Assembly (NCBI GenBank): GCA_023485845.1
Contig: JAMCZE010000002.1
Coordinates: 1 to 50,608 of the forward strand
Origin: Patescibacteria group bacterium
GTDB lineage: Bacteria > Patescibacteriota > Microgenomatia > JAMCZE01
DNA length: 50,608 nt
Direction of reading: 5' to 3'
Positions 1 through 50,608 of this stretch are shown here, piece after piece. The stretch's first letter is position 1; every line of letters starts with the position of its first letter. The notes under the pieces were generated by a model. It was not told where the DNA came from. It saw only the letters and a program-made list of their open reading frames with translations, and did not search any database. The translations under genes were made by a program, and so were the position numbers.

Positions 1-67
1 CTTTCTGACCAGTTTTAACCTTCTCCAACACCTCCAGCTTTATTTCCTTAGGTACCGCTTTAAACAT
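1..67 (-). CDS. Transposase N-terminus (partial)
   Basis: ATG at 67 opens a frame reading MFKAVPKEIKLEVLEKVK then TGQK before the edge. A basic, charged N-terminus with an EVLEKVK-type first helix is typical of the helix-turn-helix orfA of IS3-family elements or of IS481-type transposases. Its position just inside an IS-like terminal repeat supports this. Only 22 residues are visible, so no catalytic motif can be checked. Confidence 0.45.
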   Translation of the reverse strand, partial: MFKAVPKEIKLEVLEKVKTGQK

Positions 68-127
68 ATGCACAAATTCTACATCTCAAGACGCAGAAAG
101 TGTGTCCAGTTTATCGGGTACCTATCA
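1..127 (-). mobile_element. End of an IS3-like insertion sequence (runs off the left edge)
   Basis: Read leftwards from position 127, the DNA starts TGATAGGTACCCGATAAACT, which looks like the terminal repeat of an insertion sequence beginning with TG. It then leads into the start of a transposase-like reading frame at 67. The right boundary is sharp, because position 128 resumes sequence identical to the left end of the IS200-like element found elsewhere in this window. The element therefore inserted into that older element. Only one end is visible, so the family (IS3 or IS481) and the target duplication cannot be settled. Confidence 0.5.
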
Positions 128-164
128 CTCGCGGCAAAGCCGCGGGGAATGAACCCTAAAAGAG
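128..164 (-). mobile_element. Remnant of the IS200-like element (left end only)
   Basis: These 37 bases are identical to the left end (transposase 5' side) of the full copies at 10393-10933 and 18772-19312. They include the CGCGGC-AAA-GCCGCG hairpin and end at the ATTCA target (165-169). The rest of the copy lies beyond, or was replaced by, the IS3-like element that starts at 127. This is a fourth insertion site for the same element. Confidence 0.8.
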
Positions 165-694
165 ATTCATCAATAAAAGAAAAAGATAATCACCCAGTTG
201 TCCAAGTGTCTTGGTTTGATGCTATCGAATATTGCAAATGGTTATCAGCAAAAACTAATAAAAACTACCGCTTACCCACGGAGGTCGAGTGGGAAAAGGC
301 CGCTCGGGGGACCGATGGCCGGATTTTTCCTTGGGGTAACACTTGGAACCCAGAAATTTGTAATGTGGAATATCGGTTTAAAGGGACAACCCCGGTGGGT
401 AAATTTTCTCCAGCGTCGGATAGTCCTTATGGTTGTGTCGATATGTGCGGCAATGTTTTTCAATGGACATCAACCACAATCGGTAGCACCGATCCCTGGC
501 CGGCAAAATACACTTATCCTTATAACCCCAACGACGGACGAGAAAACCTTGAAGGAACAACTCGGCGGGTCGGTCGTGGTGGGTCTTACTCCCGCGGTGA
601 AGTCTACTGTCGGTCGGCCTTTCGGTTCGCTGACCTGCCGACCGACCGCTACTCCGCCCAAGGATTTCGAATAGCAATGAACCCCCTAGATTAA
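165..694 (+). pseudogene. Formylglycine-generating-enzyme-like (FGE-sulfatase) domain protein, 5' end lost
   Basis: The frame encodes the C-terminal part of an FGE-sulfatase/SUMF1 fold: HPVVQVSWFDAIEYCKWLS, then RLPTEVEWEKAARG, FPWGN, GCVDMCGNVFQWT, GRGGSY and a closing GFRIA. These blocks occur in this order in the family, whose founding member oxidises cysteine to formylglycine in sulfatases; many bacterial relatives have other or unknown roles. The N-terminal part is missing because an IS200-like element inserted at ATTCA (165-169). The frame stays open through the IS end, so a hybrid with an IS-encoded leader could be made, but probably not a functional enzyme. Confidence 0.8.
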
Positions 695-706
695 TAGCAA
701 AAGTGT

Positions 707-712
707 TATACT
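707..712 (+). promoter_or_regulatory. -10 box for a leaderless antitoxin gene
   Basis: TATACT lies exactly 6 nt before the ATG at 719, and no Shine-Dalgarno sequence is present. Transcription would start at or next to the A of the ATG. The -35 is not clear. Confidence 0.6.
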
Positions 713-718
713 TGCACC

Positions 719-1063
719 ATGAATAAGCTGGTTTCGCTATCGAAGTTCTCCGGTTCCGGCAAAAAGCTGCCGATGCTTTCCGATGCCTCCGTCGTCGTTG
801 ATGAAAGAGGCATTCCGCTGGGTTTTTTCTTCGGCCGCGATTCGCTTATTTCCCTGCTCTCCAAGATAGACGAACAATTTGAAAATAAAGTCGGAAACCA
901 ACGGCTGGCTTATGACAACTATGCCGGCCGGATAATTGATTTAATTGAGGAAAAATTGCCGGTGCGGCCGGAATTTGTTGATGACCTGAAAAGGTCCATC
1001 GCTGATGCTAAAAAACAAGGATGGGTTTCCATGAATGAACTGCGAAGCACCTTAAATGTTTAA
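719..1063 (+). CDS. Antitoxin of a RelE-type toxin-antitoxin pair
   Basis: This 114-residue protein has an N-terminal part (LSDASVVVDERGIPLGFFFGRDSLISLL) resembling the Phd/RelB-like antitoxins of candidate-phyla genomes. Its charged helical C-terminus (VDDLKRSIADAKKQGWVSM) could wrap a toxin. The gene overlaps the start of the RelE-like gene by 8 nt, the normal antitoxin-first order with translational coupling. Antitoxins of this kind usually repress their own promoter; no operator can be assigned here. The antitoxin role rests mainly on the neighbour. Confidence 0.65.
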   Translation: MNKLVSLSKFSGSGKKLPMLSDASVVVDERGIPLGFFFGRDSLISLLSKIDEQFENKVGNQRLAYDNYAGRIIDLIEEKLPVRPEFVDDLKRSIADAKKQGWVSMNELRSTLNV

Positions 1064-1313
1064 TGTTGTTTTCACTCCGCACGGTGAGGAAGACCTGAAA
1101 AGATTGCCTAAAGACATCCAAAAACGAGTCGTTAAGAAAGTGCAATTCTTCGCCGCCCAGGAAAATCCTATTTCCTTTGCTAAGCCGTTAGTAAACCTTC
1201 CTCCGGCGACGCATCGGTTTCGTGTTGGTGACTATCGCATTGCTTTCTATGTTTCATCCAAACAAATTTACATTGACCGCGTGCGGCACCGAAAAGAAGT
1301 TTATGAGTCCTAA
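1056..1313 (+). CDS. RelE/ParE-superfamily toxin
   Basis: This 85-residue protein has the RelE/ParE layout: an N-terminal strand (MFNVVFTPHGEEDLKRLP), a basic helix (KDIQKRVVKKVQFF), then HRFRVGDYRIAFYV and a last strand IYIDRVRHRKEVY. The RVGDYRIAFYV and VRHRKEVY blocks are family signatures. RelE toxins cut mRNA in the ribosome A site, while ParE relatives poison gyrase. The VRHRKEVY end favours the RelE/YoeB-like side, but this is inference. It overlaps the upstream antitoxin gene by 8 nt. Confidence 0.85.
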   Translation: MFNVVFTPHGEEDLKRLPKDIQKRVVKKVQFFAAQENPISFAKPLVNLPPATHRFRVGDYRIAFYVSSKQIYIDRVRHRKEVYES

Positions 1314-1319
1314 TCGTGC

Positions 1320-1325
1320 TACAAT
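1320..1325 (+). promoter_or_regulatory. -10 box for the leaderless mntA-like gene
   Basis: TACAAT lies 6 nt before the ATG at 1332, with no ribosome-binding site. It gives the MntA-HepT pair its own promoter, separate from the RelBE-type pair upstream. Confidence 0.6.
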
Positions 1326-1331
1326 TAACAC

Positions 1332-1739
1332 ATGATTGATAGTCATTTAGCCACTCAGATTAAAGAGGCTTTGGCAAAAGAGCCACAAGTGCTGGCCGCT
1401 TACGTGGTCGGTTCCGTGGCCGCCGGGACAGCCGGGGCCGAAAGTGACTTTGATTTGGTTCTAGTTGTTAACAGTCGCGGCCGTTTTGACGAAAACCGGG
1501 CTTATGAACTGGTCAGGCAACTCCCTTTCCCCAAAGATCTTGATCTTTCCGTGGTGGACCGGGCTTCTTCACCGCTATTTTTATACCAAATCATCAGCAA
1601 GGGCGAAAAAATCTACGGGCGGGACCAGGCGGCCGTGAATGACTTTGAGGCCTTCACCCTGCATAATTATTACGACACCGCTCACCTGCGGGAAATTTAT
1701 CACCAGGCTTTAAAAAATAAATTTGCTTATGCCGGTTGA
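1332..1739 (+). CDS. MntA-like minimal nucleotidyltransferase (antitoxin)
   Basis: This 135-residue protein carries the nucleotidyltransferase motif GSVAAGTAGAESDFDLVLVV (GSx10-11DxD) near residue 27 and a later acidic strand DLDLSVVD. MntA proteins inactivate the partner HEPN toxin HepT by adding AMP to a tyrosine. The next gene is a HEPN protein starting inside this gene (11-nt overlap), the usual MntA-HepT arrangement. The order, with the nucleotidyltransferase first, also fits. No truncation is seen. Confidence 0.8.
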   Translation: MIDSHLATQIKEALAKEPQVLAAYVVGSVAAGTAGAESDFDLVLVVNSRGRFDENRAYELVRQLPFPKDLDLSVVDRASSPLFLYQIISKGEKIYGRDQAAVNDFEAFTLHNYYDTAHLREIYHQALKNKFAYAG

Positions 1740-2151
1740 CCGCACTCTTATCCAAAAGAAGTTGGATTTTCTCGATCAACAGCTCTCTGGCGTGGAGAAC
1801 CTGGAGCCGGACGAGGCCTCCTTTGTGGAGAAAGCGGACATCCATGATTTAGTAACTTTTCGTCTTCAGCAATCGGTGGAGACTTGCATCGACATCGCCA
1901 CTCATATCATCGCCGAGTCCGGCCTGCCGCGCCGGGAAACGGCCAAAGACGCTTTTCTGCTTTTGGGAGAACAGGGGGTAATTAATAAAGACCTTAGTTT
2001 GCGGATGGGCAAAGCGGCGGATTTTCGCAACCGCGTGGTTCACGGCTATAATAATTTTGACTACGCACTGCTTTTTAACGACTACAAAGACAACGTTAAA
2101 GACCTGCGCCAATTCGGGGCAGAAATTCTCAAATTCCTCGGCCAAATTTAG
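1729..2151 (+). CDS. HepT-like HEPN ribonuclease toxin
   Basis: This is a helical protein of 140 residues (DUF86/HepT family) with the active motif RNRVVHGY, which matches R-X4-H-X-Y exactly. In studied HepT toxins the Arg and His cut RNA, and the Tyr is the residue AMPylated by MntA, so all key residues are present. ATG at 1729 was chosen over the upstream TTG at 1723. It overlaps mntA by 11 nt. Its 3' end overlaps the convergent DipZ-like gene by 4 nt. Confidence 0.82.
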   Translation: MPVDRTLIQKKLDFLDQQLSGVENLEPDEASFVEKADIHDLVTFRLQQSVETCIDIATHIIAESGLPRRETAKDAFLLLGEQGVINKDLSLRMGKAADFRNRVVHGYNNFDYALLFNDYKDNVKDLRQFGAEILKFLGQI

Positions 2152-3732
2152 CCGAAGGTAAAGGCGAAGGCTTGGACACCGAAGGAAAACTCCAGATGCA
2201 ATTGGTGTTGGGCCGGGGCGCCGGGCAAATCCACTAGGGTGTAGAGCCGGTCGGAGTCAACCGTGACGGTGTTAATTTTTTGCCCGTCGAGAAAAACGGT
2301 GACCGTCCCCGGTCCCATCGCGGACGGCGCCAGCACCAAATAAACTTTGCTGGCAAAAAAGTTATAGTCCAGGGCGGCGTTGGCGCCGGCGGTGATGTAT
2401 TGCGCCGTTTGCTGCCACTGGCCACTTAGCTGATAGAGGTCGCTTGTTGGGGCCGCCCGGTCGGATCCCAAATAGGTTTCCGGTGAGATGACCCCCTGGG
2501 GGGTTTGGTCCGGCATCGAAGACAAGCCCTCTTTAACTTTTAATAACTGCTGGATTAGTTCTTCTGTTTGGTCATATTCCCCCTCGCCGAAATGGGTGTG
2601 GACAATTTGCCCTTGTTGATTAAGCAAATATTCCGCCGGCCAATATTGATTATTGTAGGCATTCCAAATGGCATAATTATTGTCCTGAATCACCGGATAG
2701 TGAATGTTATATTGTTTGATGGCCGCGGCCACATTGCTGGTGTCGTGCTCAAAAGCAAATTCTGGGGTGTGGACGCCGATCACCACCAAGCCTTGGTCAT
2801 GATATTTGTCATACCAGGCAGTGACATGCGGCAGCGTTCGGATGCAATTAATGCAAGTGTAGGTCCAAAAGTCGACAAGAACCACTTTGCCTTTAAGATC
2901 CGCAAGGGTGAGGGCCTGCCTGCCGGCAGGCAGGTTCAACCAGTTTGTTCCCCCGACAAAATCCGGCGCTTGGTCAGCACTCGCCTGGTTTCTTCCCTGA
3001 AGAATGTCTAATTGCTTTTGCACTGCCGGATTGCTTTCAAAACTATTAACCGGGCCAAAAATATCGGCCGCCTTTGTCTGTAAGTAAACATCAAAATTAG
3101 TGTAAATAGCAAGGGCGGTGAGAATTAAAATTACTCCGAAGATTTTTTGAATTTGACCCAGATGGGTGGAGAGAAAGTGCAGCCGACCAAAAACCTGCTG
3201 GCCGACGGCGGCAAAAAGAAACAACGGCACTCCCACTCCTAGGACATAAGCCAGGGTGACTAACCCCACCTGCACTGATAACTGCCCGGTGGCCGAAAGA
3301 GCCGCCACCGAGGCCAGAATCGGTCCGGCGCAGGGTGACCAAACCAAGCCCAATGACAAGCCGGTGACCAGCCCCCCCCTTAAACCCCGTCCCCGGCCCC
3401 GCTGCGGCTCCAAGCCGAGAGAGTTTACTGGTTAAAATTTCTAAATATCCGGTCAAAGCGGGAATAATCATCGTTAATCCCAGAAAACCAATCACCACCA
3501 CCGCCACCAGACGCAAGATGTTCGGGTCAAAACCAAACAGGCGGACCAGAGAGGAAACAAACAGGGTGGCCAGGGCAAAGCTAGCAACGATGCCCAAACT
3601 AATGCCCAATGGTCGGCCGCGGCCGGGGTGTGTTGCTGTCGTTGACAAAATTATTGGCAGCAGCGGCCAAATGCAGGGCGACAAAATCGTCACCAACCCG
3701 GCGGCAAACGCCACCGCCAATAAAAGCAACAT
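2148..3732 (-). pseudogene. DipZ-like CcdA-thioredoxin fusion, frameshifted in a G tract
   Basis: Two overlapping frames together make one membrane thiol-redox protein of about 527 residues. Frame 1 (from ATG at 3732) has the first CcdA half with LSPCIWPLLP. Frame 2 has the second half with WSPCAGPIL, a thioredoxin/TlpA domain with WTYTCINC (CXXC), and a C-terminal beta domain like that of mycobacterial DipZ. CcdA passes electrons across the membrane to the outer thioredoxin domain. The frames meet at a run of eight C on the + strand (3372-3379). Seven would join them as FKGG-LVTGLSLG. This may be an error, a mutation, phase variation or slippage. A 20-bp palindrome (2915-2934) is also inserted in frame. 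Confidence 0.8.
2915..2934. repeat. Perfect 20-bp palindrome inserted in frame
   Basis: CCTGCCTGCC followed at once by GGCAGGCAGG, a perfect palindrome. It lies inside the thioredoxin domain gene, just before the conserved TLADLKGKVVLVDFW block, and adds residues LPAGRQA to the protein. The identical palindrome occurs at 14036-14055 inside the apbE-like gene. Confidence 0.85.
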
Positions 3733-3750
3733 GGGGAAAAGTATAGCAGA

Positions 3751-3891
3751 TTATTTCTTTCCCTTAATTCCCTGCCAAAAGTAGATGATGCCCAGAATCA
3801 GAAAAACTGCCACTAGAACCCACATTAAAATGCCAAAAAAATGCCAGCCGCCATATATCATATAATTGCTGTAGTTACCATAGCCCATCAT
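3751..3891 (-). CDS. Small membrane protein (46 aa)
   Basis: A short gene reads MMGYGNYSNYMIYGGWHFFG, then a single transmembrane segment (ILMWVLVAVFLILGIIYFW) and a basic tail GIKGKK. A strong ribosome-binding sequence, GGGGGTGAG, lies just upstream, and a good promoter sits at 3912-3941. Glycine/tyrosine/methionine-rich N-termini followed by one membrane helix occur in short bacterial proteins found beside metal or redox genes. Here the next gene downstream on the same strand is the DipZ-like fusion, so a shared transcript is likely. The function is unknown. Confidence 0.75.
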   Translation of the reverse strand: MMGYGNYSNYMIYGGWHFFGILMWVLVAVFLILGIIYFWQGIKGKK

Positions 3892-3911
3892 ATCTCTCAC
3901 CCCCTTTATTT

Positions 3912-3941
3912 TAGTATCGCTCTCGCCCCTTTCCCTGTCAA
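3912..3941 (-). promoter_or_regulatory. Promoter of the small membrane protein / DipZ-like operon
   Basis: On the minus strand TTGACA (3941-3936), an 18-nt spacer and ATACTA (3917-3912) form a near-consensus sigma-70-type promoter. Unlike many promoters in this window it gives a leader of about 15 nt containing a Shine-Dalgarno sequence. Confidence 0.65.
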
Positions 3942-3965
3942 CAACTTTAGATTAAAATGTCCGAG

Positions 3966-4748
3966 ATGAATCCGTTGCAGGCATTAGTGCTGGGAGTTGT
4001 TGAGGGAGCCACGGAATATTTGCCGATTTCCTCCACCTTCCATCTCATCTGGGCCAGCCATTTTCTGGGACTTGCCCAAAGTGATTTCCAAAAAGCTTTT
4101 GAGGTTATCATTCAGGCCGGGGCAATTCTGGCCGTGGTCGTTCTTTATCTGCCCCGTTGGCGGCAAAAAATTAGTTTGTTTCCCAAAATCGCCGCTTCAT
4201 TTATTCCCACCGCCGTCATCGGCTTACTTTTCTATAAAATAATTAAAGACGTCTTTTTTACCAGTGACTTATTACAATTGGGTGTTTTTGCCATCGTCGG
4301 GGCCGTTTTTATTATCTATGAACGCTTCTTTCGGCCGGATCTTTCCCGGCCGGCCGCCGCCATCACTTTCCGACAAGCGATTCTTATCGGCGTGGTCCAG
4401 GCCCTGGCGATTGTTCCCGGTGTGTCCCGGGCCGGCGCGGTGATTCTTGGCTTAATGTTTCTGCGAGTCAAACGCGATGAAGCGGCGGAATATTCGTTTT
4501 TATTGGCCGTCCCCACTCTGTTAGCCGCCTCCGGTTTAGACCTGGTTAAATCCGCTCCCTATCTGCTGCACCACCTTGGCGATATTGGAATATTGGCCAT
4601 TGGTTTTGGCACCGCTTTTGTCAGCGCCCTGTTTGCCGTCAAGTGGTTTCTCGCCTTTCTTCAACATCACACCTTAACGTCTTTTGGTCTTTACCGCCTG
4701 GTTCTGGCGGGGGCGATAATTTTTTCCCTTGCGTTTTCTCATCCGTAG
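3966..4748 (+). CDS. uppP: Undecaprenyl-diphosphatase UppP (BacA)
   Basis: This is an integral membrane enzyme of 260 residues that removes a phosphate from undecaprenyl diphosphate, recycling the lipid carrier for peptidoglycan and surface polysaccharides. Both family motifs are present: EGATEYLPISSTFHL near the N-terminus and PGVSRAGAVILG around residue 152. About seven hydrophobic segments follow the usual pattern. An ATG exists at 3957, but the start at 3966 (MNPLQALVLG) matches the family and lies 7 nt after a TAAAAT box (3953-3958), so it was preferred. It serves the same lipid carrier as the polysaccharide genes at 39.8-42.3 kb. Confidence 0.93.
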   Translation: MNPLQALVLGVVEGATEYLPISSTFHLIWASHFLGLAQSDFQKAFEVIIQAGAILAVVVLYLPRWRQKISLFPKIAASFIPTAVIGLLFYKIIKDVFFTSDLLQLGVFAIVGAVFIIYERFFRPDLSRPAAAITFRQAILIGVVQALAIVPGVSRAGAVILGLMFLRVKRDEAAEYSFLLAVPTLLAASGLDLVKSAPYLLHHLGDIGILAIGFGTAFVSALFAVKWFLAFLQHHTLTSFGLYRLVLAGAIIFSLAFSHP

Positions 4749-4871
4749 CTTGCTTATCGCGGCAAGGATCACGGCATCGCTGTCAGTGGGAGTTCTTATT
4801 AATACCTTAGGCTAAGCCACAGCCGGCTCGATAATTTGAGGATGATTTCCAGTTTTCTCCTCATTCATAAG

Positions 4872-5147
4872 TTATATTCCGAGGCAAAGGCCGCCGACGC
4901 AGGCCCAAGGGAGATCGCCATTTAAATACCACTTATTATTGAATTTAACAATTTTAATCGTCTCGCCGGAATTAGTTTTGCAGGTCCCGGAATCGGCAGT
5001 TTTCGACAGCAGTTGGACGCAACCGCGAAAAGCATAATAATTTTCAAAGCTGCTGTGGGCCCGGCGCAGTGTCAGCCATTGGGAAACCGCCACCGCCGCC
5101 ACCAAAATCACCAAAACAGCAACAATTAAAACCGCTAGTTTTCTCAC
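4872..5147 (-). CDS. Small membrane-anchored protein
   Basis: A 91-residue protein with a basic start, one transmembrane helix (LAVLIVAVLVILVAAVAVSQWL) and a short outer domain with four cysteines (FRGCVQLL, SGTCKTNSG, PWACVGGLC) that could form disulfides. No known family is recognised. An extended -10 (TGGTATAAT, hexamer 5154-5159) ends 6 nt before GTG 5147, so GTG is preferred; ATG at 5150 is the alternative and would leave only 3 nt. The cysteine pairs would suit a substrate of the DipZ-like thiol system, which is inference only. The 123-nt stretch 4749-4871 towards uppP holds no recognised feature. Confidence 0.65.
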   Translation of the reverse strand: MRKLAVLIVAVLVILVAAVAVSQWLTLRRAHSSFENYYAFRGCVQLLSKTADSGTCKTNSGETIKIVKFNNKWYLNGDLPWACVGGLCLGI

Positions 5148-5163
5148 CATTGAATTATACCAC

Positions 5164-6363
5164 CTAGACAAAAGTTATCGCGGTGCCGGATTTGTTGGCC
5201 CGGCCGGTCCGGCCGATGCGGTGAATATAGTCCTCTTGGGACGCCGGCAAATCATAGTTGATCACATGGGTCACGTCGTCAATGTCCAGCCCCCGGGAAG
5301 CAATGTCGGTGGCCAAAAGAACCTGCACCTGGTTATTTTTGAAATCATTTAAGGCCCGCTGACGTTGGTTTTGGTTTTTGTTGCCGTGAATGGCCGCCAC
5401 CCTAAAGCCCCGCCGTTCCAAATCCACCGCCAGTTTCTCCATCCCGAATTTTGTCTGGCCGAAAACCAGCACCTTAGAAAAGCCCTCCTTGATCAAAAGA
5501 TCATGGAGCACTTCCACCTTGGGCCGGCCGGCCACGGGAACCACTTGCTGGGCCACGTTCGCCACCGTCTCCCGCCTGGCCACGGAAATCATCACCGGGT
5601 TAGTTAAAAAACCTTGCATCACTCCGGTGACCGACGGTGTCAAAGTGGCGGAAAAAAACAGACTATGGCGGGGGTGGGGCAAACTATCGATGATGTTTTT
5701 AATCTCCCGGATAAAGCCGATGTCCAGCATCCGATCCACCTCATCAAGAACAATGTTATTAAATTGGGAAAAACGCAACGCCCGGCTTCGCGCCAAATCG
5801 GCCAGCCGGCCCGGCGTGCCGATGACAAACTGGGGACTTCTTCGCAGGCGCATAGCTTGCGGGCCGCTGCTCACGCCGCCGATAACCAAAACGCTGTCGA
5901 GATTCATGCCGGCGGAAAAATCCGCCAGTTCGTCGCGGATTTGCACCGCCAGCTCCCGGGTGGGGGTGATAATTAAAACCCGTTGCGCCGGGTCATTGGC
6001 CACCTTGTTAACCAGGGGAATTAAAAAAGCCGCCGTTTTCCCGGTCCCCGTGTTGGCTAGGCCAACCACGTCACGCCCCGCCAAAATCTGGGGGATGGCC
6101 TGATCCTGAATGGGCGTGGGCTGGTGATAGCCTTTGCGGGCAATATTAGCTTTTAGCCGCTCACTAATCGGCAGATCGGAAAAACTGAGAGTGGGAACAA
6201 AAGCCTCATCCGGCCCGGCGGCCGGCAAAGAATCGACCTTAGTGTTCAGGCTGTTAATAAAAGCGGTGGGGTCGAAAGTTTTTTGCTGACGGCCTCCCCC
6301 GGCGCCAAAACCCACAAAGCTATTGCGCCGGCCGCGGTATTTATTGGAATAATAATGCATCAA
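5164..6363 (-). CDS. DEAD-box RNA helicase
   Basis: This 399-residue helicase unwinds RNA duplexes with ATP. Visible motifs are Q-motif GYHQPTPIQ, Walker A ANTGTGKT (103-110), PTREL, GG, TPGR, motif II DEVD in place of DEAD, SAT, and the second domain with ARGLD-type ASRGLDID and HRIGRTGR. The N-terminus (about 55 residues) is Gly/Arg-rich and may bind RNA. The protein ends soon after motif VI with no long C-terminal extension, so it is a core-only helicase. Its promoter at 6489-6517 gives an unusually long 5' leader of roughly 119 nt, which suggests post-transcriptional control. Confidence 0.93.
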   Translation of the reverse strand: MMHYYSNKYRGRRNSFVGFGAGGGRQQKTFDPTAFINSLNTKVDSLPAAGPDEAFVPTLSFSDLPISERLKANIARKGYHQPTPIQDQAIPQILAGRDVVGLANTGTGKTAAFLIPLVNKVANDPAQRVLIITPTRELAVQIRDELADFSAGMNLDSVLVIGGVSSGPQAMRLRRSPQFVIGTPGRLADLARSRALRFSQFNNIVLDEVDRMLDIGFIREIKNIIDSLPHPRHSLFFSATLTPSVTGVMQGFLTNPVMISVARRETVANVAQQVVPVAGRPKVEVLHDLLIKEGFSKVLVFGQTKFGMEKLAVDLERRGFRVAAIHGNKNQNQRQRALNDFKNNQVQVLLATDIASRGLDIDDVTHVINYDLPASQEDYIHRIGRTGRANKSGTAITFV

Positions 6364-6488
6364 GTCAACTGCCTAATTGCGAAGATCAGTTATGAATTTG
6401 GAGAAAAGATACAAAGTCAAAAAAAGAATTTCGAGGTACCTTTATCTTGCCAACTTAAAAACGAACTTAATATTAAGCAGTAACAGTG

Positions 6489-6517
6489 ATTATATCACGG
6501 GCAACCGGAAAAGGCAA
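6489..6517 (-). promoter_or_regulatory. Promoter of the DEAD-box helicase gene with a long leader
   Basis: TTGCCT (6517-6512), a 17-nt spacer and TATAAT (6494-6489) on the minus strand. Transcription from about 6482 would leave around 119 nt before the ATG at 6363. The -10 lies in a small palindrome (GTGAT-TAT-ATCAC, 6486-6498) that could be an operator. The stretch 6364-6482 holds no gene. Confidence 0.6.
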
Positions 6518-6526
6518 GCCCCCCAC

Positions 6527-6925
6527 TTATTCCGTCGTCACTCCGTCAAATTCTTCATCATTAGCCTGTGCTTCTGCCTTAGTCGCCCGGACAATGCCAT
6601 CTTTGTGGTGCGCCGGACTATAGAGGGTGTAGAGCTTTAACTCGACACTGGCGGAAGTGTTAATGACGTTGTGCTGGGCGCCGGCGGGAACAACCACCGC
6701 GTCGCCGTCCCCGACCACATATTCGTGGCCGTCAATAACACATTTGCCCTGCCCCGCCTCAAAACGCAGAAACTGATCGTTGCCGGGATGAACTTCCATG
6801 CCGATTTCCTCATTGGGGGCCAGGCTCATTAAAACTAATTGGCTGTGCTTGGCACTGTAGAGAACTTTGCGAAAATTAGTGTTCGCCCTGGTGTCAGTGT
6901 CAATATTTGTTTTAAATCCCTTCAT
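6527..6925 (-). CDS. Cupin-fold protein
   Basis: This is a 132-residue single-domain cupin. The motif blocks are EIGMEVHPGNDQFLRFEAGQG (first cupin motif, with only one clear metal-type His) and GDAVVVPAGAQHNVINTS (second motif with His). Small cupins of this type are common in candidate-phyla genomes and usually bind a metal and a small molecule. The substrate is unknown. It is upstream of, and on the same strand as, the helicase gene, which has its own promoter. Confidence 0.8.
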   Translation of the reverse strand: MKGFKTNIDTDTRANTNFRKVLYSAKHSQLVLMSLAPNEEIGMEVHPGNDQFLRFEAGQGKCVIDGHEYVVGDGDAVVVPAGAQHNVINTSASVELKLYTLYSPAHHKDGIVRATKAEAQANDEEFDGVTTE

Positions 6926-6958
6926 CTTTTATTTAGTATACCACCAGAAATGGAGAAG

Positions 6959-7805
6959 TTAACGTTTCACCATGGCCTGGGTGTTGTCATCCCAACACTC
7001 CGGAACAAGGCTAGTGGAAAAGTTCGGATAGAGGGAAAAGGTGGAGCATTGAATCATCCCGTTGCCGTCCCAAACTAATTTCCACAACCCGTCTTCTTTG
7101 GCGGCAAACCACAGTCCACCGCCCCCTTGATCCGACACCATCCCTTTGGCAAAGTCCCCATCAATTTTAGAAACGCTCACTTCCAAAGAACTAGCACTGC
7201 CGCCATGTTTGGCGGCAATGTATTTCGGAATCACCGTTTCCAAAATTGTCTGGTCACTAGCCGGCACAGTTGTGTCCGGGGCCACCGTCACCGTTTTTAG
7301 CATTTGCTCATAGGTGGCCAGGTCCGCCTCCTGGGAAAGGCTGACGCGAACCAGTATGGTCTGTGCCCGGCACCGCGAAATAGGCAATGGGCAGCGACTG
7401 CCCCCAGGTGGTTTCGTAGCCAACCGGGCCGGCCATGGTGGTGACAGGTTTCAATGACGACAGCTTGCCATAGTTTTGAATCTCAATGCTGCCGGCCACT
7501 TTAACATAATCTTCAAATGGTTCAGTAGCATAGTTGCTGATTTTTGGCCCGGCGTCAATCGTGACAGCCTGCGTCCCCTCATGGCTGAAACTGGCTCCGT
7601 CTTGCGAGTCGGGATATTCTCTCGCGCTCCAAGCGGCGGGATAATCAATGGTGTAGTGGAATTTGGTGTTGGTATAAGTTTTCCAAGTCGCCTCCGGCTG
7701 TGGTTGCGACCGTGACCGCCAGTAGAAATATCCCCCGCCGGCCAGAAGCACCAGTGCCAAAATGGCAACAATAATAACTAAAATATTTCCCCTATTTTTT
7801 CTCAC
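6959..7805 (-). pseudogene. Membrane-anchored PsbP-like lipoprotein-type protein, frameshifted
   Basis: Two frames form one protein. The first (GTG at 7805) has an N-terminal membrane anchor (GNILVIIVAILALVLLAGGGYFYW) and a PsbP/LpqN-like outer domain (KFHYTIDYPAAWSAREYP). The second continues it with TILVRVSLSQEADLATYEQM, then a C-terminal domain with GLWKLVWDGNG typical of candidate-phyla extracellular proteins. The frames switch between about 7345 and 7380, near VPGTD/TILVRV. There is no long homopolymer there, so a true inactivating indel is as likely as a sequencing error. The function is unknown. Confidence 0.7.
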
Positions 7806-7861
7806 ACTATCACTGTCGCAAACCCGTTAACAAAAATAAAGCCCCAACCAAGTGTTAATCT

Positions 7862-8122
7862 TCACAGCCTGTGCGTTAGTGTTGGCTTTTTGTAACCGAC
7901 AAAAATTGGAAGAAGAAATGTCAACGCATAATAATATGGTAAAGAATCACCGTGAATTCTTTTAAGCAACACAAAAAGAGTCAGGACTATTCCCACCGGC
8001 ATAATAATCCAGCCAAGTATGGCGGCCGGCACAACCATAAATAGCAGGATACCCAAAACGTAACCAATAAACCAAAGCAGAATTCCCCACCCAAAATAGT
8101 CCTTTATAAGCTGCTTATTCAC
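7862..8122 (-). CDS. Small multi-pass membrane protein
   Basis: This 86-residue protein has three hydrophobic stretches (WGILLWFIGYVLGILLF, PAAILGWIIMPVGIVLTLFVLL, YYYALTFLLPIFVGY). The start MNKQLIKDYFGWG is a form I associate with conserved small membrane proteins of candidate-phyla genomes, with no known function. GTG at 8122 lies exactly 6 nt after TATAAT (8134-8129, minus strand), so it looks leaderless. It diverges from the gene at 8196. Confidence 0.75.
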   Translation of the reverse strand: MNKQLIKDYFGWGILLWFIGYVLGILLFMVVPAAILGWIIMPVGIVLTLFVLLKRIHGDSLPYYYALTFLLPIFVGYKKPTLTHRL

Positions 8123-8159
8123 AAAAACATTATATCACCGGATTTCCAAAGGCATTTAG

Positions 8160-8189
8160 TTGCAATTTGTCCCAACTACAAGCTATAAT
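8160..8189 (+). promoter_or_regulatory. Promoter of a leaderless gene
   Basis: TTGCAA (8160-8165), an 18-nt spacer and a perfect TATAAT (8184-8189). Six nt later comes the ATG at 8196, so transcript and coding sequence should start together. Confidence 0.75.
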
Positions 8190-8195
8190 CCTTGC

Positions 8196-8570
8196 ATGGC
8201 TTACAAAGAATACGACCAGGCCGCAAAAGAACTCGCCAAATCTACAGGTCAACCTGTCGATCGAGCGCAAGCGGCTGTAGACGAAATAAGAGAAGGTATC
8301 ACCAGGGGGTCTATCCGTCAAAAAATTTCTTGTGCCGAGGCGCGCACGGAGTTTTTCACGATGGCTTATCTTGTTTTTGTTGATGGTGGGAATCCAAGAA
8401 TGCCAATAGACACAGAGGTAGGGGCACACATAGCTGTCTGCCCAACAAAGGAATGCCAAGCGCTTTCACGGGCATATTTTACAGAAATTAAAAACAGTCT
8501 TCCTGAAAACACGGAAAGAATATCTGTCTTTTTAAACCAGCTCAAAAAAAATAGTTTTGTAGGAAATTAA
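8196..8570 (+). CDS. Hypothetical protein (124 aa)
   Basis: A soluble, mostly helical protein with no signal peptide or membrane segment and no family I recognise. It has three cysteines (ISCAEAR, AVCPTKECQAL); CPTKEC resembles half of a metal-binding knuckle. The segment HIAVCPTKECQALSRAY looks like a short zf-HC2-type or heme-like site, but this is weak. ATG 8196 is preferred because it follows TATAAT by 6 nt. It stands alone between divergent and convergent neighbours. Confidence 0.65.
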   Translation: MAYKEYDQAAKELAKSTGQPVDRAQAAVDEIREGITRGSIRQKISCAEARTEFFTMAYLVFVDGGNPRMPIDTEVGAHIAVCPTKECQALSRAYFTEIKNSLPENTERISVFLNQLKKNSFVGN

Positions 8571-8616
8571 ATTAACGCCCTGGGTAGAGAAATTTAAAAG
8601 CCCCATCTCGATAAGG

Positions 8617-9102
8617 TTATTGGTCAATAAATCCGAATACCGCTTTCAAACTTAGCCCAGCTAGTGGTGGTAAACCATATTGATTTTCTGTCTTACTTCC
8701 TGGCATCAGCCACAAAACAAATGCCATAATGATATTAGCAACAGGAATTAGATTAATTAGTAAGTACCAGCCGCTTTTTCCAAGATCATGTAATCGTCGA
8801 ATTGAGATTGACAAACCATACATGATAAGTCCCGTATAACCAATAATCGATGCCCATATTGACACTTGATACTCCCCGGGTTGATTAGTTAAACCCCGCC
8901 AGAAGGCATCAGCAATTATAACTAAAAAATATAGAACGAATATCGAAATATTTCCCATTAGATAGTTTCTCCTGTTTAGTCTTCCATCGAATAGGCGCCA
9001 AAGATAGCTCTTGTCATCGTTGCGATGGGAAATTGTATGCCCGCAGAACCTGCAAAATTTACTTGCTTCGGAAATAGTCCTATGACAACTTGGACAAATC
9101 AT
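8617..9102 (-). CDS. Zinc-ribbon plus DUF805 membrane protein
   Basis: A protein of 161 residues. An N-terminal zinc ribbon (MICPSCHRTISEASKFCRFCG, four cysteines in two CxxC pairs) is followed by a DUF805 domain: LWRLFDGRLNRRNYLMGN, three or four membrane helices and the signature SIRRLHDLGKSGWYLL. The role of DUF805 is unknown; zinc-ribbon fusions suggest a membrane-linked regulatory or assembly function. The start overlaps the stop of the upstream gene by 4 nt (ATGA), so the two are translationally coupled. Confidence 0.85.
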   Translation of the reverse strand: MICPSCHRTISEASKFCRFCGHTISHRNDDKSYLWRLFDGRLNRRNYLMGNISIFVLYFLVIIADAFWRGLTNQPGEYQVSIWASIIGYTGLIMYGLSISIRRLHDLGKSGWYLLINLIPVANIIMAFVLWLMPGSKTENQYGLPPLAGLSLKAVFGFIDQ

Positions 9103-9683
9103 TGCAATAAATCAGCACTAATAACGTTAAATCTCCACCAAAACTGGCCCTGTGGAGAAGCATAAACTGGTAACGAAAAAGTAAAAGCGCCACTCTCGGA
9201 GACGCCTGGAATAGTAACATAGCGAGTATCGAATAACTCTGTTGCCGCTTTATCATGATAGAAATCGATTCTTACTTGAATATTTTTAGCTGATTGTGAG
9301 TAGCTATTTTTTGCAGTCCCTTCGAAATATAACTGAGACCCAACCCAATTCATTCTTTGATTCTCAATGCTCAGGTCATATAAAGGAAATGTTGTCGGTT
9401 GGTTTGTGGGCACCGTTGCATTCTGCTGTGAAATTGGACCACCAGAACCTAACTTTGTTAAAAACCATAGACAAAAAACTATCGCCACTAGGAGAATAAT
9501 TACAACGACAAAAGTATGGTCTTGCTTAGCTGGAGTAAATATTACATCGTCAAATTCGTTCGCGACTGCATTGTTTTTGATTTTATTATTATGTCCGCCG
9601 AGGTTTAGATCTAGTTTATATCCACAATCTTCACAGAAATTGCTACCATCGGGGTTTATTTTAGAGCACTTTGGACATTTCAT
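9099..9683 (-). CDS. Zinc-ribbon membrane protein with extracellular beta domain
   Basis: A protein of 194 residues. The N-terminus is a zinc ribbon (MKCPKCSKINPDGSNFCEDCG), followed by a linker, one transmembrane helix (HTFVVVIILLVAIVFCLWFLTKL) and an outer domain (YDLSIENQRMNWVGSQLYFEGTAKNSYSQSAKNIQVRIDFYH) that resembles the FxLYD/DUF3426-type beta-sandwich. It sits between the M48 protease and DUF805 genes, overlapping each by 4 nt (ATGA). The three genes form one coupled operon, and all three proteins are membrane-associated. Confidence 0.82.
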   Translation of the reverse strand: MKCPKCSKINPDGSNFCEDCGYKLDLNLGGHNNKIKNNAVANEFDDVIFTPAKQDHTFVVVIILLVAIVFCLWFLTKLGSGGPISQQNATVPTNQPTTFPLYDLSIENQRMNWVGSQLYFEGTAKNSYSQSAKNIQVRIDFYHDKAATELFDTRYVTIPGVSESGAFTFSLPVYASPQGQFWWRFNVISADLLQ

Positions 9684-10392
9684 GCCTTCTTAAAGTTCTC
9701 CCTCCAAAATAATAACAAACTTCTTATTCGATTGGTAGTCAGCGGATGGTCGACGAGCATCTCGCTGAATTTAAACGAGGCCCCACCAGCACTCTTCATT
9801 TGGGTTAAATATCCAGGCAAGCTAATCTTTTCAAAAAATTTGCTTCCAACTGTAAGCTTAAGAAGGCTGGTGATTGCAGCATCTATATCTTTTGTCAAAA
9901 TGAGTCCGCAACGATCTGCAGAGTATTCTGTTTTACGTTGCCAAAAACCAAAAATTAAATTACTAAATGTATTTCCAGTCCCTAGGGGAATCAAAACCGA
10001 GGAGATTTTTGTATGGCCAGCTTTATAATGTCCAAGTTCATGACCAATCGTGAGACTAGTCTCACGAGAAGAAAACTGTTCGGCCAGAGCAGAAGTTAAA
10101 ACTACCGAACATGATGTAACACCGATCGTATAAGCATTCGGGTATGGGTCTTGTTTTATATACAAAGACGCTCTATGAATACCCAACAATTGGGCATGGT
10201 GTTTAAAAATTGAAAATAGTTCAGGATATTGATCTTCATGAACACGCAGAGCGTTACCAAGAAATTGAGCTTGTTGAAGCCTGATATAAACAAGGCCAAC
10301 GATGACAGCAATAACAAGCAGATAGAGATTAATGAGTGATAACAATATGCCAACTAAAGCCAGTAATAAAATACTGAAGCCAAGACTAAGGT

Positions 10393-10933
10393 AGTGACAC
10401 TCCTCGCAGCAAGCTGCGAGGCATCTGCATTGCTAAAATAGCCTGAGTTGGTCTTTTGATATTTGGACATAGTCTTTTGGTCTTCCTTGGTTTCTGATGT
10501 ACTTTTGGATGACTGTCTCAGAATTGCTTCGTCCTACTGAATTTACGAAATACCCGTCAGTCCAAAACTGGGCTCCCCAAAGGCTTTCCCTCAACCCGGC
10601 AACTCGTTTGAGAAGTTCCCGGGCCAGGATACTTTTGACCGTTCTGGCAATTTTGGTAGGAGAATATGTAGGCACTGACTGGATCAAAAAATGGACATGA
10701 TCACCGTCGGCCCCAATCTCCACAAAATGCATCTCGTACCTTTGGGAAATTTCCTGACAGATCTGTTTTAGTTGGGCATCCACCTCTGTCGAGATCACGA
10801 GTTGCCTTCCCTTGGCCACACAAACCAGATGGTACAAAAGCACCGAGACATTGTGCGCTTTGTGTATGTAGATACTCACGCATACAATTTTACCCTCTCG
10901 CGGCAAAGCCGCGGGGAATGAACCCTAAAAGAG
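10393..10933 (-). mobile_element. IS200-like element, copy 1 (541 bp)
   Basis: This is a single-gene element (tnpA only, no tnpB) of the IS200/IS605 family. It has no inverted repeats; each end carries a hairpin instead: CGCGGC-AAA-GCCGCG at the left end (10899-10913) and CCTCGCAGC-AA-GCTGCGAGG at the right end (10402-10421). Comparing all copies places the ends at 10933 and 10393, with target TGAAT (as ATTCA, 10934-10938) kept at the left end. It interrupts the M48 protease gene and has the same 541-bp length and transposase as the copy at 18772-19312. Confidence 0.92.
10433..10879 (-). CDS. tnpA: TnpA, IS200-type HUH/Y1 transposase
   Basis: This 148-residue single-strand DNA transposase has the HUH motif GDHVHFLIQS and a C-terminal helix, SNSETVIQKYIRNQG, with the candidate catalytic tyrosine. 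The family acts as a dimer that recognises end hairpins and inserts 3' of a short target without duplicating it. GTG at 10879 (VSIYIHKAHNVS) is preferred over upstream starts: it matches IS200 N-termini and lies 7 nt after TAAAAT. The protein looks complete and probably active, since identical copies exist at 18812-19258 and, in part, at 50541 onwards. Confidence 0.93.
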   Translation of the reverse strand: MSIYIHKAHNVSVLLYHLVCVAKGRQLVISTEVDAQLKQICQEISQRYEMHFVEIGADGDHVHFLIQSVPTYSPTKIARTVKSILARELLKRVAGLRESLWGAQFWTDGYFVNSVGRSNSETVIQKYIRNQGRPKDYVQISKDQLRLF

Positions 10934-10991
10934 ATTCATTTGGCACCCTAAACATCCATGCTTCAATGTCGGGTTTCATTATTTTATGCTG

Positions 10992-11008
10992 CAGGGGTTG
11001 AACCCCTG
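10992..11008. other. Perfect hairpin between tRNA-Asn and the M48 gene
   Basis: CAGGGGTT-G-AACCCCTG folds into an 8-bp stem. It lies just downstream of the tRNA gene (minus strand) and upstream of the protease start codon. It may stop tRNA transcripts or act in processing, but no T run follows on the minus strand. The function is uncertain. Confidence 0.45.
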
Positions 11009-11023
11009 TTTTGGACTGCTGTA

Positions 11024-11098
11024 TGGCTCCGGTGGTAGGATTCGAACCTACGACCTCGATCTTAACAGGATCTCGCGCTACCGCTGCGCCACACCGGA
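11024..11098 (-). tRNA. tRNA-Asn (anticodon GTT)
   Basis: The minus strand folds into a full cloverleaf. The acceptor TCCGGTG pairs with CACCGGA, the D arm is GCGC..GCGC-like, and the anticodon loop CTGTTAA lies between GATC and GATC, giving anticodon GTT. The T arm is GTAGG-TTCGAAT-CCTAC, followed by discriminator G and an encoded CCA. Encoded CCA ends mean no tailing is needed for this tRNA. Confidence 0.96.
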
Positions 11099-11195
11099 AT
11101 GTCTGACTACCCCATATTTTATCATCAATTCAGGCGGGCGTAAATTGCTCTCCTAATTAAGCCTTTTCTCAGGCGGAAGCGGTATTTTGGCAGTG

Positions 11196-11414
11196 ATGAA
11201 AGAAAACAAACCTTTAGTTTGGGCCTTGGGAATTTTCCTATTAATTGTTGTGGCCGGCAGCAGCTTCGCCCTTGGCGCAGCCTGGGGGCGAAGGCGGCTG
11301 GCCCGCAACGCCGCGGCCCAGTCGGGCCGGCCGGTGATGCGCCGGATAATGCGGCCAAACTGGCCACGGCAGTTTTCCCCCACTTCTTCCCGTTCTGCTC
11401 AAAGCGGAGTATGA
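11196..11414 (+). CDS. Small membrane-anchored basic protein
   Basis: A 72-residue reading frame: MKENKPLVWALGIFLLIVVAGSSFALGAAWG gives one transmembrane helix, and the rest is very basic (GRRRLARN, VMRRIMRPNWPRQF). No family is recognised. It lies 34 nt before the secreted repeat protein and may be its first operon partner. Coding status is likely but not certain, since other frames are also open in this GC-rich stretch. The membrane helix and spacing favour this one. Confidence 0.5.
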   Translation: MKENKPLVWALGIFLLIVVAGSSFALGAAWGRRRLARNAAAQSGRPVMRRIMRPNWPRQFSPTSSRSAQSGV

Positions 11415-11448
11415 TGTGAAGATCACAATATGGGAGGGGGTGAGAATT

Positions 11449-11916
11449 TTGAATAAGAACTATTTAATCGCGGGAGTCGCTGCTGTTATTGTTGCCGCCT
11501 TTGCCCTTTATGGCGGCTATCGGGTATATAACCATTTTAAAAAACCGGTGGTGGTGACACCGGTGCAGGAACAGTCCACGACCGAGCCGGCAATGACCGA
11601 ACCAACAATGGAATCTTCTGAAAGCGCGGCCGTCATAATGACCGGACCGGTGCTAACCGATGCCAAGGGAATGACGCTCTACACTTATGACAAAGACACG
11701 GCTGGGGTGAGTAATTGTTCTGGGAGCTGTCTGGCTAATTGGCCCGCTTTCAGGCAAGCTTCACCGTCAGCTATGATGGAAGCTAACCTAAGCGTGATTG
11801 TGGCCACCAAACAATACACCTGGAAAGGTCTGCCGCTCTATTACTATATCGGCGACAAGAAACCGGGGGATATGACTGGGGACGGTCTTGGCGGAGTTTG
11901 GCACGTGGTGAAATAG
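11449..11916 (+). CDS. Secreted repeat protein (COG4315 / Lipoprotein_15-like)
   Basis: A 155-residue exported protein. TTG at 11449 is chosen because a strong Shine-Dalgarno (GGGAGGGGGTG, from 11432) lies about 7 nt upstream. A membrane anchor (LIAGVAAVIVAAFALYGGYRVY) and a low-complexity TEPAMTEPTMESSES linker lead to the domain GMTLYTYDKDTAGVSNCSGSCLANWPAF and WKGLPLYYYIGDKKPGDMTGDGLGGVWHVVK. The C-x3-C with nearby WP is characteristic of this secreted-repeat family. The biochemical role is unknown, though such proteins often appear beside redox genes. Here it opens the flavin cassette. Confidence 0.82.
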   Translation: MNKNYLIAGVAAVIVAAFALYGGYRVYNHFKKPVVVTPVQEQSTTEPAMTEPTMESSESAAVIMTGPVLTDAKGMTLYTYDKDTAGVSNCSGSCLANWPAFRQASPSAMMEANLSVIVATKQYTWKGLPLYYYIGDKKPGDMTGDGLGGVWHVVK

Positions 11917-11920
11917 AGGG

Positions 11921-12607
11921 CTAATAGCCCTCGAAATCTTCCGTTCGGATGGAAGTGTCGGGGACACCGGCGGAAATTAACAAGTCCCGCAGGGCTAAAA
12001 CCATGGTGGTTGGCCCGGCAATGTAGTAAATCGGGGCGGAAAGATCAATAATGTTGGCCGCTAATTTTTCGCGGTCCAGATGGCCCTGGGTGGTGGTGAA
12101 AACGGGAACAAATTTATAGTTGGGGTTAGCCACGTTTGAAAGCTCCTGCAAAAAAGGCGCGTCGGCCGGGGTGCGGTTAGAATAGAAAAGCGTGATTTTA
12201 TGCGCCAGTTTTCGGGCCGCTGCGTCCAAAACCAGACTGCGAAACGGGGTGATCCCGATGCCCCCGGCAAAAAGAACCGCCGGCTTGGCGGCGTCCGCGT
12301 GCAAAACCAAACTGCCCCGGGCCGGGCCCATTGACACCTGGCTGCCAATCGCCAAATCTTTTAAAACATCTTTGAAGGCGGTGTCGCGCAGCCGGGTGCA
12401 AATCATCAAATCCGGCTCCTGGGGCGCCCCGGCAAAAGTGAACGTCCGGCCATTGCCCTCGGCGTCAGTCTTTGGGGGATTAATCAAGGTCCAGTCGGCA
12501 TGCTGGCCGGCCGCAAAAGTGTAACCTTCAGGACGCTGCCACCAAAAAGCCATTGTCCCCACCGCGACCTCTTGTTTGCTTTTCAGTTTGACGGTGTATG
12601 TTGTCAC
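11921..12607 (-). CDS. Ferredoxin-NADP reductase-like FAD/NAD-binding oxidoreductase
   Basis: A 228-residue flavoprotein. The FAD-binding barrel has RTFTFAGAP (RxYS/T-like). The NAD(P) domain has AVLFAGGIGITPFRSL (GGxGxTP) and a YYIAGPTTMV-type strand, and it ends EDFEGY, the C-terminal form of the ferredoxin reductase family. It resembles the reductase half of the RnfD fusion at 14379 and probably moves electrons between NAD(P)H and a flavin or quinone partner. GTG 12607 is used because the ATG at 12616 overlaps the TATAAT box (12620-12615); GTG follows it by 7 nt. It diverges from the cupin isomerase gene. Confidence 0.85.
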   Translation of the reverse strand: MTTYTVKLKSKQEVAVGTMAFWWQRPEGYTFAAGQHADWTLINPPKTDAEGNGRTFTFAGAPQEPDLMICTRLRDTAFKDVLKDLAIGSQVSMGPARGSLVLHADAAKPAVLFAGGIGITPFRSLVLDAAARKLAHKITLFYSNRTPADAPFLQELSNVANPNYKFVPVFTTTQGHLDREKLAANIIDLSAPIYYIAGPTTMVLALRDLLISAGVPDTSIRTEDFEGY

Positions 12608-12614
12608 AAAAACC

Positions 12615-12622
12615 ATTATACT
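12615..12622. promoter_or_regulatory. Shared divergent -10 boxes
   Basis: ATTATACT contains TATACT on the + strand (12617-12622, 6 nt before ATG 12629) and TATAAT on the - strand (12620-12615, 7 nt before GTG 12607). Two divergent leaderless genes seem to use the same AT box, so polymerase can serve only one at a time. Confidence 0.6.
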
Positions 12623-12628
12623 GGACTT

Positions 12629-13204
12629 ATGCAACTTAGCTCCAGCCGCAGTTTGGCAGAAATGAAACCAGTTCTGGCTGACCCCGGGGCAACCGGTCCC
12701 GATCCCGTCTATCAAGTTTTCAAAGAATTAGGGGTGGATAGCTGGGTCAATCAGACGGTGATTGCTCCCGGCCGCTATGGCCAAGAGTTTCCTAAAACCT
12801 TTGGTCATTATCACGGCGTGGAAACGCCGGAAAAATATCACGTCGTCAGCGGTGAGGGAGTGCTGCAGCTGCAAAAAAAGCATCTGGAGCTGGGTTTTTG
12901 GACGCCGGAGAAAATGGACGAGGTGCTGTTAATTAAAGCCGGCGCCAACGATGAGCTGGTGATCACCCCGGAATATGGCCACAGCTGGTCTAATGTCGGC
13001 ACCGCGCCGCTAGTTCTATATGACGACTGGACCACGCCGCACTCCCCGGCCGATTATGAAGCGATCACCAAACTCCACGGCCTGGCCTATTATCTAACCG
13101 AGGAAAACGGGGCAATTAAGCTGATGGCAAACAAAAACTATGAGGATTTGCCGGAACCGGTTTGGATGACCGCGGAAGAATTTCAGCGCTATCTCAGGAA
13201 GTAA
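12629..13204 (+). CDS. Cupin-type glucose-6-phosphate isomerase
   Basis: This 191-residue cupin isomerase, of the type known from archaea and a few bacteria, interconverts glucose-6-phosphate and fructose-6-phosphate and uses a metal. The metal site is visible as FGHYH..ETPEKYHVVSGEG with a later His in PEYGHSWSNVG. FPKTFGHYH and GVLQLQ are also family-like. The isomerase call rests on motif pattern only; another sugar isomerase is possible. ATG 12629 lies 6 nt after TATACT. The C-terminal tail PVWMTAEEFQRYLRK is unremarkable. Confidence 0.75.
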   Translation: MQLSSSRSLAEMKPVLADPGATGPDPVYQVFKELGVDSWVNQTVIAPGRYGQEFPKTFGHYHGVETPEKYHVVSGEGVLQLQKKHLELGFWTPEKMDEVLLIKAGANDELVITPEYGHSWSNVGTAPLVLYDDWTTPHSPADYEAITKLHGLAYYLTEENGAIKLMANKNYEDLPEPVWMTAEEFQRYLRK

Positions 13205-13220
13205 TCATAAATTAGCCTCC

Positions 13221-13637
13221 ATGAAAAAAATTTTGCTTTCCGGACTGTTAATTATCGCCTTCGGCGTTTATGCTCTACACCAGCGGCTGGAAAGCCAAAC
13301 GGCTGTTAGTTCCGTGGTAATGCCGATGATGCCTGCCCCAATGATGCGAGCCGCCACTTATAAAGACGGTGTCTACACTGGCGCGGTGGCCGACGCCTAC
13401 TATGGCAACGTTCAAGTGCAAGCGACCGTCACCGGCGGAAAAATTACCGATGTGGTTTTTTTGCAATACCCTAACGACCGGCCCACTTCCCGGGAAATTA
13501 ACGCCATTGCCATGCCTGCTTTAAAACAGGAAGCAATCAGCGCCCAAAACGCCCAGGTGGACATTGTGTCCGGGGCCACTCAAACCAGCATGGCTTTCCA
13601 GCAATCCCTGGCCTCGGCTTTAACCCAAGCACAATGA
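13221..13637 (+). CDS. Exported FMN-binding (flavinylated) protein
   Basis: This 138-residue protein has an N-terminal membrane anchor (ILLSGLLIIAFGVYAL) and an FMN_bind domain. The motif DIVSGATQTS holds the threonine (Thr120) to which ApbE enzymes attach FMN by a phosphoester bond, as in RnfG/NqrC. DGVYTGAVADAYYGNVQVQ is the usual domain start. It would carry electrons on the outer membrane face. Its stop overlaps the start of the apbE-like gene by 4 nt, directly pairing substrate and enzyme. Confidence 0.9.
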   Translation: MKKILLSGLLIIAFGVYALHQRLESQTAVSSVVMPMMPAPMMRAATYKDGVYTGAVADAYYGNVQVQATVTGGKITDVVFLQYPNDRPTSREINAIAMPALKQEAISAQNAQVDIVSGATQTSMAFQQSLASALTQAQ

Positions 13638-14392
13638 AACAAACCCGAATCTTAATGGGAATGCCAATCACGGTAGACATATCAGACGAACCAGACGGTT
13701 TGCCAGACGATATTTTCGATAAAATCTATAAATATTTTGACTATGTTGATCACCAATTCAGTCCGTTTAAAGAAACTTCGGAAGTGTCACAGATTAACGG
13801 TGGAAAGATCGCAAAAAAAGACTACAGTCTGGATATGAAGGAGATTCTCCGACTGGCCCAAGAGACCAAACAACAAACTAACGGATATTTTGATGTTTGG
13901 CATAACGGCCAATTTAATCCATCGGGGATTGTTAAAGGTTGGGCCATCTGGCAAGCGGCAAAAATTTTAAAGCGGACGGGGGCAAAAGTTTTTTATATTG
14001 ACGCCGGAGGCGACATTCAGGCCGCCGGAAAAGACCCTGCCTGCCGGCAGGCAGGTTGGAAAGTGGGCATTCGCAATCCGTTTAATAAAAATGAAACTGT
14101 TAAAGTTTTTTATGTTGCTGATGCTGGGGTGGCCACTTCGGGAAATTATGAACGAGGGCAGCATATTTATAACCCAAAAACCGACCAACCGGCGGACGAA
14201 ATTGCCAGCCTGACGGTGATCGGCCCCAATGTTTATGAAGCGGACCGGTTTGCCACTCCGGCATTTGCGATGGGCGCCGCCGGGATTGCCTTTATTGAAA
14301 GCCTACCAGGGCTGGAAGGTTATATGATTGATAAAACCGGAATGGCCACGATGACATCCGGTTTAGAAAAATACCTGCATGAAACTAATTGA
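13634..14392 (+). CDS. apbE: ApbE-like FAD:protein FMN transferase
   Basis: A 252-residue enzyme that moves FMN from FAD onto a threonine of a target protein outside the membrane. Motifs seen are MGMPITV at the start, DAGGDIQAAG in the middle and DRFATPAFAMG near the end (metal-binding D/T region). GIVKGWAIWQAAKIL is also typical. No clear signal peptide is visible, although the family is normally exported. A 20-bp palindrome (14036-14055) adds PACRQAG in frame between AAGKD and WKVGIRNP, a loop likely to tolerate it. It overlaps the flanking genes by 4 and 14 nt. Confidence 0.9.
   Translation: MKQTRILMGMPITVDISDEPDGLPDDIFDKIYKYFDYVDHQFSPFKETSEVSQINGGKIAKKDYSLDMKEILRLAQETKQQTNGYFDVWHNGQFNPSGIVKGWAIWQAAKILKRTGAKVFYIDAGGDIQAAGKDPACRQAGWKVGIRNPFNKNETVKVFYVADAGVATSGNYERGQHIYNPKTDQPADEIASLTVIGPNVYEADRFATPAFAMGAAGIAFIESLPGLEGYMIDKTGMATMTSGLEKYLHETN
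14036..14055. repeat. Second copy of the perfect 20-bp palindrome
   Basis: Identical to 2915-2934 (CCTGCCTGCC then GGCAGGCAGG). It sits in frame in the apbE-like gene, adding PACRQAG just after the conserved GGDIQAAGK strand. Two identical in-frame insertions in unrelated genes point to a mobile or amplifying palindromic repeat. Confidence 0.85.
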
Positions 14393-15806
14393 CGATTTTC
14401 TCAATAATATCACCATGTATCGACTGGTGTTGTACTTTTTACTGGCCCTGATCTTATGGGGCATGGTGATGAGCTTCTTTGGACTATTATCATTTAGCCC
14501 CCTAAGCCTAATTTTTTCCGTTGGGTTTTTAATTGCCGTTTCCTGGACCACCAATAAAGTTTTTGCCTGGGGTTTTAATGCGGTTACTAATTTGGAATCG
14601 GTTTACATCACGGCTTTAATTTTGGCTTTAATCATCACCCCGGCCAAAAGTCTCCATGACGTGGCCTTTTTGTTTTGGGCCGCCGTGTTGGCCATGGGCA
14701 GCAAATATATCCTGGCGATTGGCGGCAAACACCTGTTTAACCCGGCCGCCTTGGCCGTGGCGATCACGGCTTTAACAATTAACAGTTCCTCCTCTTGGTG
14801 GGTGGGAACCGCCGTGATGCTGCCGCTGGTCTTGGCGGGAGGACTGCTGGTGATTCGCAAAATCGACCGGGCCGATCTGGCATTTTCTTTTTTGGTGGCA
14901 TCTTTTCTGACAATCGGCATGGCAAGCATATTGCGTGGCACCGATTTAATAACCACCATCACAAAAACAATTATCGATTCTCCGTGGTTGTTTTTCATCG
15001 CCATTATGCTGACTGAGCCGCTGACCACCCCGCCGACTAAAAAACTGCAGGCGGTTTACGGCGCACTGGTCGGTTTGTTTTTCTATCCCCTCACCCCGGA
15101 GTTAGCACTGGTGGCCGGCAACGTTTTTTCCTATTTAGCTAGCCCGAAAGAAAAACTGTTTCTGACGCTTAAAGAAAAAATTCAGCTGGCCCCGGATGTT
15201 TATGATTTTGTTTATGAACCGGACAAGAAACTAAATTTTTCCGCTGGTCAATATCTGGAGTGGACTCTGACCCACCCCCGGCCGGACGACCGGGGCAACC
15301 GGCGCTATTTCACCCTGGCCTCTTCCCCCACCGAAAAAGATTTGAGAATTGGCGTGAAGTTTGACAAAGCCCGCTCCAGCAGTTTTAAAACCGCCCTGTT
15401 AAACAGCAATAACATTGTGGCTTCCCAGTTGGCCGGCGAATTCACTTTGTCCAAGGACCCCAATATTAAACTGGCCTTTGTCGCCGGGGGAATTGGCATC
15501 ACCCCGTTTCGCAGCATGATTAAATTTTTAACGGACGCCGGCCAGAAACGCGACATTGTTCTCTTTTATGCTAACAGCGCCGGGCAGGAGCCAGTCTATC
15601 GGGAAACCCTCGAAAAAATCCCGGTTAAATACATTACCGGACGCCTTAGCGACCGGGACATTGCCGAGGGCGCGCCGGATTGGAAAGAGCGGAAATTCTA
15701 TCTTTCCGGCTCCCACGCCATGGTTACCGGCGTGGAAGACACCCTAAGAAAAATGGGCCTGCCCCGTTCCCAAATCAAAACCGACTACTTCCCCGGCTTT
15801 GCCTAA
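14379..15806 (+). CDS. RnfD/NqrB-like membrane domain fused to an NAD(P)H-flavin reductase
   Basis: A 475-residue fusion. Residues 1 to about 250 are a multi-pass membrane domain with the RnfD/NqrB features HLFNPAALAVA and MLTEPLTTPPTKKLQAVYG. From about 255, a ferredoxin-reductase module has GQYLEWTL, RRYFTLASSP, LAFVAGGIGITPFRSM and a C-terminal KTDYFPGFA. The inside module would oxidise NAD(P)H, and the membrane part would pass electrons outward, here to the FMN protein encoded just upstream. The full Rnf or Nqr complex is absent, so the fusion probably works alone. It overlaps apbE by 14 nt. Confidence 0.85.
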   Translation: MKLIDDFLNNITMYRLVLYFLLALILWGMVMSFFGLLSFSPLSLIFSVGFLIAVSWTTNKVFAWGFNAVTNLESVYITALILALIITPAKSLHDVAFLFWAAVLAMGSKYILAIGGKHLFNPAALAVAITALTINSSSSWWVGTAVMLPLVLAGGLLVIRKIDRADLAFSFLVASFLTIGMASILRGTDLITTITKTIIDSPWLFFIAIMLTEPLTTPPTKKLQAVYGALVGLFFYPLTPELALVAGNVFSYLASPKEKLFLTLKEKIQLAPDVYDFVYEPDKKLNFSAGQYLEWTLTHPRPDDRGNRRYFTLASSPTEKDLRIGVKFDKARSSSFKTALLNSNNIVASQLAGEFTLSKDPNIKLAFVAGGIGITPFRSMIKFLTDAGQKRDIVLFYANSAGQEPVYRETLEKIPVKYITGRLSDRDIAEGAPDWKERKFYLSGSHAMVTGVEDTLRKMGLPRSQIKTDYFPGFA

Positions 15807-15852
15807 AACTTTTTTCAGCCAGTTTTCAGGAAAAAGAGTAGAATATGGGACT

Positions 15853-16503
15853 ATGAAAGTGTTAGTGGTGGAAGACGAGCATCAGATTGCCAATTCGATT
15901 AAACGGGGATTGGAGCAGGAAGGCATGGTGGTGGATGTCGCCTATGACGGCACCCAGGGCTATGACTTAGCTGCCGCCGAGGAACACGACGTCATTGTTT
16001 TAGATATTCTTTTGCCCGGTCTGGACGGCAGGGAAATTTGCCGCCGGCTGCGCGCCGAGAAAAACCACACCCCGATCTTAATGCTCACCGCCAAAGGCCA
16101 GTTGGAAGACAAAGTGGCCGGACTCAACTCCGGCGCCGACGATTATTTGATCAAACCCTTTGCTTTTGAAGAACTGCTGGCACGGATCCGGGCCTTGGGC
16201 CGCCGTCCCGCCAGTGCTTTCGGCCAGGAGCTTAAAACCGGCGACCTCACCCTTAACCCCGTGACTTTCGAGGTGAAACTTAATGATAAACCAATCACCT
16301 TTTCCCGCAAGGAATTTTCCCTGCTGGAATATTTAATGCGCCACCCCGGCAAGCTTTTGTCCAAAGACCAGATTATTGCCCACGTTTGGGACTATGAGGC
16401 CGACATTTTGCCTAACACGGTTGAAGTCTATATCGGCTATCTGCGCAAAAAGCTCCCTAATTTAATTCACACCGCCCGCGGGTTTGGGTATAAACTAGGT
16501 TAA
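15853..16503 (+). CDS. OmpR/PhoB-family response regulator
   Basis: A 216-residue regulator. The receiver domain has acidic residues E7/D8, the phosphorylated Asp51 (VIVLDILLPGLDG), and Lys in YLIKPF. The C-terminal winged helix has FSRKEFSLLEYLMRHPGKLLS, VEVYIGYLRKK and GFGYKL. ATG 15853 fits the receiver start. It follows the flavin cassette by 46 nt in the same direction and precedes its kinase by 1 nt. It may control the cassette, but no operator can be shown. Confidence 0.92.
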   Translation: MKVLVVEDEHQIANSIKRGLEQEGMVVDVAYDGTQGYDLAAAEEHDVIVLDILLPGLDGREICRRLRAEKNHTPILMLTAKGQLEDKVAGLNSGADDYLIKPFAFEELLARIRALGRRPASAFGQELKTGDLTLNPVTFEVKLNDKPITFSRKEFSLLEYLMRHPGKLLSKDQIIAHVWDYEADILPNTVEVYIGYLRKKLPNLIHTARGFGYKLG

Positions 16504-16504
16504 T

Positions 16505-17527
16505 ATGTTTAATGCCGCCAGAATTAAACTGACCGCCTGGTATCTTCTAATTATCATGCTGATTAGTGTGATTTTTAGCGCCGTGATTTTTCTCGGCGCC
16601 ACTAGAGAATTGGGTCGGTTTGAACGGGCAGCGGTGCTGCATCGGGTGCGTGCCTCTTCCGATGAGGAATTTTTAATCTTAATTCCCACCCCGCCCCAGG
16701 GTCTGCCGGCCCTGGACCCGGCTATTGTTGACCAGGCCCGGGCGCGTTTGATTTTGGCTTTAGTGCTAATTAACCTTGGCATTCTTGCTGTTTCCGGCGC
16801 CGCCGGCTATTTTTTGGCCGGAAAAACTCTGGAGCCGATTGCCGCCATGATGGAGGAACAAAGCCGGTTTGTGGCCGATGCCTCCCACGAACTGCACACT
16901 CCCTTGACCGCGCTAAAAACCGCCACCGAGGTGACTCTGCGGGACAAGGCCCTCACCCTGAAAGGGGCCAAACAGTCGCTAAAAGAAAATCTGGAAGAAG
17001 TTAATTCGCTCCAATCACTGTCGGACAGTCTGCTGCGTCTCACCAAACTGAAAGAAAGCACTGGTAACTTTCAAACAGTCTCCCTAGTAGAAGTGTTGAC
17101 GGCGGCGCAGAAAAAAGTGGCCGCATTAGCTGACCAAAAACACATTAAAATTAACGCTGATTATAAGAACTACTTTATTCTTGCCGATAAAGACAGTTTG
17201 ACTGAATTGTTTGTCACCCTGTTAGACAACGCCATTAAATATAGCAATAACAACACCGTTGTCCGGCTAACCGCCGGCAAAACCGACCATCATGTGGCCG
17301 TGGCGGTGGCAGACCAGGGCGTGGGCATTGCCCAGGAAGACCTGCCGCATATTTTTGACCGGTTCTTTCGGGCGGACAAATCCCGCACCGGCAATCGGGC
17401 CCACGGTTATGGCCTGGGCCTTTCCATTGCCAAAAAAATTGCCCAGGCCCATAATGGAACCATTGAGGTGAAAAGCGCCTTTAATCAGGGCGCCACTTTC
17501 ACCGTCAAATTGCCAGTCATTATTTAA
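16505..17527 (+). CDS. Sensor histidine kinase
   Basis: A 340-residue membrane kinase. Two transmembrane segments (WYLLIIMLISVIFSAVIFLG; LILALVLINLGILAVSGAAGYFLAG) enclose a short outer loop of about 45 residues, so sensing is probably in or near the membrane. The H-box is DASHELHTPLTALKT (His128), followed by an N-box LLDNAIKYSNN, G1 DQGVGIA, F-box FDRFFRADKSR and G2 GYGLGLSIAKK. It is paired with the response regulator immediately upstream. The final residues are typical, so the gene is complete. Confidence 0.93.
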   Translation: MFNAARIKLTAWYLLIIMLISVIFSAVIFLGATRELGRFERAAVLHRVRASSDEEFLILIPTPPQGLPALDPAIVDQARARLILALVLINLGILAVSGAAGYFLAGKTLEPIAAMMEEQSRFVADASHELHTPLTALKTATEVTLRDKALTLKGAKQSLKENLEEVNSLQSLSDSLLRLTKLKESTGNFQTVSLVEVLTAAQKKVAALADQKHIKINADYKNYFILADKDSLTELFVTLLDNAIKYSNNNTVVRLTAGKTDHHVAVAVADQGVGIAQEDLPHIFDRFFRADKSRTGNRAHGYGLGLSIAKKIAQAHNGTIEVKSAFNQGATFTVKLPVII

Positions 17528-18771
17528 GAGATTTAATTAGAATATAAAGCGTATAATGTTATCACGCGAGAGGTCAAGACTAACGAATTATGAGAGAACC
17601 AGGGTATGATATAGGTGAAGCAGAGGACAATACCGACGAGTCTGCTAGAAGAATTTCTGAAGCTGATTACTCCGGTTGTTGGCAAGAAAAAGAGTTTCCC
17701 AAGAGAACAACTTTGAATCTAAGTCGTTACTATAAATGGGACCAGCCACCCGAAGCTCTTAAGCAATTAGCCTACCGTGGCGATGCAGAAATAATCGACG
17801 CCAGAGACTGGCAGGGAAACATCATCCCCGGAACCCACGAAGTTAAGTATAAAATTGACGTGGAAAAATTGGGGTTGCCAACAAGCTTTCCTGTGAGTGA
17901 ATTCCAAAATGTAGGTTTTCTCCTCGCCTATTATGACATTTACAAAAAAATGGAGATTGATCCCGGTCAAAAAAAACAGGTTTTGGGCGTGATTTTGCAA
18001 ACAGCCGCCTCAAAAATACTGGACACAACTGAAGAACTTCGCAGGGCAAAAATTGTTCGGACAAAAGAGCATTATATTTCTGAAGACCGCCGAATGGAAA
18101 TCTTCGAGCCCTGGTTAAAGGACAATAATTATTTGTATGCTCTTTCCGAGCTTCGTGAGCGATTTCCTGAACTTGCAGGGGATACAGATAAAGATGTTAT
18201 TGTTAAAACAAGAGAAGAACTTGAGAGGGCAATTCTAGAGAGAGCAAAAAATGACGAAGTCAAAGCTGAAATGCTGGGGAAACTGGATGATGACGTAGGA
18301 GGATATAGCGTAGGGGAAGATTTAACTCCCCACGCAATCCTTTTTTATGATGACTGGGTTGATAGTCGTTTTATAAATGGGGTGATTCCAGCAGGTTTTG
18401 CCAAGGGGACAATTCGTGTTGCGGGCGGAGGGGCAGATAAGGACGCGCCGGCTCTGATCGAATTATATAGAGATGGTAAGGCAAAACTTAAACCACTAAC
18501 TTCACAACTAAGGACTTTCCTTTATATACCGCCTAACATGACGAATGCTTACCTTGTTCGTGTCCCGGCAATTACCCCAGAGATTGCTCAGCTCGAGTCT
18601 AGGGGGGGCTTAGTATTGTCCGAAGATTCCAATTGTAGATCACAAGACAGGCTTAGCCTAATCTTTTGCGAGCGAACGGACGCTTTACATCCAACTAAAA
18701 TGCCAGAGAGGCTGGACCGTTCTTTCGGAAAGGATAAATATGTGTTATTAAAAAATGGCGACCAGAAATTG

Positions 18772-19312
18772 AGTGACACTCCTCGCAGCAAGCTGCGAGG
18801 CATCTGCATTGCTAAAATAGCCTGAGTTGGTCTTTTGATATTTGGACATAGTCTTTTGGTCTTCCTTGGTTTCTGATGTACTTTTGGATGACTGTCTCAG
18901 AATTGCTTCGTCCTACTGAATTTACGAAATACCCGTCAGTCCAAAACTGGGCTCCCCAAAGGCTTTCCCTCAACCCGGCAACTCGTTTGAGAAGTTCCCG
19001 GGCCAGGATACTTTTGACCGTTCTGGCAATTTTGGTAGGAGAATATGTAGGCACTGACTGGATCAAAAAATGGACATGATCACCGTCGGCCCCAATCTCC
19101 ACAAAATGCATCTCGTACCTTTGGGAAATTTCCTGACAGATCTGTTTTAGTTGGGCATCCACCTCTGTCGAGATCACGAGTTGCCTTCCCTTGGCCACAC
19201 AAACCAGATGGTACAAAAGCACCGAGACATTGTGCGCTTTGTGTATGTAGATACTCACGCATACAATTTTACCCTCTCGCGGCAAAGCCGCGGGGAATGA
19301 ACCCTAAAAGAG
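18772..19312 (-). mobile_element. IS200-like element, copy 2 (541 bp)
   Basis: Same length, ends and hairpins as copy 1, with target TGAAT (ATTCA on + at 19313-19317). The transposase frame is identical to copy 1, which indicates recent spread. It lies antisense to the interrupted gene. Confidence 0.92.
18812..19258 (-). CDS. tnpA: TnpA, IS200-type HUH/Y1 transposase (copy 2)
   Basis: 148 residues, identical in protein sequence to the copy at 10433-10879: HUH motif GDHVHFLIQS and tyrosine helix VIQKYIRNQG. GTG start at 19258 by the same reasoning. Complete and probably active. Confidence 0.93.
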   Translation of the reverse strand: MSIYIHKAHNVSVLLYHLVCVAKGRQLVISTEVDAQLKQICQEISQRYEMHFVEIGADGDHVHFLIQSVPTYSPTKIARTVKSILARELLKRVAGLRESLWGAQFWTDGYFVNSVGRSNSETVIQKYIRNQGRPKDYVQISKDQLRLF

Positions 19313-19472
19313 ATTCAAATGACGCCTAAAGACAGAAAAGATTGGGAAGTGAAGTTTCGCAGATATGGGACAAATCAAAATGAAACCTCCAGGCCCAACA
19401 TTCCTTTCCCTAATGAACCCCATCTCAATTGGACTTTCGGGGAATCATAAACAGACTTCCCAGCACAATATT

Positions 19473-19501
19473 TTGAGTTAGAACAGAAACTAAAGTATAA
19501 T
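19473..19501 (+). promoter_or_regulatory. Promoter of a leaderless small gene
   Basis: TTGAGT (19473-19478), a 17-nt spacer and a perfect TATAAT (19496-19501), with GTG exactly 6 nt later at 19508. Confidence 0.75.
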
Positions 19502-19507
19502 TCCTTT

Positions 19508-19678
19508 GTGAACAAAACGACAGCGACAATATTTCAAGGCTATAGAAAAATGTCCGGGGAAGAAAAAATCCGGCTGGGGATGAAATTATCCGCCGCCGTT
19601 CGGGAAATGCGCCGGGCCGGAGCCATCGCCACAAAAACCACAAACCAATTCGGCCAGTTATGGACCTTGGCCAAATAA
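19508..19678 (+). CDS. Small hypothetical protein (56 aa)
   Basis: GTG at 19508 opens a frame starting MNKTTATIFQGYRKMSGEEK, followed by IRLGMKLSAAVREMRRAGA and ending TNQFGQLWTLAK. It is basic, soluble and mostly helical, with no known family. The gene is supported by a textbook promoter at 19473-19501 with the 6-nt leaderless spacing. It could be a small DNA- or RNA-binding protein; this is a guess from charge only. Confidence 0.6.
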   Translation: MNKTTATIFQGYRKMSGEEKIRLGMKLSAAVREMRRAGAIATKTTNQFGQLWTLAK

Positions 19679-19732
19679 AATTGTGGAGTTTATTTAAGCA
19701 TTCTTTCAGGTTGGTTAAATTAAAATCAGACT

Positions 19733-20968
19733 ATGGGAAAAATTAAAGCGGTTTTGGCTGGCCATAAAAGACTGGCCATTTTAATTTTAGTCTTACTATT
19801 AGGACTTGGTGGCTGGTGGAAGCTTCACCAAGGCAGCAGCAGCCAGCCGCAATACCAAACAACCACAGTGCAAAAAGGAACGATTGTCGTCACCGTTTCC
19901 GGTTCAGGCAACGTGTCCACCGCTAACAGCGCCCAGGTGACCACGGAGGCCTCCGGGGTGGTCACCAAAATTTATGTTCAAAATGGTGATAATGTTCAAA
20001 CCGGCGCCCCCATTGCCGCTCTCACTCTTGATTTGGAAGGCCAACAACGCAACGCCGCTGCCCTGGCCAGCTATAACAGTGCCAAGGATAACCTTTATAG
20101 TCTGCAGTCAACAATGTTGACCAAGTGGAACACCTATATGGGTTTGGCCCAAAACTCCACCTACCAAAAATCCGACGGCAGTCCCAACACCGACAATCGC
20201 ACCCTGCCGCAGTTTGTCAGCCCCCAGGATGATTGGCTAGCCGCTGAGGCAACTTACACCAACCAACAAAACAGCGTCACCCAGGCGGCCCTGGCCTACC
20301 AACAAGCTTCCCCGGTGATTTATGCTCCCATTTCCGGAACGGTCACCGGGCTGGGACTGCAAATCGGCTCGGTCATCACCGCCCAATCCAACGCCAATGG
20401 CGGCTCGGCTGCCCAAAAAATCGCCAGCGTCGTCACCTCGGCCACTCCGACGGTGACAGTTAACCTCACCGAGGTGGATGAGCCAAAAGTGAAAATTGGC
20501 GATGATGCGACTTTAACTTTTGACGCATTTCCCAACAAAACTTTCACCGGTAAAGTGATTAGCATTGACACGGTTGGCGCCGTTTCCTCCGGCGTCACCA
20601 CCTATCCAGCCGTGATTAAACTGGACTACACCGCCAACGACATTCTTACCAATATGAACACCCAGGCCAACATCATCACCGCCACCAAATCCGATGTTCT
20701 GTTGGTTCCCAATGCCGCCGTGACAACCAGTAACGGTCAGAGCACCGTGCGAATGTTGCAAAACGGTCAGGAACAAACCGTGTCGGTGGAAACGGGACTG
20801 GCTTCCGCCACCCAAACAGAAATTACCTCGGGACTCTCCGAGGGCGACACGGTGATCACTAATGTTTTGTCTTCGGGCGCCGCCGGCAGCCGGAGCACCA
20901 CCTCGGTGTTTGGCGGTGGGGGCGGTTTTGGCGGTGGGGGCGGGGTGAGAGTCCTTCGCGGAGGATAA
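19733..20968 (+). CDS. MacA/HlyD-type membrane fusion protein
   Basis: A 411-residue periplasmic-adaptor-type protein. An N-terminal membrane anchor (LAILILVLLLGLGGWWKL) precedes the biotinyl-lipoyl-like hairpin (TVQKGTIVVTVSGSGNVS, EASGVVTKIYVQNGDNVQTGAPI), a helical linker, a second lipoyl half (PVIYAPISGTVTGLGLQIGSVI), a beta-barrel (VDEPKVKIGDDATLTFDAFPNKTFTGKV) and a membrane-proximal domain. The tail is glycine-rich (FGGGGGFGGGGG). It starts the MacAB-like efflux operon; ATG is 6 nt after TAAAAT (19721-19726). In a cell with a single membrane the partner outer channel would be absent, so its role may differ from E. coli MacA. Confidence 0.9.
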   Translation: MGKIKAVLAGHKRLAILILVLLLGLGGWWKLHQGSSSQPQYQTTTVQKGTIVVTVSGSGNVSTANSAQVTTEASGVVTKIYVQNGDNVQTGAPIAALTLDLEGQQRNAAALASYNSAKDNLYSLQSTMLTKWNTYMGLAQNSTYQKSDGSPNTDNRTLPQFVSPQDDWLAAEATYTNQQNSVTQAALAYQQASPVIYAPISGTVTGLGLQIGSVITAQSNANGGSAAQKIASVVTSATPTVTVNLTEVDEPKVKIGDDATLTFDAFPNKTFTGKVISIDTVGAVSSGVTTYPAVIKLDYTANDILTNMNTQANIITATKSDVLLVPNAAVTTSNGQSTVRMLQNGQEQTVSVETGLASATQTEITSGLSEGDTVITNVLSSGAAGSRSTTSVFGGGGGFGGGGGVRVLRGG

Positions 20969-20973
20969 ATTTT

Positions 20974-21690
20974 ATGGCCACCCCAATTATCAAAACCGAC
21001 CATATTTCCAAGGTCTATCGGATGGACGGCACGCAAACGGTGGCCTTATCCGACATTTCTTTTGAGATTGCCAAAGGAGAATTTGTGGCCATTATGGGGC
21101 CTTCTGGCTCCGGCAAGTCCACCTTAATGCATATTCTTGGGGCCCTGGACCGGCCCACGGCCGGAACTTATCTTCTTAATAATCAAAATGTTGAGAAATT
21201 GTCCGACGACCAATTGGCCGATATCCGCAACCGGGAAATTGGTTTTATCTTTCAGGCCTATAACCTACTCCCCCGCACCAGCTCTTTGGCCAATGTGATG
21301 CTGCCGATGACCTATGGGGGAATTCCCGCCAAGGGTCGGGCGGACAAAGCCAAAAAGTTTTTAACCATGGTGGGGCTGGGCGACCGGATGGACCACACCA
21401 GCAACCAACTGTCCGGTGGTCAACAACAGCGGGTGGCCATTGCCCGAGCGCTGGTGATGGACCCGGCCATTCTTTTAGCCGATGAGCCCACTGGTAACAT
21501 TGCCTCTGATCAAGCGGCAGAAATCATGGCCATTTTTCAACAACTTAATGAAGATGAAGGCCACACCATTGTGATGATCACTCACGAGCCAGATATCGCC
21601 CAGCATGCCCAGCGGATCATCCATGTTAAAGACGGCAAAATTGTCGGTGACAGCCGTGCCCACAAACAAAGGAAGGCCAGGAAAAAATGA
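20974..21690 (+). CDS. MacB/LolD-type ABC transporter ATPase
   Basis: A 238-residue ATPase with Walker A GPSGSGKST, Q-loop IFQAYNLLPR, signature LSGGQQQR, Walker B ILLADEPTG and H-loop MITHEPD. The YNLLPRTSSLANVMLPM segment is typical of the MacB/LolD/FtsE branch. It is the second gene of the efflux operon: 5 nt after the fusion protein and overlapping the permease by 4 nt. The C-terminus (HKQRKARKK) is strongly basic. Confidence 0.95.
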   Translation: MATPIIKTDHISKVYRMDGTQTVALSDISFEIAKGEFVAIMGPSGSGKSTLMHILGALDRPTAGTYLLNNQNVEKLSDDQLADIRNREIGFIFQAYNLLPRTSSLANVMLPMTYGGIPAKGRADKAKKFLTMVGLGDRMDHTSNQLSGGQQQRVAIARALVMDPAILLADEPTGNIASDQAAEIMAIFQQLNEDEGHTIVMITHEPDIAQHAQRIIHVKDGKIVGDSRAHKQRKARKK

Positions 21691-22922
21691 TGGACTATTT
21701 AGAAATGTTTTCGGAAAGCCTGAAAACCATGGCGGCGAATAAGATGCGCACCGGGTTGGCAATGTTGGGCATTATTATCGGCATCGGCAGCGTGATCGCC
21801 CTGGTATCCTTGGGCCAGGCCACTTCACAATCGATTCAAAATCAAATCGAATCATTGGGGGCCAATTTGTTAACCGTGGAACCAGGGGCAGCCCGAACCG
21901 GCGCGGTGCGCGGTGCCGCCGGCGGCAGCACCACTCTAACCAATGACGACGCCACCGCCATTAGTAACGCGATTTCCTCCGGACAGATTAACACTGTTCA
22001 AACCGTTTCCCCAGAAGTGTCCCGCCGGGCCCAGGTGACCACCGGGGCCAGCAATACTAACACTCAGGTGATTGGCGTTACCCCGGCTTACGCCACTGTT
22101 CACAAAGTGGACATTGCCTCCGGCAGTTTCATCACCCAGCGGGATGTGGACGGACTCGCCCGGGTGGCCGTGGTTGGACCGCAAGTGGTTTCCGACCTTT
22201 TTGGTGACGGGGCCGACCCGGTGGGCCAAACCATCAAGATTAACGGGCAAACATTAATCATCAACGGCATCACTGTGTCCAAGGGTGGCTCGGGATTTTC
22301 CAACCAGGACGACATTGTTTATGTTCCTCTAACGACTGCCCAAAAGGAATTATTTGGTGTTTCCTATTTAGGATCAATCGCCTTAGAAGCTAAAAGCTCG
22401 GATGTGATGACTGATGCTCAAAATCAAGTGGGCTATTTTCTGCTGGCCCGGCATAACATCAGCGATCCCACCCAAGCGGACTTCTCCATTTTATCCCAAC
22501 AGGACATCTTAAACACCGCCAGCAGCGCCACCGGCACTTTCACTGCTCTTTTGGCCGGCATTGCTGCCATTTCCCTTTTGGTTGGCGGCATCGGGATTAT
22601 GAACATTATGCTGGTCACTGTCACCGAACGAACGCGGGAAGTTGGTCTGCGCAAGGCGCTGGGGGCAAAAAAAGCCACCGTGGTGGCCCAATTTCTCATT
22701 GAGGCGATTATCCTTACCGTCTCCGGCGGCATTGTCGGGGTTGGGCTGGGAATCGTTGCCTCTTATATTATTGCCAATTTAACCAGCTTCCCATTTATCA
22801 TTTCCCTGCCGGCAATCCTGTTAGCCTTTTTTGTTTCCGCCGGCATCGGCATTATTTTTGGCTGGTACCCGGCGAAGAAAGCGTCCGATTTACAACCGAT
22901 TGAAGCTTTGCGGTATGAATGA
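21687..22922 (+). CDS. MacB-type ABC transporter permease
   Basis: A 411-residue permease with an N-terminal helix (MRTGLAMLGIIIGIGSVIALVSLG), a large outer MacB_PCD domain with GVTPAYATVHKVDIASGSFI, and three C-terminal helices. It has the FtsX signature GGIGIMNIMLVTVTERTREVGLRKALGAK and ends GWYPAKKASDLQPIEALRYE. It completes the MacAB-type exporter, which pumps peptides, antibiotics or lipids. Overlap with the ATPase gene is 4 nt (ATGA). Confidence 0.94.
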   Translation: MMDYLEMFSESLKTMAANKMRTGLAMLGIIIGIGSVIALVSLGQATSQSIQNQIESLGANLLTVEPGAARTGAVRGAAGGSTTLTNDDATAISNAISSGQINTVQTVSPEVSRRAQVTTGASNTNTQVIGVTPAYATVHKVDIASGSFITQRDVDGLARVAVVGPQVVSDLFGDGADPVGQTIKINGQTLIINGITVSKGGSGFSNQDDIVYVPLTTAQKELFGVSYLGSIALEAKSSDVMTDAQNQVGYFLLARHNISDPTQADFSILSQQDILNTASSATGTFTALLAGIAAISLLVGGIGIMNIMLVTVTERTREVGLRKALGAKKATVVAQFLIEAIILTVSGGIVGVGLGIVASYIIANLTSFPFIISLPAILLAFFVSAGIGIIFGWYPAKKASDLQPIEALRYE

Positions 22923-22937
22923 AGGAGGTGATAAGTT

Positions 22938-23363
22938 ATGAAGAGTTCAATAGTAATCGCCATTGCCGTGGTTGTTTTGGTGATTGGCGCCGGCGGGGGA
23001 TTTTTTGCCGGAATGAAATATCAACAGAGCAAACAACCAAGTTTCAACTTCCAACAAAACAATGGGGCCACAAGAGGATTATTTCGGTCCGGGGCCAATG
23101 GCGCCGGGGCCAACGCCAGTGCAGTGACAGGAAACATCATTTCCGCCAGTGCTGACAGCATCACGGTCCAGCTGGCCGACGGCAGCAGCAAAATCGTTCT
23201 GATTTCGCCGTCAACCACTTTGGAAAAAGGGGCGACGGCATCAGCCAGTGATTTGCAAACCGGGGAGCGCGTGGCCGCTTTCGGAACGACCAATTCCGAT
23301 GGCAGTGTGACCGCCACCAATGTCCAAATTAATCCCGTGATGCGAACCCAACCGCGACAATAA
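22938..23363 (+). CDS. Membrane-anchored DUF5666-like protein
   Basis: A 141-residue protein with an N-terminal anchor (IVIAIAVVVLVIGAGGGFFAGMKY), a disordered Asn/Gly/Ala linker, and one beta domain (ASAVTGNIISASADSITVQLADGSSKIVLISPST) typical of DUF5666. A strong GGAGGTGATAAG ribosome site precedes ATG 22938. It is the last gene of the efflux operon, closed by the terminator at 23385-23408. The function is unknown; the operon suggests a role at the cell surface near the exporter. Confidence 0.8.
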   Translation: MKSSIVIAIAVVVLVIGAGGGFFAGMKYQQSKQPSFNFQQNNGATRGLFRSGANGAGANASAVTGNIISASADSITVQLADGSSKIVLISPSTTLEKGATASASDLQTGERVAAFGTTNSDGSVTATNVQINPVMRTQPRQ

Positions 23364-23384
23364 GAAAGCGGTAATTCTATAAGA

Positions 23385-23408
23385 CCCCGGCCCCAAGCCG
23401 GGGTTTTT
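23385..23408 (+). terminator. Rho-independent terminator after the efflux operon
   Basis: CCCCGGC-CCCAA-GCCGGGG stem-loop followed directly by TTTTT. The 7-bp GC stem is perfect. It lies 22 nt after the stop of the DUF5666-like gene. Confidence 0.92.
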
Positions 23409-23425
23409 GGTGCTAACATTAATTT

Positions 23426-24412
23426 GTGGGTAAGGGGACAAAGATTGCGTTTTATATTCTTCTTTTTGGTCTGCTCACTTTTGTTGCCGCGGCGTTTAGA
23501 AGCCCGGTTAAACAACCCCACTCCCCAACCCAGGTGTTGGGGGCAGCCGACGGACTGGAACTTTTTATCCAACCGGAGGCCGGCCATAACCCGGTGTTAG
23601 CCATTATCGACAGTGCCCAGCAGGAAATTTTGGTCGAGGTTTATTTATTATCAGACAAACCGATAATCACCGCTTTAAAGGACGCTGCCGACCGTGGGGT
23701 GACGGTTAAAGTTATGCTGGAACAGCATCCTTTCGGTGGTGGCAGTGTTAATCCAGCCACTTTTGCCGCTCTGGCCAGCGCCGGTGTTGCCGTAACCTGG
23801 ACTAGTCCCGCCTTTGCCCTCACCCACGAAAAAGCTATTATTATTGACGGCCGGGTGGTTTGCATTCTTAACCAAAACCTAACCACCGCCGCTTTCACCG
23901 ATAACCGAGAATATGACGTTTGCGACCAAAACAGCCAGGATGCCACAGAAACGAAACAAATCTTTAACGCCGACTGGAACCGGCAGGATTTCTTTCCGAC
24001 CGCCCCCAATCTGGTTGTTAGTCCGGACAATTCCCGGGAAAAACTAACGGCTTTAATTAGCAGCGCAACCGAGTCGATTGATTTGGAAATTGAAGACCTC
24101 CAGGACCAAAAAATTGTTGGTCTGCTGGCCCAAAAAGCAAAAATGCTCCCGGTGCGCGTTATTTTGCCGCCGGCCAACAAGATTGCCGGCAACCTGACGG
24201 TTCCCGGAGCCCAAAACCGGACCCTTTCTGCCCCATATGTCCACGCCAAACTGCTTCTTATTGACAGTAAACGCGCCTATATTGGCTCGGTTAATCTTTC
24301 CACCCAAAGTCTGGACCAAAACCGGGAATTGGGCATTTTAATTTCCCAACCCGATGTCATCGACCGCTTAGTGTTGACATTTGAAAACGATTGGGAAAAA
24401 AGTGTAAACTGA
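23426..24412 (+). CDS. Phospholipase D-like (HKD) protein
   Basis: A 328-residue exported protein with a membrane anchor (IAFYILLFGLLTFVAAAF). It has two HKD halves: LTHEKAIIIDGRVVCILNQNLT and YVHAKLLLIDSKRAYIGSVNLS. The second is complete (HxKx4D followed by GSxN). The first lacks the usual GSxN and has NQN instead. The superfamily includes phospholipases, nucleases and cardiolipin synthases, and anchored forms like this could cut DNA or lipid outside the cell. The GTG start follows a weak TAACAT by 6 nt. Confidence 0.85.
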   Translation: MGKGTKIAFYILLFGLLTFVAAAFRSPVKQPHSPTQVLGAADGLELFIQPEAGHNPVLAIIDSAQQEILVEVYLLSDKPIITALKDAADRGVTVKVMLEQHPFGGGSVNPATFAALASAGVAVTWTSPAFALTHEKAIIIDGRVVCILNQNLTTAAFTDNREYDVCDQNSQDATETKQIFNADWNRQDFFPTAPNLVVSPDNSREKLTALISSATESIDLEIEDLQDQKIVGLLAQKAKMLPVRVILPPANKIAGNLTVPGAQNRTLSAPYVHAKLLLIDSKRAYIGSVNLSTQSLDQNRELGILISQPDVIDRLVLTFENDWEKSVN

Positions 24413-24457
24413 AAATTGAATGAAATAAAGGCAGTTAGGAGGAAGGTGAGAAATAAA

Positions 24458-24664
24458 ATGGCAAAGAAAAGCTGGGACAAGGACACTCTCGGCATGGTGG
24501 TGGTTATTTTAGTAATCGTCGGCGCCCTTAATTGGGGTTTGGTCGGACTATTAAACTTTAATTTAGTTAACTGGCTGGTTGGCCCGTGGCCGTTGTTGGA
24601 AAAATTGGTCTACGTTTTGGTGGGTCTAGCCGGTGTTTACAAGCTCTACCGTGTGGCGCGTTAA
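24458..24664 (+). CDS. DUF378 small membrane protein
   Basis: A 68-residue protein with two membrane helices: LGMVVVILVIVGALNWGLVGLLNFNLV and LLEKLVYVLVGLAGVYKLY. The ALNWGLVG and YVLVGLAGVY blocks define DUF378. A strong AGGAGGAAGGTGAG ribosome site precedes ATG 24458. Its end overlaps the NRAMP gene start by 14 nt. The function is unknown. Confidence 0.9.
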   Translation: MAKKSWDKDTLGMVVVILVIVGALNWGLVGLLNFNLVNWLVGPWPLLEKLVYVLVGLAGVYKLYRVAR

Positions 24665-25886
24665 GAAATTCTTGCATCTTTTGGGGCCGGGGCTAATCAC
24701 CGGGGCGGCGGATGACGATTCTTCGGGGATCGCCACTTATTCTTTTGCCGGCGCTGCCTTCGGGTTGGGTTTGTTGTGGACTGCCTGGTTCACTTTTCCA
24801 CTAATGGCCGCCGTCCAGGAAGTTTGCGCCCGGATCGGGCTGGTGACCAAATCTGGTTTGGCTCGGGTGATTGCCCAAAACTATCCCCGTCCGGTATTAT
24901 TTTTAATTAGCACTCTTTTAGTAATCGCCAACGTGTTTAACATCGGCGCCGATCTTTCCGGTATGGCTGCCGCCATTAAACTGCTTCTGCCGGTTCAAGA
25001 ACTGGTCGTTTCCTTGATGTTGACGATAGTTTTAATCGTGTTAATGATCCAACTGCCCTACCGATATATCGCCAGAATTTTTAAATGGCTAACACTGGCC
25101 CTGTTTGCCTATGTGTTAACTTTTTTTGTTGTCTCCCCAAATTATTTATCAATCCTAAAAGCCACTTTTCTGCCAAACTTATCTTTAATTCTCAATTCTA
25201 AATACTTGCTCCTCTTTGTGGCCGTTTTTGGCACCACCATTTCTCCCTATCTTTTTTTCTGGCAGGCCTCGGAAGAAGCAGAGGAAGAAAAACTCAACCA
25301 CCGGGTGGTGTCCCACAATCTTTTAATGCGGGAACGAGATGACACCATTGTGGGAATGTTTTTTTCTAATCTGGTGATGTTTTTTATCATCGCCGTCACC
25401 GGCACCACGTTGTTTTCCGCCGGCATAAATGACATCAGCACGGCCGCCCAGGCCGCCTCGGCCCTGCGCCCCTTGGCGGGCAATCTGGCCTATCTGCTTT
25501 TTGCCGCGGGGCTAATCAGTACCGGGATCTTAGCCATTCCGGTTCTGGCTGGGTCGGCCGCCTACGCGGTGGCAGAAACGTTTAATTTCACTGAGGGGCT
25601 AAATAAACCGTTTCGCCGGGCTAAAGCTTTCTATGGGGTGCTGGCTATTGCCACGATTTTGGGGTTCCTGCTTAATTTATTGGGTTTAAATCCAATTAAA
25701 TATCTTTTCTACTCTGCCGTTCTCAATGGTCTGATCGCCCCGGTTTTGATCATTATGATTCTTCTTGTCGCCAACAATAAAACTATCATGGGTAACTATG
25801 TCAACAATCGCCTATCTAATCTTCTCTCTTTTATTTGCTTAATTATTATGTCCCTGGCTGCCCTTGCCGTTTTTGTGAAAAGATAG
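24651..25886 (+). CDS. NRAMP-family divalent metal transporter
   Basis: A 411-residue transporter (Mn2+/Fe2+ uptake in the family) with about eleven membrane helices. The first-helix metal motif appears as GPGLITGAADDDSSGIATYS (DPGN in classic members is replaced by DDDS, as in NRAMP-related proteins whose substrate is less certain). Helix 6 region is VLAGSAAYAVAETF. GTG 24651 (VWRVKKFLHLLGPG) is the likely start, inside the DUF378 gene. Substrate cannot be stated; the DDDSSG variant points away from canonical manganese transporters. Confidence 0.85.
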   Translation: MWRVKKFLHLLGPGLITGAADDDSSGIATYSFAGAAFGLGLLWTAWFTFPLMAAVQEVCARIGLVTKSGLARVIAQNYPRPVLFLISTLLVIANVFNIGADLSGMAAAIKLLLPVQELVVSLMLTIVLIVLMIQLPYRYIARIFKWLTLALFAYVLTFFVVSPNYLSILKATFLPNLSLILNSKYLLLFVAVFGTTISPYLFFWQASEEAEEEKLNHRVVSHNLLMRERDDTIVGMFFSNLVMFFIIAVTGTTLFSAGINDISTAAQAASALRPLAGNLAYLLFAAGLISTGILAIPVLAGSAAYAVAETFNFTEGLNKPFRRAKAFYGVLAIATILGFLLNLLGLNPIKYLFYSAVLNGLIAPVLIIMILLVANNKTIMGNYVNNRLSNLLSFICLIIMSLAALAVFVKR

Positions 25887-25939
25887 TCCCCTCTTGTTTT
25901 CCACATCCGGGTTGCTAGCATGATCTATATAAACTGCCT

Positions 25940-26872
25940 ATGGAACAACACGCGGTCCCACAGGACATTACCGGTTTCAAGTTCAAACTAGTTGGCGACA
26001 TGACGTTAAAACAGTTCGGGGAACTGGCGTTTGGCGCCATCATTGGTTATTTGTTTTATGCTTCTTCCTGGCCGGGAATTTTCAAATGGCCGCTGGCAAT
26101 TATCTTTTGGCTTTTGGGCATTGCTCTAGTTTTTTTGCCCATCGAAGAGCGGCCGCTGGACCTTTGGATTATTAATTTTCTGCGGGCTATCTACCGGCCA
26201 ACCTATTTTTTATGGAAGAAAGGCGATTCCGCTTTGGTCTACACCACCGCGGCCAAACCCAAAGACTTGACCCCTGCCGCCGCGCCGGCAGAGCCGGCCG
26301 TCACCGTCTGGCCTTATGAACCAATGGAAATGGAAGAGCCAAAAACAGAGCCAGAGTCGCCAAAAGTGCCGGAACCGACAAAAGCTGAACCTAAACCGGT
26401 TTTTTCCGTGGAAGAGTTAGAAAAAGTCCGCCAACAAAAACTGCAGGAGGCTAACCCGCTGCTGGCGCCGAATATCACTGTGGACACACTGGCAAAGATG
26501 CGCTCCACTCAGGCCGCCGCGATGGAAAAACCAGCGGCCCCAGCTGTCCAAGTTGTTCCAAAACCACCAGCCGCTCCTCAGCCAACAATTTCTTTAACGC
26601 AGGTTCCAAATGTAATTAACGGCATGATCACTGGCGATCGTGGTGAGCCGGTTGAAGGAGTGATTGTGGTGATTAAGGACCAGGCCGGTAATTCTTTGCG
26701 AGCTTTAAAAACTAACAAAATCGGCCAGTTTATTGCCAGCACTCCCATGGAAAACGGGAAATATTTTATGGAATTTGAACGACAATATTATCAATTTGAT
26801 GCCTTAGAAATTAATCTTGACGGCAAAGTTTTGCCGTCTATGAACATCACCGGCAAGCGATTGGTTAACTAA
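25940..26872 (+). CDS. PrgI-family protein with C-terminal carboxypeptidase-like domain
   Basis: A 310-residue protein. Residues 1-95 are a PrgI/VirB3-like module (HAVPQDITGFKFKLVGDMTLKQF, two membrane helices, EERPLDLWIINFLRAIYRPTYFLW). A proline/glutamate-rich linker follows, then a short beta domain (INGMITGDRGEPVEGVIVVIKDQAGNSLRALKTNKIGQF) of carboxypeptidase-regulatory type. PrgI is an inner-membrane part of gram-positive type IV secretion systems. ATG 25940 lies 6 nt after TATAAA (25928-25933). It is the first of three genes with the TraC/VirB4 pair. Confidence 0.85.
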   Translation: MEQHAVPQDITGFKFKLVGDMTLKQFGELAFGAIIGYLFYASSWPGIFKWPLAIIFWLLGIALVFLPIEERPLDLWIINFLRAIYRPTYFLWKKGDSALVYTTAAKPKDLTPAAAPAEPAVTVWPYEPMEMEEPKTEPESPKVPEPTKAEPKPVFSVEELEKVRQQKLQEANPLLAPNITVDTLAKMRSTQAAAMEKPAAPAVQVVPKPPAAPQPTISLTQVPNVINGMITGDRGEPVEGVIVVIKDQAGNSLRALKTNKIGQFIASTPMENGKYFMEFERQYYQFDALEINLDGKVLPSMNITGKRLVN

Positions 26873-26876
26873 AGCT

Positions 26877-27554
26877 ATGGATATCGCAAAAATTGCTATC
26901 AGGGGCAGCACCCAAGAACACCTGGAAATTGCCGACATCCGTGACGACATGGTGTTAATGAAGGATGGCTCGGTCGCCATGGTTATTCAAGTGTCCGCCG
27001 TGAACTTCGGCTTATTGTCGGAAAAAGAACAGGAAGCCATCATTTTTGCTTATGCCGGACTGTTAAATTCCCTCAACTTTGCCGTTCAAATTGTTATTCG
27101 CAGCCAACGAAAAGACATTTCCCACTATGTCTCCCTTTTGGGCCAAGAAGAGGAAAAGCAAACCAACCCGCTTCTCAAAGACCAAATTAAAAAATATCGA
27201 GGGTTTATTCTCCAAACAGTTAAAGAAAATAATGTCCTGGATAAAAAATTTTATATCATCATTCCTTTTAGTTCTTTGGAGTTGGGTGTGGGTTCAACCG
27301 CCGGTGGGCTGGTCAAACGGAAAAATAACACCCTGCCGTTACCGGCTGACACGATTATTGAGAAAGCCAGGGTGGCCATACTGCCGAAACGGGATCATAT
27401 TTTACGCCAATTGGGCCGACTGACCTTGCGGGCCAAACAACTGGGGACGGCGGAACTAATTGAACTTTTTTATGAGATTTATAACAAAAAGGGGGCAAAT
27501 GGTGTCCCCACGACAGACGCTAAGAATGTTAGTTTCGAAAAAATGACGCCATGA
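26877..27554 (+). CDS. TraC-like N-terminal domain protein
   Basis: A 225-residue protein that resembles the N-terminal region of conjugative ATPases: EIADIRDDMVLMKDGSVAMVIQVSAVNFGLLSEKEQEAI, then SLNFAVQIVIRSQRKDIS and KFYIIIPFSSLE. In full VirB4/TraC proteins this part precedes the ATPase domain; here it is a separate gene, overlapping the ATPase gene by 4 nt. It probably assembles with the following VirB4-like protein at the membrane. Confidence 0.8.
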   Translation: MDIAKIAIRGSTQEHLEIADIRDDMVLMKDGSVAMVIQVSAVNFGLLSEKEQEAIIFAYAGLLNSLNFAVQIVIRSQRKDISHYVSLLGQEEEKQTNPLLKDQIKKYRGFILQTVKENNVLDKKFYIIIPFSSLELGVGSTAGGLVKRKNNTLPLPADTIIEKARVAILPKRDHILRQLGRLTLRAKQLGTAELIELFYEIYNKKGANGVPTTDAKNVSFEKMTP

Positions 27555-29293
27555 CCGCGCCAAAGCAAAATTCATCATCGGTGGTTGACCTAATCGCCCC
27601 GGAAATGATCGAGGTGGACTTTGATTATCTTAAAATCGGCCCGTCATTCTTTCGCACCTTGTTTGTGGCCGGCTATCCCCGTTTCGTGTCCGCTTCTTGG
27701 CTGTCCCCAATTATCGATTTTAACTCTTCAATTGACATTGGCATGTTTATCTACCCGGTTGAGTCCCGAGACATCCTTTCTAATCTCAAACGCAAGATTG
27801 CGGAAATGGAGGCGACGGTGGAATCGGATATTAAACGGGGGCACGTGGTTGATCCGTCCGTTCAAGTGGCTCTCGACGATGCCTTGGCGCTTCAGGAACA
27901 ACTGGCCAAGGGAGCGGAGCGGTTCTTTCAATTCGGCCTTTATCTCACTATCGGCGCTACCAACTTAGAAGACCTTAACCAGATTAGCAAACAGGTCGAA
28001 TCGACTTTGGCCTCCTTGTTGTTAGTTGGCAAACGGGCAACTTTGCAAATGGAAGATGGGTTCAAAACCACCCAACCGCTGTGTATCGATAAACTGCTGA
28101 TCACTCGCAATATGGACACCACTTCTCTGGCTACCACTTTCCCGTTCACCTCTTCCGAGTTGACCGCTAACGAAGGCGTGCTCTATGGCATCAATGAACA
28201 CAACGATTCCTTAATTATTTTTGACCGGTTCAGTTTAGAAAATGCCAATGAAGTTGTTTTTGGCAAAGCCGGCGGCGGAAAATCCTATCTGGTGAAACTG
28301 GAAGCGTTGCGCTCATTAATGTTTGGGGCCGCGGTGATTATTGTTGATCCGGAGGAAGAGTATGAAAAGCTGGCTCGGTCAGTCGGTGGTGACTATATTT
28401 CTTTTTCTTTCAGCAGCGACACCCACATCAATCCTTTTGATCTGGCCGGCACTAATGATGATCCCCAAGAAAACGATTTACAATATAAAATCGGCTTCAC
28501 ACTCACCCGGCTCTTAAAAATCATGGTCGGGACCCAAAGCGCCGAGGAGGAAGCCATTCTCCACAATGCTGTTGAGCTGACCTATAAACAAAAAGGGATC
28601 AGCTATGATCCGGCCACCCACAAAAACGAACCGCCGATTCTTGAAGACCTTTATAAAGTTTTAGTGGGGATGGAAACTAAAGAGGCTCAGGACATTGCTC
28701 TTCGGTTGGAAAAATTTGTCAAGGGCAGTTTTGGAACAATTTTTAATCAGCGAAGTAACATTAAAATGAATAATAACTTCACGGTTTTTTCTTTTAAAAA
28801 CCTAGAGGACCAAATGCGCAGCCTGGCGATTTTTATTATCGTTGACTACATTTGGAATTCGATTAAACGCGAAAAAAAGAAACGGCTGCTGATTGTTGAT
28901 GAAGCCTGGTATCTAATGAAAAACCAGTCGTCAGCGGAGTTTCTTTGGGACTTTGCCAAACGGGCCAGAAAATATTATTTGGGGCTAACCACCATCACCC
29001 AGGACATTGAGGACTTTCTCGCTTCCGATTTGGGAAAAACCATCATCACCAATAGTTCCATTCAAATTTTAATGAAACAGTCCCCGGCAGCCATCGACAA
29101 ACTTGGGGAGGTTTTTTATCTCTCCGACGGTGAGAAAAGCCTGCTTCTCTCGGCCAATGTCGGCGAGGGCTTGTTTTTTGCCGGCTCCTCGCACGTGGCC
29201 ATGCGCGTTGTTGCTTCCCCTGATGAGCACAAACTGATCACCACTAACCCGGCGGAGACAGCGGCCGCTACTCCTGAACCCGAACTGGCATAA
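27551..29293 (+). CDS. VirB4/TraC-like type IV secretion ATPase
   Basis: A 580-residue ATPase with Walker A FGKAGGGKSYLVKLE, Walker B KRLLIVDEAWYLM and the downstream GLTTITQDIEDFL block, as in VirB4/TraC/TrbE proteins that power DNA or protein transfer and pilus assembly. It lacks the N-terminal part, which is encoded by the preceding gene. Relaxase and coupling protein genes are not in the window, so this may be a pilus or DNA-uptake machine. The 3' end overlaps dnaN by 26 nt, convergently. Confidence 0.9.
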   Translation: MTAPKQNSSSVVDLIAPEMIEVDFDYLKIGPSFFRTLFVAGYPRFVSASWLSPIIDFNSSIDIGMFIYPVESRDILSNLKRKIAEMEATVESDIKRGHVVDPSVQVALDDALALQEQLAKGAERFFQFGLYLTIGATNLEDLNQISKQVESTLASLLLVGKRATLQMEDGFKTTQPLCIDKLLITRNMDTTSLATTFPFTSSELTANEGVLYGINEHNDSLIIFDRFSLENANEVVFGKAGGGKSYLVKLEALRSLMFGAAVIIVDPEEEYEKLARSVGGDYISFSFSSDTHINPFDLAGTNDDPQENDLQYKIGFTLTRLLKIMVGTQSAEEEAILHNAVELTYKQKGISYDPATHKNEPPILEDLYKVLVGMETKEAQDIALRLEKFVKGSFGTIFNQRSNIKMNNNFTVFSFKNLEDQMRSLAIFIIVDYIWNSIKREKKKRLLIVDEAWYLMKNQSSAEFLWDFAKRARKYYLGLTTITQDIEDFLASDLGKTIITNSSIQILMKQSPAAIDKLGEVFYLSDGEKSLLLSANVGEGLFFAGSSHVAMRVVASPDEHKLITTNPAETAAATPEPELA

Positions 29294-30389
29294 TGATGTG
29301 GAGAAAATCAAGGTCGGGGGCAAAACGAAAAGTTCCAGGGGCGGTGGGACCGGAAAATTCCATGATTATCTCGCCGTTGCCGCCAATAGCTGCCAAAAAC
29401 TCCTGAAGATAACGATAATTAAAAGCGATCGAAAATTCTCCATTAGTACCTTCGGTCTTAACATCCATCTCACTTTCGTTTTCACCAACCTCCGGCGCGT
29501 TGGCACTCACAACCAATTTTTGATTTTTGATTTTTAACTTAATGATATTCGCTGATTCCCGGGCAAATATCGACGCTAATCGAATAGTTTTAGAAAATTC
29601 TCGTGCTTCTGTAGTAATCCTTATGTCAAAATTAGAGGGAATAATTTTCTCAAATTCCGGGAAATTTCCCGAAATAAGATGAGAATAAATTTTAATCTCG
29701 CCAAAATCAAACAAAATCTGATGTGATTGGTCAAGGAAAAATATATTAATTTCTTCTTCCTGTTTAACTTCTGAAAGAACCTTCGCCACCTCATTTAGGG
29801 CTTTAGCAGGAACGATAAATTTGTCCTTAAGTTTTGTTTTTATTTTTAACACCGACAGGCGAAACCCATCAGCCGCCGCTAAAGTAAGGTCATCATCAGC
29901 CGTTGGCTGGAGCAAAACCCCTGTCAGGGCAGCTCTGGACTCGTCAGACGAGGTGCAAAAAACGGTTTTGGTAATCACATCCATCAGCTCTTTACTGCCG
30001 ATGGTCCATGGGGCAACTTGGCTGGTTTTCTCCGGAAGACGATTGGGATACTCCGTCGCCGGCGTGCCATTAATTTTAGCGGAAAAATTGCCCGTCTTAA
30101 CGCTTAAACTTTGGCCATTCAGTTCCAGAGTGACCTTTTCCGCCGACAAGGACGAGATAATCTCAAAAAACGTTCGCCCGGGAACAGTGAACTGCCCCGG
30201 GGCGATAATCTTTGCCCCAATCTGAGTGACAATCGTTGTTTCTTGATTAGAAGTAATGATGATCAGTTTCCCGTCTCCCGTCTTAAGAAGAACATGAGAC
30301 AAAATCGCCACCTGGGGTTTATTAGCCAGAACCCGTGTTGTTTGTGTCAGACCATGATTTAGATTTTCCTGGAGAACCTCTAACTTCAT
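29268..30389 (-). CDS. dnaN: DNA polymerase III sliding clamp (beta subunit)
   Basis: A 373-residue clamp that rings DNA and tethers the replicative polymerase. Typical segments are the start MKLEVLQENLNHGLTQTTRVL, VPGRTFFEIISSLS, GVLLQPTADDDLTLAAADGFRLS, and the C-terminal HIIMPVRV, the usual MPxR-type end. Three clamp repeats fit the length. ATG 30389 matches the family better than upstream codons and follows TTGCAA-N17-TAAGAT by 7 nt, so it is nearly leaderless. It lies downstream of dnaA across the origin. Confidence 0.95.
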   Translation of the reverse strand: MKLEVLQENLNHGLTQTTRVLANKPQVAILSHVLLKTGDGKLIIITSNQETTIVTQIGAKIIAPGQFTVPGRTFFEIISSLSAEKVTLELNGQSLSVKTGNFSAKINGTPATEYPNRLPEKTSQVAPWTIGSKELMDVITKTVFCTSSDESRAALTGVLLQPTADDDLTLAAADGFRLSVLKIKTKLKDKFIVPAKALNEVAKVLSEVKQEEEINIFFLDQSHQILFDFGEIKIYSHLISGNFPEFEKIIPSNFDIRITTEAREFSKTIRLASIFARESANIIKLKIKNQKLVVSANAPEVGENESEMDVKTEGTNGEFSIAFNYRYLQEFLAAIGGNGEIIMEFSGPTAPGTFRFAPDLDFLHIIMPVRVQE

Positions 30390-30488
30390 TAGCCACATCT
30401 TATGCACTTTCTTGTTTTTTTGCAATTAGCGGTTTTCTTAGTAATAACTAGTAGTAATAGTAGTAGGCGGCGGGGATATGTGGGCGAA

Positions 30489-30635
30489 GTTATTAATTGG
30501 TTAGCTGTTAATTATTAGCTTCGGGGAAATTTCGTTGTGGATAAAATAGTGACAGCCCTGTGGATAATATTTGTGGATAGTTGTGGATAAATGGGGATAT
30601 GTTGACGGCAAGAAAATTTTATTAACTTATTCACA
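30489..30635. other. Replication origin (oriC)
   Basis: The dnaA-dnaN gap holds four DnaA boxes in one orientation: TGTGGATAA at 30536-30544, 30559-30567 and 30582-30590, plus TGTGGATAG at 30572-30580. A related TTATTCACA lies at 30627-30635, over the dnaA stop. An AT-rich stretch (30489-30519) beside them could be the unwinding element. Position between dnaA and dnaN matches many bacterial origins. Confidence 0.88.
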
Positions 30636-31998
30636 AAACCAACCCCATTTTTTGGCTGATTTTGTCCACATCATTTTTAAGACTGGCGTCCCGGGCAATC
30701 AGCGTCTCAATGTTTTTGACTCCATGCAAAATAGTGGTGTGGTCCCGGCCGCCTAAAAAATCGGCCACTTCATCCAGGGTCATCGTGGTATGTTTGCGCA
30801 GAAAATACATGAGGATTTGGCGCGGCCGAGCAATTGGCCGGTCACGCTGGTGACTCTTAATGGATTTTATGGGGACGGTGTAGAACGAACAAATTTCATC
30901 CAGCACCCGCCGGGCATCAATTTTACTTTCCGGGCTGTCATTTTTAATAGGAAACTTTAACACTTTGGCGACAAACTCCAGTGTAATTTCTTGCTTGGTT
31001 GTTTGGGATGTGGAAACAACTGATTGAACTGCCCCATCGAGAGAGCGAATATTGTTCACATTATCAGCGATGTATGCGGCGATTATTGTGGATAATTCTA
31101 CACCTCGTTTTTTAGCTTTTAGGATACAGATAGTGGTTTTTAATTCTGAATCGGGAGTGGAAATGTCGGCCACCAATCCCCCCTCAAAACGGCTGCGCAG
31201 TCGATCGGTTAAATCCTTGATATCGGCGGGTTTGCGGTCACAAGTCATAATAATCTGGCCCTCGTGTTGTTGGATGGCGTTAAAAGTGTAGAAAAATTCT
31301 TCCTGGGCAGTGTCTTTGCCGGAGAGGAACTGGACATCATCAATAAGTAAAGCTTCGGCACTGCGGTATTTTTCCTTAAAATCGGCCGTGTTTTGCCGGC
31401 GGATCCCGGCGATGATCTCATTGGTGAAAGTTTCTCCGGAGGCGTAGACGACCCGGGCGTTAGAGTTTTTTCGCAGCAGCTCGTGGCCAATCGCTTGCAT
31501 TAGGTGAGTTTTGCCCACCCCCACCCCGCCCCAGAGGAACAACGGGTTGTAGTTTTGGCCGGGTTTTTGTGCCACCGCCTGGGCGGCGGCAAAGGCTAGT
31601 TGATTACTAGTGGACACACAAAACTCCTCGAGAGTGTAGTCAACGCGAAGACCAGCTCGTTTGGCCGCCAGACTGACGGCCTCTTTGTCTACTTTTGGGG
31701 TTTCAAAAAGCGGACCAAGGTCCGTCTCGGCCACGGCCGGCTTTTCCACCACCTCAAAAACCAGAGAAAGCGGGGAAATTTTGGCGGCTTTCTGCAGGGC
31801 TTCCTGGATTAGCACGTAGTAACGTTGGTCAGCCGCCCTAGATATGGCCTGATTAGGAAAACCAATTTTGCCCACCCCGTTTTCTAAAGATAACAACTCA
31901 CTATTTTTAAAATAGAGGCCGAAGTTGGCCTTGCCCAGGTCCACTTCCAGCTCCCCCAAGACGGCTTTCCAGACGGTGTCGAGGTTTTCTTTGATCAT
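30631..31998 (-). CDS. dnaA: Chromosomal replication initiator DnaA
   Basis: A 455-residue initiator. Domain I is at residues 1-80 (VWKAVLGELEVDLGKANFGLYF), domain III is an AAA+ ATPase with Walker A LFLWGGVGVGKTHLMQAIGH (about 157-164) and Walker B EALLIDDVQFLSGKD, and domain IV binds DnaA boxes (RPIARPRQILMYFLRK, GRDHTTILHGVKNIE). All are typical. The linker domain II is short. One more DnaA box (TTATCCACA, 32032-32040) lies upstream, where DnaA may control its own gene. Confidence 0.97.
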   Translation of the reverse strand: MIKENLDTVWKAVLGELEVDLGKANFGLYFKNSELLSLENGVGKIGFPNQAISRAADQRYYVLIQEALQKAAKISPLSLVFEVVEKPAVAETDLGPLFETPKVDKEAVSLAAKRAGLRVDYTLEEFCVSTSNQLAFAAAQAVAQKPGQNYNPLFLWGGVGVGKTHLMQAIGHELLRKNSNARVVYASGETFTNEIIAGIRRQNTADFKEKYRSAEALLIDDVQFLSGKDTAQEEFFYTFNAIQQHEGQIIMTCDRKPADIKDLTDRLRSRFEGGLVADISTPDSELKTTICILKAKKRGVELSTIIAAYIADNVNNIRSLDGAVQSVVSTSQTTKQEITLEFVAKVLKFPIKNDSPESKIDARRVLDEICSFYTVPIKSIKSHQRDRPIARPRQILMYFLRKHTTMTLDEVADFLGGRDHTTILHGVKNIETLIARDASLKNDVDKISQKMGLVL

Positions 31999-32031
31999 AG
32001 TCAGAAGGCAGGTCCACCTGGATCATAAAAC

Positions 32032-32040
32032 TTATCCACA
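32032..32040 (+). promoter_or_regulatory. DnaA box upstream of dnaA
   Basis: A perfect TTATCCACA, 34 nt before the dnaA start codon. It is well placed for autoregulation or as a second origin element. Confidence 0.75.
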
Positions 32041-32057
32041 AAAATTCAAGAGGTACA

Positions 32058-32086
32058 TTGACTGACCCGTCTAATTTTTGTATGCT
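32058..32086 (+). promoter_or_regulatory. Promoter of the FG-GAP surface protein gene
   Basis: TTGACT (32058-32063), 17-nt spacer and TATGCT (32081-32086); ATG 32093 follows after exactly 6 nt. Confidence 0.75.
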
Positions 32087-32604
32087 GATCATATGCAACT
32101 GCGAAGTGGCTTGGTTTTGTTCCTTCTTCTTGTCTTCTGGCAGCTATCTCATGCCTTTCCTGTTCTGGCTGCCCAAACCTTCGACATGGCCGATCCAAGC
32201 AATTGGAATATTAGGATTGATGGAATTTCCACATATAATATTTGTTCGCTAGGTCAACGAAGTATCCAAGCAACTGACTTAAATAATGATGGAAAGGTAG
32301 ATCTAGTTATCGGTTGTGCTGATGCAGGTTATAACGGCCGTCACGCATCCGGTTCAATTTACATAATCTTTAATTCACTTCTTCAAACTCTATCAGGGAA
32401 AGGTGGAATTATGAATTTAAGTGACCCAAAGAACTATAACATTAGGTTTGATGGACCGATTGCTGACACCCATATTGGACAAGGTGAAGTTGAGGCTGGC
32501 AATATTCTTGGAACTGGAAAAAACGATATCATTTTCGGAGCGCAAATGTCATTTGGTACTATATCATATTCGACCTATATAATCTCTAACTCTCTGATTA
32601 AGCT

Positions 32605-33640
32605 GAATTCTAGTTAGTAATGCACCAGCCGGTCTCCTCGGATACTATCTCACTGGGAGTTTTAAAGGCAAGTCTTTTTCGGGGACGGTCATTTAGGGTT
32701 AGGGCAATCATGTTCAGATCTTTTTGTTTAACTTGAGTTAAATCTGTCCCCCTGGGGATAAACTCTCTAATAAGGCCAATGGTGTTTTCAACCGTCCCTT
32801 TTTCCCAGGAATGATAAGGGTGGGCAAAAAAGGTTCGGCAAGAAACGTACCTTGGCAAAAGTTCATGGTTGACGTTTTCCGTTCCGTTGTCAAAAGTGAT
32901 GGTTTGGTGCAAAGAAGCGGGATAACGGTCAAACCTTTTAAGAAGAGGGATCATTCTCTCCAGGGAATTTTTACCGGCTAATTTATCTAATAAAACTAAA
33001 CCGCTTTTGCGGTCGGCCACGACGGAGACGGCCCCGCCAGTTAGTCTCTTGCCTTCCATCAGGTCTCCTTCCAGATGGCCAACGGTTTTTCTCTTTGTTG
33101 CCTCCTCCGGTCTGGCCTCAATCCAGGCACGGTTGGGAATAAAAACTTTCCTTGCTCTCTGGCTATACCGCCCGTGTTTAAGAGAACGTCTTTTGTGTCC
33201 CTTACGAAGGAACTCAAAATACCGCCTTTTCTGGCCTTCTTTGGAATAAATAAACTGGTAAATGGTTTCGTAGGAAACATTTACCCGGGAATGGACTTGT
33301 CTTAGCCGGCCGGCAATTTGTTCCGGGGACCAGTGCTCTCCCAGCCGGCTAATAACATAGTGTCTTAAGGCCCCGCCATCCAGCTTCTTTCTCCTGGGTT
33401 TAGTCCTCTCCTGTTGAGCCCTTTTAAGAGCTCTGGTCGGGGAATATTGCCCCCGGACACGGCGGATCTCCCGGGAAATGCTGCCGTGGTTTCTTGCCAG
33501 TCTCCGGCCGATTTCCCGAATACTTAACCCCTGGTTTAAAAGGAGAAAAATCTTCTCTCTTTCGATGGAACTGAGACGAGTGTAGTTATGCATGCTTCGG
33601 ATTTTACCCAACCGAAGTGGTGCAATACTAACTTGAACTC
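32605..33640 (-). mobile_element. IS30-family insertion sequence
   Basis: About 1036 bp with imperfect 23-bp terminal repeats (32605-32627 and 33618-33640) that match at 20 of 23 positions and share AGTTAGTA-N-TGCACCA. It encodes one IS30-type transposase antisense to the host gene. The exact target duplication cannot be fixed, because bases flanking the repeats differ. Confidence 0.85.
32610..33593 (-). CDS. IS30-family DDE transposase
   Basis: A 327-residue transposase. The N-terminal helix-turn-helix is YTRLSSIEREKIFLLLNQGLS, then IREIGRRLARNHGSISREI. The DDE site follows: HLEGDLMEGK (D), TFDNGTENVNHE (D) and SWEKGTVENTIGLIREFIPRGTDL (E), all standard for IS30. ATG at 33593 was chosen (MHNYTRLSS). 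The stop codon lies within the terminal repeat. The protein appears intact. Confidence 0.93.
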   Translation of the reverse strand: MHNYTRLSSIEREKIFLLLNQGLSIREIGRRLARNHGSISREIRRVRGQYSPTRALKRAQQERTKPRRKKLDGGALRHYVISRLGEHWSPEQIAGRLRQVHSRVNVSYETIYQFIYSKEGQKRRYFEFLRKGHKRRSLKHGRYSQRARKVFIPNRAWIEARPEEATKRKTVGHLEGDLMEGKRLTGGAVSVVADRKSGLVLLDKLAGKNSLERMIPLLKRFDRYPASLHQTITFDNGTENVNHELLPRYVSCRTFFAHPYHSWEKGTVENTIGLIREFIPRGTDLTQVKQKDLNMIALTLNDRPRKRLAFKTPSEIVSEETGWCITN

Positions 33641-35652
33641 ATCTACTCCTACAGTGGCACGGGTAATAATATTGATTTGGCTATTTCTAGTAACTATAGT
33701 GTTCGCATCGATGGTGGCGCCGGTGGTTTATATTACTATCCAAGCACACTGGCGGATATTAATAGTGATGGCAAGCCTGACCTTTTATTAGGATCACCTC
33801 TTTCTAGTAATAACTCACGGAGCCATTCAGGATCTTTGTATATCATTTATGGAGGGTCTTTATCTCCTTATGGTAACAGCACAGGGAACCTTGTTGATTT
33901 AACGAATTCAGGTAGTTACAATATTAGATTTGATGGAGCGAAAGCCGGTGATTATTTCCCAATATCCCAAGTGACTACAGGAGACTACAACAATGATGGC
34001 AGAATTGATATCGTCGCCGGGACGGAATATGGCAGCAACAATGGGCGCGCCAGCTCTGGGTCACTGTATTTAATAAACAATAACCTATTTAGCCAATATA
34101 CAGGAACCGGGCACAATGTTGACCTGGCAAGTTCAGCTAATTACAGTGTGCGATTTGATGGAGCCGAGGCGGGTGATGAGTTGTCTTGGGACAGAAACGA
34201 CCTGGCAGACCTAAACAACAATGGAAAAAGCGATTTAGTTTTGGCATCATGGAGTTCTAATAATAACGGTCGAACCTATTCAGGATCAGTCTATGTCCTT
34301 TACGATTCTATATTGGAGAGTTATTCAGGAACAGGAAATAACGTTGACATGGCAACGTCTACTAATTATAACTTGAGGTATGACGGTGCTGCAACCGATG
34401 ATTCTCTTATCTCAGCAAGAATTTTAGATTTTGACAATGACGGGAAACCAGATTTAATAATTGGGGCTGTCTATGCCAGCAACAATAATCGTGCGTCCTC
34501 GGGGTCCGAATATATCATTTCCGATAAACTTGTTAACTCACATTCCGGCACCGGCAACAATATTGATTTAGCAAACTCGGGTCAATATAGCCTAAGATAT
34601 GATGGGGCAAACGCCGGAGATTTTTTCTCCGGCTCTCCGCTTGACTTCTTTGACTTTAATGGTGATGGCTCCTTGGATTTGGCTACCTCAGCTATTGCCG
34701 CTAGTTATAATGGAGCTAACTCCGGCTCCCTTTATATCATCTACAACTTCCCCCACACCATCAGTCTAAGCGGGAATATGCCAGGCAATATCTCTACCTT
34801 CACGACTAAGTTCAATGTGGCGGGAACGGTGGATGCTTCTAACAGTGTCACCAAGATTGCTAATGTCCAGTACAGCCTGGATGACAACAATCCTTCCTCT
34901 ACCAGTTGGAAAGACTGTGTTGCCTCTGATGGTGAGTTTAACTCTCTAAGTGAGGGCTTTTCCTGTAATGATATCTCTCTATCAGGACTGGAGTCTAACA
35001 CCAAGCACACCCTCTACATCAGAGCCCAGGATACCAATGGTTCCTACACTGCCCAATCCTCCTACAACACCAATGTCTTCTGGTATGGCAGCCAACCGGA
35101 TACGTCTAATTGTCTGTTTAACTTCAAATATTGTCTTAACCCCAGCGGAGTAACCACGGCTAATGGAGCCACCGTTCTGACCACTTCACAAACTGACCCT
35201 TCTGATCTTCATGTCCAGATTACCACTGACCCCACTGATACCAATATCTTCCAGATTAACGTCTTTTCTGCCTTTAATGGTTATCCCATTAGTCCCACTA
35301 CCAATCCTTACACCATTATCCTGCCTTACAGTGACACCATCACCAATCCCACCATCGTCTATTCTTCCAATTCTTCCTGGCTGCCTCTGGCGGCCCCGAT
35401 GGTGGTTAATCCCACCAACAAGACTGTGGCCACCACCACGACAATGACCAACACGGAGTTTAAGGTAGTGGATAGGGCGGTAGAAACGACAATCCCAATT
35501 CCAGTAGCTACTCCATCCCCGGAACCAGTGGTGACCCAAGCACCACTAATTCCAACTTCGTTGCCCACCCCACCGGCTCCCAATCCGCCAGCTGGTGGAA
35601 AAACCTGCTTTCTCTTCTGGTGCTGGTAAAGAGACTGTGAGATAATAATCCC

Positions 35653-35790
35653 ATGCCTAAGAGAGTTTGGCAACCAAAAAAAGCAAAGCGGGCCAGAAAG
35701 CACGGGTTTTTAAGACGCATGGCCAGCTCCGGCGGTCGCAAGGTGCTCAAACGGCGGATTTTGAAAGGCCGCCAGAAGTTGACGGTTTAA
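35653..35790 (+). CDS. rpmH: Ribosomal protein bL34
   Basis: A 45-residue basic protein: [20 protein letters not shown] followed by [20 protein letters not shown] and [24 protein letters not shown] and the KGR end are bL34 signatures. GATAAT (35641-35646) is 6 nt before the ATG, so it may be leaderless. Its stop overlaps the start of rnpA (TAATG), the classic rpmH-rnpA pairing near the origin. Confidence 0.97.
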
Positions 35791-36128
35791 TGTTACCCCG
35801 CAAGAAACTTATTGCCCTGCGTCAGGAATTCCCCAGAATTAGAGAGGAAGGGAAGCTATATGACAGCCCATCGTTTAGGTTAGTGGTGGTTTATGGTCGG
35901 GGGTCTGGAGCCAGTGCTGCCTTTGTTATCAGCAAAAAAATCAGCCTCAAATCGGTGGTGCGCCACCAAGTTAAAAGGAAATTATCGGACGCTCTTTCTC
36001 CCCTACTAAACAGGCTTGGAAGCGCAGTGGAATTATTATTTTTGGCTAAACCAAAAGCAATCCAGACACAAACCGGAGATTTGCAAAAAGAAATCGAGAC
36101 GGCCCTCCAACGAGCAAAACTCTTGTGA
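35790..36128 (+). CDS. rnpA: Ribonuclease P protein component
   Basis: A 112-residue protein subunit of RNase P, which matures tRNA 5' ends. Seen: FPRIREEGKLYDSPSFRLVVVY and the basic helix AAFVISKKISLKSVVRHQVKRKLSDAL, corresponding to the RNR-type helix (VVRHQVKRKL). ATG 35790 overlaps the rpmH stop. Overlap with yidD is 4 nt. The middle Arg-rich helix has H instead of N in the RNR position, a mild departure. Confidence 0.88.
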   Translation: MLPRKKLIALRQEFPRIREEGKLYDSPSFRLVVVYGRGSGASAAFVISKKISLKSVVRHQVKRKLSDALSPLLNRLGSAVELLFLAKPKAIQTQTGDLQKEIETALQRAKLL

Positions 36129-36313
36129 GAAAGTTAGCCTTATGGTCGATTAAATTCTATCGGCGGTTCCTCTGGCCGCTGTTTCCCAGTCAGTGCCGCT
36201 ACACGCCCACCTGCAGTGAGTATACATATCAAGCAGTAAAAAAGTATGGTACAATACGCGGGTTATATTTGGGGCTTAAACGCATTCTGAAATGCCAATC
36301 GTGGTCAAATTAA
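36125..36313 (+). CDS. yidD: Membrane protein insertion efficiency factor YidD
   Basis: A 62-residue protein with the YidD signature CRYTPTCSEYTYQAVKKYGTIRG and N-terminal KFYRRFLWPLFPSQ. It assists YidC in inserting membrane proteins. GTG start at 36125, overlapping rnpA by 4 nt. Confidence 0.95.
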   Translation: MRKLALWSIKFYRRFLWPLFPSQCRYTPTCSEYTYQAVKKYGTIRGLYLGLKRILKCQSWSN

Positions 36314-36351
36314 ATTGAAAATTGAAAAATAAAAATTGAAAATTCTCGTAT

Positions 36352-37095
36352 ATGGGTAATATTTTTTTGGATTTGGTCCTTTTTATCTATAACACCATTG
36401 GTTTCCATAATTTGGGAGTGGCGATTGTGGAAATTGCCGTTTTAACCCGGGTGATCTTCTACCCCTTTTTGCGCCAGCAGGCCCACTACACCAAAAAGAT
36501 GTCCGAGCTTCAGCCGCACATCAAAGCCCTCAAGGAAAAACATGGCGATAATAAACAAGCCTTTGCCACGGCTCAGATGGAGCTTTTTAAACAACATGGA
36601 GTGAACCCGGCCGCCGGTTGTTTGCCTTCAGTTGTCCAGTTGGTGGTTTTATTTGGGTTATACGGCGCTCTCTACGCTGCCTTGAAGCAAAACCTAAATT
36701 TGAATTTTTTGGCTTGGAACATGGGCCAGCCGGACCGGTTTTCTGTAGCCGGGATTCCCTTCCCGTTGCCCGGCCTGTTGGTGGTGTTGGCTGCCGGGAC
36801 CCAGTTTATTCAAACAAAAATGATGATGCCAATTCAACCGGCAAAACCCCCCGCCGCTAAAGCTTCGGAGGGGCAAGGGAAAGAGTTCATGGAAGAGTTT
36901 GCCGAAGCCCAAAGTTCCATGATTTGGCTTTTCCCCTTAATGTTCTTGTTTTTGGGCACCCAATGGCCCTCGGGGCTAGCGCTCTATTGGTCAGTCAGCA
37001 GTGTGTTGGCGATCATCCAGCAGTATCAAGTGACGGGACTTGGCGGATTGGAACAATATATAGTAAAATTAAAACAATATGGCACAAGACATTAA
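36352..37095 (+). CDS. yidC: Membrane protein insertase YidC
   Basis: A 247-residue Oxa1/YidC-type insertase. Five or so membrane helices; the coiled region FYPFLRQQAHYTKKMSELQPHIKALKEKHGD and the conserved HGVNPAAGCLPSVVQL and PSGLALYWSVSSVLAIIQQY. Lacks the large periplasmic domain of proteobacterial YidC, as expected for non-proteobacteria. Stop overlaps the jag-like gene by 17 nt. Confidence 0.95.
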   Translation: MGNIFLDLVLFIYNTIGFHNLGVAIVEIAVLTRVIFYPFLRQQAHYTKKMSELQPHIKALKEKHGDNKQAFATAQMELFKQHGVNPAAGCLPSVVQLVVLFGLYGALYAALKQNLNLNFLAWNMGQPDRFSVAGIPFPLPGLLVVLAAGTQFIQTKMMMPIQPAKPPAAKASEGQGKEFMEEFAEAQSSMIWLFPLMFLFLGTQWPSGLALYWSVSSVLAIIQQYQVTGLGGLEQYIVKLKQYGTRH

Positions 37096-37528
37096 GGAAA
37101 TTGCCAAAGAGCTTTTAGCCCAACTGCAGATTGACTGCACAGTGGAGGCGGCACAAGGCGAAGACGGGGTGGTTAATGTTAACGTTGCCACCCAAGAGTC
37201 GGGCTTGTTAATTGGCTATCACGGCGAAACCCTCGCTTCTTTTCAATTAATTTTGGGGCTGATGGTCTACAAAAAACTGGGCCAGTGGACAAAAGTGGTG
37301 GTGGAAATCGGTGACTACCGGGCTAAGCGGGAAGAACAGCTGCGGACAATGGCGCAAAGCTATGGGCAACAGGTTGCGGCTAGCGGCCAACCGTTGACTC
37401 TTCCCTATCTTCCTCCCGCCGAGCGCCGCGTGATTCATCTGGCCCTTCAGGACAGTGCCGATGTTACCTGTGAATCCGAGGGCGAAGGCAACGAAAGACG
37501 AATTGTGATCAAACCAACAAGAAATTAA
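37079..37528 (+). CDS. jag: Jag/KhpB-like KH-R3H RNA-binding protein
   Basis: A 149-residue protein with a KH-like domain (LLIGYHGETLASFQLILGL) and an R3H domain (LPYLPPAERRVIHLALQDSADVTCESEG). It closes the rpmH-rnpA-yidD-yidC-jag block. KhpB binds many small RNAs and mRNAs in other bacteria. The N-terminal Jag_N domain is missing; the protein begins directly with KH, a short form. Confidence 0.92.
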   Translation: MAQDIKEIAKELLAQLQIDCTVEAAQGEDGVVNVNVATQESGLLIGYHGETLASFQLILGLMVYKKLGQWTKVVVEIGDYRAKREEQLRTMAQSYGQQVAASGQPLTLPYLPPAERRVIHLALQDSADVTCESEGEGNERRIVIKPTRN

Positions 37529-37878
37529 TCTTCTTTTGTCGGTTTGGTGTGAAGCATATTGTGAGTTGGTTGGCGAATTATTTCTTTTGATTTTGAGAAA
37601 CTTACTCTTGCCGCTACCTCGCTCCCAAATTCTGATATTATTGCCTGCCTAACTTTTGACAATTTGCCTTTTTTTGGTTCCTTTGGTGCGTGATAAGTGA
37701 AGGCCAAGTGCTGCACTGTTTTCATATCTATCCCTCGCTCAAGTAAAGCTGTCGCTAGAAAGTTATCAAGGGTATGACTAACAGAAATATCATCACTATG
37801 GTCTTTTCTGGCAACGAAACTATCAATGTTATCGCGGAGTATTTCTGCGTATGATGCTTGTGGTCGTTCGTCGTCCAT
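37525..37878 (-). CDS. Hypothetical protein (117 aa)
   Basis: An unknown soluble protein: MDDERPQASYAEILRDNIDS, then FVARKDHSDDISVSHTLDNF, ALLERGIDMKTVQHLAFTYH and a Lys-rich end. No family recognised. ATG 37878 was chosen over upstream starts that would overlap the Nudix gene. It overlaps jag by 4 nt at the 3' end. It lies downstream of the wHTH-Nudix gene in the same direction, so they may share a transcript. Confidence 0.6.
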   Translation of the reverse strand: MDDERPQASYAEILRDNIDSFVARKDHSDDISVSHTLDNFLATALLERGIDMKTVQHLAFTYHAPKEPKKGKLSKVRQAIISEFGSEVAARVSFSKSKEIIRQPTHNMLHTKPTKED

Positions 37879-37912
37879 GGTTTGGATTATACCATTAAGA
37901 AGTAAACTAAGT

Positions 37913-38626
37913 CTAATAGGTGGTACAAATTGTTTTAATTTCCCCAAATGAAATCGTGCTAGTTGGATCGGTGGCTCTTTGGATGTCGTTTTGGAAATCG
38001 GCAAAACTCAAAAAGGGTTTTTTGACAAAGCGGGCTAGGCTGCTTTCTTTCACCCACTCATATGTGCCCTCTTTGTTTGACTGCAGCTGTCCGGTGGGAT
38101 TTTCTACGGCGCAGAGAAGAACCGTCCGGTCATCAAGAATTTTATTTGTTTCCGGTTCTAGATAAATAATATGACGGGCGCTGATTAATTTTGGCTCCCC
38201 TTCCAGGTTGGTCTCTTCTTTCAAAACGCGCCGGGCGGCTGTTTCAGCAGTTTCTCCAAAAAACACCTTTCCACTTCCCAATCCTTGGCAGCCATAAAAA
38301 GGCTGCTTAGCCCGGGTGTAAATAAGAAATTCCAATAACCCGTTTCGCCGCCTGATGGGGCATAGATGAACGACCAGTTTGGATTGCTTTTTCACTGAAG
38401 TGCTGTGGGTGTCAATCCGGCTGGCGAATTCTTTGCCCTCGACGGTGAGAAAATACCGGTTGGATTTTTTCTCCACCAAGCCAAAGCGGATTAATTGTTT
38501 TAGATGAAAACCCAGCAGGTTATTCTCAATTTTCTCACTGGGCCGCAAATCGGTGTGGCGTAATGATTGGGCAAACAGCAGTTTTTTTAAAATCTCCAGT
38601 TGCAGCCGATGTAGTTGTTCAGCCAT
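37913..38626 (-). CDS. Winged-helix plus Nudix hydrolase protein
   Basis: A 237-residue fusion. The first 75 residues form a winged-helix-like domain (LQLEILKKLLFAQSLRHTDL, LKQLIRFGLVEKKSNRYFLTVEGKEFA). The Nudix domain has the box GKVFFGETAETAARRVLKEETNLEG, matching GX5EX7REUXEEXGU in its key Glu residues. Nudix enzymes cleave nucleoside diphosphates linked to X; DNA-binding fusions such as NrtR act as metabolite-sensing repressors, which may apply here. Its start is adjacent to the stop of the 94-residue gene. Confidence 0.88.
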   Translation of the reverse strand: MAEQLHRLQLEILKKLLFAQSLRHTDLRPSEKIENNLLGFHLKQLIRFGLVEKKSNRYFLTVEGKEFASRIDTHSTSVKKQSKLVVHLCPIRRRNGLLEFLIYTRAKQPFYGCQGLGSGKVFFGETAETAARRVLKEETNLEGEPKLISARHIIYLEPETNKILDDRTVLLCAVENPTGQLQSNKEGTYEWVKESSLARFVKKPFLSFADFQNDIQRATDPTSTISFGEIKTICTTY

Positions 38627-38911
38627 TTATTGCGATCTTATCACATCCCGGCCTCGTCTGAATCTTCCCCATTCATAATCAAGCCAGCCACTTCGGACCA
38701 AATCTTTTGCCACGTCTTCTGGCGTTTCTTCAATAAGGGGAAAATAGTGATTTTCGCTTTGTCTTAATTCGTTATATTTTTTTAATAGGTCAGCCGTAGT
38801 AAATCCGTTTTCCTGTTCCATCATCCATTGATCCAGCGGTGTGGTGATGGGATTCTTAATCGGTGCCCGCCTCCCTTCCCGGCTGACCAGTGCTTCGTAA
38901 GTTATCGCCAT
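38627..38911 (-). CDS. Hypothetical protein (94 aa)
   Basis: An unknown acidic/basic soluble protein: MAITYEALVSREGRRAPIKN, then GFTTADLLKKYNELRQSENH and VAKDLVRSGWLDYEWGRFRR. The middle resembles a small helical DNA-binding-like unit, but nothing is certain. It is first in the run 38911-37525 with the wHTH-Nudix gene and has one of the two near-identical promoters in this region. ATG is 7 nt after TAAAAT. Confidence 0.65.
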   Translation of the reverse strand: MAITYEALVSREGRRAPIKNPITTPLDQWMMEQENGFTTADLLKKYNELRQSENHYFPLIEETPEDVAKDLVRSGWLDYEWGRFRRGRDVIRSQ

Positions 38912-38918
38912 TTGGTTG

Positions 38919-38961
38919 ATTTTAGATAGAAGTGAGAGAATTTCTAGTCAAGACAACTTGA
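38919..38961 (-). promoter_or_regulatory. Promoter/operator A (shared with 39737-39779)
   Basis: On the minus strand AGTCAAG-type palindrome TCAAG-TTGT-CTTGA (38961-38948) runs into TTGACT, then 21 nt, then TAAAAT (38924-38919), 7 nt before ATG 38911. The layout and about two thirds of the spacer match promoter B. The -10 could be TAAAAT or the TATCTA four bases earlier. Confidence 0.65.
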
Positions 38962-39090
38962 CCTTGACTTTCTAGAACATTGCTTATAGTATTACCTTTA
39001 AAGAGATTTCTGAGTATGACTACAAGAAATTTACCGATTGGTTTTTGAAACTACGTTAAACAACCCCGTTGGTGAGTAAAGTAACTGCCA

Positions 39091-39729
39091 TTACAATAAT
39101 TTGTCGCGCTCTTGGGTCAGTTCCCGGATTTTTCGTTCAATGGCCCAACGACGCATTTCATTCCAGGTCGGCTCTTTCCAGTTTTGTAAGACCCCCAACA
39201 AAGCTTGGGCTAGCGGGGCGATTATTTCCAGGCGATAGGAAACCAGTCGCTCCACCGCCGGCCCAACAGTATTGGCATCAATATAATCTGCGCTGACGGC
39301 GGTTTTTTGGGCCGTGTAGTCAAGAAGAATTTTTCCAACGGCATCCTCGTGGTCAAGACTAAATCGTCCGTAGGAATTGAAAACTAAGCCATAGACAGTG
39401 TCTTTAAGAAGGGTGTTTATGTGGTGCTCACTCCTGTGTAGTTCTTCCTCTGGGTCTTGGGAACCGTTAATTGGAAAGGCGGTGATATCACCATAGGTTT
39501 CTTCAGCGGGAAACTCCCCACGTGACTCGCCCCGGGCGATTAAGAAAGTGCGGTCCCTGACAGGCACATAACTGGCCGAGGAGTAGAGCATCCAAGCTCG
39601 TTGATAGCCGTGGAAATCGGAGCCATAATGGGCAATTTCAACGGGGACTTTTTTGGGGAAGTTAATTTTCTTGGCTGCTCCACTAGTCAGCTCAGCGAAA
39701 ACCCCATCTAAGACTTCCTGTGATTTCAT
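39091..39729 (-). CDS. Hypothetical protein (212 aa)
   Basis: An unknown soluble protein with an alpha/beta N-terminal half (VEIAHYGSDFHGYQRAWMLY, DRTFLIARGESRGEFP) and a helical C-terminal half with RLEIIAPLAQALLGVLQNWK and ERKIRELTQERDKLL. No catalytic motif is clear. Its promoter is a near copy of that of the 94-residue gene 818 nt away, so the two are probably co-regulated. The stretch 38962-39090 has no recognised feature. Confidence 0.65.
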   Translation of the reverse strand: MKSQEVLDGVFAELTSGAAKKINFPKKVPVEIAHYGSDFHGYQRAWMLYSSASYVPVRDRTFLIARGESRGEFPAEETYGDITAFPINGSQDPEEELHRSEHHINTLLKDTVYGLVFNSYGRFSLDHEDAVGKILLDYTAQKTAVSADYIDANTVGPAVERLVSYRLEIIAPLAQALLGVLQNWKEPTWNEMRRWAIERKIRELTQERDKLL

Positions 39730-39736
39730 TGCCCTG

Positions 39737-39779
39737 ATTTTAGACCAGAGTGTGAGAGTGTCCAGTCAAGACAACTTGA
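39737..39779 (-). promoter_or_regulatory. Promoter/operator B (shared with 38919-38961)
   Basis: The same block as promoter A: TCAAG-TTGT-CTTGA palindrome (39779-39766), TTGACT, 21 nt, TAAAAT (39742-39737), and 7 nt to the ATG at 39729. Spacing is identical. A regulator recognising the palindrome would overlap the -35-like TTGACT. Confidence 0.65.
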
Positions 39780-39804
39780 TCAGGGTTTGTAGTAGTATTG
39801 GGGC

Positions 39805-40995
39805 ATGGAAACAGCGGTGGTCAATCTATTATTAATTCTTCTTCCCACCCAATTGGGGCTGCACCTCTGGCCCAGTTGGGCATTCGTTAATGGGATTAGA
39901 GTGGACTACTTCTCCCCCACCCTCTATTTAACCGACGTCCTGATTTTTTTATTATTCCTATCAGTAATTTTCAATTTGGCTTCGCGTTCCTTCGGAACTC
40001 AATTTAAAATTTTCAATAAATATTCAATTTTCAAATTATTAATTTTCATTGGTTTCACTACGCTTAATATCTATTGGTCGCTATCTTCCTGGGTAACGCT
40101 GTATAAGTGGTTGAAAGTCATTGAGTTCGGTTTTCTTATTTGGTACCTGGTTAAAAGCTACAAGCTAACCCCGATCAAATCGGGGCTAAAAGCTATCAGC
40201 TTATTATATGTGCCTGTTTTCTATGAATCTATTTTGGCCATTTGGCAGTTTGTCAATCAATCCTCGATCGGTGGTTTCTGGTATTGGCTTGGTGAGCGGT
40301 CGTTTAACTCCGGGACGCCGGGCATTGCCAACGCCGATGTCGCCGGCCAATTAATTTTGCGACCCTACGGCACTTTCCCCCACCCCAATATTCTCGGGGG
40401 GTTTTTAGCGGTGGTTTTGCCCCTGCTGCTCTGTCTTTTCCTGCATAATTCCCGCAAATTAACTGCACCGGCAGTCATTAAGGGTGCAACCCTATTATTG
40501 GGCTATTCTACGCTCTTTTTGTCGCTGTCGCGAACGGCAATTTTGGTTGGTATGGCAGCCACTTTTGTTGTTTTCTGGCCAAAAATTAAGAAGAGGGTTT
40601 TTCTTTTGGTTTTCCTTGTGCCGTTAATATTTTTACTGCCGCGGTTTGCCGCCTTGCCGCTGGAAACAGAACCAATAATTATTCGCGAACAATTAAATAG
40701 TTTGGCAATCGAGCAATTTACCCATTCCCCCATCTGGGGCACCGGTCTGGGAACAGCGCCGCTCTATTCAATTGTTCGCCAGCCAACGCATAACATTTAT
40801 TTACTATTGTTGGCTGAAACCGGCGCCATTGGTCTGTTGGGATTTTTGTTTTTAATCAGGCAGTTTTGGAGCTGGACGTTGGCGATTATTCTCCTTCTTG
40901 GCCTAACTGATCATTATTTTTTAACTCTGCAACAAGGCCAATTGCTGTTGGCGGTTGTCTTGGGGGCGGGTATAATGAAACGATGGCCTCGCTAA
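39805..40995 (+). CDS. O-antigen ligase/polymerase-family membrane protein
   Basis: A 396-residue protein with about ten membrane helices and the Wzy/WaaL-type outer-loop signature GTGLGTAPLYSIVRQPTHNIYLLLLAETGAIGLLGFL. These enzymes join lipid-linked sugar units or transfer them to a carrier. PHPNILGGFLAVVLPLLL is also typical. ATG 39805 lies 6 nt after TAGTAT. It overlaps the flippase gene by 13 nt, forming a two-gene surface-polysaccharide unit. Confidence 0.88.
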   Translation: METAVVNLLLILLPTQLGLHLWPSWAFVNGIRVDYFSPTLYLTDVLIFLLFLSVIFNLASRSFGTQFKIFNKYSIFKLLIFIGFTTLNIYWSLSSWVTLYKWLKVIEFGFLIWYLVKSYKLTPIKSGLKAISLLYVPVFYESILAIWQFVNQSSIGGFWYWLGERSFNSGTPGIANADVAGQLILRPYGTFPHPNILGGFLAVVLPLLLCLFLHNSRKLTAPAVIKGATLLLGYSTLFLSLSRTAILVGMAATFVVFWPKIKKRVFLLVFLVPLIFLLPRFAALPLETEPIIIREQLNSLAIEQFTHSPIWGTGLGTAPLYSIVRQPTHNIYLLLLAETGAIGLLGFLFLIRQFWSWTLAIILLLGLTDHYFLTLQQGQLLLAVVLGAGIMKRWPR

Positions 40996-42284
40996 CGCGC
41001 AAAATTGCCGCCAACACCGCCGCCCAGATGACCGGAAAAGCGGCATCCACGGTTTTGGGAGTGGTGATTACGATTCTTCTGACCCGATACCTTGGCCCGG
41101 CGGGTTTTGGCACTTTTACTTTCATTTTGGTTTTTGTGACGATGTTTGGCACGGCTGCCGATTGGGGCCTGACCTTAATCACCGTCCGGGAAGCCAGCCA
41201 GGATGCAAGGGTGGCCAATGAAATTATCGGCAACGTCTTGGTGATCCGCTTGCTGCTCGCCGCCCTGGCGGCAGCCGTTGCCGTGGCGGTTATGCACCTG
41301 CTCCCCTATGATCCCCTGACGCAAACATTGGTGTTAATTGCCTCCTTGACCCTATTGGCAATCTCTTTGAAAACGTCTTTTCAGATTATTTTTAACGTTA
41401 AGCTGCGGATGGAAAACACGGCCATCTCCGATTTTTGCGCCAATTTGCTGACGATGCTGCTGGTTTTTGGCGTCATTAATTTTAATTGGGGCATCACTGG
41501 GGTGGTCCTGGCCTATTTGGCAGGCGACATTTTTTCCGCCCTGGTGGCCGGGTTTCTGGGCTTTCGGCTGCTGCCGATCCGGTTGTCGCTGGCCCACCCG
41601 GCCACCCGCTACCTGCTGTTGGAGTCGCTGCCGATGGGGGCAATCCTAGTGACATTCACGATTTATAACCGGATTGACACGGTGATCCTCTCGGCAGTCA
41701 AAGGCGACGTGGCGGTTGGTTTCTACGGCGCCGCCTACCGGATTTTTGAAGTTTTGGTCCTGGGTGCCGCCTATTTTTCCAACGCCATTTTACCGTTAAT
41801 TTCTAACCTGGCCCAGCACGACCGGGTCAAGCTCGGGGAAATTTACCGGAAAGCCTTTGTAGTACTGCTTTTGTTGGGCTCGGCCGTGGCGGCGGTTAAC
41901 TATCTTTTGGCCCCGCTGGGCATTGCCCTGATTGCCGGAGCTAAATTTGCCCCGGCTGTTCCCGCTTTGCAGATTTTGTCCCTGGCCCTGGTCGTGTCCT
42001 ATCTAAACCATCTTAACGGCTACACCTTAATTGCCCTGGGGAAACAGTGGTGGTCTTTTGTGGTGGCCATCGGGGCTTTGTTCTTAAACGTGGGACTAAA
42101 CTGGATTCTAATTCCCTACTTTTCCCTCTATGGCGCGGCGGCCATCACTTTTGTGACCGAGGGATCAATTGCCCTGGCCAGTGTCATATTAATTCACAAG
42201 ATGATCGGCGTTTCTCCCCGGCCGGGCGATATTTTTGCCGTTGGCCGAGAAATAATCACTAAGAAAGGAAAGATTTTTGAATGA
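40983..42284 (+). CDS. Polysaccharide/lipid flippase (MATE-like, Wzx type)
   Basis: A 433-residue membrane protein with twelve to fourteen helices of the MOP superfamily: KIAANTAAQMTGKAASTVLG, LTRYLGPAGFGTFTFILVF, YNRIDTVILSAVKGDVAVGFYGAAYRIFE. It would flip lipid-linked oligosaccharide across the membrane for the neighbouring polymerase. UppP at 3966 would recycle the carrier. Start chosen at ATG 40983; stop overlaps RNase H by 4 nt. Confidence 0.93.
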   Translation: MASLTRKIAANTAAQMTGKAASTVLGVVITILLTRYLGPAGFGTFTFILVFVTMFGTAADWGLTLITVREASQDARVANEIIGNVLVIRLLLAALAAAVAVAVMHLLPYDPLTQTLVLIASLTLLAISLKTSFQIIFNVKLRMENTAISDFCANLLTMLLVFGVINFNWGITGVVLAYLAGDIFSALVAGFLGFRLLPIRLSLAHPATRYLLLESLPMGAILVTFTIYNRIDTVILSAVKGDVAVGFYGAAYRIFEVLVLGAAYFSNAILPLISNLAQHDRVKLGEIYRKAFVVLLLLGSAVAAVNYLLAPLGIALIAGAKFAPAVPALQILSLALVVSYLNHLNGYTLIALGKQWWSFVVAIGALFLNVGLNWILIPYFSLYGAAAITFVTEGSIALASVILIHKMIGVSPRPGDIFAVGREIITKKGKIFE

Positions 42285-42709
42285 CCATTAAAATTAACAC
42301 CGATGGCGGCGCCCGGGGCAATCCCGGCCCGGCGGCCTGCGCTTTTGTGGCCTATGATGAGGCGGGAAATTTACTGGAAAAACGCGGGAAATATCTTGGC
42401 ACGGCCACTAATAACGAGGCGGAATACCAGGGCGTGATCGAGGCACTCACCTATTTGGCTAATAACAAACATCTAATATCTAATATTAATTTCTTCCTGG
42501 ACTCCCAATTGGTGGTGAATCAGCTAAACGGACTGTTTAAGGTTAAAGAGCCACGTCTGCGGGCACTGTTGATGAAAGTGCGTGAACTCGAAAGCGAACT
42601 TACTAAAAGCTACAAGCTACAAGCTATCAGCTATGAGTATGTTCCTCGGGAGCAAAACCGTGTGGCCGACGCTCTAGTCAACGAGACATTGGATAAGTTA
42701 GCAGAGTAG
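42281..42709 (+). CDS. RNase HI-like protein
   Basis: A 142-residue ribonuclease that removes RNA from RNA-DNA hybrids. The catalytic acids are visible: D8 (INTDGGARGNPGP), E48 (TNNEAEYQG), D74 (FFLDSQLVVNQL) and the last Asp near 132 (NRVADALVN). Short bacterial/archaeal-type RNase HI fits. It overlaps the flippase gene by 4 nt (ATGA). Confidence 0.93.
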   Translation: MTIKINTDGGARGNPGPAACAFVAYDEAGNLLEKRGKYLGTATNNEAEYQGVIEALTYLANNKHLISNINFFLDSQLVVNQLNGLFKVKEPRLRALLMKVRELESELTKSYKLQAISYEYVPREQNRVADALVNETLDKLAE

Positions 42710-42717
42710 GCTACACT
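42689..42717 (+). promoter_or_regulatory. Promoter of a leaderless GTG-start gene
   Basis: TTGGAT (42689-42694), 17-nt spacer, TACACT (42712-42717), then 6 nt to GTG 42724. It lies inside the end of the RNase H gene. Confidence 0.7.
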
Positions 42718-42723
42718 TAATAA

Positions 42724-43215
42724 GTGGGATATGAAGTTGACCAATCCATAAAAATTGAACAGACGGAGCGGGACACGGTGATTGCTGTCGCTAACGGATC
42801 GAAATTCAGCATCATGTTACGGGCAAAAGAAAAACGGTTATTGCAGAAAATGTTTCGCGATCTCGGAAAGCCCGACCTATTTGTTTATTTTACTTTTGCC
42901 GCCCTTCTTGCAATTGTATTTAACAAAATGCGGCCCAAATCGGCAGTTGTGATTGATAATGAATATGTTGGCCACGAAGATGTTATCAAGCTCAAGATTA
43001 AACAATTTTCAGAAAAACTTGGCTGTGACGTATCAGAATTAGTAACTTTTGGACTTGTAGGGAAAAAGAGTCCAGCCCATTTGTTAGCCGCATCGGTAAC
43101 GGACAAAGTTAAGCGCCCGGATCTAGCCATAGAAGTGTGTGATGTTTGGAAGCTGATAAACTTGAAGCCAAATAAAAATGACCGGGTGTCCCGTTCGGGG
43201 CCGAGGGCTGTTTAA
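42724..43215 (+). CDS. Hypothetical protein (163 aa)
   Basis: No family recognised. It has a mixed alpha/beta form, with KPDLFVYFTFAALLAIVFNKM, SAVVIDNEYVGHEDVIKLKI and a KLGCDVSELVTFGLVGKKSP segment; VVIDNEY followed by a long helix resembles an RNase H-like or DUF3800-like fold, though this is weak. GTG 42724 is used because of its promoter. Nothing recognisable is seen in the 108 nt between this gene and the DUF4012 gene. Confidence 0.65.
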   Translation: MGYEVDQSIKIEQTERDTVIAVANGSKFSIMLRAKEKRLLQKMFRDLGKPDLFVYFTFAALLAIVFNKMRPKSAVVIDNEYVGHEDVIKLKIKQFSEKLGCDVSELVTFGLVGKKSPAHLLAASVTDKVKRPDLAIEVCDVWKLINLKPNKNDRVSRSGPRAV

Positions 43216-43323
43216 CTTAGGGCTGTTTTCCCTTGCCCAAAAGCAAGAGGCCTACACTTCCTACGATCGACAGCCATCCCGATCAATAGTGCTATTCTAT
43301 ATTAGAAACTTAATTTTGTCAAC

Positions 43324-45600
43324 ATGGAACAGAGAAAACTTGTTCAGGCAAAGGTGGAAGAGGGCCGGCCGGTGGCGGTGGTTTATGATGGGGGATTGTT
43401 GGCCCGCAAGTTGGCGGAGCTATTGCGCGGTCAAGGCTTGCGGGTAATCCACCTGACACCGGAGAGTCCCTACTTGGCTGCCCTGGAAAAACCCAGCTAT
43501 GTGTTTTTCTTTATTGACCAAAACACCCCAGAGAAAGAATTAAAAACCGCCTGGCGGGATTTGCAGGTGGCAGCGGTGCGCGGGCTGGCCAAGTTAATCG
43601 TGATTGCCGATAACTCTCCGGCGGACTGGGCGCAAAGCGAGCTGCCGGTTAAATTGGTGGAGATTTCCGGAGAAGCCAGCGTGAGCGACGCGGTTAAAAT
43701 TGTCCGTTTGGCTTTCTCCGCCAACCGGAAATTGATTTTGACCGGCCGCCCGATTGCTAAAATTTTAAAAGCTACCAGCTATCAGCTGTCAGCTCCGATT
43801 GTGTCTAAAAAACAGTGGCCCAGGGCCCTTATTATTGGCATTATCGCGTTTTTGGTTTTTATCTCGCCGTTGTGGGTGACGGCCGGGTTGGCCGGTTGGG
43901 GAGTGTGGCAACTAAAAGCCGTGCAAGCTGATCTTTTAGCTGGCCAATTTTCCCAGGCCCAATCGCTAGCCTCCGAAGCTGCCGGCCATTTCCGCCTGGC
44001 GGCCAATTTCTCCCAGCCGCTTTTGGGAAGATATTATGACTGGTTGCTTTTGGGGAACATAGCTAGTGACGCGGCCGGTCACGTGGCCGCCGCCGGCCAA
44101 TTGGGCCACCAAATTGCCGGCCAAATGCTAACCGGCAACGGCGGCATTCCTGATTTTGCCGCACTGTCAGCGGAGCTGGCGGCCATTGACCGCGACCTGG
44201 GTCTTCTGGAAGGGCAGTTGGCCGGCACCCCGGCGCAAAAATATCAGGCCAAAATTCCGGCGGCCCGGCAGCTGCTTGCCCGGGCCCAAAGTTTCCTCAA
44301 TGTCATCCCGGCCGTGGTGGGCAACGCTGGCTCGACAAAGAAAACCTATCTAGTGGTTTTTCAAAACAGCACCGAGCTGCGCCCGACCGGGGGGTTTATC
44401 GGCTCGTATGCCATTGTCGGTTTTGATAAAGGAGCGCTGTTAGATTACAAGATTAATGACATCTACAGTGCTGATGGCCAGCTGCAAGGCCAGGTTCAGC
44501 CCCCGGATGAACTACTGCATTATCTTGGCCAACCTTCCTGGTATATGCGCGACGCCAATTGGGCGGCCGACTGGTCACTCACCGCCCAGCGGCTGGAATG
44601 GTTTTTACAGCGGGAAACCGGCCAACAGGTGGATGGCGTCATTGGCGTTAGTCTTCCGGCCGTGCCCAAACTGCTGGCGGCCACCGGCCCGTTAACTTTG
44701 GCCGATTTTAACCAAACCGTCTCCAGCAGTGATTTTTATAATAAAGCGGAGTACGCGTCCGAGATTAATTTTTTTCCCGGTTCCACTCAAAAAGGAGACT
44801 TCCTCGGGGCGGTGGCCCAAGCAATTGTTAACCGCGTGACCGGCGGGACAAGCCTTAATTTAATTGCTCTGGGACAGGCGTTGGGGGATTCAGTTTCGCA
44901 AAAAGATATCCTTTTCTATTTTAATGACCCCACGGTGCAAAAAGTGATGGAAACAAATGACTGGGCGGGCCGGTTGTGCTCCGACTGTTTAATGCTGGTG
45001 GACGCCAATCTGGGAGCCAATAAAGCCAATTACTTTATTAAACGGTCGGTGGCCATTGACACTTTAATTGACAAAACCGGCGCCCGGGTGGACACGGTGG
45101 CGATTCACTACCAAAACACTTCTCCCAATGACAGTTGGCCGGGAGGAGTCTACAAAGACTATTTTCGACTGCTAATTCCCCAAGGGTCATCTTTGTTGGG
45201 GGCCGACTTGGGGGATGGGCGCAAACCGGCGATCTCGGGAATTTTAACCGCCGAGGTGTTAAAAAATCTCCCCGCCAGCCAATTTTTAATTTTCAAAAAT
45301 TTGGAGGACCCACTTCAGGCGTTTGGCACCTACTTTGAGATTCCGGCAGGGCAAGCGCGGACACTGACCTATAAATACCAACCGCCGGATAAATTAGACT
45401 TGACAAATAAAGAGCCGGTTTTGCATTTGCAGATTGCCCGCCAACCGGGGACCAGTGCTGATCCCTTAAGCTGGACCGTTGACTACCCATCCTTTTTAAC
45501 ACCACAGGTCAATAATCTTCTTGCGCTTCCTCAAAAGTTAATATACAATACAGATCTGTCGGTGGACCGGCAATTGGAAATTAAATTTCTAAGCTTATGA
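43324..45600 (+). CDS. DUF4012 envelope protein with Rossmann-like N-terminus
   Basis: A 758-residue protein. Residues 1-130 look like a degenerate nucleotide-sugar/NAD-binding fold (RPVAVVYDGGLLARKLAELL, PSYVFFFIDQNTPEKELKTA). A membrane helix (ALIIGIIAFLVFISPLWVTAGLAG) leads to the extracellular DUF4012 domain: YLVVFQNSTELRPTGGFIGSYAIVGF and GVIGVSLPAVPKLLAATGPL. DUF4012 is frequent in candidate phyla and some actinobacteria and is thought to act in surface-polymer assembly. It overlaps bL25 by 4 nt. Confidence 0.9.
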   Translation: MEQRKLVQAKVEEGRPVAVVYDGGLLARKLAELLRGQGLRVIHLTPESPYLAALEKPSYVFFFIDQNTPEKELKTAWRDLQVAAVRGLAKLIVIADNSPADWAQSELPVKLVEISGEASVSDAVKIVRLAFSANRKLILTGRPIAKILKATSYQLSAPIVSKKQWPRALIIGIIAFLVFISPLWVTAGLAGWGVWQLKAVQADLLAGQFSQAQSLASEAAGHFRLAANFSQPLLGRYYDWLLLGNIASDAAGHVAAAGQLGHQIAGQMLTGNGGIPDFAALSAELAAIDRDLGLLEGQLAGTPAQKYQAKIPAARQLLARAQSFLNVIPAVVGNAGSTKKTYLVVFQNSTELRPTGGFIGSYAIVGFDKGALLDYKINDIYSADGQLQGQVQPPDELLHYLGQPSWYMRDANWAADWSLTAQRLEWFLQRETGQQVDGVIGVSLPAVPKLLAATGPLTLADFNQTVSSSDFYNKAEYASEINFFPGSTQKGDFLGAVAQAIVNRVTGGTSLNLIALGQALGDSVSQKDILFYFNDPTVQKVMETNDWAGRLCSDCLMLVDANLGANKANYFIKRSVAIDTLIDKTGARVDTVAIHYQNTSPNDSWPGGVYKDYFRLLIPQGSSLLGADLGDGRKPAISGILTAEVLKNLPASQFLIFKNLEDPLQAFGTYFEIPAGQARTLTYKYQPPDKLDLTNKEPVLHLQIARQPGTSADPLSWTVDYPSFLTPQVNNLLALPQKLIYNTDLSVDRQLEIKFLSL

Positions 45601-46283
45601 AAGCCATTGTTCTCGAAGCAAAAAGTCGCAGTGTCACCGGAAAGAAAGTTAGAAAACTTCGCCGGGAAGGATTAGTGCCGGCCTCCGTTTACGGCAAGGA
45701 TGTTAAGTCAGCCGCGGTCACTGTTGCCGTTAAGGATTTTTTGAAAGTCTACGACAAGGTGGGAGAGACGGGGCTGGTGGATTTAAAAATCGGCGAGAAA
45801 TCGCAGCCAACGCTGGTGGCTAATGTGCAGATCCATCCCCTGACCCGGCAACCGCTCCATGTGGAATTCCACGCGGTGAAACTGACGGAGAAAATTAAGG
45901 CCAATGTCCCGGTGGAGTTGATTGGGGAGTCACCGGCGGTGAGCAGCAACACCGGAGTGTTGTTGCAAACGATTAACGAGGTGGAAGTGGAAGCTTTGCC
46001 AACAGATTTGCCGGAAAATTTGTCGGTGGACGTTACTAAGTTGTCGCAGATCGATGAGCAAGTGACGGTGGGAGAGTTAAAAATTCCCGCTGGGGTGGAA
46101 GTGTTGACGGGCAAAGGGGAAGTGGTGGTGAAGGTGGCGCCGGCCATTTCCCAGGAAGCTCAAAAAGAAGCGCAGGAAAAGGCGGCGGCGGAAGCGGCTA
46201 AAGCGGCAGAGGCGGCCGCGGCACCTCCGCCAGCCGGCGGACCACCCCCGGAAGCTCCTAAAGAGGAAGCGAAGAAAGAGTAG
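45597..46283 (+). CDS. rplY: Ribosomal protein bL25 (CTC type)
   Basis: A 228-residue 5S-rRNA-binding ribosomal protein. The N-terminal L25 domain has VTGKKVRKLRREGLVPASVYG and QPTLVANVQIHPLTRQPLHVEFHAV. The second CTC domain is present, followed by an Ala/Glu/Pro-rich tail (KAAEAAAAPPPAGGPPPEAP). It overlaps the DUF4012 gene start-to-stop and converges on the next gene with a 26-nt overlap. Confidence 0.95.
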   Translation: MKAIVLEAKSRSVTGKKVRKLRREGLVPASVYGKDVKSAAVTVAVKDFLKVYDKVGETGLVDLKIGEKSQPTLVANVQIHPLTRQPLHVEFHAVKLTEKIKANVPVELIGESPAVSSNTGVLLQTINEVEVEALPTDLPENLSVDVTKLSQIDEQVTVGELKIPAGVEVLTGKGEVVVKVAPAISQEAQKEAQEKAAAEAAKAAEAAAAPPPAGGPPPEAPKEEAKKE

Positions 46284-46650
46284 CCGCTTGGCTACTGTTG
46301 GGATCAATTTCCAAAGCAGTATCCAGAAATTTTTTAGCGTCAAAATTCCGGCCAATGTCGTAGTTTAGAACAGCCAATTTTAAATAAGCGTCACGATACC
46401 CCGGCAGTTCTCCGGCAATTTTTTGCCAGTAAATAATTTGCGATTTAATGTCTTGGACTTTTTTAATTTCCGCAGCGGAAAGTTTTTTAGGACTATGGAT
46501 TAAAACTTCAGAGAAAACGTAGAGATTAAAAATTAAAACCATCAACAATCCTAATGGCAGAATAATTTTTAATTCTCTAAAAAGTCGGCGCCAATAGAGA
46601 ATAATTGTCCGGCTTGTTTTGTTTTTAATTTTGAAAATCAGTATGTGCAT
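46258..46650 (-). CDS. Membrane-anchored TPR-like protein
   Basis: A 130-residue protein with one membrane helix (LKIILPLGLLMVLIFNLYVF) and a C-terminal pair of helices reading like a tetratricopeptide unit (YRDAYLKLAVLNYDIGRNFDAKKFLDTALEIDP). Likely a protein-binding membrane protein; partner unknown. The start is uncertain: several in-frame codons exist in the first 20 residues. Confidence 0.7.
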   Translation of the reverse strand: MHILIFKIKNKTSRTIILYWRRLFRELKIILPLGLLMVLIFNLYVFSEVLIHSPKKLSAAEIKKVQDIKSQIIYWQKIAGELPGYRDAYLKLAVLNYDIGRNFDAKKFLDTALEIDPNSSQAATLSSLPL

Positions 46651-46691
46651 AACGCGAAAGCACGCTCATTTTCGCCCAAAACTAACTCGTT

Positions 46692-49004
46692 TCACATCTC
46701 GTCGCATCTCGGCCCGCCTGCAACGCTTTGCGTAGCAATGCGGGCAGGCCAGGAAGAAACGATCAATGGTCTGTCGGTTTCTTTTTTAAATAATCCCCAA
46801 ATCTCTTCCGTGACAAAGGGCATAAAAGGATGGAGAAGCTTCAAGCAAGTGAGATAAACATGTTGTAGAACCGAGAGCGCAATAATATCTCCATTTTTAA
46901 TTCTTTCCTTCGTCGATTCAACATATTTATCTGCGAACTCATGCCAGAAGAAAGAATAAATTGCTTCGGCCGCCAGAGAGAAGCGAAATTTTTCTAGCTC
47001 TCGGTCAACTGTTTTAATTGTCATGTTTAATTTCCTGATTATCTCTTTGTCCGTTTTGTCCAAGCCGGGCATTTTTTTGTCAAATTCAGCGATACTATTT
47101 CCCTCCAGGTTTAATAAAATGAACCGACCAGCATTCCAAACTTTATTAGCAAAGTTACGATAAGCGATAACTTTGTCGCGCGGAAAAGCATAGTCATGAC
47201 CGTTTCCATTCCCGACTGCCAGTCCCATCCTCAAAGCGTCGACGCCAAATTCAGGAATGTAATCCTCGGGGTTAATGACGTTTCCCAAACTTTTACTCAT
47301 TTTGCGTCCATCAAGAGCTTTAACTACCCCATGAAGATAAACATCAGTGAATGGCACCTCGCCGGTCATGTATATTCCCAACATTATCATTCGGGAAACC
47401 CACTTGCTAAGAATTTCCCAGGCAGTTTCTAAAACATTGGTGGGGTAGAAATATTTAAAATCAGCAGAATCGGGATAGCCTAAACTGACCATGGGCCACT
47501 GGCCCGAGGAGAACCAAGTATCGAAAGTATCAGTCTCCTGCAGATAGCTTGCCCCAGGCGATTCAACGCTGATGATATAGCTACATTCCTTCGGCGCTCT
47601 GACCGTTTGCAGGCCGGACTTAATTTTTTCAAGTGAGTGTTCATTTAATAAATCAGAAACTCTTCCAGAGATGCTTTCTTTTTGATCATTAAGAAAAGTG
47701 ACAAATAAACTGGGGTTTTTCTCCACGTCATACCAGGCAGGGATCCGGATTCCCCAAACATTTTGCCGGGAAAGAGCCCAATCGTGCATGTTCTCCATCC
47801 AACGGTGGTAAGTGACCTCTCGCCATTTTGGGTAAATCTTTACCTTACCAGACTTGACAGCGTCATGGGCTGGCTTGTTAAGGGTGGCAACTTTGATAAA
47901 CCAGTTAGGGAGAACGGTGGGCTCAATATCATGGCCGGCTTTACAAACAGGAACAGCATGCGTGTAGGATTGATCAATTTTTTCTACCAAACCTTCTTCT
48001 TCAAGATCGGCGAGCATTAGTTTTCTTACCTCAATTGCCTTCTTGTTATGATATTTCTCAGCGCGCAGTCGGAACTTTTCTGAGATTTCTGTTTCGTTTA
48101 AGAACCAGGTAAAGTCCATGCGGCCATTTAGATCAATAATCGGAGTAACGGGAAGATTAAAATTTTTTCCTAATTGGTAATCATGAGTGTCATGGGCGGG
48201 AGTGACTTTCATAATTCCCGTGCCGAATTTAGGATCGACCTCGGGATCAGCGATCACTGTCATGGTCATTGGTCCAAGAAGCCCGGGAATTTCCAGGGTT
48301 TGGCCCAGCCATTTCTTATAACGCTTGTCCTTTGGATTAGCGGCTAGGGCAGTGTCACGAAACATTGTTTCCGGGCGAGTAGTAGCGATGATAAATGGGC
48401 CGAACTTTAGATAATACAAAGCATCGGATCGCTCTTTGTTTTCCACCTCAATGTCAGCGTAGGTGGTCCCGCAAGTCGGACAATAGTTAACAATGTAATC
48501 ATCCCGATAAACTAATCCGTCATTGGCCAGTTTTGCAAAAGTGTTACGGACAGTAGTAACGACATCCGGGTCCAAGCTAAATTTGTATCGTGTCCAATCA
48601 ACACTGGCCCCCATCTTTCTGATTTGTCCCTCGATTAAGTGCTTGTTGTTTTGGACGAAATCCCAGATGGTTTTGTAAAGGCTATCCCGGTCAAAATTAA
48701 AACGCGTTTTCCCCTCTTTTTTTAACTCCCGTTCAAAAGTGATTTGTGTCTCGGTTCCGGCGTGATCAGTGCCGGGAAGCCAAAGAGTGGGGTCTCCTTT
48801 CATTCGATGCCAGCGGATTAAAATGTCTTCCAGGGCAATCATGAGAATATTGCCGGTGTGCATTTGTCCGGAAGCATTAGGAAGCGGAAGTAAAATTGTA
48901 AACGGTTTCTTCTTGGGATCAATCTTTGGGGTAAAATATCCCCCTTCTTCCCACATCCGATAAATCCGTCCCTCAACATCTTGATGGTTATACTTTGGTT
49001 CCAT
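46692..49004 (-). CDS. valS: Valyl-tRNA synthetase
   Basis: A 770-residue class I synthetase. The HIGH motif is HTGN (residues 49-52, LPNASGQMHTGNIL); KMSKS starts at residue 568 (DGRKMSKSLGN). Editing-domain blocks include TTRPETMFRDTALAANP and GTGIMKVTPAHDTHDYQLG, and the anticodon domain follows. The C-terminal coiled coil of longer ValRS is absent. The last 18 residues (ARIATQSVAGGPRCDEM) come from a palindromic repeat at 46711-46750 that replaced the natural end after SSWP. ATG 49004 lies 6 nt after TACAAT (49016-49011). Confidence 0.95.
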   Translation of the reverse strand: MEPKYNHQDVEGRIYRMWEEGGYFTPKIDPKKKPFTILLPLPNASGQMHTGNILMIALEDILIRWHRMKGDPTLWLPGTDHAGTETQITFERELKKEGKTRFNFDRDSLYKTIWDFVQNNKHLIEGQIRKMGASVDWTRYKFSLDPDVVTTVRNTFAKLANDGLVYRDDYIVNYCPTCGTTYADIEVENKERSDALYYLKFGPFIIATTRPETMFRDTALAANPKDKRYKKWLGQTLEIPGLLGPMTMTVIADPEVDPKFGTGIMKVTPAHDTHDYQLGKNFNLPVTPIIDLNGRMDFTWFLNETEISEKFRLRAEKYHNKKAIEVRKLMLADLEEEGLVEKIDQSYTHAVPVCKAGHDIEPTVLPNWFIKVATLNKPAHDAVKSGKVKIYPKWREVTYHRWMENMHDWALSRQNVWGIRIPAWYDVEKNPSLFVTFLNDQKESISGRVSDLLNEHSLEKIKSGLQTVRAPKECSYIISVESPGASYLQETDTFDTWFSSGQWPMVSLGYPDSADFKYFYPTNVLETAWEILSKWVSRMIMLGIYMTGEVPFTDVYLHGVVKALDGRKMSKSLGNVINPEDYIPEFGVDALRMGLAVGNGNGHDYAFPRDKVIAYRNFANKVWNAGRFILLNLEGNSIAEFDKKMPGLDKTDKEIIRKLNMTIKTVDRELEKFRFSLAAEAIYSFFWHEFADKYVESTKERIKNGDIIALSVLQHVYLTCLKLLHPFMPFVTEEIWGLFKKETDRPLIVSSWPARIATQSVAGGPRCDEM
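46711..46750. repeat. Imperfect palindromic repeat at the 3' end of valS
   Basis: A 40-bp imperfect palindrome (GGCCCGCCTGCAACGC ... GCAATGCGGGCAGGCC, about 12 of 16 stem bases pair). It encodes the final RIATQSVAGGP of valyl-tRNA synthetase. Different in sequence from the 20-bp palindrome at 2915 and 14036 but similar in behaviour. Confidence 0.65.
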
Positions 49005-49024
49005 GAAGCTATTGTAGCAGAAAA

Positions 49025-49195
49025 TTATGATTCTGGGGTCCTCTTTCGTTGCTCGTCGAAAAATTTATTGATCTTTTCTAATTCTCTATCTTTTTCTGCC
49101 TCTCGCTTTTTACGTTCTGTTTCAAGTTGATCTGCCCGCTGGGTAAATGTCAGACTTTGGTTTTTAGGCCGCTGCGCAATAGAAATAAGTTTCAT
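49025..49195 (-). CDS. Small coiled-coil protein (56 aa)
   Basis: ATG at 49195 opens MKLISIAQRPKNQSLTFTQR, then a highly charged helix (ADQLETERKKREAEKDREL and EKINKFFDEQRKRTPES). The heptad-like pattern of Leu/Ile spaced through the charged helix indicates a coiled coil. No family recognised. TTGACT (49230-49225), 17 nt and AAAAAT (49207-49202), then 6 nt to the ATG support expression. It sits just upstream of valS. Confidence 0.65.
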   Translation of the reverse strand: MKLISIAQRPKNQSLTFTQRADQLETERKKREAEKDRELEKINKFFDEQRKRTPES

Positions 49196-49217
49196 AGTCA
49201 AATTTTTCCTCTTCTTC

Positions 49218-49230
49218 TTGACAAAGTCAA
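49218..49230. promoter_or_regulatory. Palindrome over divergent -35 boxes
   Basis: TTGAC-AAA-GTCAA is a perfect inverted repeat. On the minus strand it holds TTGACT (the -35 for 49195); on the plus strand it holds TTGACA, a possible -35 for the gene at 49270. A protein bound here could control both genes. Confidence 0.5.
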
Positions 49231-49269
49231 ATTGGGATTCATAATTATTGTGAGAATAAGATTGGTACT

Positions 49270-49806
49270 ATGACTACTGGTCCAGAATATCGCTTAAACA
49301 GAGGTGTTTCCGAGTTTAATCGTATGCAGGTTTGGCGATCTTTTCCTTTCTTTGAACCAGCCTCCTCCAATTATTGTGGACTAGCCTTGGGTAACGTTAT
49401 TTCTGCGGGCTTTGAGGATCACCGTTGCCATCCACAATTTGAACAGTGGTTAAGGGAAGTGTATTCCCATAAGGGAATTTTTATTCAAGCTGAACTGCCA
49501 GCTAACCCCAATGGGGTGGAAAACCAAACACTTGTTTGGTTCAATCTCGGTGGAAAGAGTTTTCGTGATGCCCTGGAGGAAATTAATAGACTAAGAGATA
49601 GAGTTATCGATGAGCGCAGCTTTCCAACAGATAAAGTCCAAATTTTAATCACCTCCACGGCCACAGATCTTCCGAACGCCCGCAATAATCGTGGTCATCC
49701 GCTTTATAATTTCTGTAAATGTGCCAATCTTATTGGCTGGGTAGCCCTACCTGATGGGGAAATTGGCATGGAAGCTAAGGGCGGCTTGCGTGTCGAAGAA
49801 CTTTAA
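49270..49806 (+). CDS. Hypothetical protein (178 aa)
   Basis: A soluble protein without known motifs: MTTGPEYRLNRGVSEFNRMQ, NYCGLALGNVISAGFEDHR, GKSFRDALEEINRLRDRVID, and DKVQILITSTATDLPNARN. The last region resembles a beta-strand-helix unit. Start ATG 49270 follows TAAGAT (49257-49262) by 7 nt. The 3' end overlaps the DUF4239 gene by 4 nt, convergently. Confidence 0.65.
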   Translation: MTTGPEYRLNRGVSEFNRMQVWRSFPFFEPASSNYCGLALGNVISAGFEDHRCHPQFEQWLREVYSHKGIFIQAELPANPNGVENQTLVWFNLGGKSFRDALEEINRLRDRVIDERSFPTDKVQILITSTATDLPNARNNRGHPLYNFCKCANLIGWVALPDGEIGMEAKGGLRVEEL

Positions 49807-50486
49807 TAGTCTTCTTCAATGTGTCTTATGGTGCGCTCAAATGGTTCTGGGGTAATGTTCCAGTAACCAACAAAAGGATTATCAAGATCTTCCACTAATT
49901 GGAAAACCATGGCCAACACAAAACCAAGGGAACCGGTTGCCAAGAAACCATAATACATATTTGAAAAGGGCATGAGGATAAAAGTTAGCAAAGCAAAAAG
50001 CGATGAAGTGTAAAGAAAAGCCTTCAAGAGAATTGGTAGCCTAGTCAGGCTCTGATTAATTCTCTCCGTGCGGGTCAGCCCAAGTTGACCATAGTGGTCC
50101 ACAATATGGTGGAAGATCACAGAATCATGATTATCATTGAATCGTATGTCACGGATTAGTTCCGAGATTTTTCTGAATGCTTTTCCCATTTCAGCACTTC
50201 TTTCCCCGTTACCGAGACCTCGGAACTTGTCAGTTATCACTAAATCTGCGTAATTTTTGATGGCGGCTAACATCTTTTTAGTAAATTTATCGTCGCGAAA
50301 ATAAAGGCTGAGCCGGAAAAGCCGCTCCAGTCCTTGCGCCTCTTTATCTACTAACTGGGACGTGGTGTTATATTGGTTCCAAACCTCGAAGACCACGAAA
50401 GCAGCCATAATACCATAGAGGGTTCCAAACACTGTGACGAAAGCACTTAAGCCACCAACGTCAGTCAGGTAGAGATCAGTATGAAT
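49803..50486 (-). pseudogene. DUF4239 membrane protein, 5' end cut by an IS200-like element
   Basis: Reading upstream from its stop, the frame is open to the IS boundary: IHTDLYLTDVGGLSAFVTVF leads into the known part GTLYGIMAAFVVFEVWNQYN. DUF4239 (bestrophin-like) proteins have two helix pairs flanking a soluble middle; here the second pair LLKAFLYTSSLFALLTFILMPFSNMYYGFLATGSLGFVLAMVF is present and the first is partly lost. The missing start lies past the element, outside the window. GTG at 50432 could begin a shortened product. Confidence 0.75.
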
Positions 50487-50608
50487 CTCTTTTAGGGTTC
50501 ATTCCCCGCGGCTTTGCCGCGAGAGGGTAAAATTGTATGCGTGAGTATCTACATACACAAAGCGCACAATGTCTCGGTGCTTTTGTACCATCTGGTTTGT
50601 GTGGCCAA
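50487..50608 (+). mobile_element. IS200-like element, copy 3 (left end, runs off the window)
   Basis: 122 bases identical to the left end of copies 1 and 2, in the opposite orientation, with target TGAAT at 50482-50486. It enters the DUF4239 gene. The rest lies beyond the edge. Confidence 0.9.
50541..50608 (+). CDS. tnpA: TnpA, IS200-type transposase (partial, copy 3)
   Basis: GTG 50541 opens the same N-terminus as the other copies (VSIYIHKAHNVSVLLYHLVC, then VA) before the edge. No difference from copies 1 and 2 is visible. Confidence 0.9.
   Translation, partial: MSIYIHKAHNVSVLLYHLVCVA

Follow-up and report, generated by a model that had tools for sequence, protein, structure and literature searches.

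The winged-helix–Nudix protein P0002 probably binds an 18-bp inverted repeat at the promoter of its own operon and controls its own transcription, repressing it until a nucleotide-type ligand lifts the block; on comparative sequence evidence we hold this reading as a whole to be likely. The gene lies in a 50,608-nucleotide stretch of contig JAMCZE010000002.1 from a Patescibacteria group bacterium (the window), where its start adjoins the stop of P0001 (TAA-ATG) and a second copy of the promoter precedes P0003 (Table 1). The named relatives of this bacterium are Woesebacteria, Amesbacteria and Blackburnbacteria, which places it among the Microgenomates-type Patescibacteria. The initial annotation described the two driven genes (94 and 212 residues) as unrelated in sequence and unknown, and this description holds. 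No significant similarity was found between the two proteins, neither matched a family in Pfam, NCBIfam or PHROG, and searches of the class genomes returned no relatives of either; P0003 had none in the genome or in viral contigs either, and its single-sequence structure model was unusable (pLDDT 39). The 117-aa frame downstream of P0002 apparently has its own promoter and so need not belong to the P0001–P0002 operon. An open frame between P0003 and operator 1 (NIAYSITFKEISEYDYKKFTDWFLKLR, ending in a stop; window 38985-39059, plus strand) resembles the end of a decayed gene, with a promoter-like TTGACT-17-TAGTAT pair just ahead of it.

Table 1. Genes, operators and core promoters of the locus, in window coordinates.
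Feature	Coordinates	Strand	Basis and remarks
P0001, 94-aa protein, function unassigned, first gene of the operon	38627..38911	-	No match in 350 other class genomes
P0002, 237-aa winged-helix–Nudix protein, proposed regulator	37913..38626	-	Pfam NUDIX E 6e-8, HTH_45 E 0.0016; AlphaFold model; family alignment
P0003, 212-aa orphan protein, second putative target	39091..39729	-	Relatives searched for, none found
Wzy_C (O-antigen ligase)-like gene, divergent	39805..40995	+	Wzy_C E 2e-7, slightly below curated cut-off
117-aa ORF downstream of P0002	37525..37878	-	Apparent own leaderless promoter TAGACT-18-TATAAT (37915-37886)
Operator 1, GGTCAAGTTGTCTTGACT	38946..38963	-	Core TCAAG-N4-CTTGA at 38948-38961; model R1 32.4 bits, E 3.5e-8
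Core promoter 1	38919..38946	-	-35 TAGAAA (38946-38941), 16 nt, -10 TAAAAT (38924-38919), 7 nt to ATG; promoter scan, layout as in relatives
Operator 2, GATCAAGTTGTCTTGACT	39764..39781	-	Core at 39766-39779; model R1 31.3 bits, E 7.9e-8
Core promoter 2	39737..39764	-	-35 TGGACA (39764-39759), 16 nt, -10 TAAAAT (39742-39737), 7 nt to ATG; promoter scan

Both promoters of the annotated pair were found on the minus strand with the same layout; aligned ungapped from operator through ATG, they are identical at 42 of 55 bases. The 16-base operator core TCAAGTTGTCTTGACT is the same at 16/16 positions, and TCTAAAATCA and the spacing to ATG are unchanged. The window contains two copies of TCAAG-N4-CTTGA where chance would give 0.11; the whole genome of 883 kb contains three, and none of the reversed control pattern. 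The spacer, most of whose bases had been reported as shared, does agree at 13 of its 21 positions, including 10 of the 16 that lie past the -35, but it has diverged relative to the unchanged operator core, -10 and ATG distance. Promoter DNA could simply have been duplicated recently and come to rest before P0003, leaving a second promoter with no regulatory role. The 10/16 spacer match, compared with a mean of 4.5 for pairs within the family (4 of 231 pairs as high), does suggest common descent, but divergence of the spacer around a constant operator core, -10 and ATG distance is the pattern expected under selection, and we regard duplication without function as improbable.

TTGACT had been taken as the -35 box of these promoters. 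We rejected this assignment: the 21 nt between it and TAAAAT exceed the spacing of a sigma-70 promoter, and the promoter scan instead pairs TAAAAT at 16 nt with TGGACA at site 2 (score 10/12) and TAGAAA at site 1 (9/12). Since relatives show the same order of operator, TAGACA or TAGATT, 16-17 nt, a TATAAT-like box, about 7 nt and ATG, TTGACT reads as the right half of the operator. From the scanned -35/-10 pairs and the relatives' layout, the operator abuts the -35 and is centred some 42-44 bp ahead of the inferred start; the mRNAs from both window promoters are probably leaderless. This position of the centre would also suit a class II-type activator, in which the same regulator at the same operator recruits RNA polymerase beside the -35 and regulates itself positively; the right flank CTAGA, conserved with no left-hand mirror, and the weak -35 before P0001 (TAGAAA) fit such a role as well. 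Against it, the promoter elements come fairly near consensus (TGGACA/TAAAAT, 10/12), and characterized Nudix–winged-helix regulators such as MsNrtR autorepress (PMC6800001), with BtAraR released by its ligand (PMC4666351). Activation is thus conceivable, though the less probable sign; repression is favored because the -35/-10 pair appears competent alone and the operator lies against the -35.

The operator family is an 18-bp inverted repeat, AGTNAAGTCGACTTNACT, of which the P0002 version is GTCAAG-TTGT-CTTGAC. Relatives of P0002 with the winged-helix–Nudix (wHTH-Nudix) architecture occur in about 1/10 of the genomes of the class and about 1/7 of those of the phylum. A phylum-wide scan for core plus symmetry placed the operator before 45 of 63 wHTH-Nudix genes, compared with 7 of 1182 control windows; the 63 include genes from other classes, in genomes unused in motif building. 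Leave-one-out scoring recovered it at 22 of 31 class homologues, nearly always 51-56 nt before the ATG, at scores of 9-32 bits, where the 99th percentile of the null was 6.7. For roughly one wHTH-Nudix gene in four, the sequence directly ahead of it shows no clear site. Some such genes are internal to operons, and where the adjacent promoter lacked the operator, a site was sometimes found before an upstream gene of the operon: it stands ahead of methyltransferase–wHTH-Nudix operons in genomes G166 and G246, and G246 also has it at an operon of a 71-aa gene and a wHTH-Nudix gene, a layout matching P0001-P0002. The P0002 operon likewise combines the architecture with an AGTNAAN6TTNACT operator at its own promoter. 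The presence of the palindrome upstream of relatives had been named as a check on the initial proposal, and relatives of the regulator across the phylum do have this inverted repeat at the promoters of their own genes.

Gene contexts of the relatives vary, and only the methyltransferase–wHTH-Nudix operon recurs in more than one genome; a search among the relatives for conserved neighbors pointing to the ligand established none. In this recurrent arrangement the operator comes first, then a class I methyltransferase gene, then the wHTH-Nudix gene; it was seen in at least two genomes (L082:5161-6620 and L079:5549-6924), and the pairing may hint at the ligand. Searches of the open-access literature yielded no account of a Nudix regulator that has its wHTH first and uses this operator; the family of self-regulators is apparently widespread and undescribed.

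The two halves of the operator vary together. Mirrored positions 4 and 15 are symmetric in 20 of 27 sites compared with 7.8 expected (0 of 5000 shuffles as high), as would be expected of a symmetric dimer site. Variation also follows the protein, in a motif that opens the presumed recognition helix and whose third residue tracks operator position 4. All 15 cases with Asn at this residue have C:G, and only 2 of the 37 without Asn have that pair (Fisher p 3e-11, phylogeny ignored); the Asn label requires three changes on the protein tree, and a Ser-bearing row inside the Asn group (L120) has A:T in its operator instead. The second residue of the motif tracks position 2, where G accompanies Asn in 19 of 20 cases and C accompanies Ser or Thr in 16 of 25. 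In P0002 the motif is ENN, and both window sites (GTCAAG and ATCAAG) have C at position 4, the C:G pair. A second wHTH-Nudix gene of the same genome encodes the same Asn, and this paralogue could be the main binder.

The candidacy of the wHTH-Nudix protein as the regulator, advanced in the initial annotation, is well supported by the operators at relatives' promoters, the half-site covariation and the residue–base correlation. An unrelated transcription factor encoded elsewhere might in principle bind the palindrome, P0002 being tied to it by sequence comparison; the strong operators at wHTH-Nudix genes and a variable operator base that tracks a winged-helix residue make this very unlikely. 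The same tracking bears on a reading of the inverted repeat as an RNA hairpin, terminator or leader structure, which the scan's listing of GTCAAGACAACTTGAC as terminator-like on the plus strand might suggest. The repeat lies upstream of the -10 and outside the transcript it precedes, it has no Rfam family match, and relatives keep its position relative to the promoter; we give the hairpin practically no weight.

The operator model, run on the organism's own genome, returned at E < 0.1 only the two window sites and the promoter of the paralogue (C10:170666), where the operator is weaker in form. The third genomic TCAAG-N4-CTTGA (C3:4820) was rejected because its flanks are wrong and it lies within a different inverted repeat, close to a serine recombinase, and near matches with 2-3 mismatches at C2 and C10:55227 were rejected as lying inside coding sequence. 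An inverted repeat, TGTGCTCAAC...GTTGAGCACA, stands ahead of a serine recombinase gene at L001:1440-1600 and may be a site of attachment or control. Across 351 class genomes, every match outside the window at E < 1e-3 fell at a wHTH-Nudix gene or operon, a duplicated promoter copy (beside a PIN-domain gene in L084), a divergent neighbor sharing the site (L086) or a degraded copy (L093); this search is partly circular, since promoters of the same wHTH-Nudix family supplied the class-level motif. In L084 (1523-2254), a PIN-domain-like and AbrB-like pair sits between two near-identical wHTH-Nudix promoter copies, as if inserted beside a duplicated promoter. At L093:1463-1510 (minus strand), an intact-looking operator and promoter stand before a wHTH-Nudix remnant whose reading frame is apparently broken.

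The regulon had been predicted to be small, as the very few genomic sites bear out. Its proposed membership of two needs widening: the P0001-P0002 operon and P0003 both have sites, and a third lies at the second wHTH-Nudix gene. Operator 2 also ends 24 nt before the ATG of the divergent Wzy_C-like gene (TAGTAT at 39793-39798), so that this gene may be affected too, and its co-regulation from operator 2 is possible. Because the other class-genome matches fall at wHTH-Nudix genes or operons, P0003 appears to be the clearest separate target.

P0002 consists of a winged helix (residues 7-68) followed, from residue 84, by the strands and helices of the Nudix domain, in an AlphaFold model with a pLDDT of 92.7. 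The closest folds to the Nudix half are MTH1 and MutT proteins and the NrtR Nudix domain. In the family alignment its Nudix box, GKVFFGETAETAARRVLKEETNL, has RE replaced by RV and Gly by Asn, so it departs from the active-hydrolase signature GX5EX7REUXEEXGU in the Glu of RE and in the Gly; the Glu concerned, Glu134, is at least 90% conserved in the family and is Val in P0002. The paralogue (L074:4953-5666) keeps the full box, as do most relatives. P0002 is therefore probably catalytically inactive and only senses its ligand, as judged from these substitutions. Just upstream of the paralogue, at L074:5936-7878, lie two seemingly identical tandem IS3-like transposase genes (rve domain).

We propose that a P0002 homodimer binds the inverted repeat against the -35 of its own leaderless promoter and, by covering the -35, would repress its own synthesis until binding of a nucleotide-type ligand by the Nudix domain frees it from DNA. 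The same operator would bring in the P0003 promoter and, more weakly, that of the second wHTH-Nudix gene. Most relatives, with an intact Nudix box, may also hydrolyze the ligand, combining enzyme and repressor in one protein; P0002, with one catalytic glutamate lost, probably senses without cleaving. A broader history can be offered tentatively: the family would comprise active Nudix enzymes, each repressing itself in a ligand-sensitive way, that control almost only themselves and are kept across Patescibacteria, and here one copy would have lost catalysis, become a dedicated repressor and captured P0003 by promoter duplication.

Most Patescibacteria lack cultures, and very little is known of how they regulate their genes. 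The present analysis gives a regulator family, a phylum-wide operator and a one-residue-to-one-base recognition rule, displays a promoter layout that is leaderless and has the operator abutting the -35, and suggests a route from self-regulated enzyme to dedicated regulator.

NrtR proteins, the Nudix-related transcriptional regulators (Rodionov et al. 2008), offer the nearest parallel: a Nudix domain joined to a winged helix, a palindromic operator and autoregulation, the last presumed for P0002. The initial analogy with an NrtR-type fusion nevertheless gave way. NrtR has an N-terminal Nudix-like domain and a C-terminal winged helix (PMC4666351), whereas P0002 has the winged helix first and the Nudix domain second, and Pfam reports no NrtR-type winged-helix family in it. 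The impaired Nudix signature typical of NrtR and AraR is shared by P0002, whose change resembles that of MsNrtR, an autorepressor that no longer hydrolyses ADP-ribose (PMC6800001); most P0002 relatives, in contrast, retain the signature and its catalytic residues. The MsNrtR operator, GTTTTCGA-N7-TCGAAAAC, differs as well, and no NAD or sugar/pentose genes occur at P0002-type sites, the genomic matches of model R1 being confined to the regulator genes, P0001 and P0003. MutT/MTH1-type hydrolases have a fold like the Nudix half of P0002, but those listed lack an N-terminal DNA-binding winged helix. Autogenous 'trigger enzymes' such as NadR, PutA and BirA carry an enzyme-like and a DNA-binding domain in one polypeptide and control their own promoter. 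The P0002 family likewise joins enzyme-like and DNA-binding domains and puts an operator at its own promoter, although the domains differ and its enzymatic activity is putative. The P0002 family is thus not NrtR; NrtR is the closest known kind, and the family is best filed among the Nudix-linked transcription regulators.
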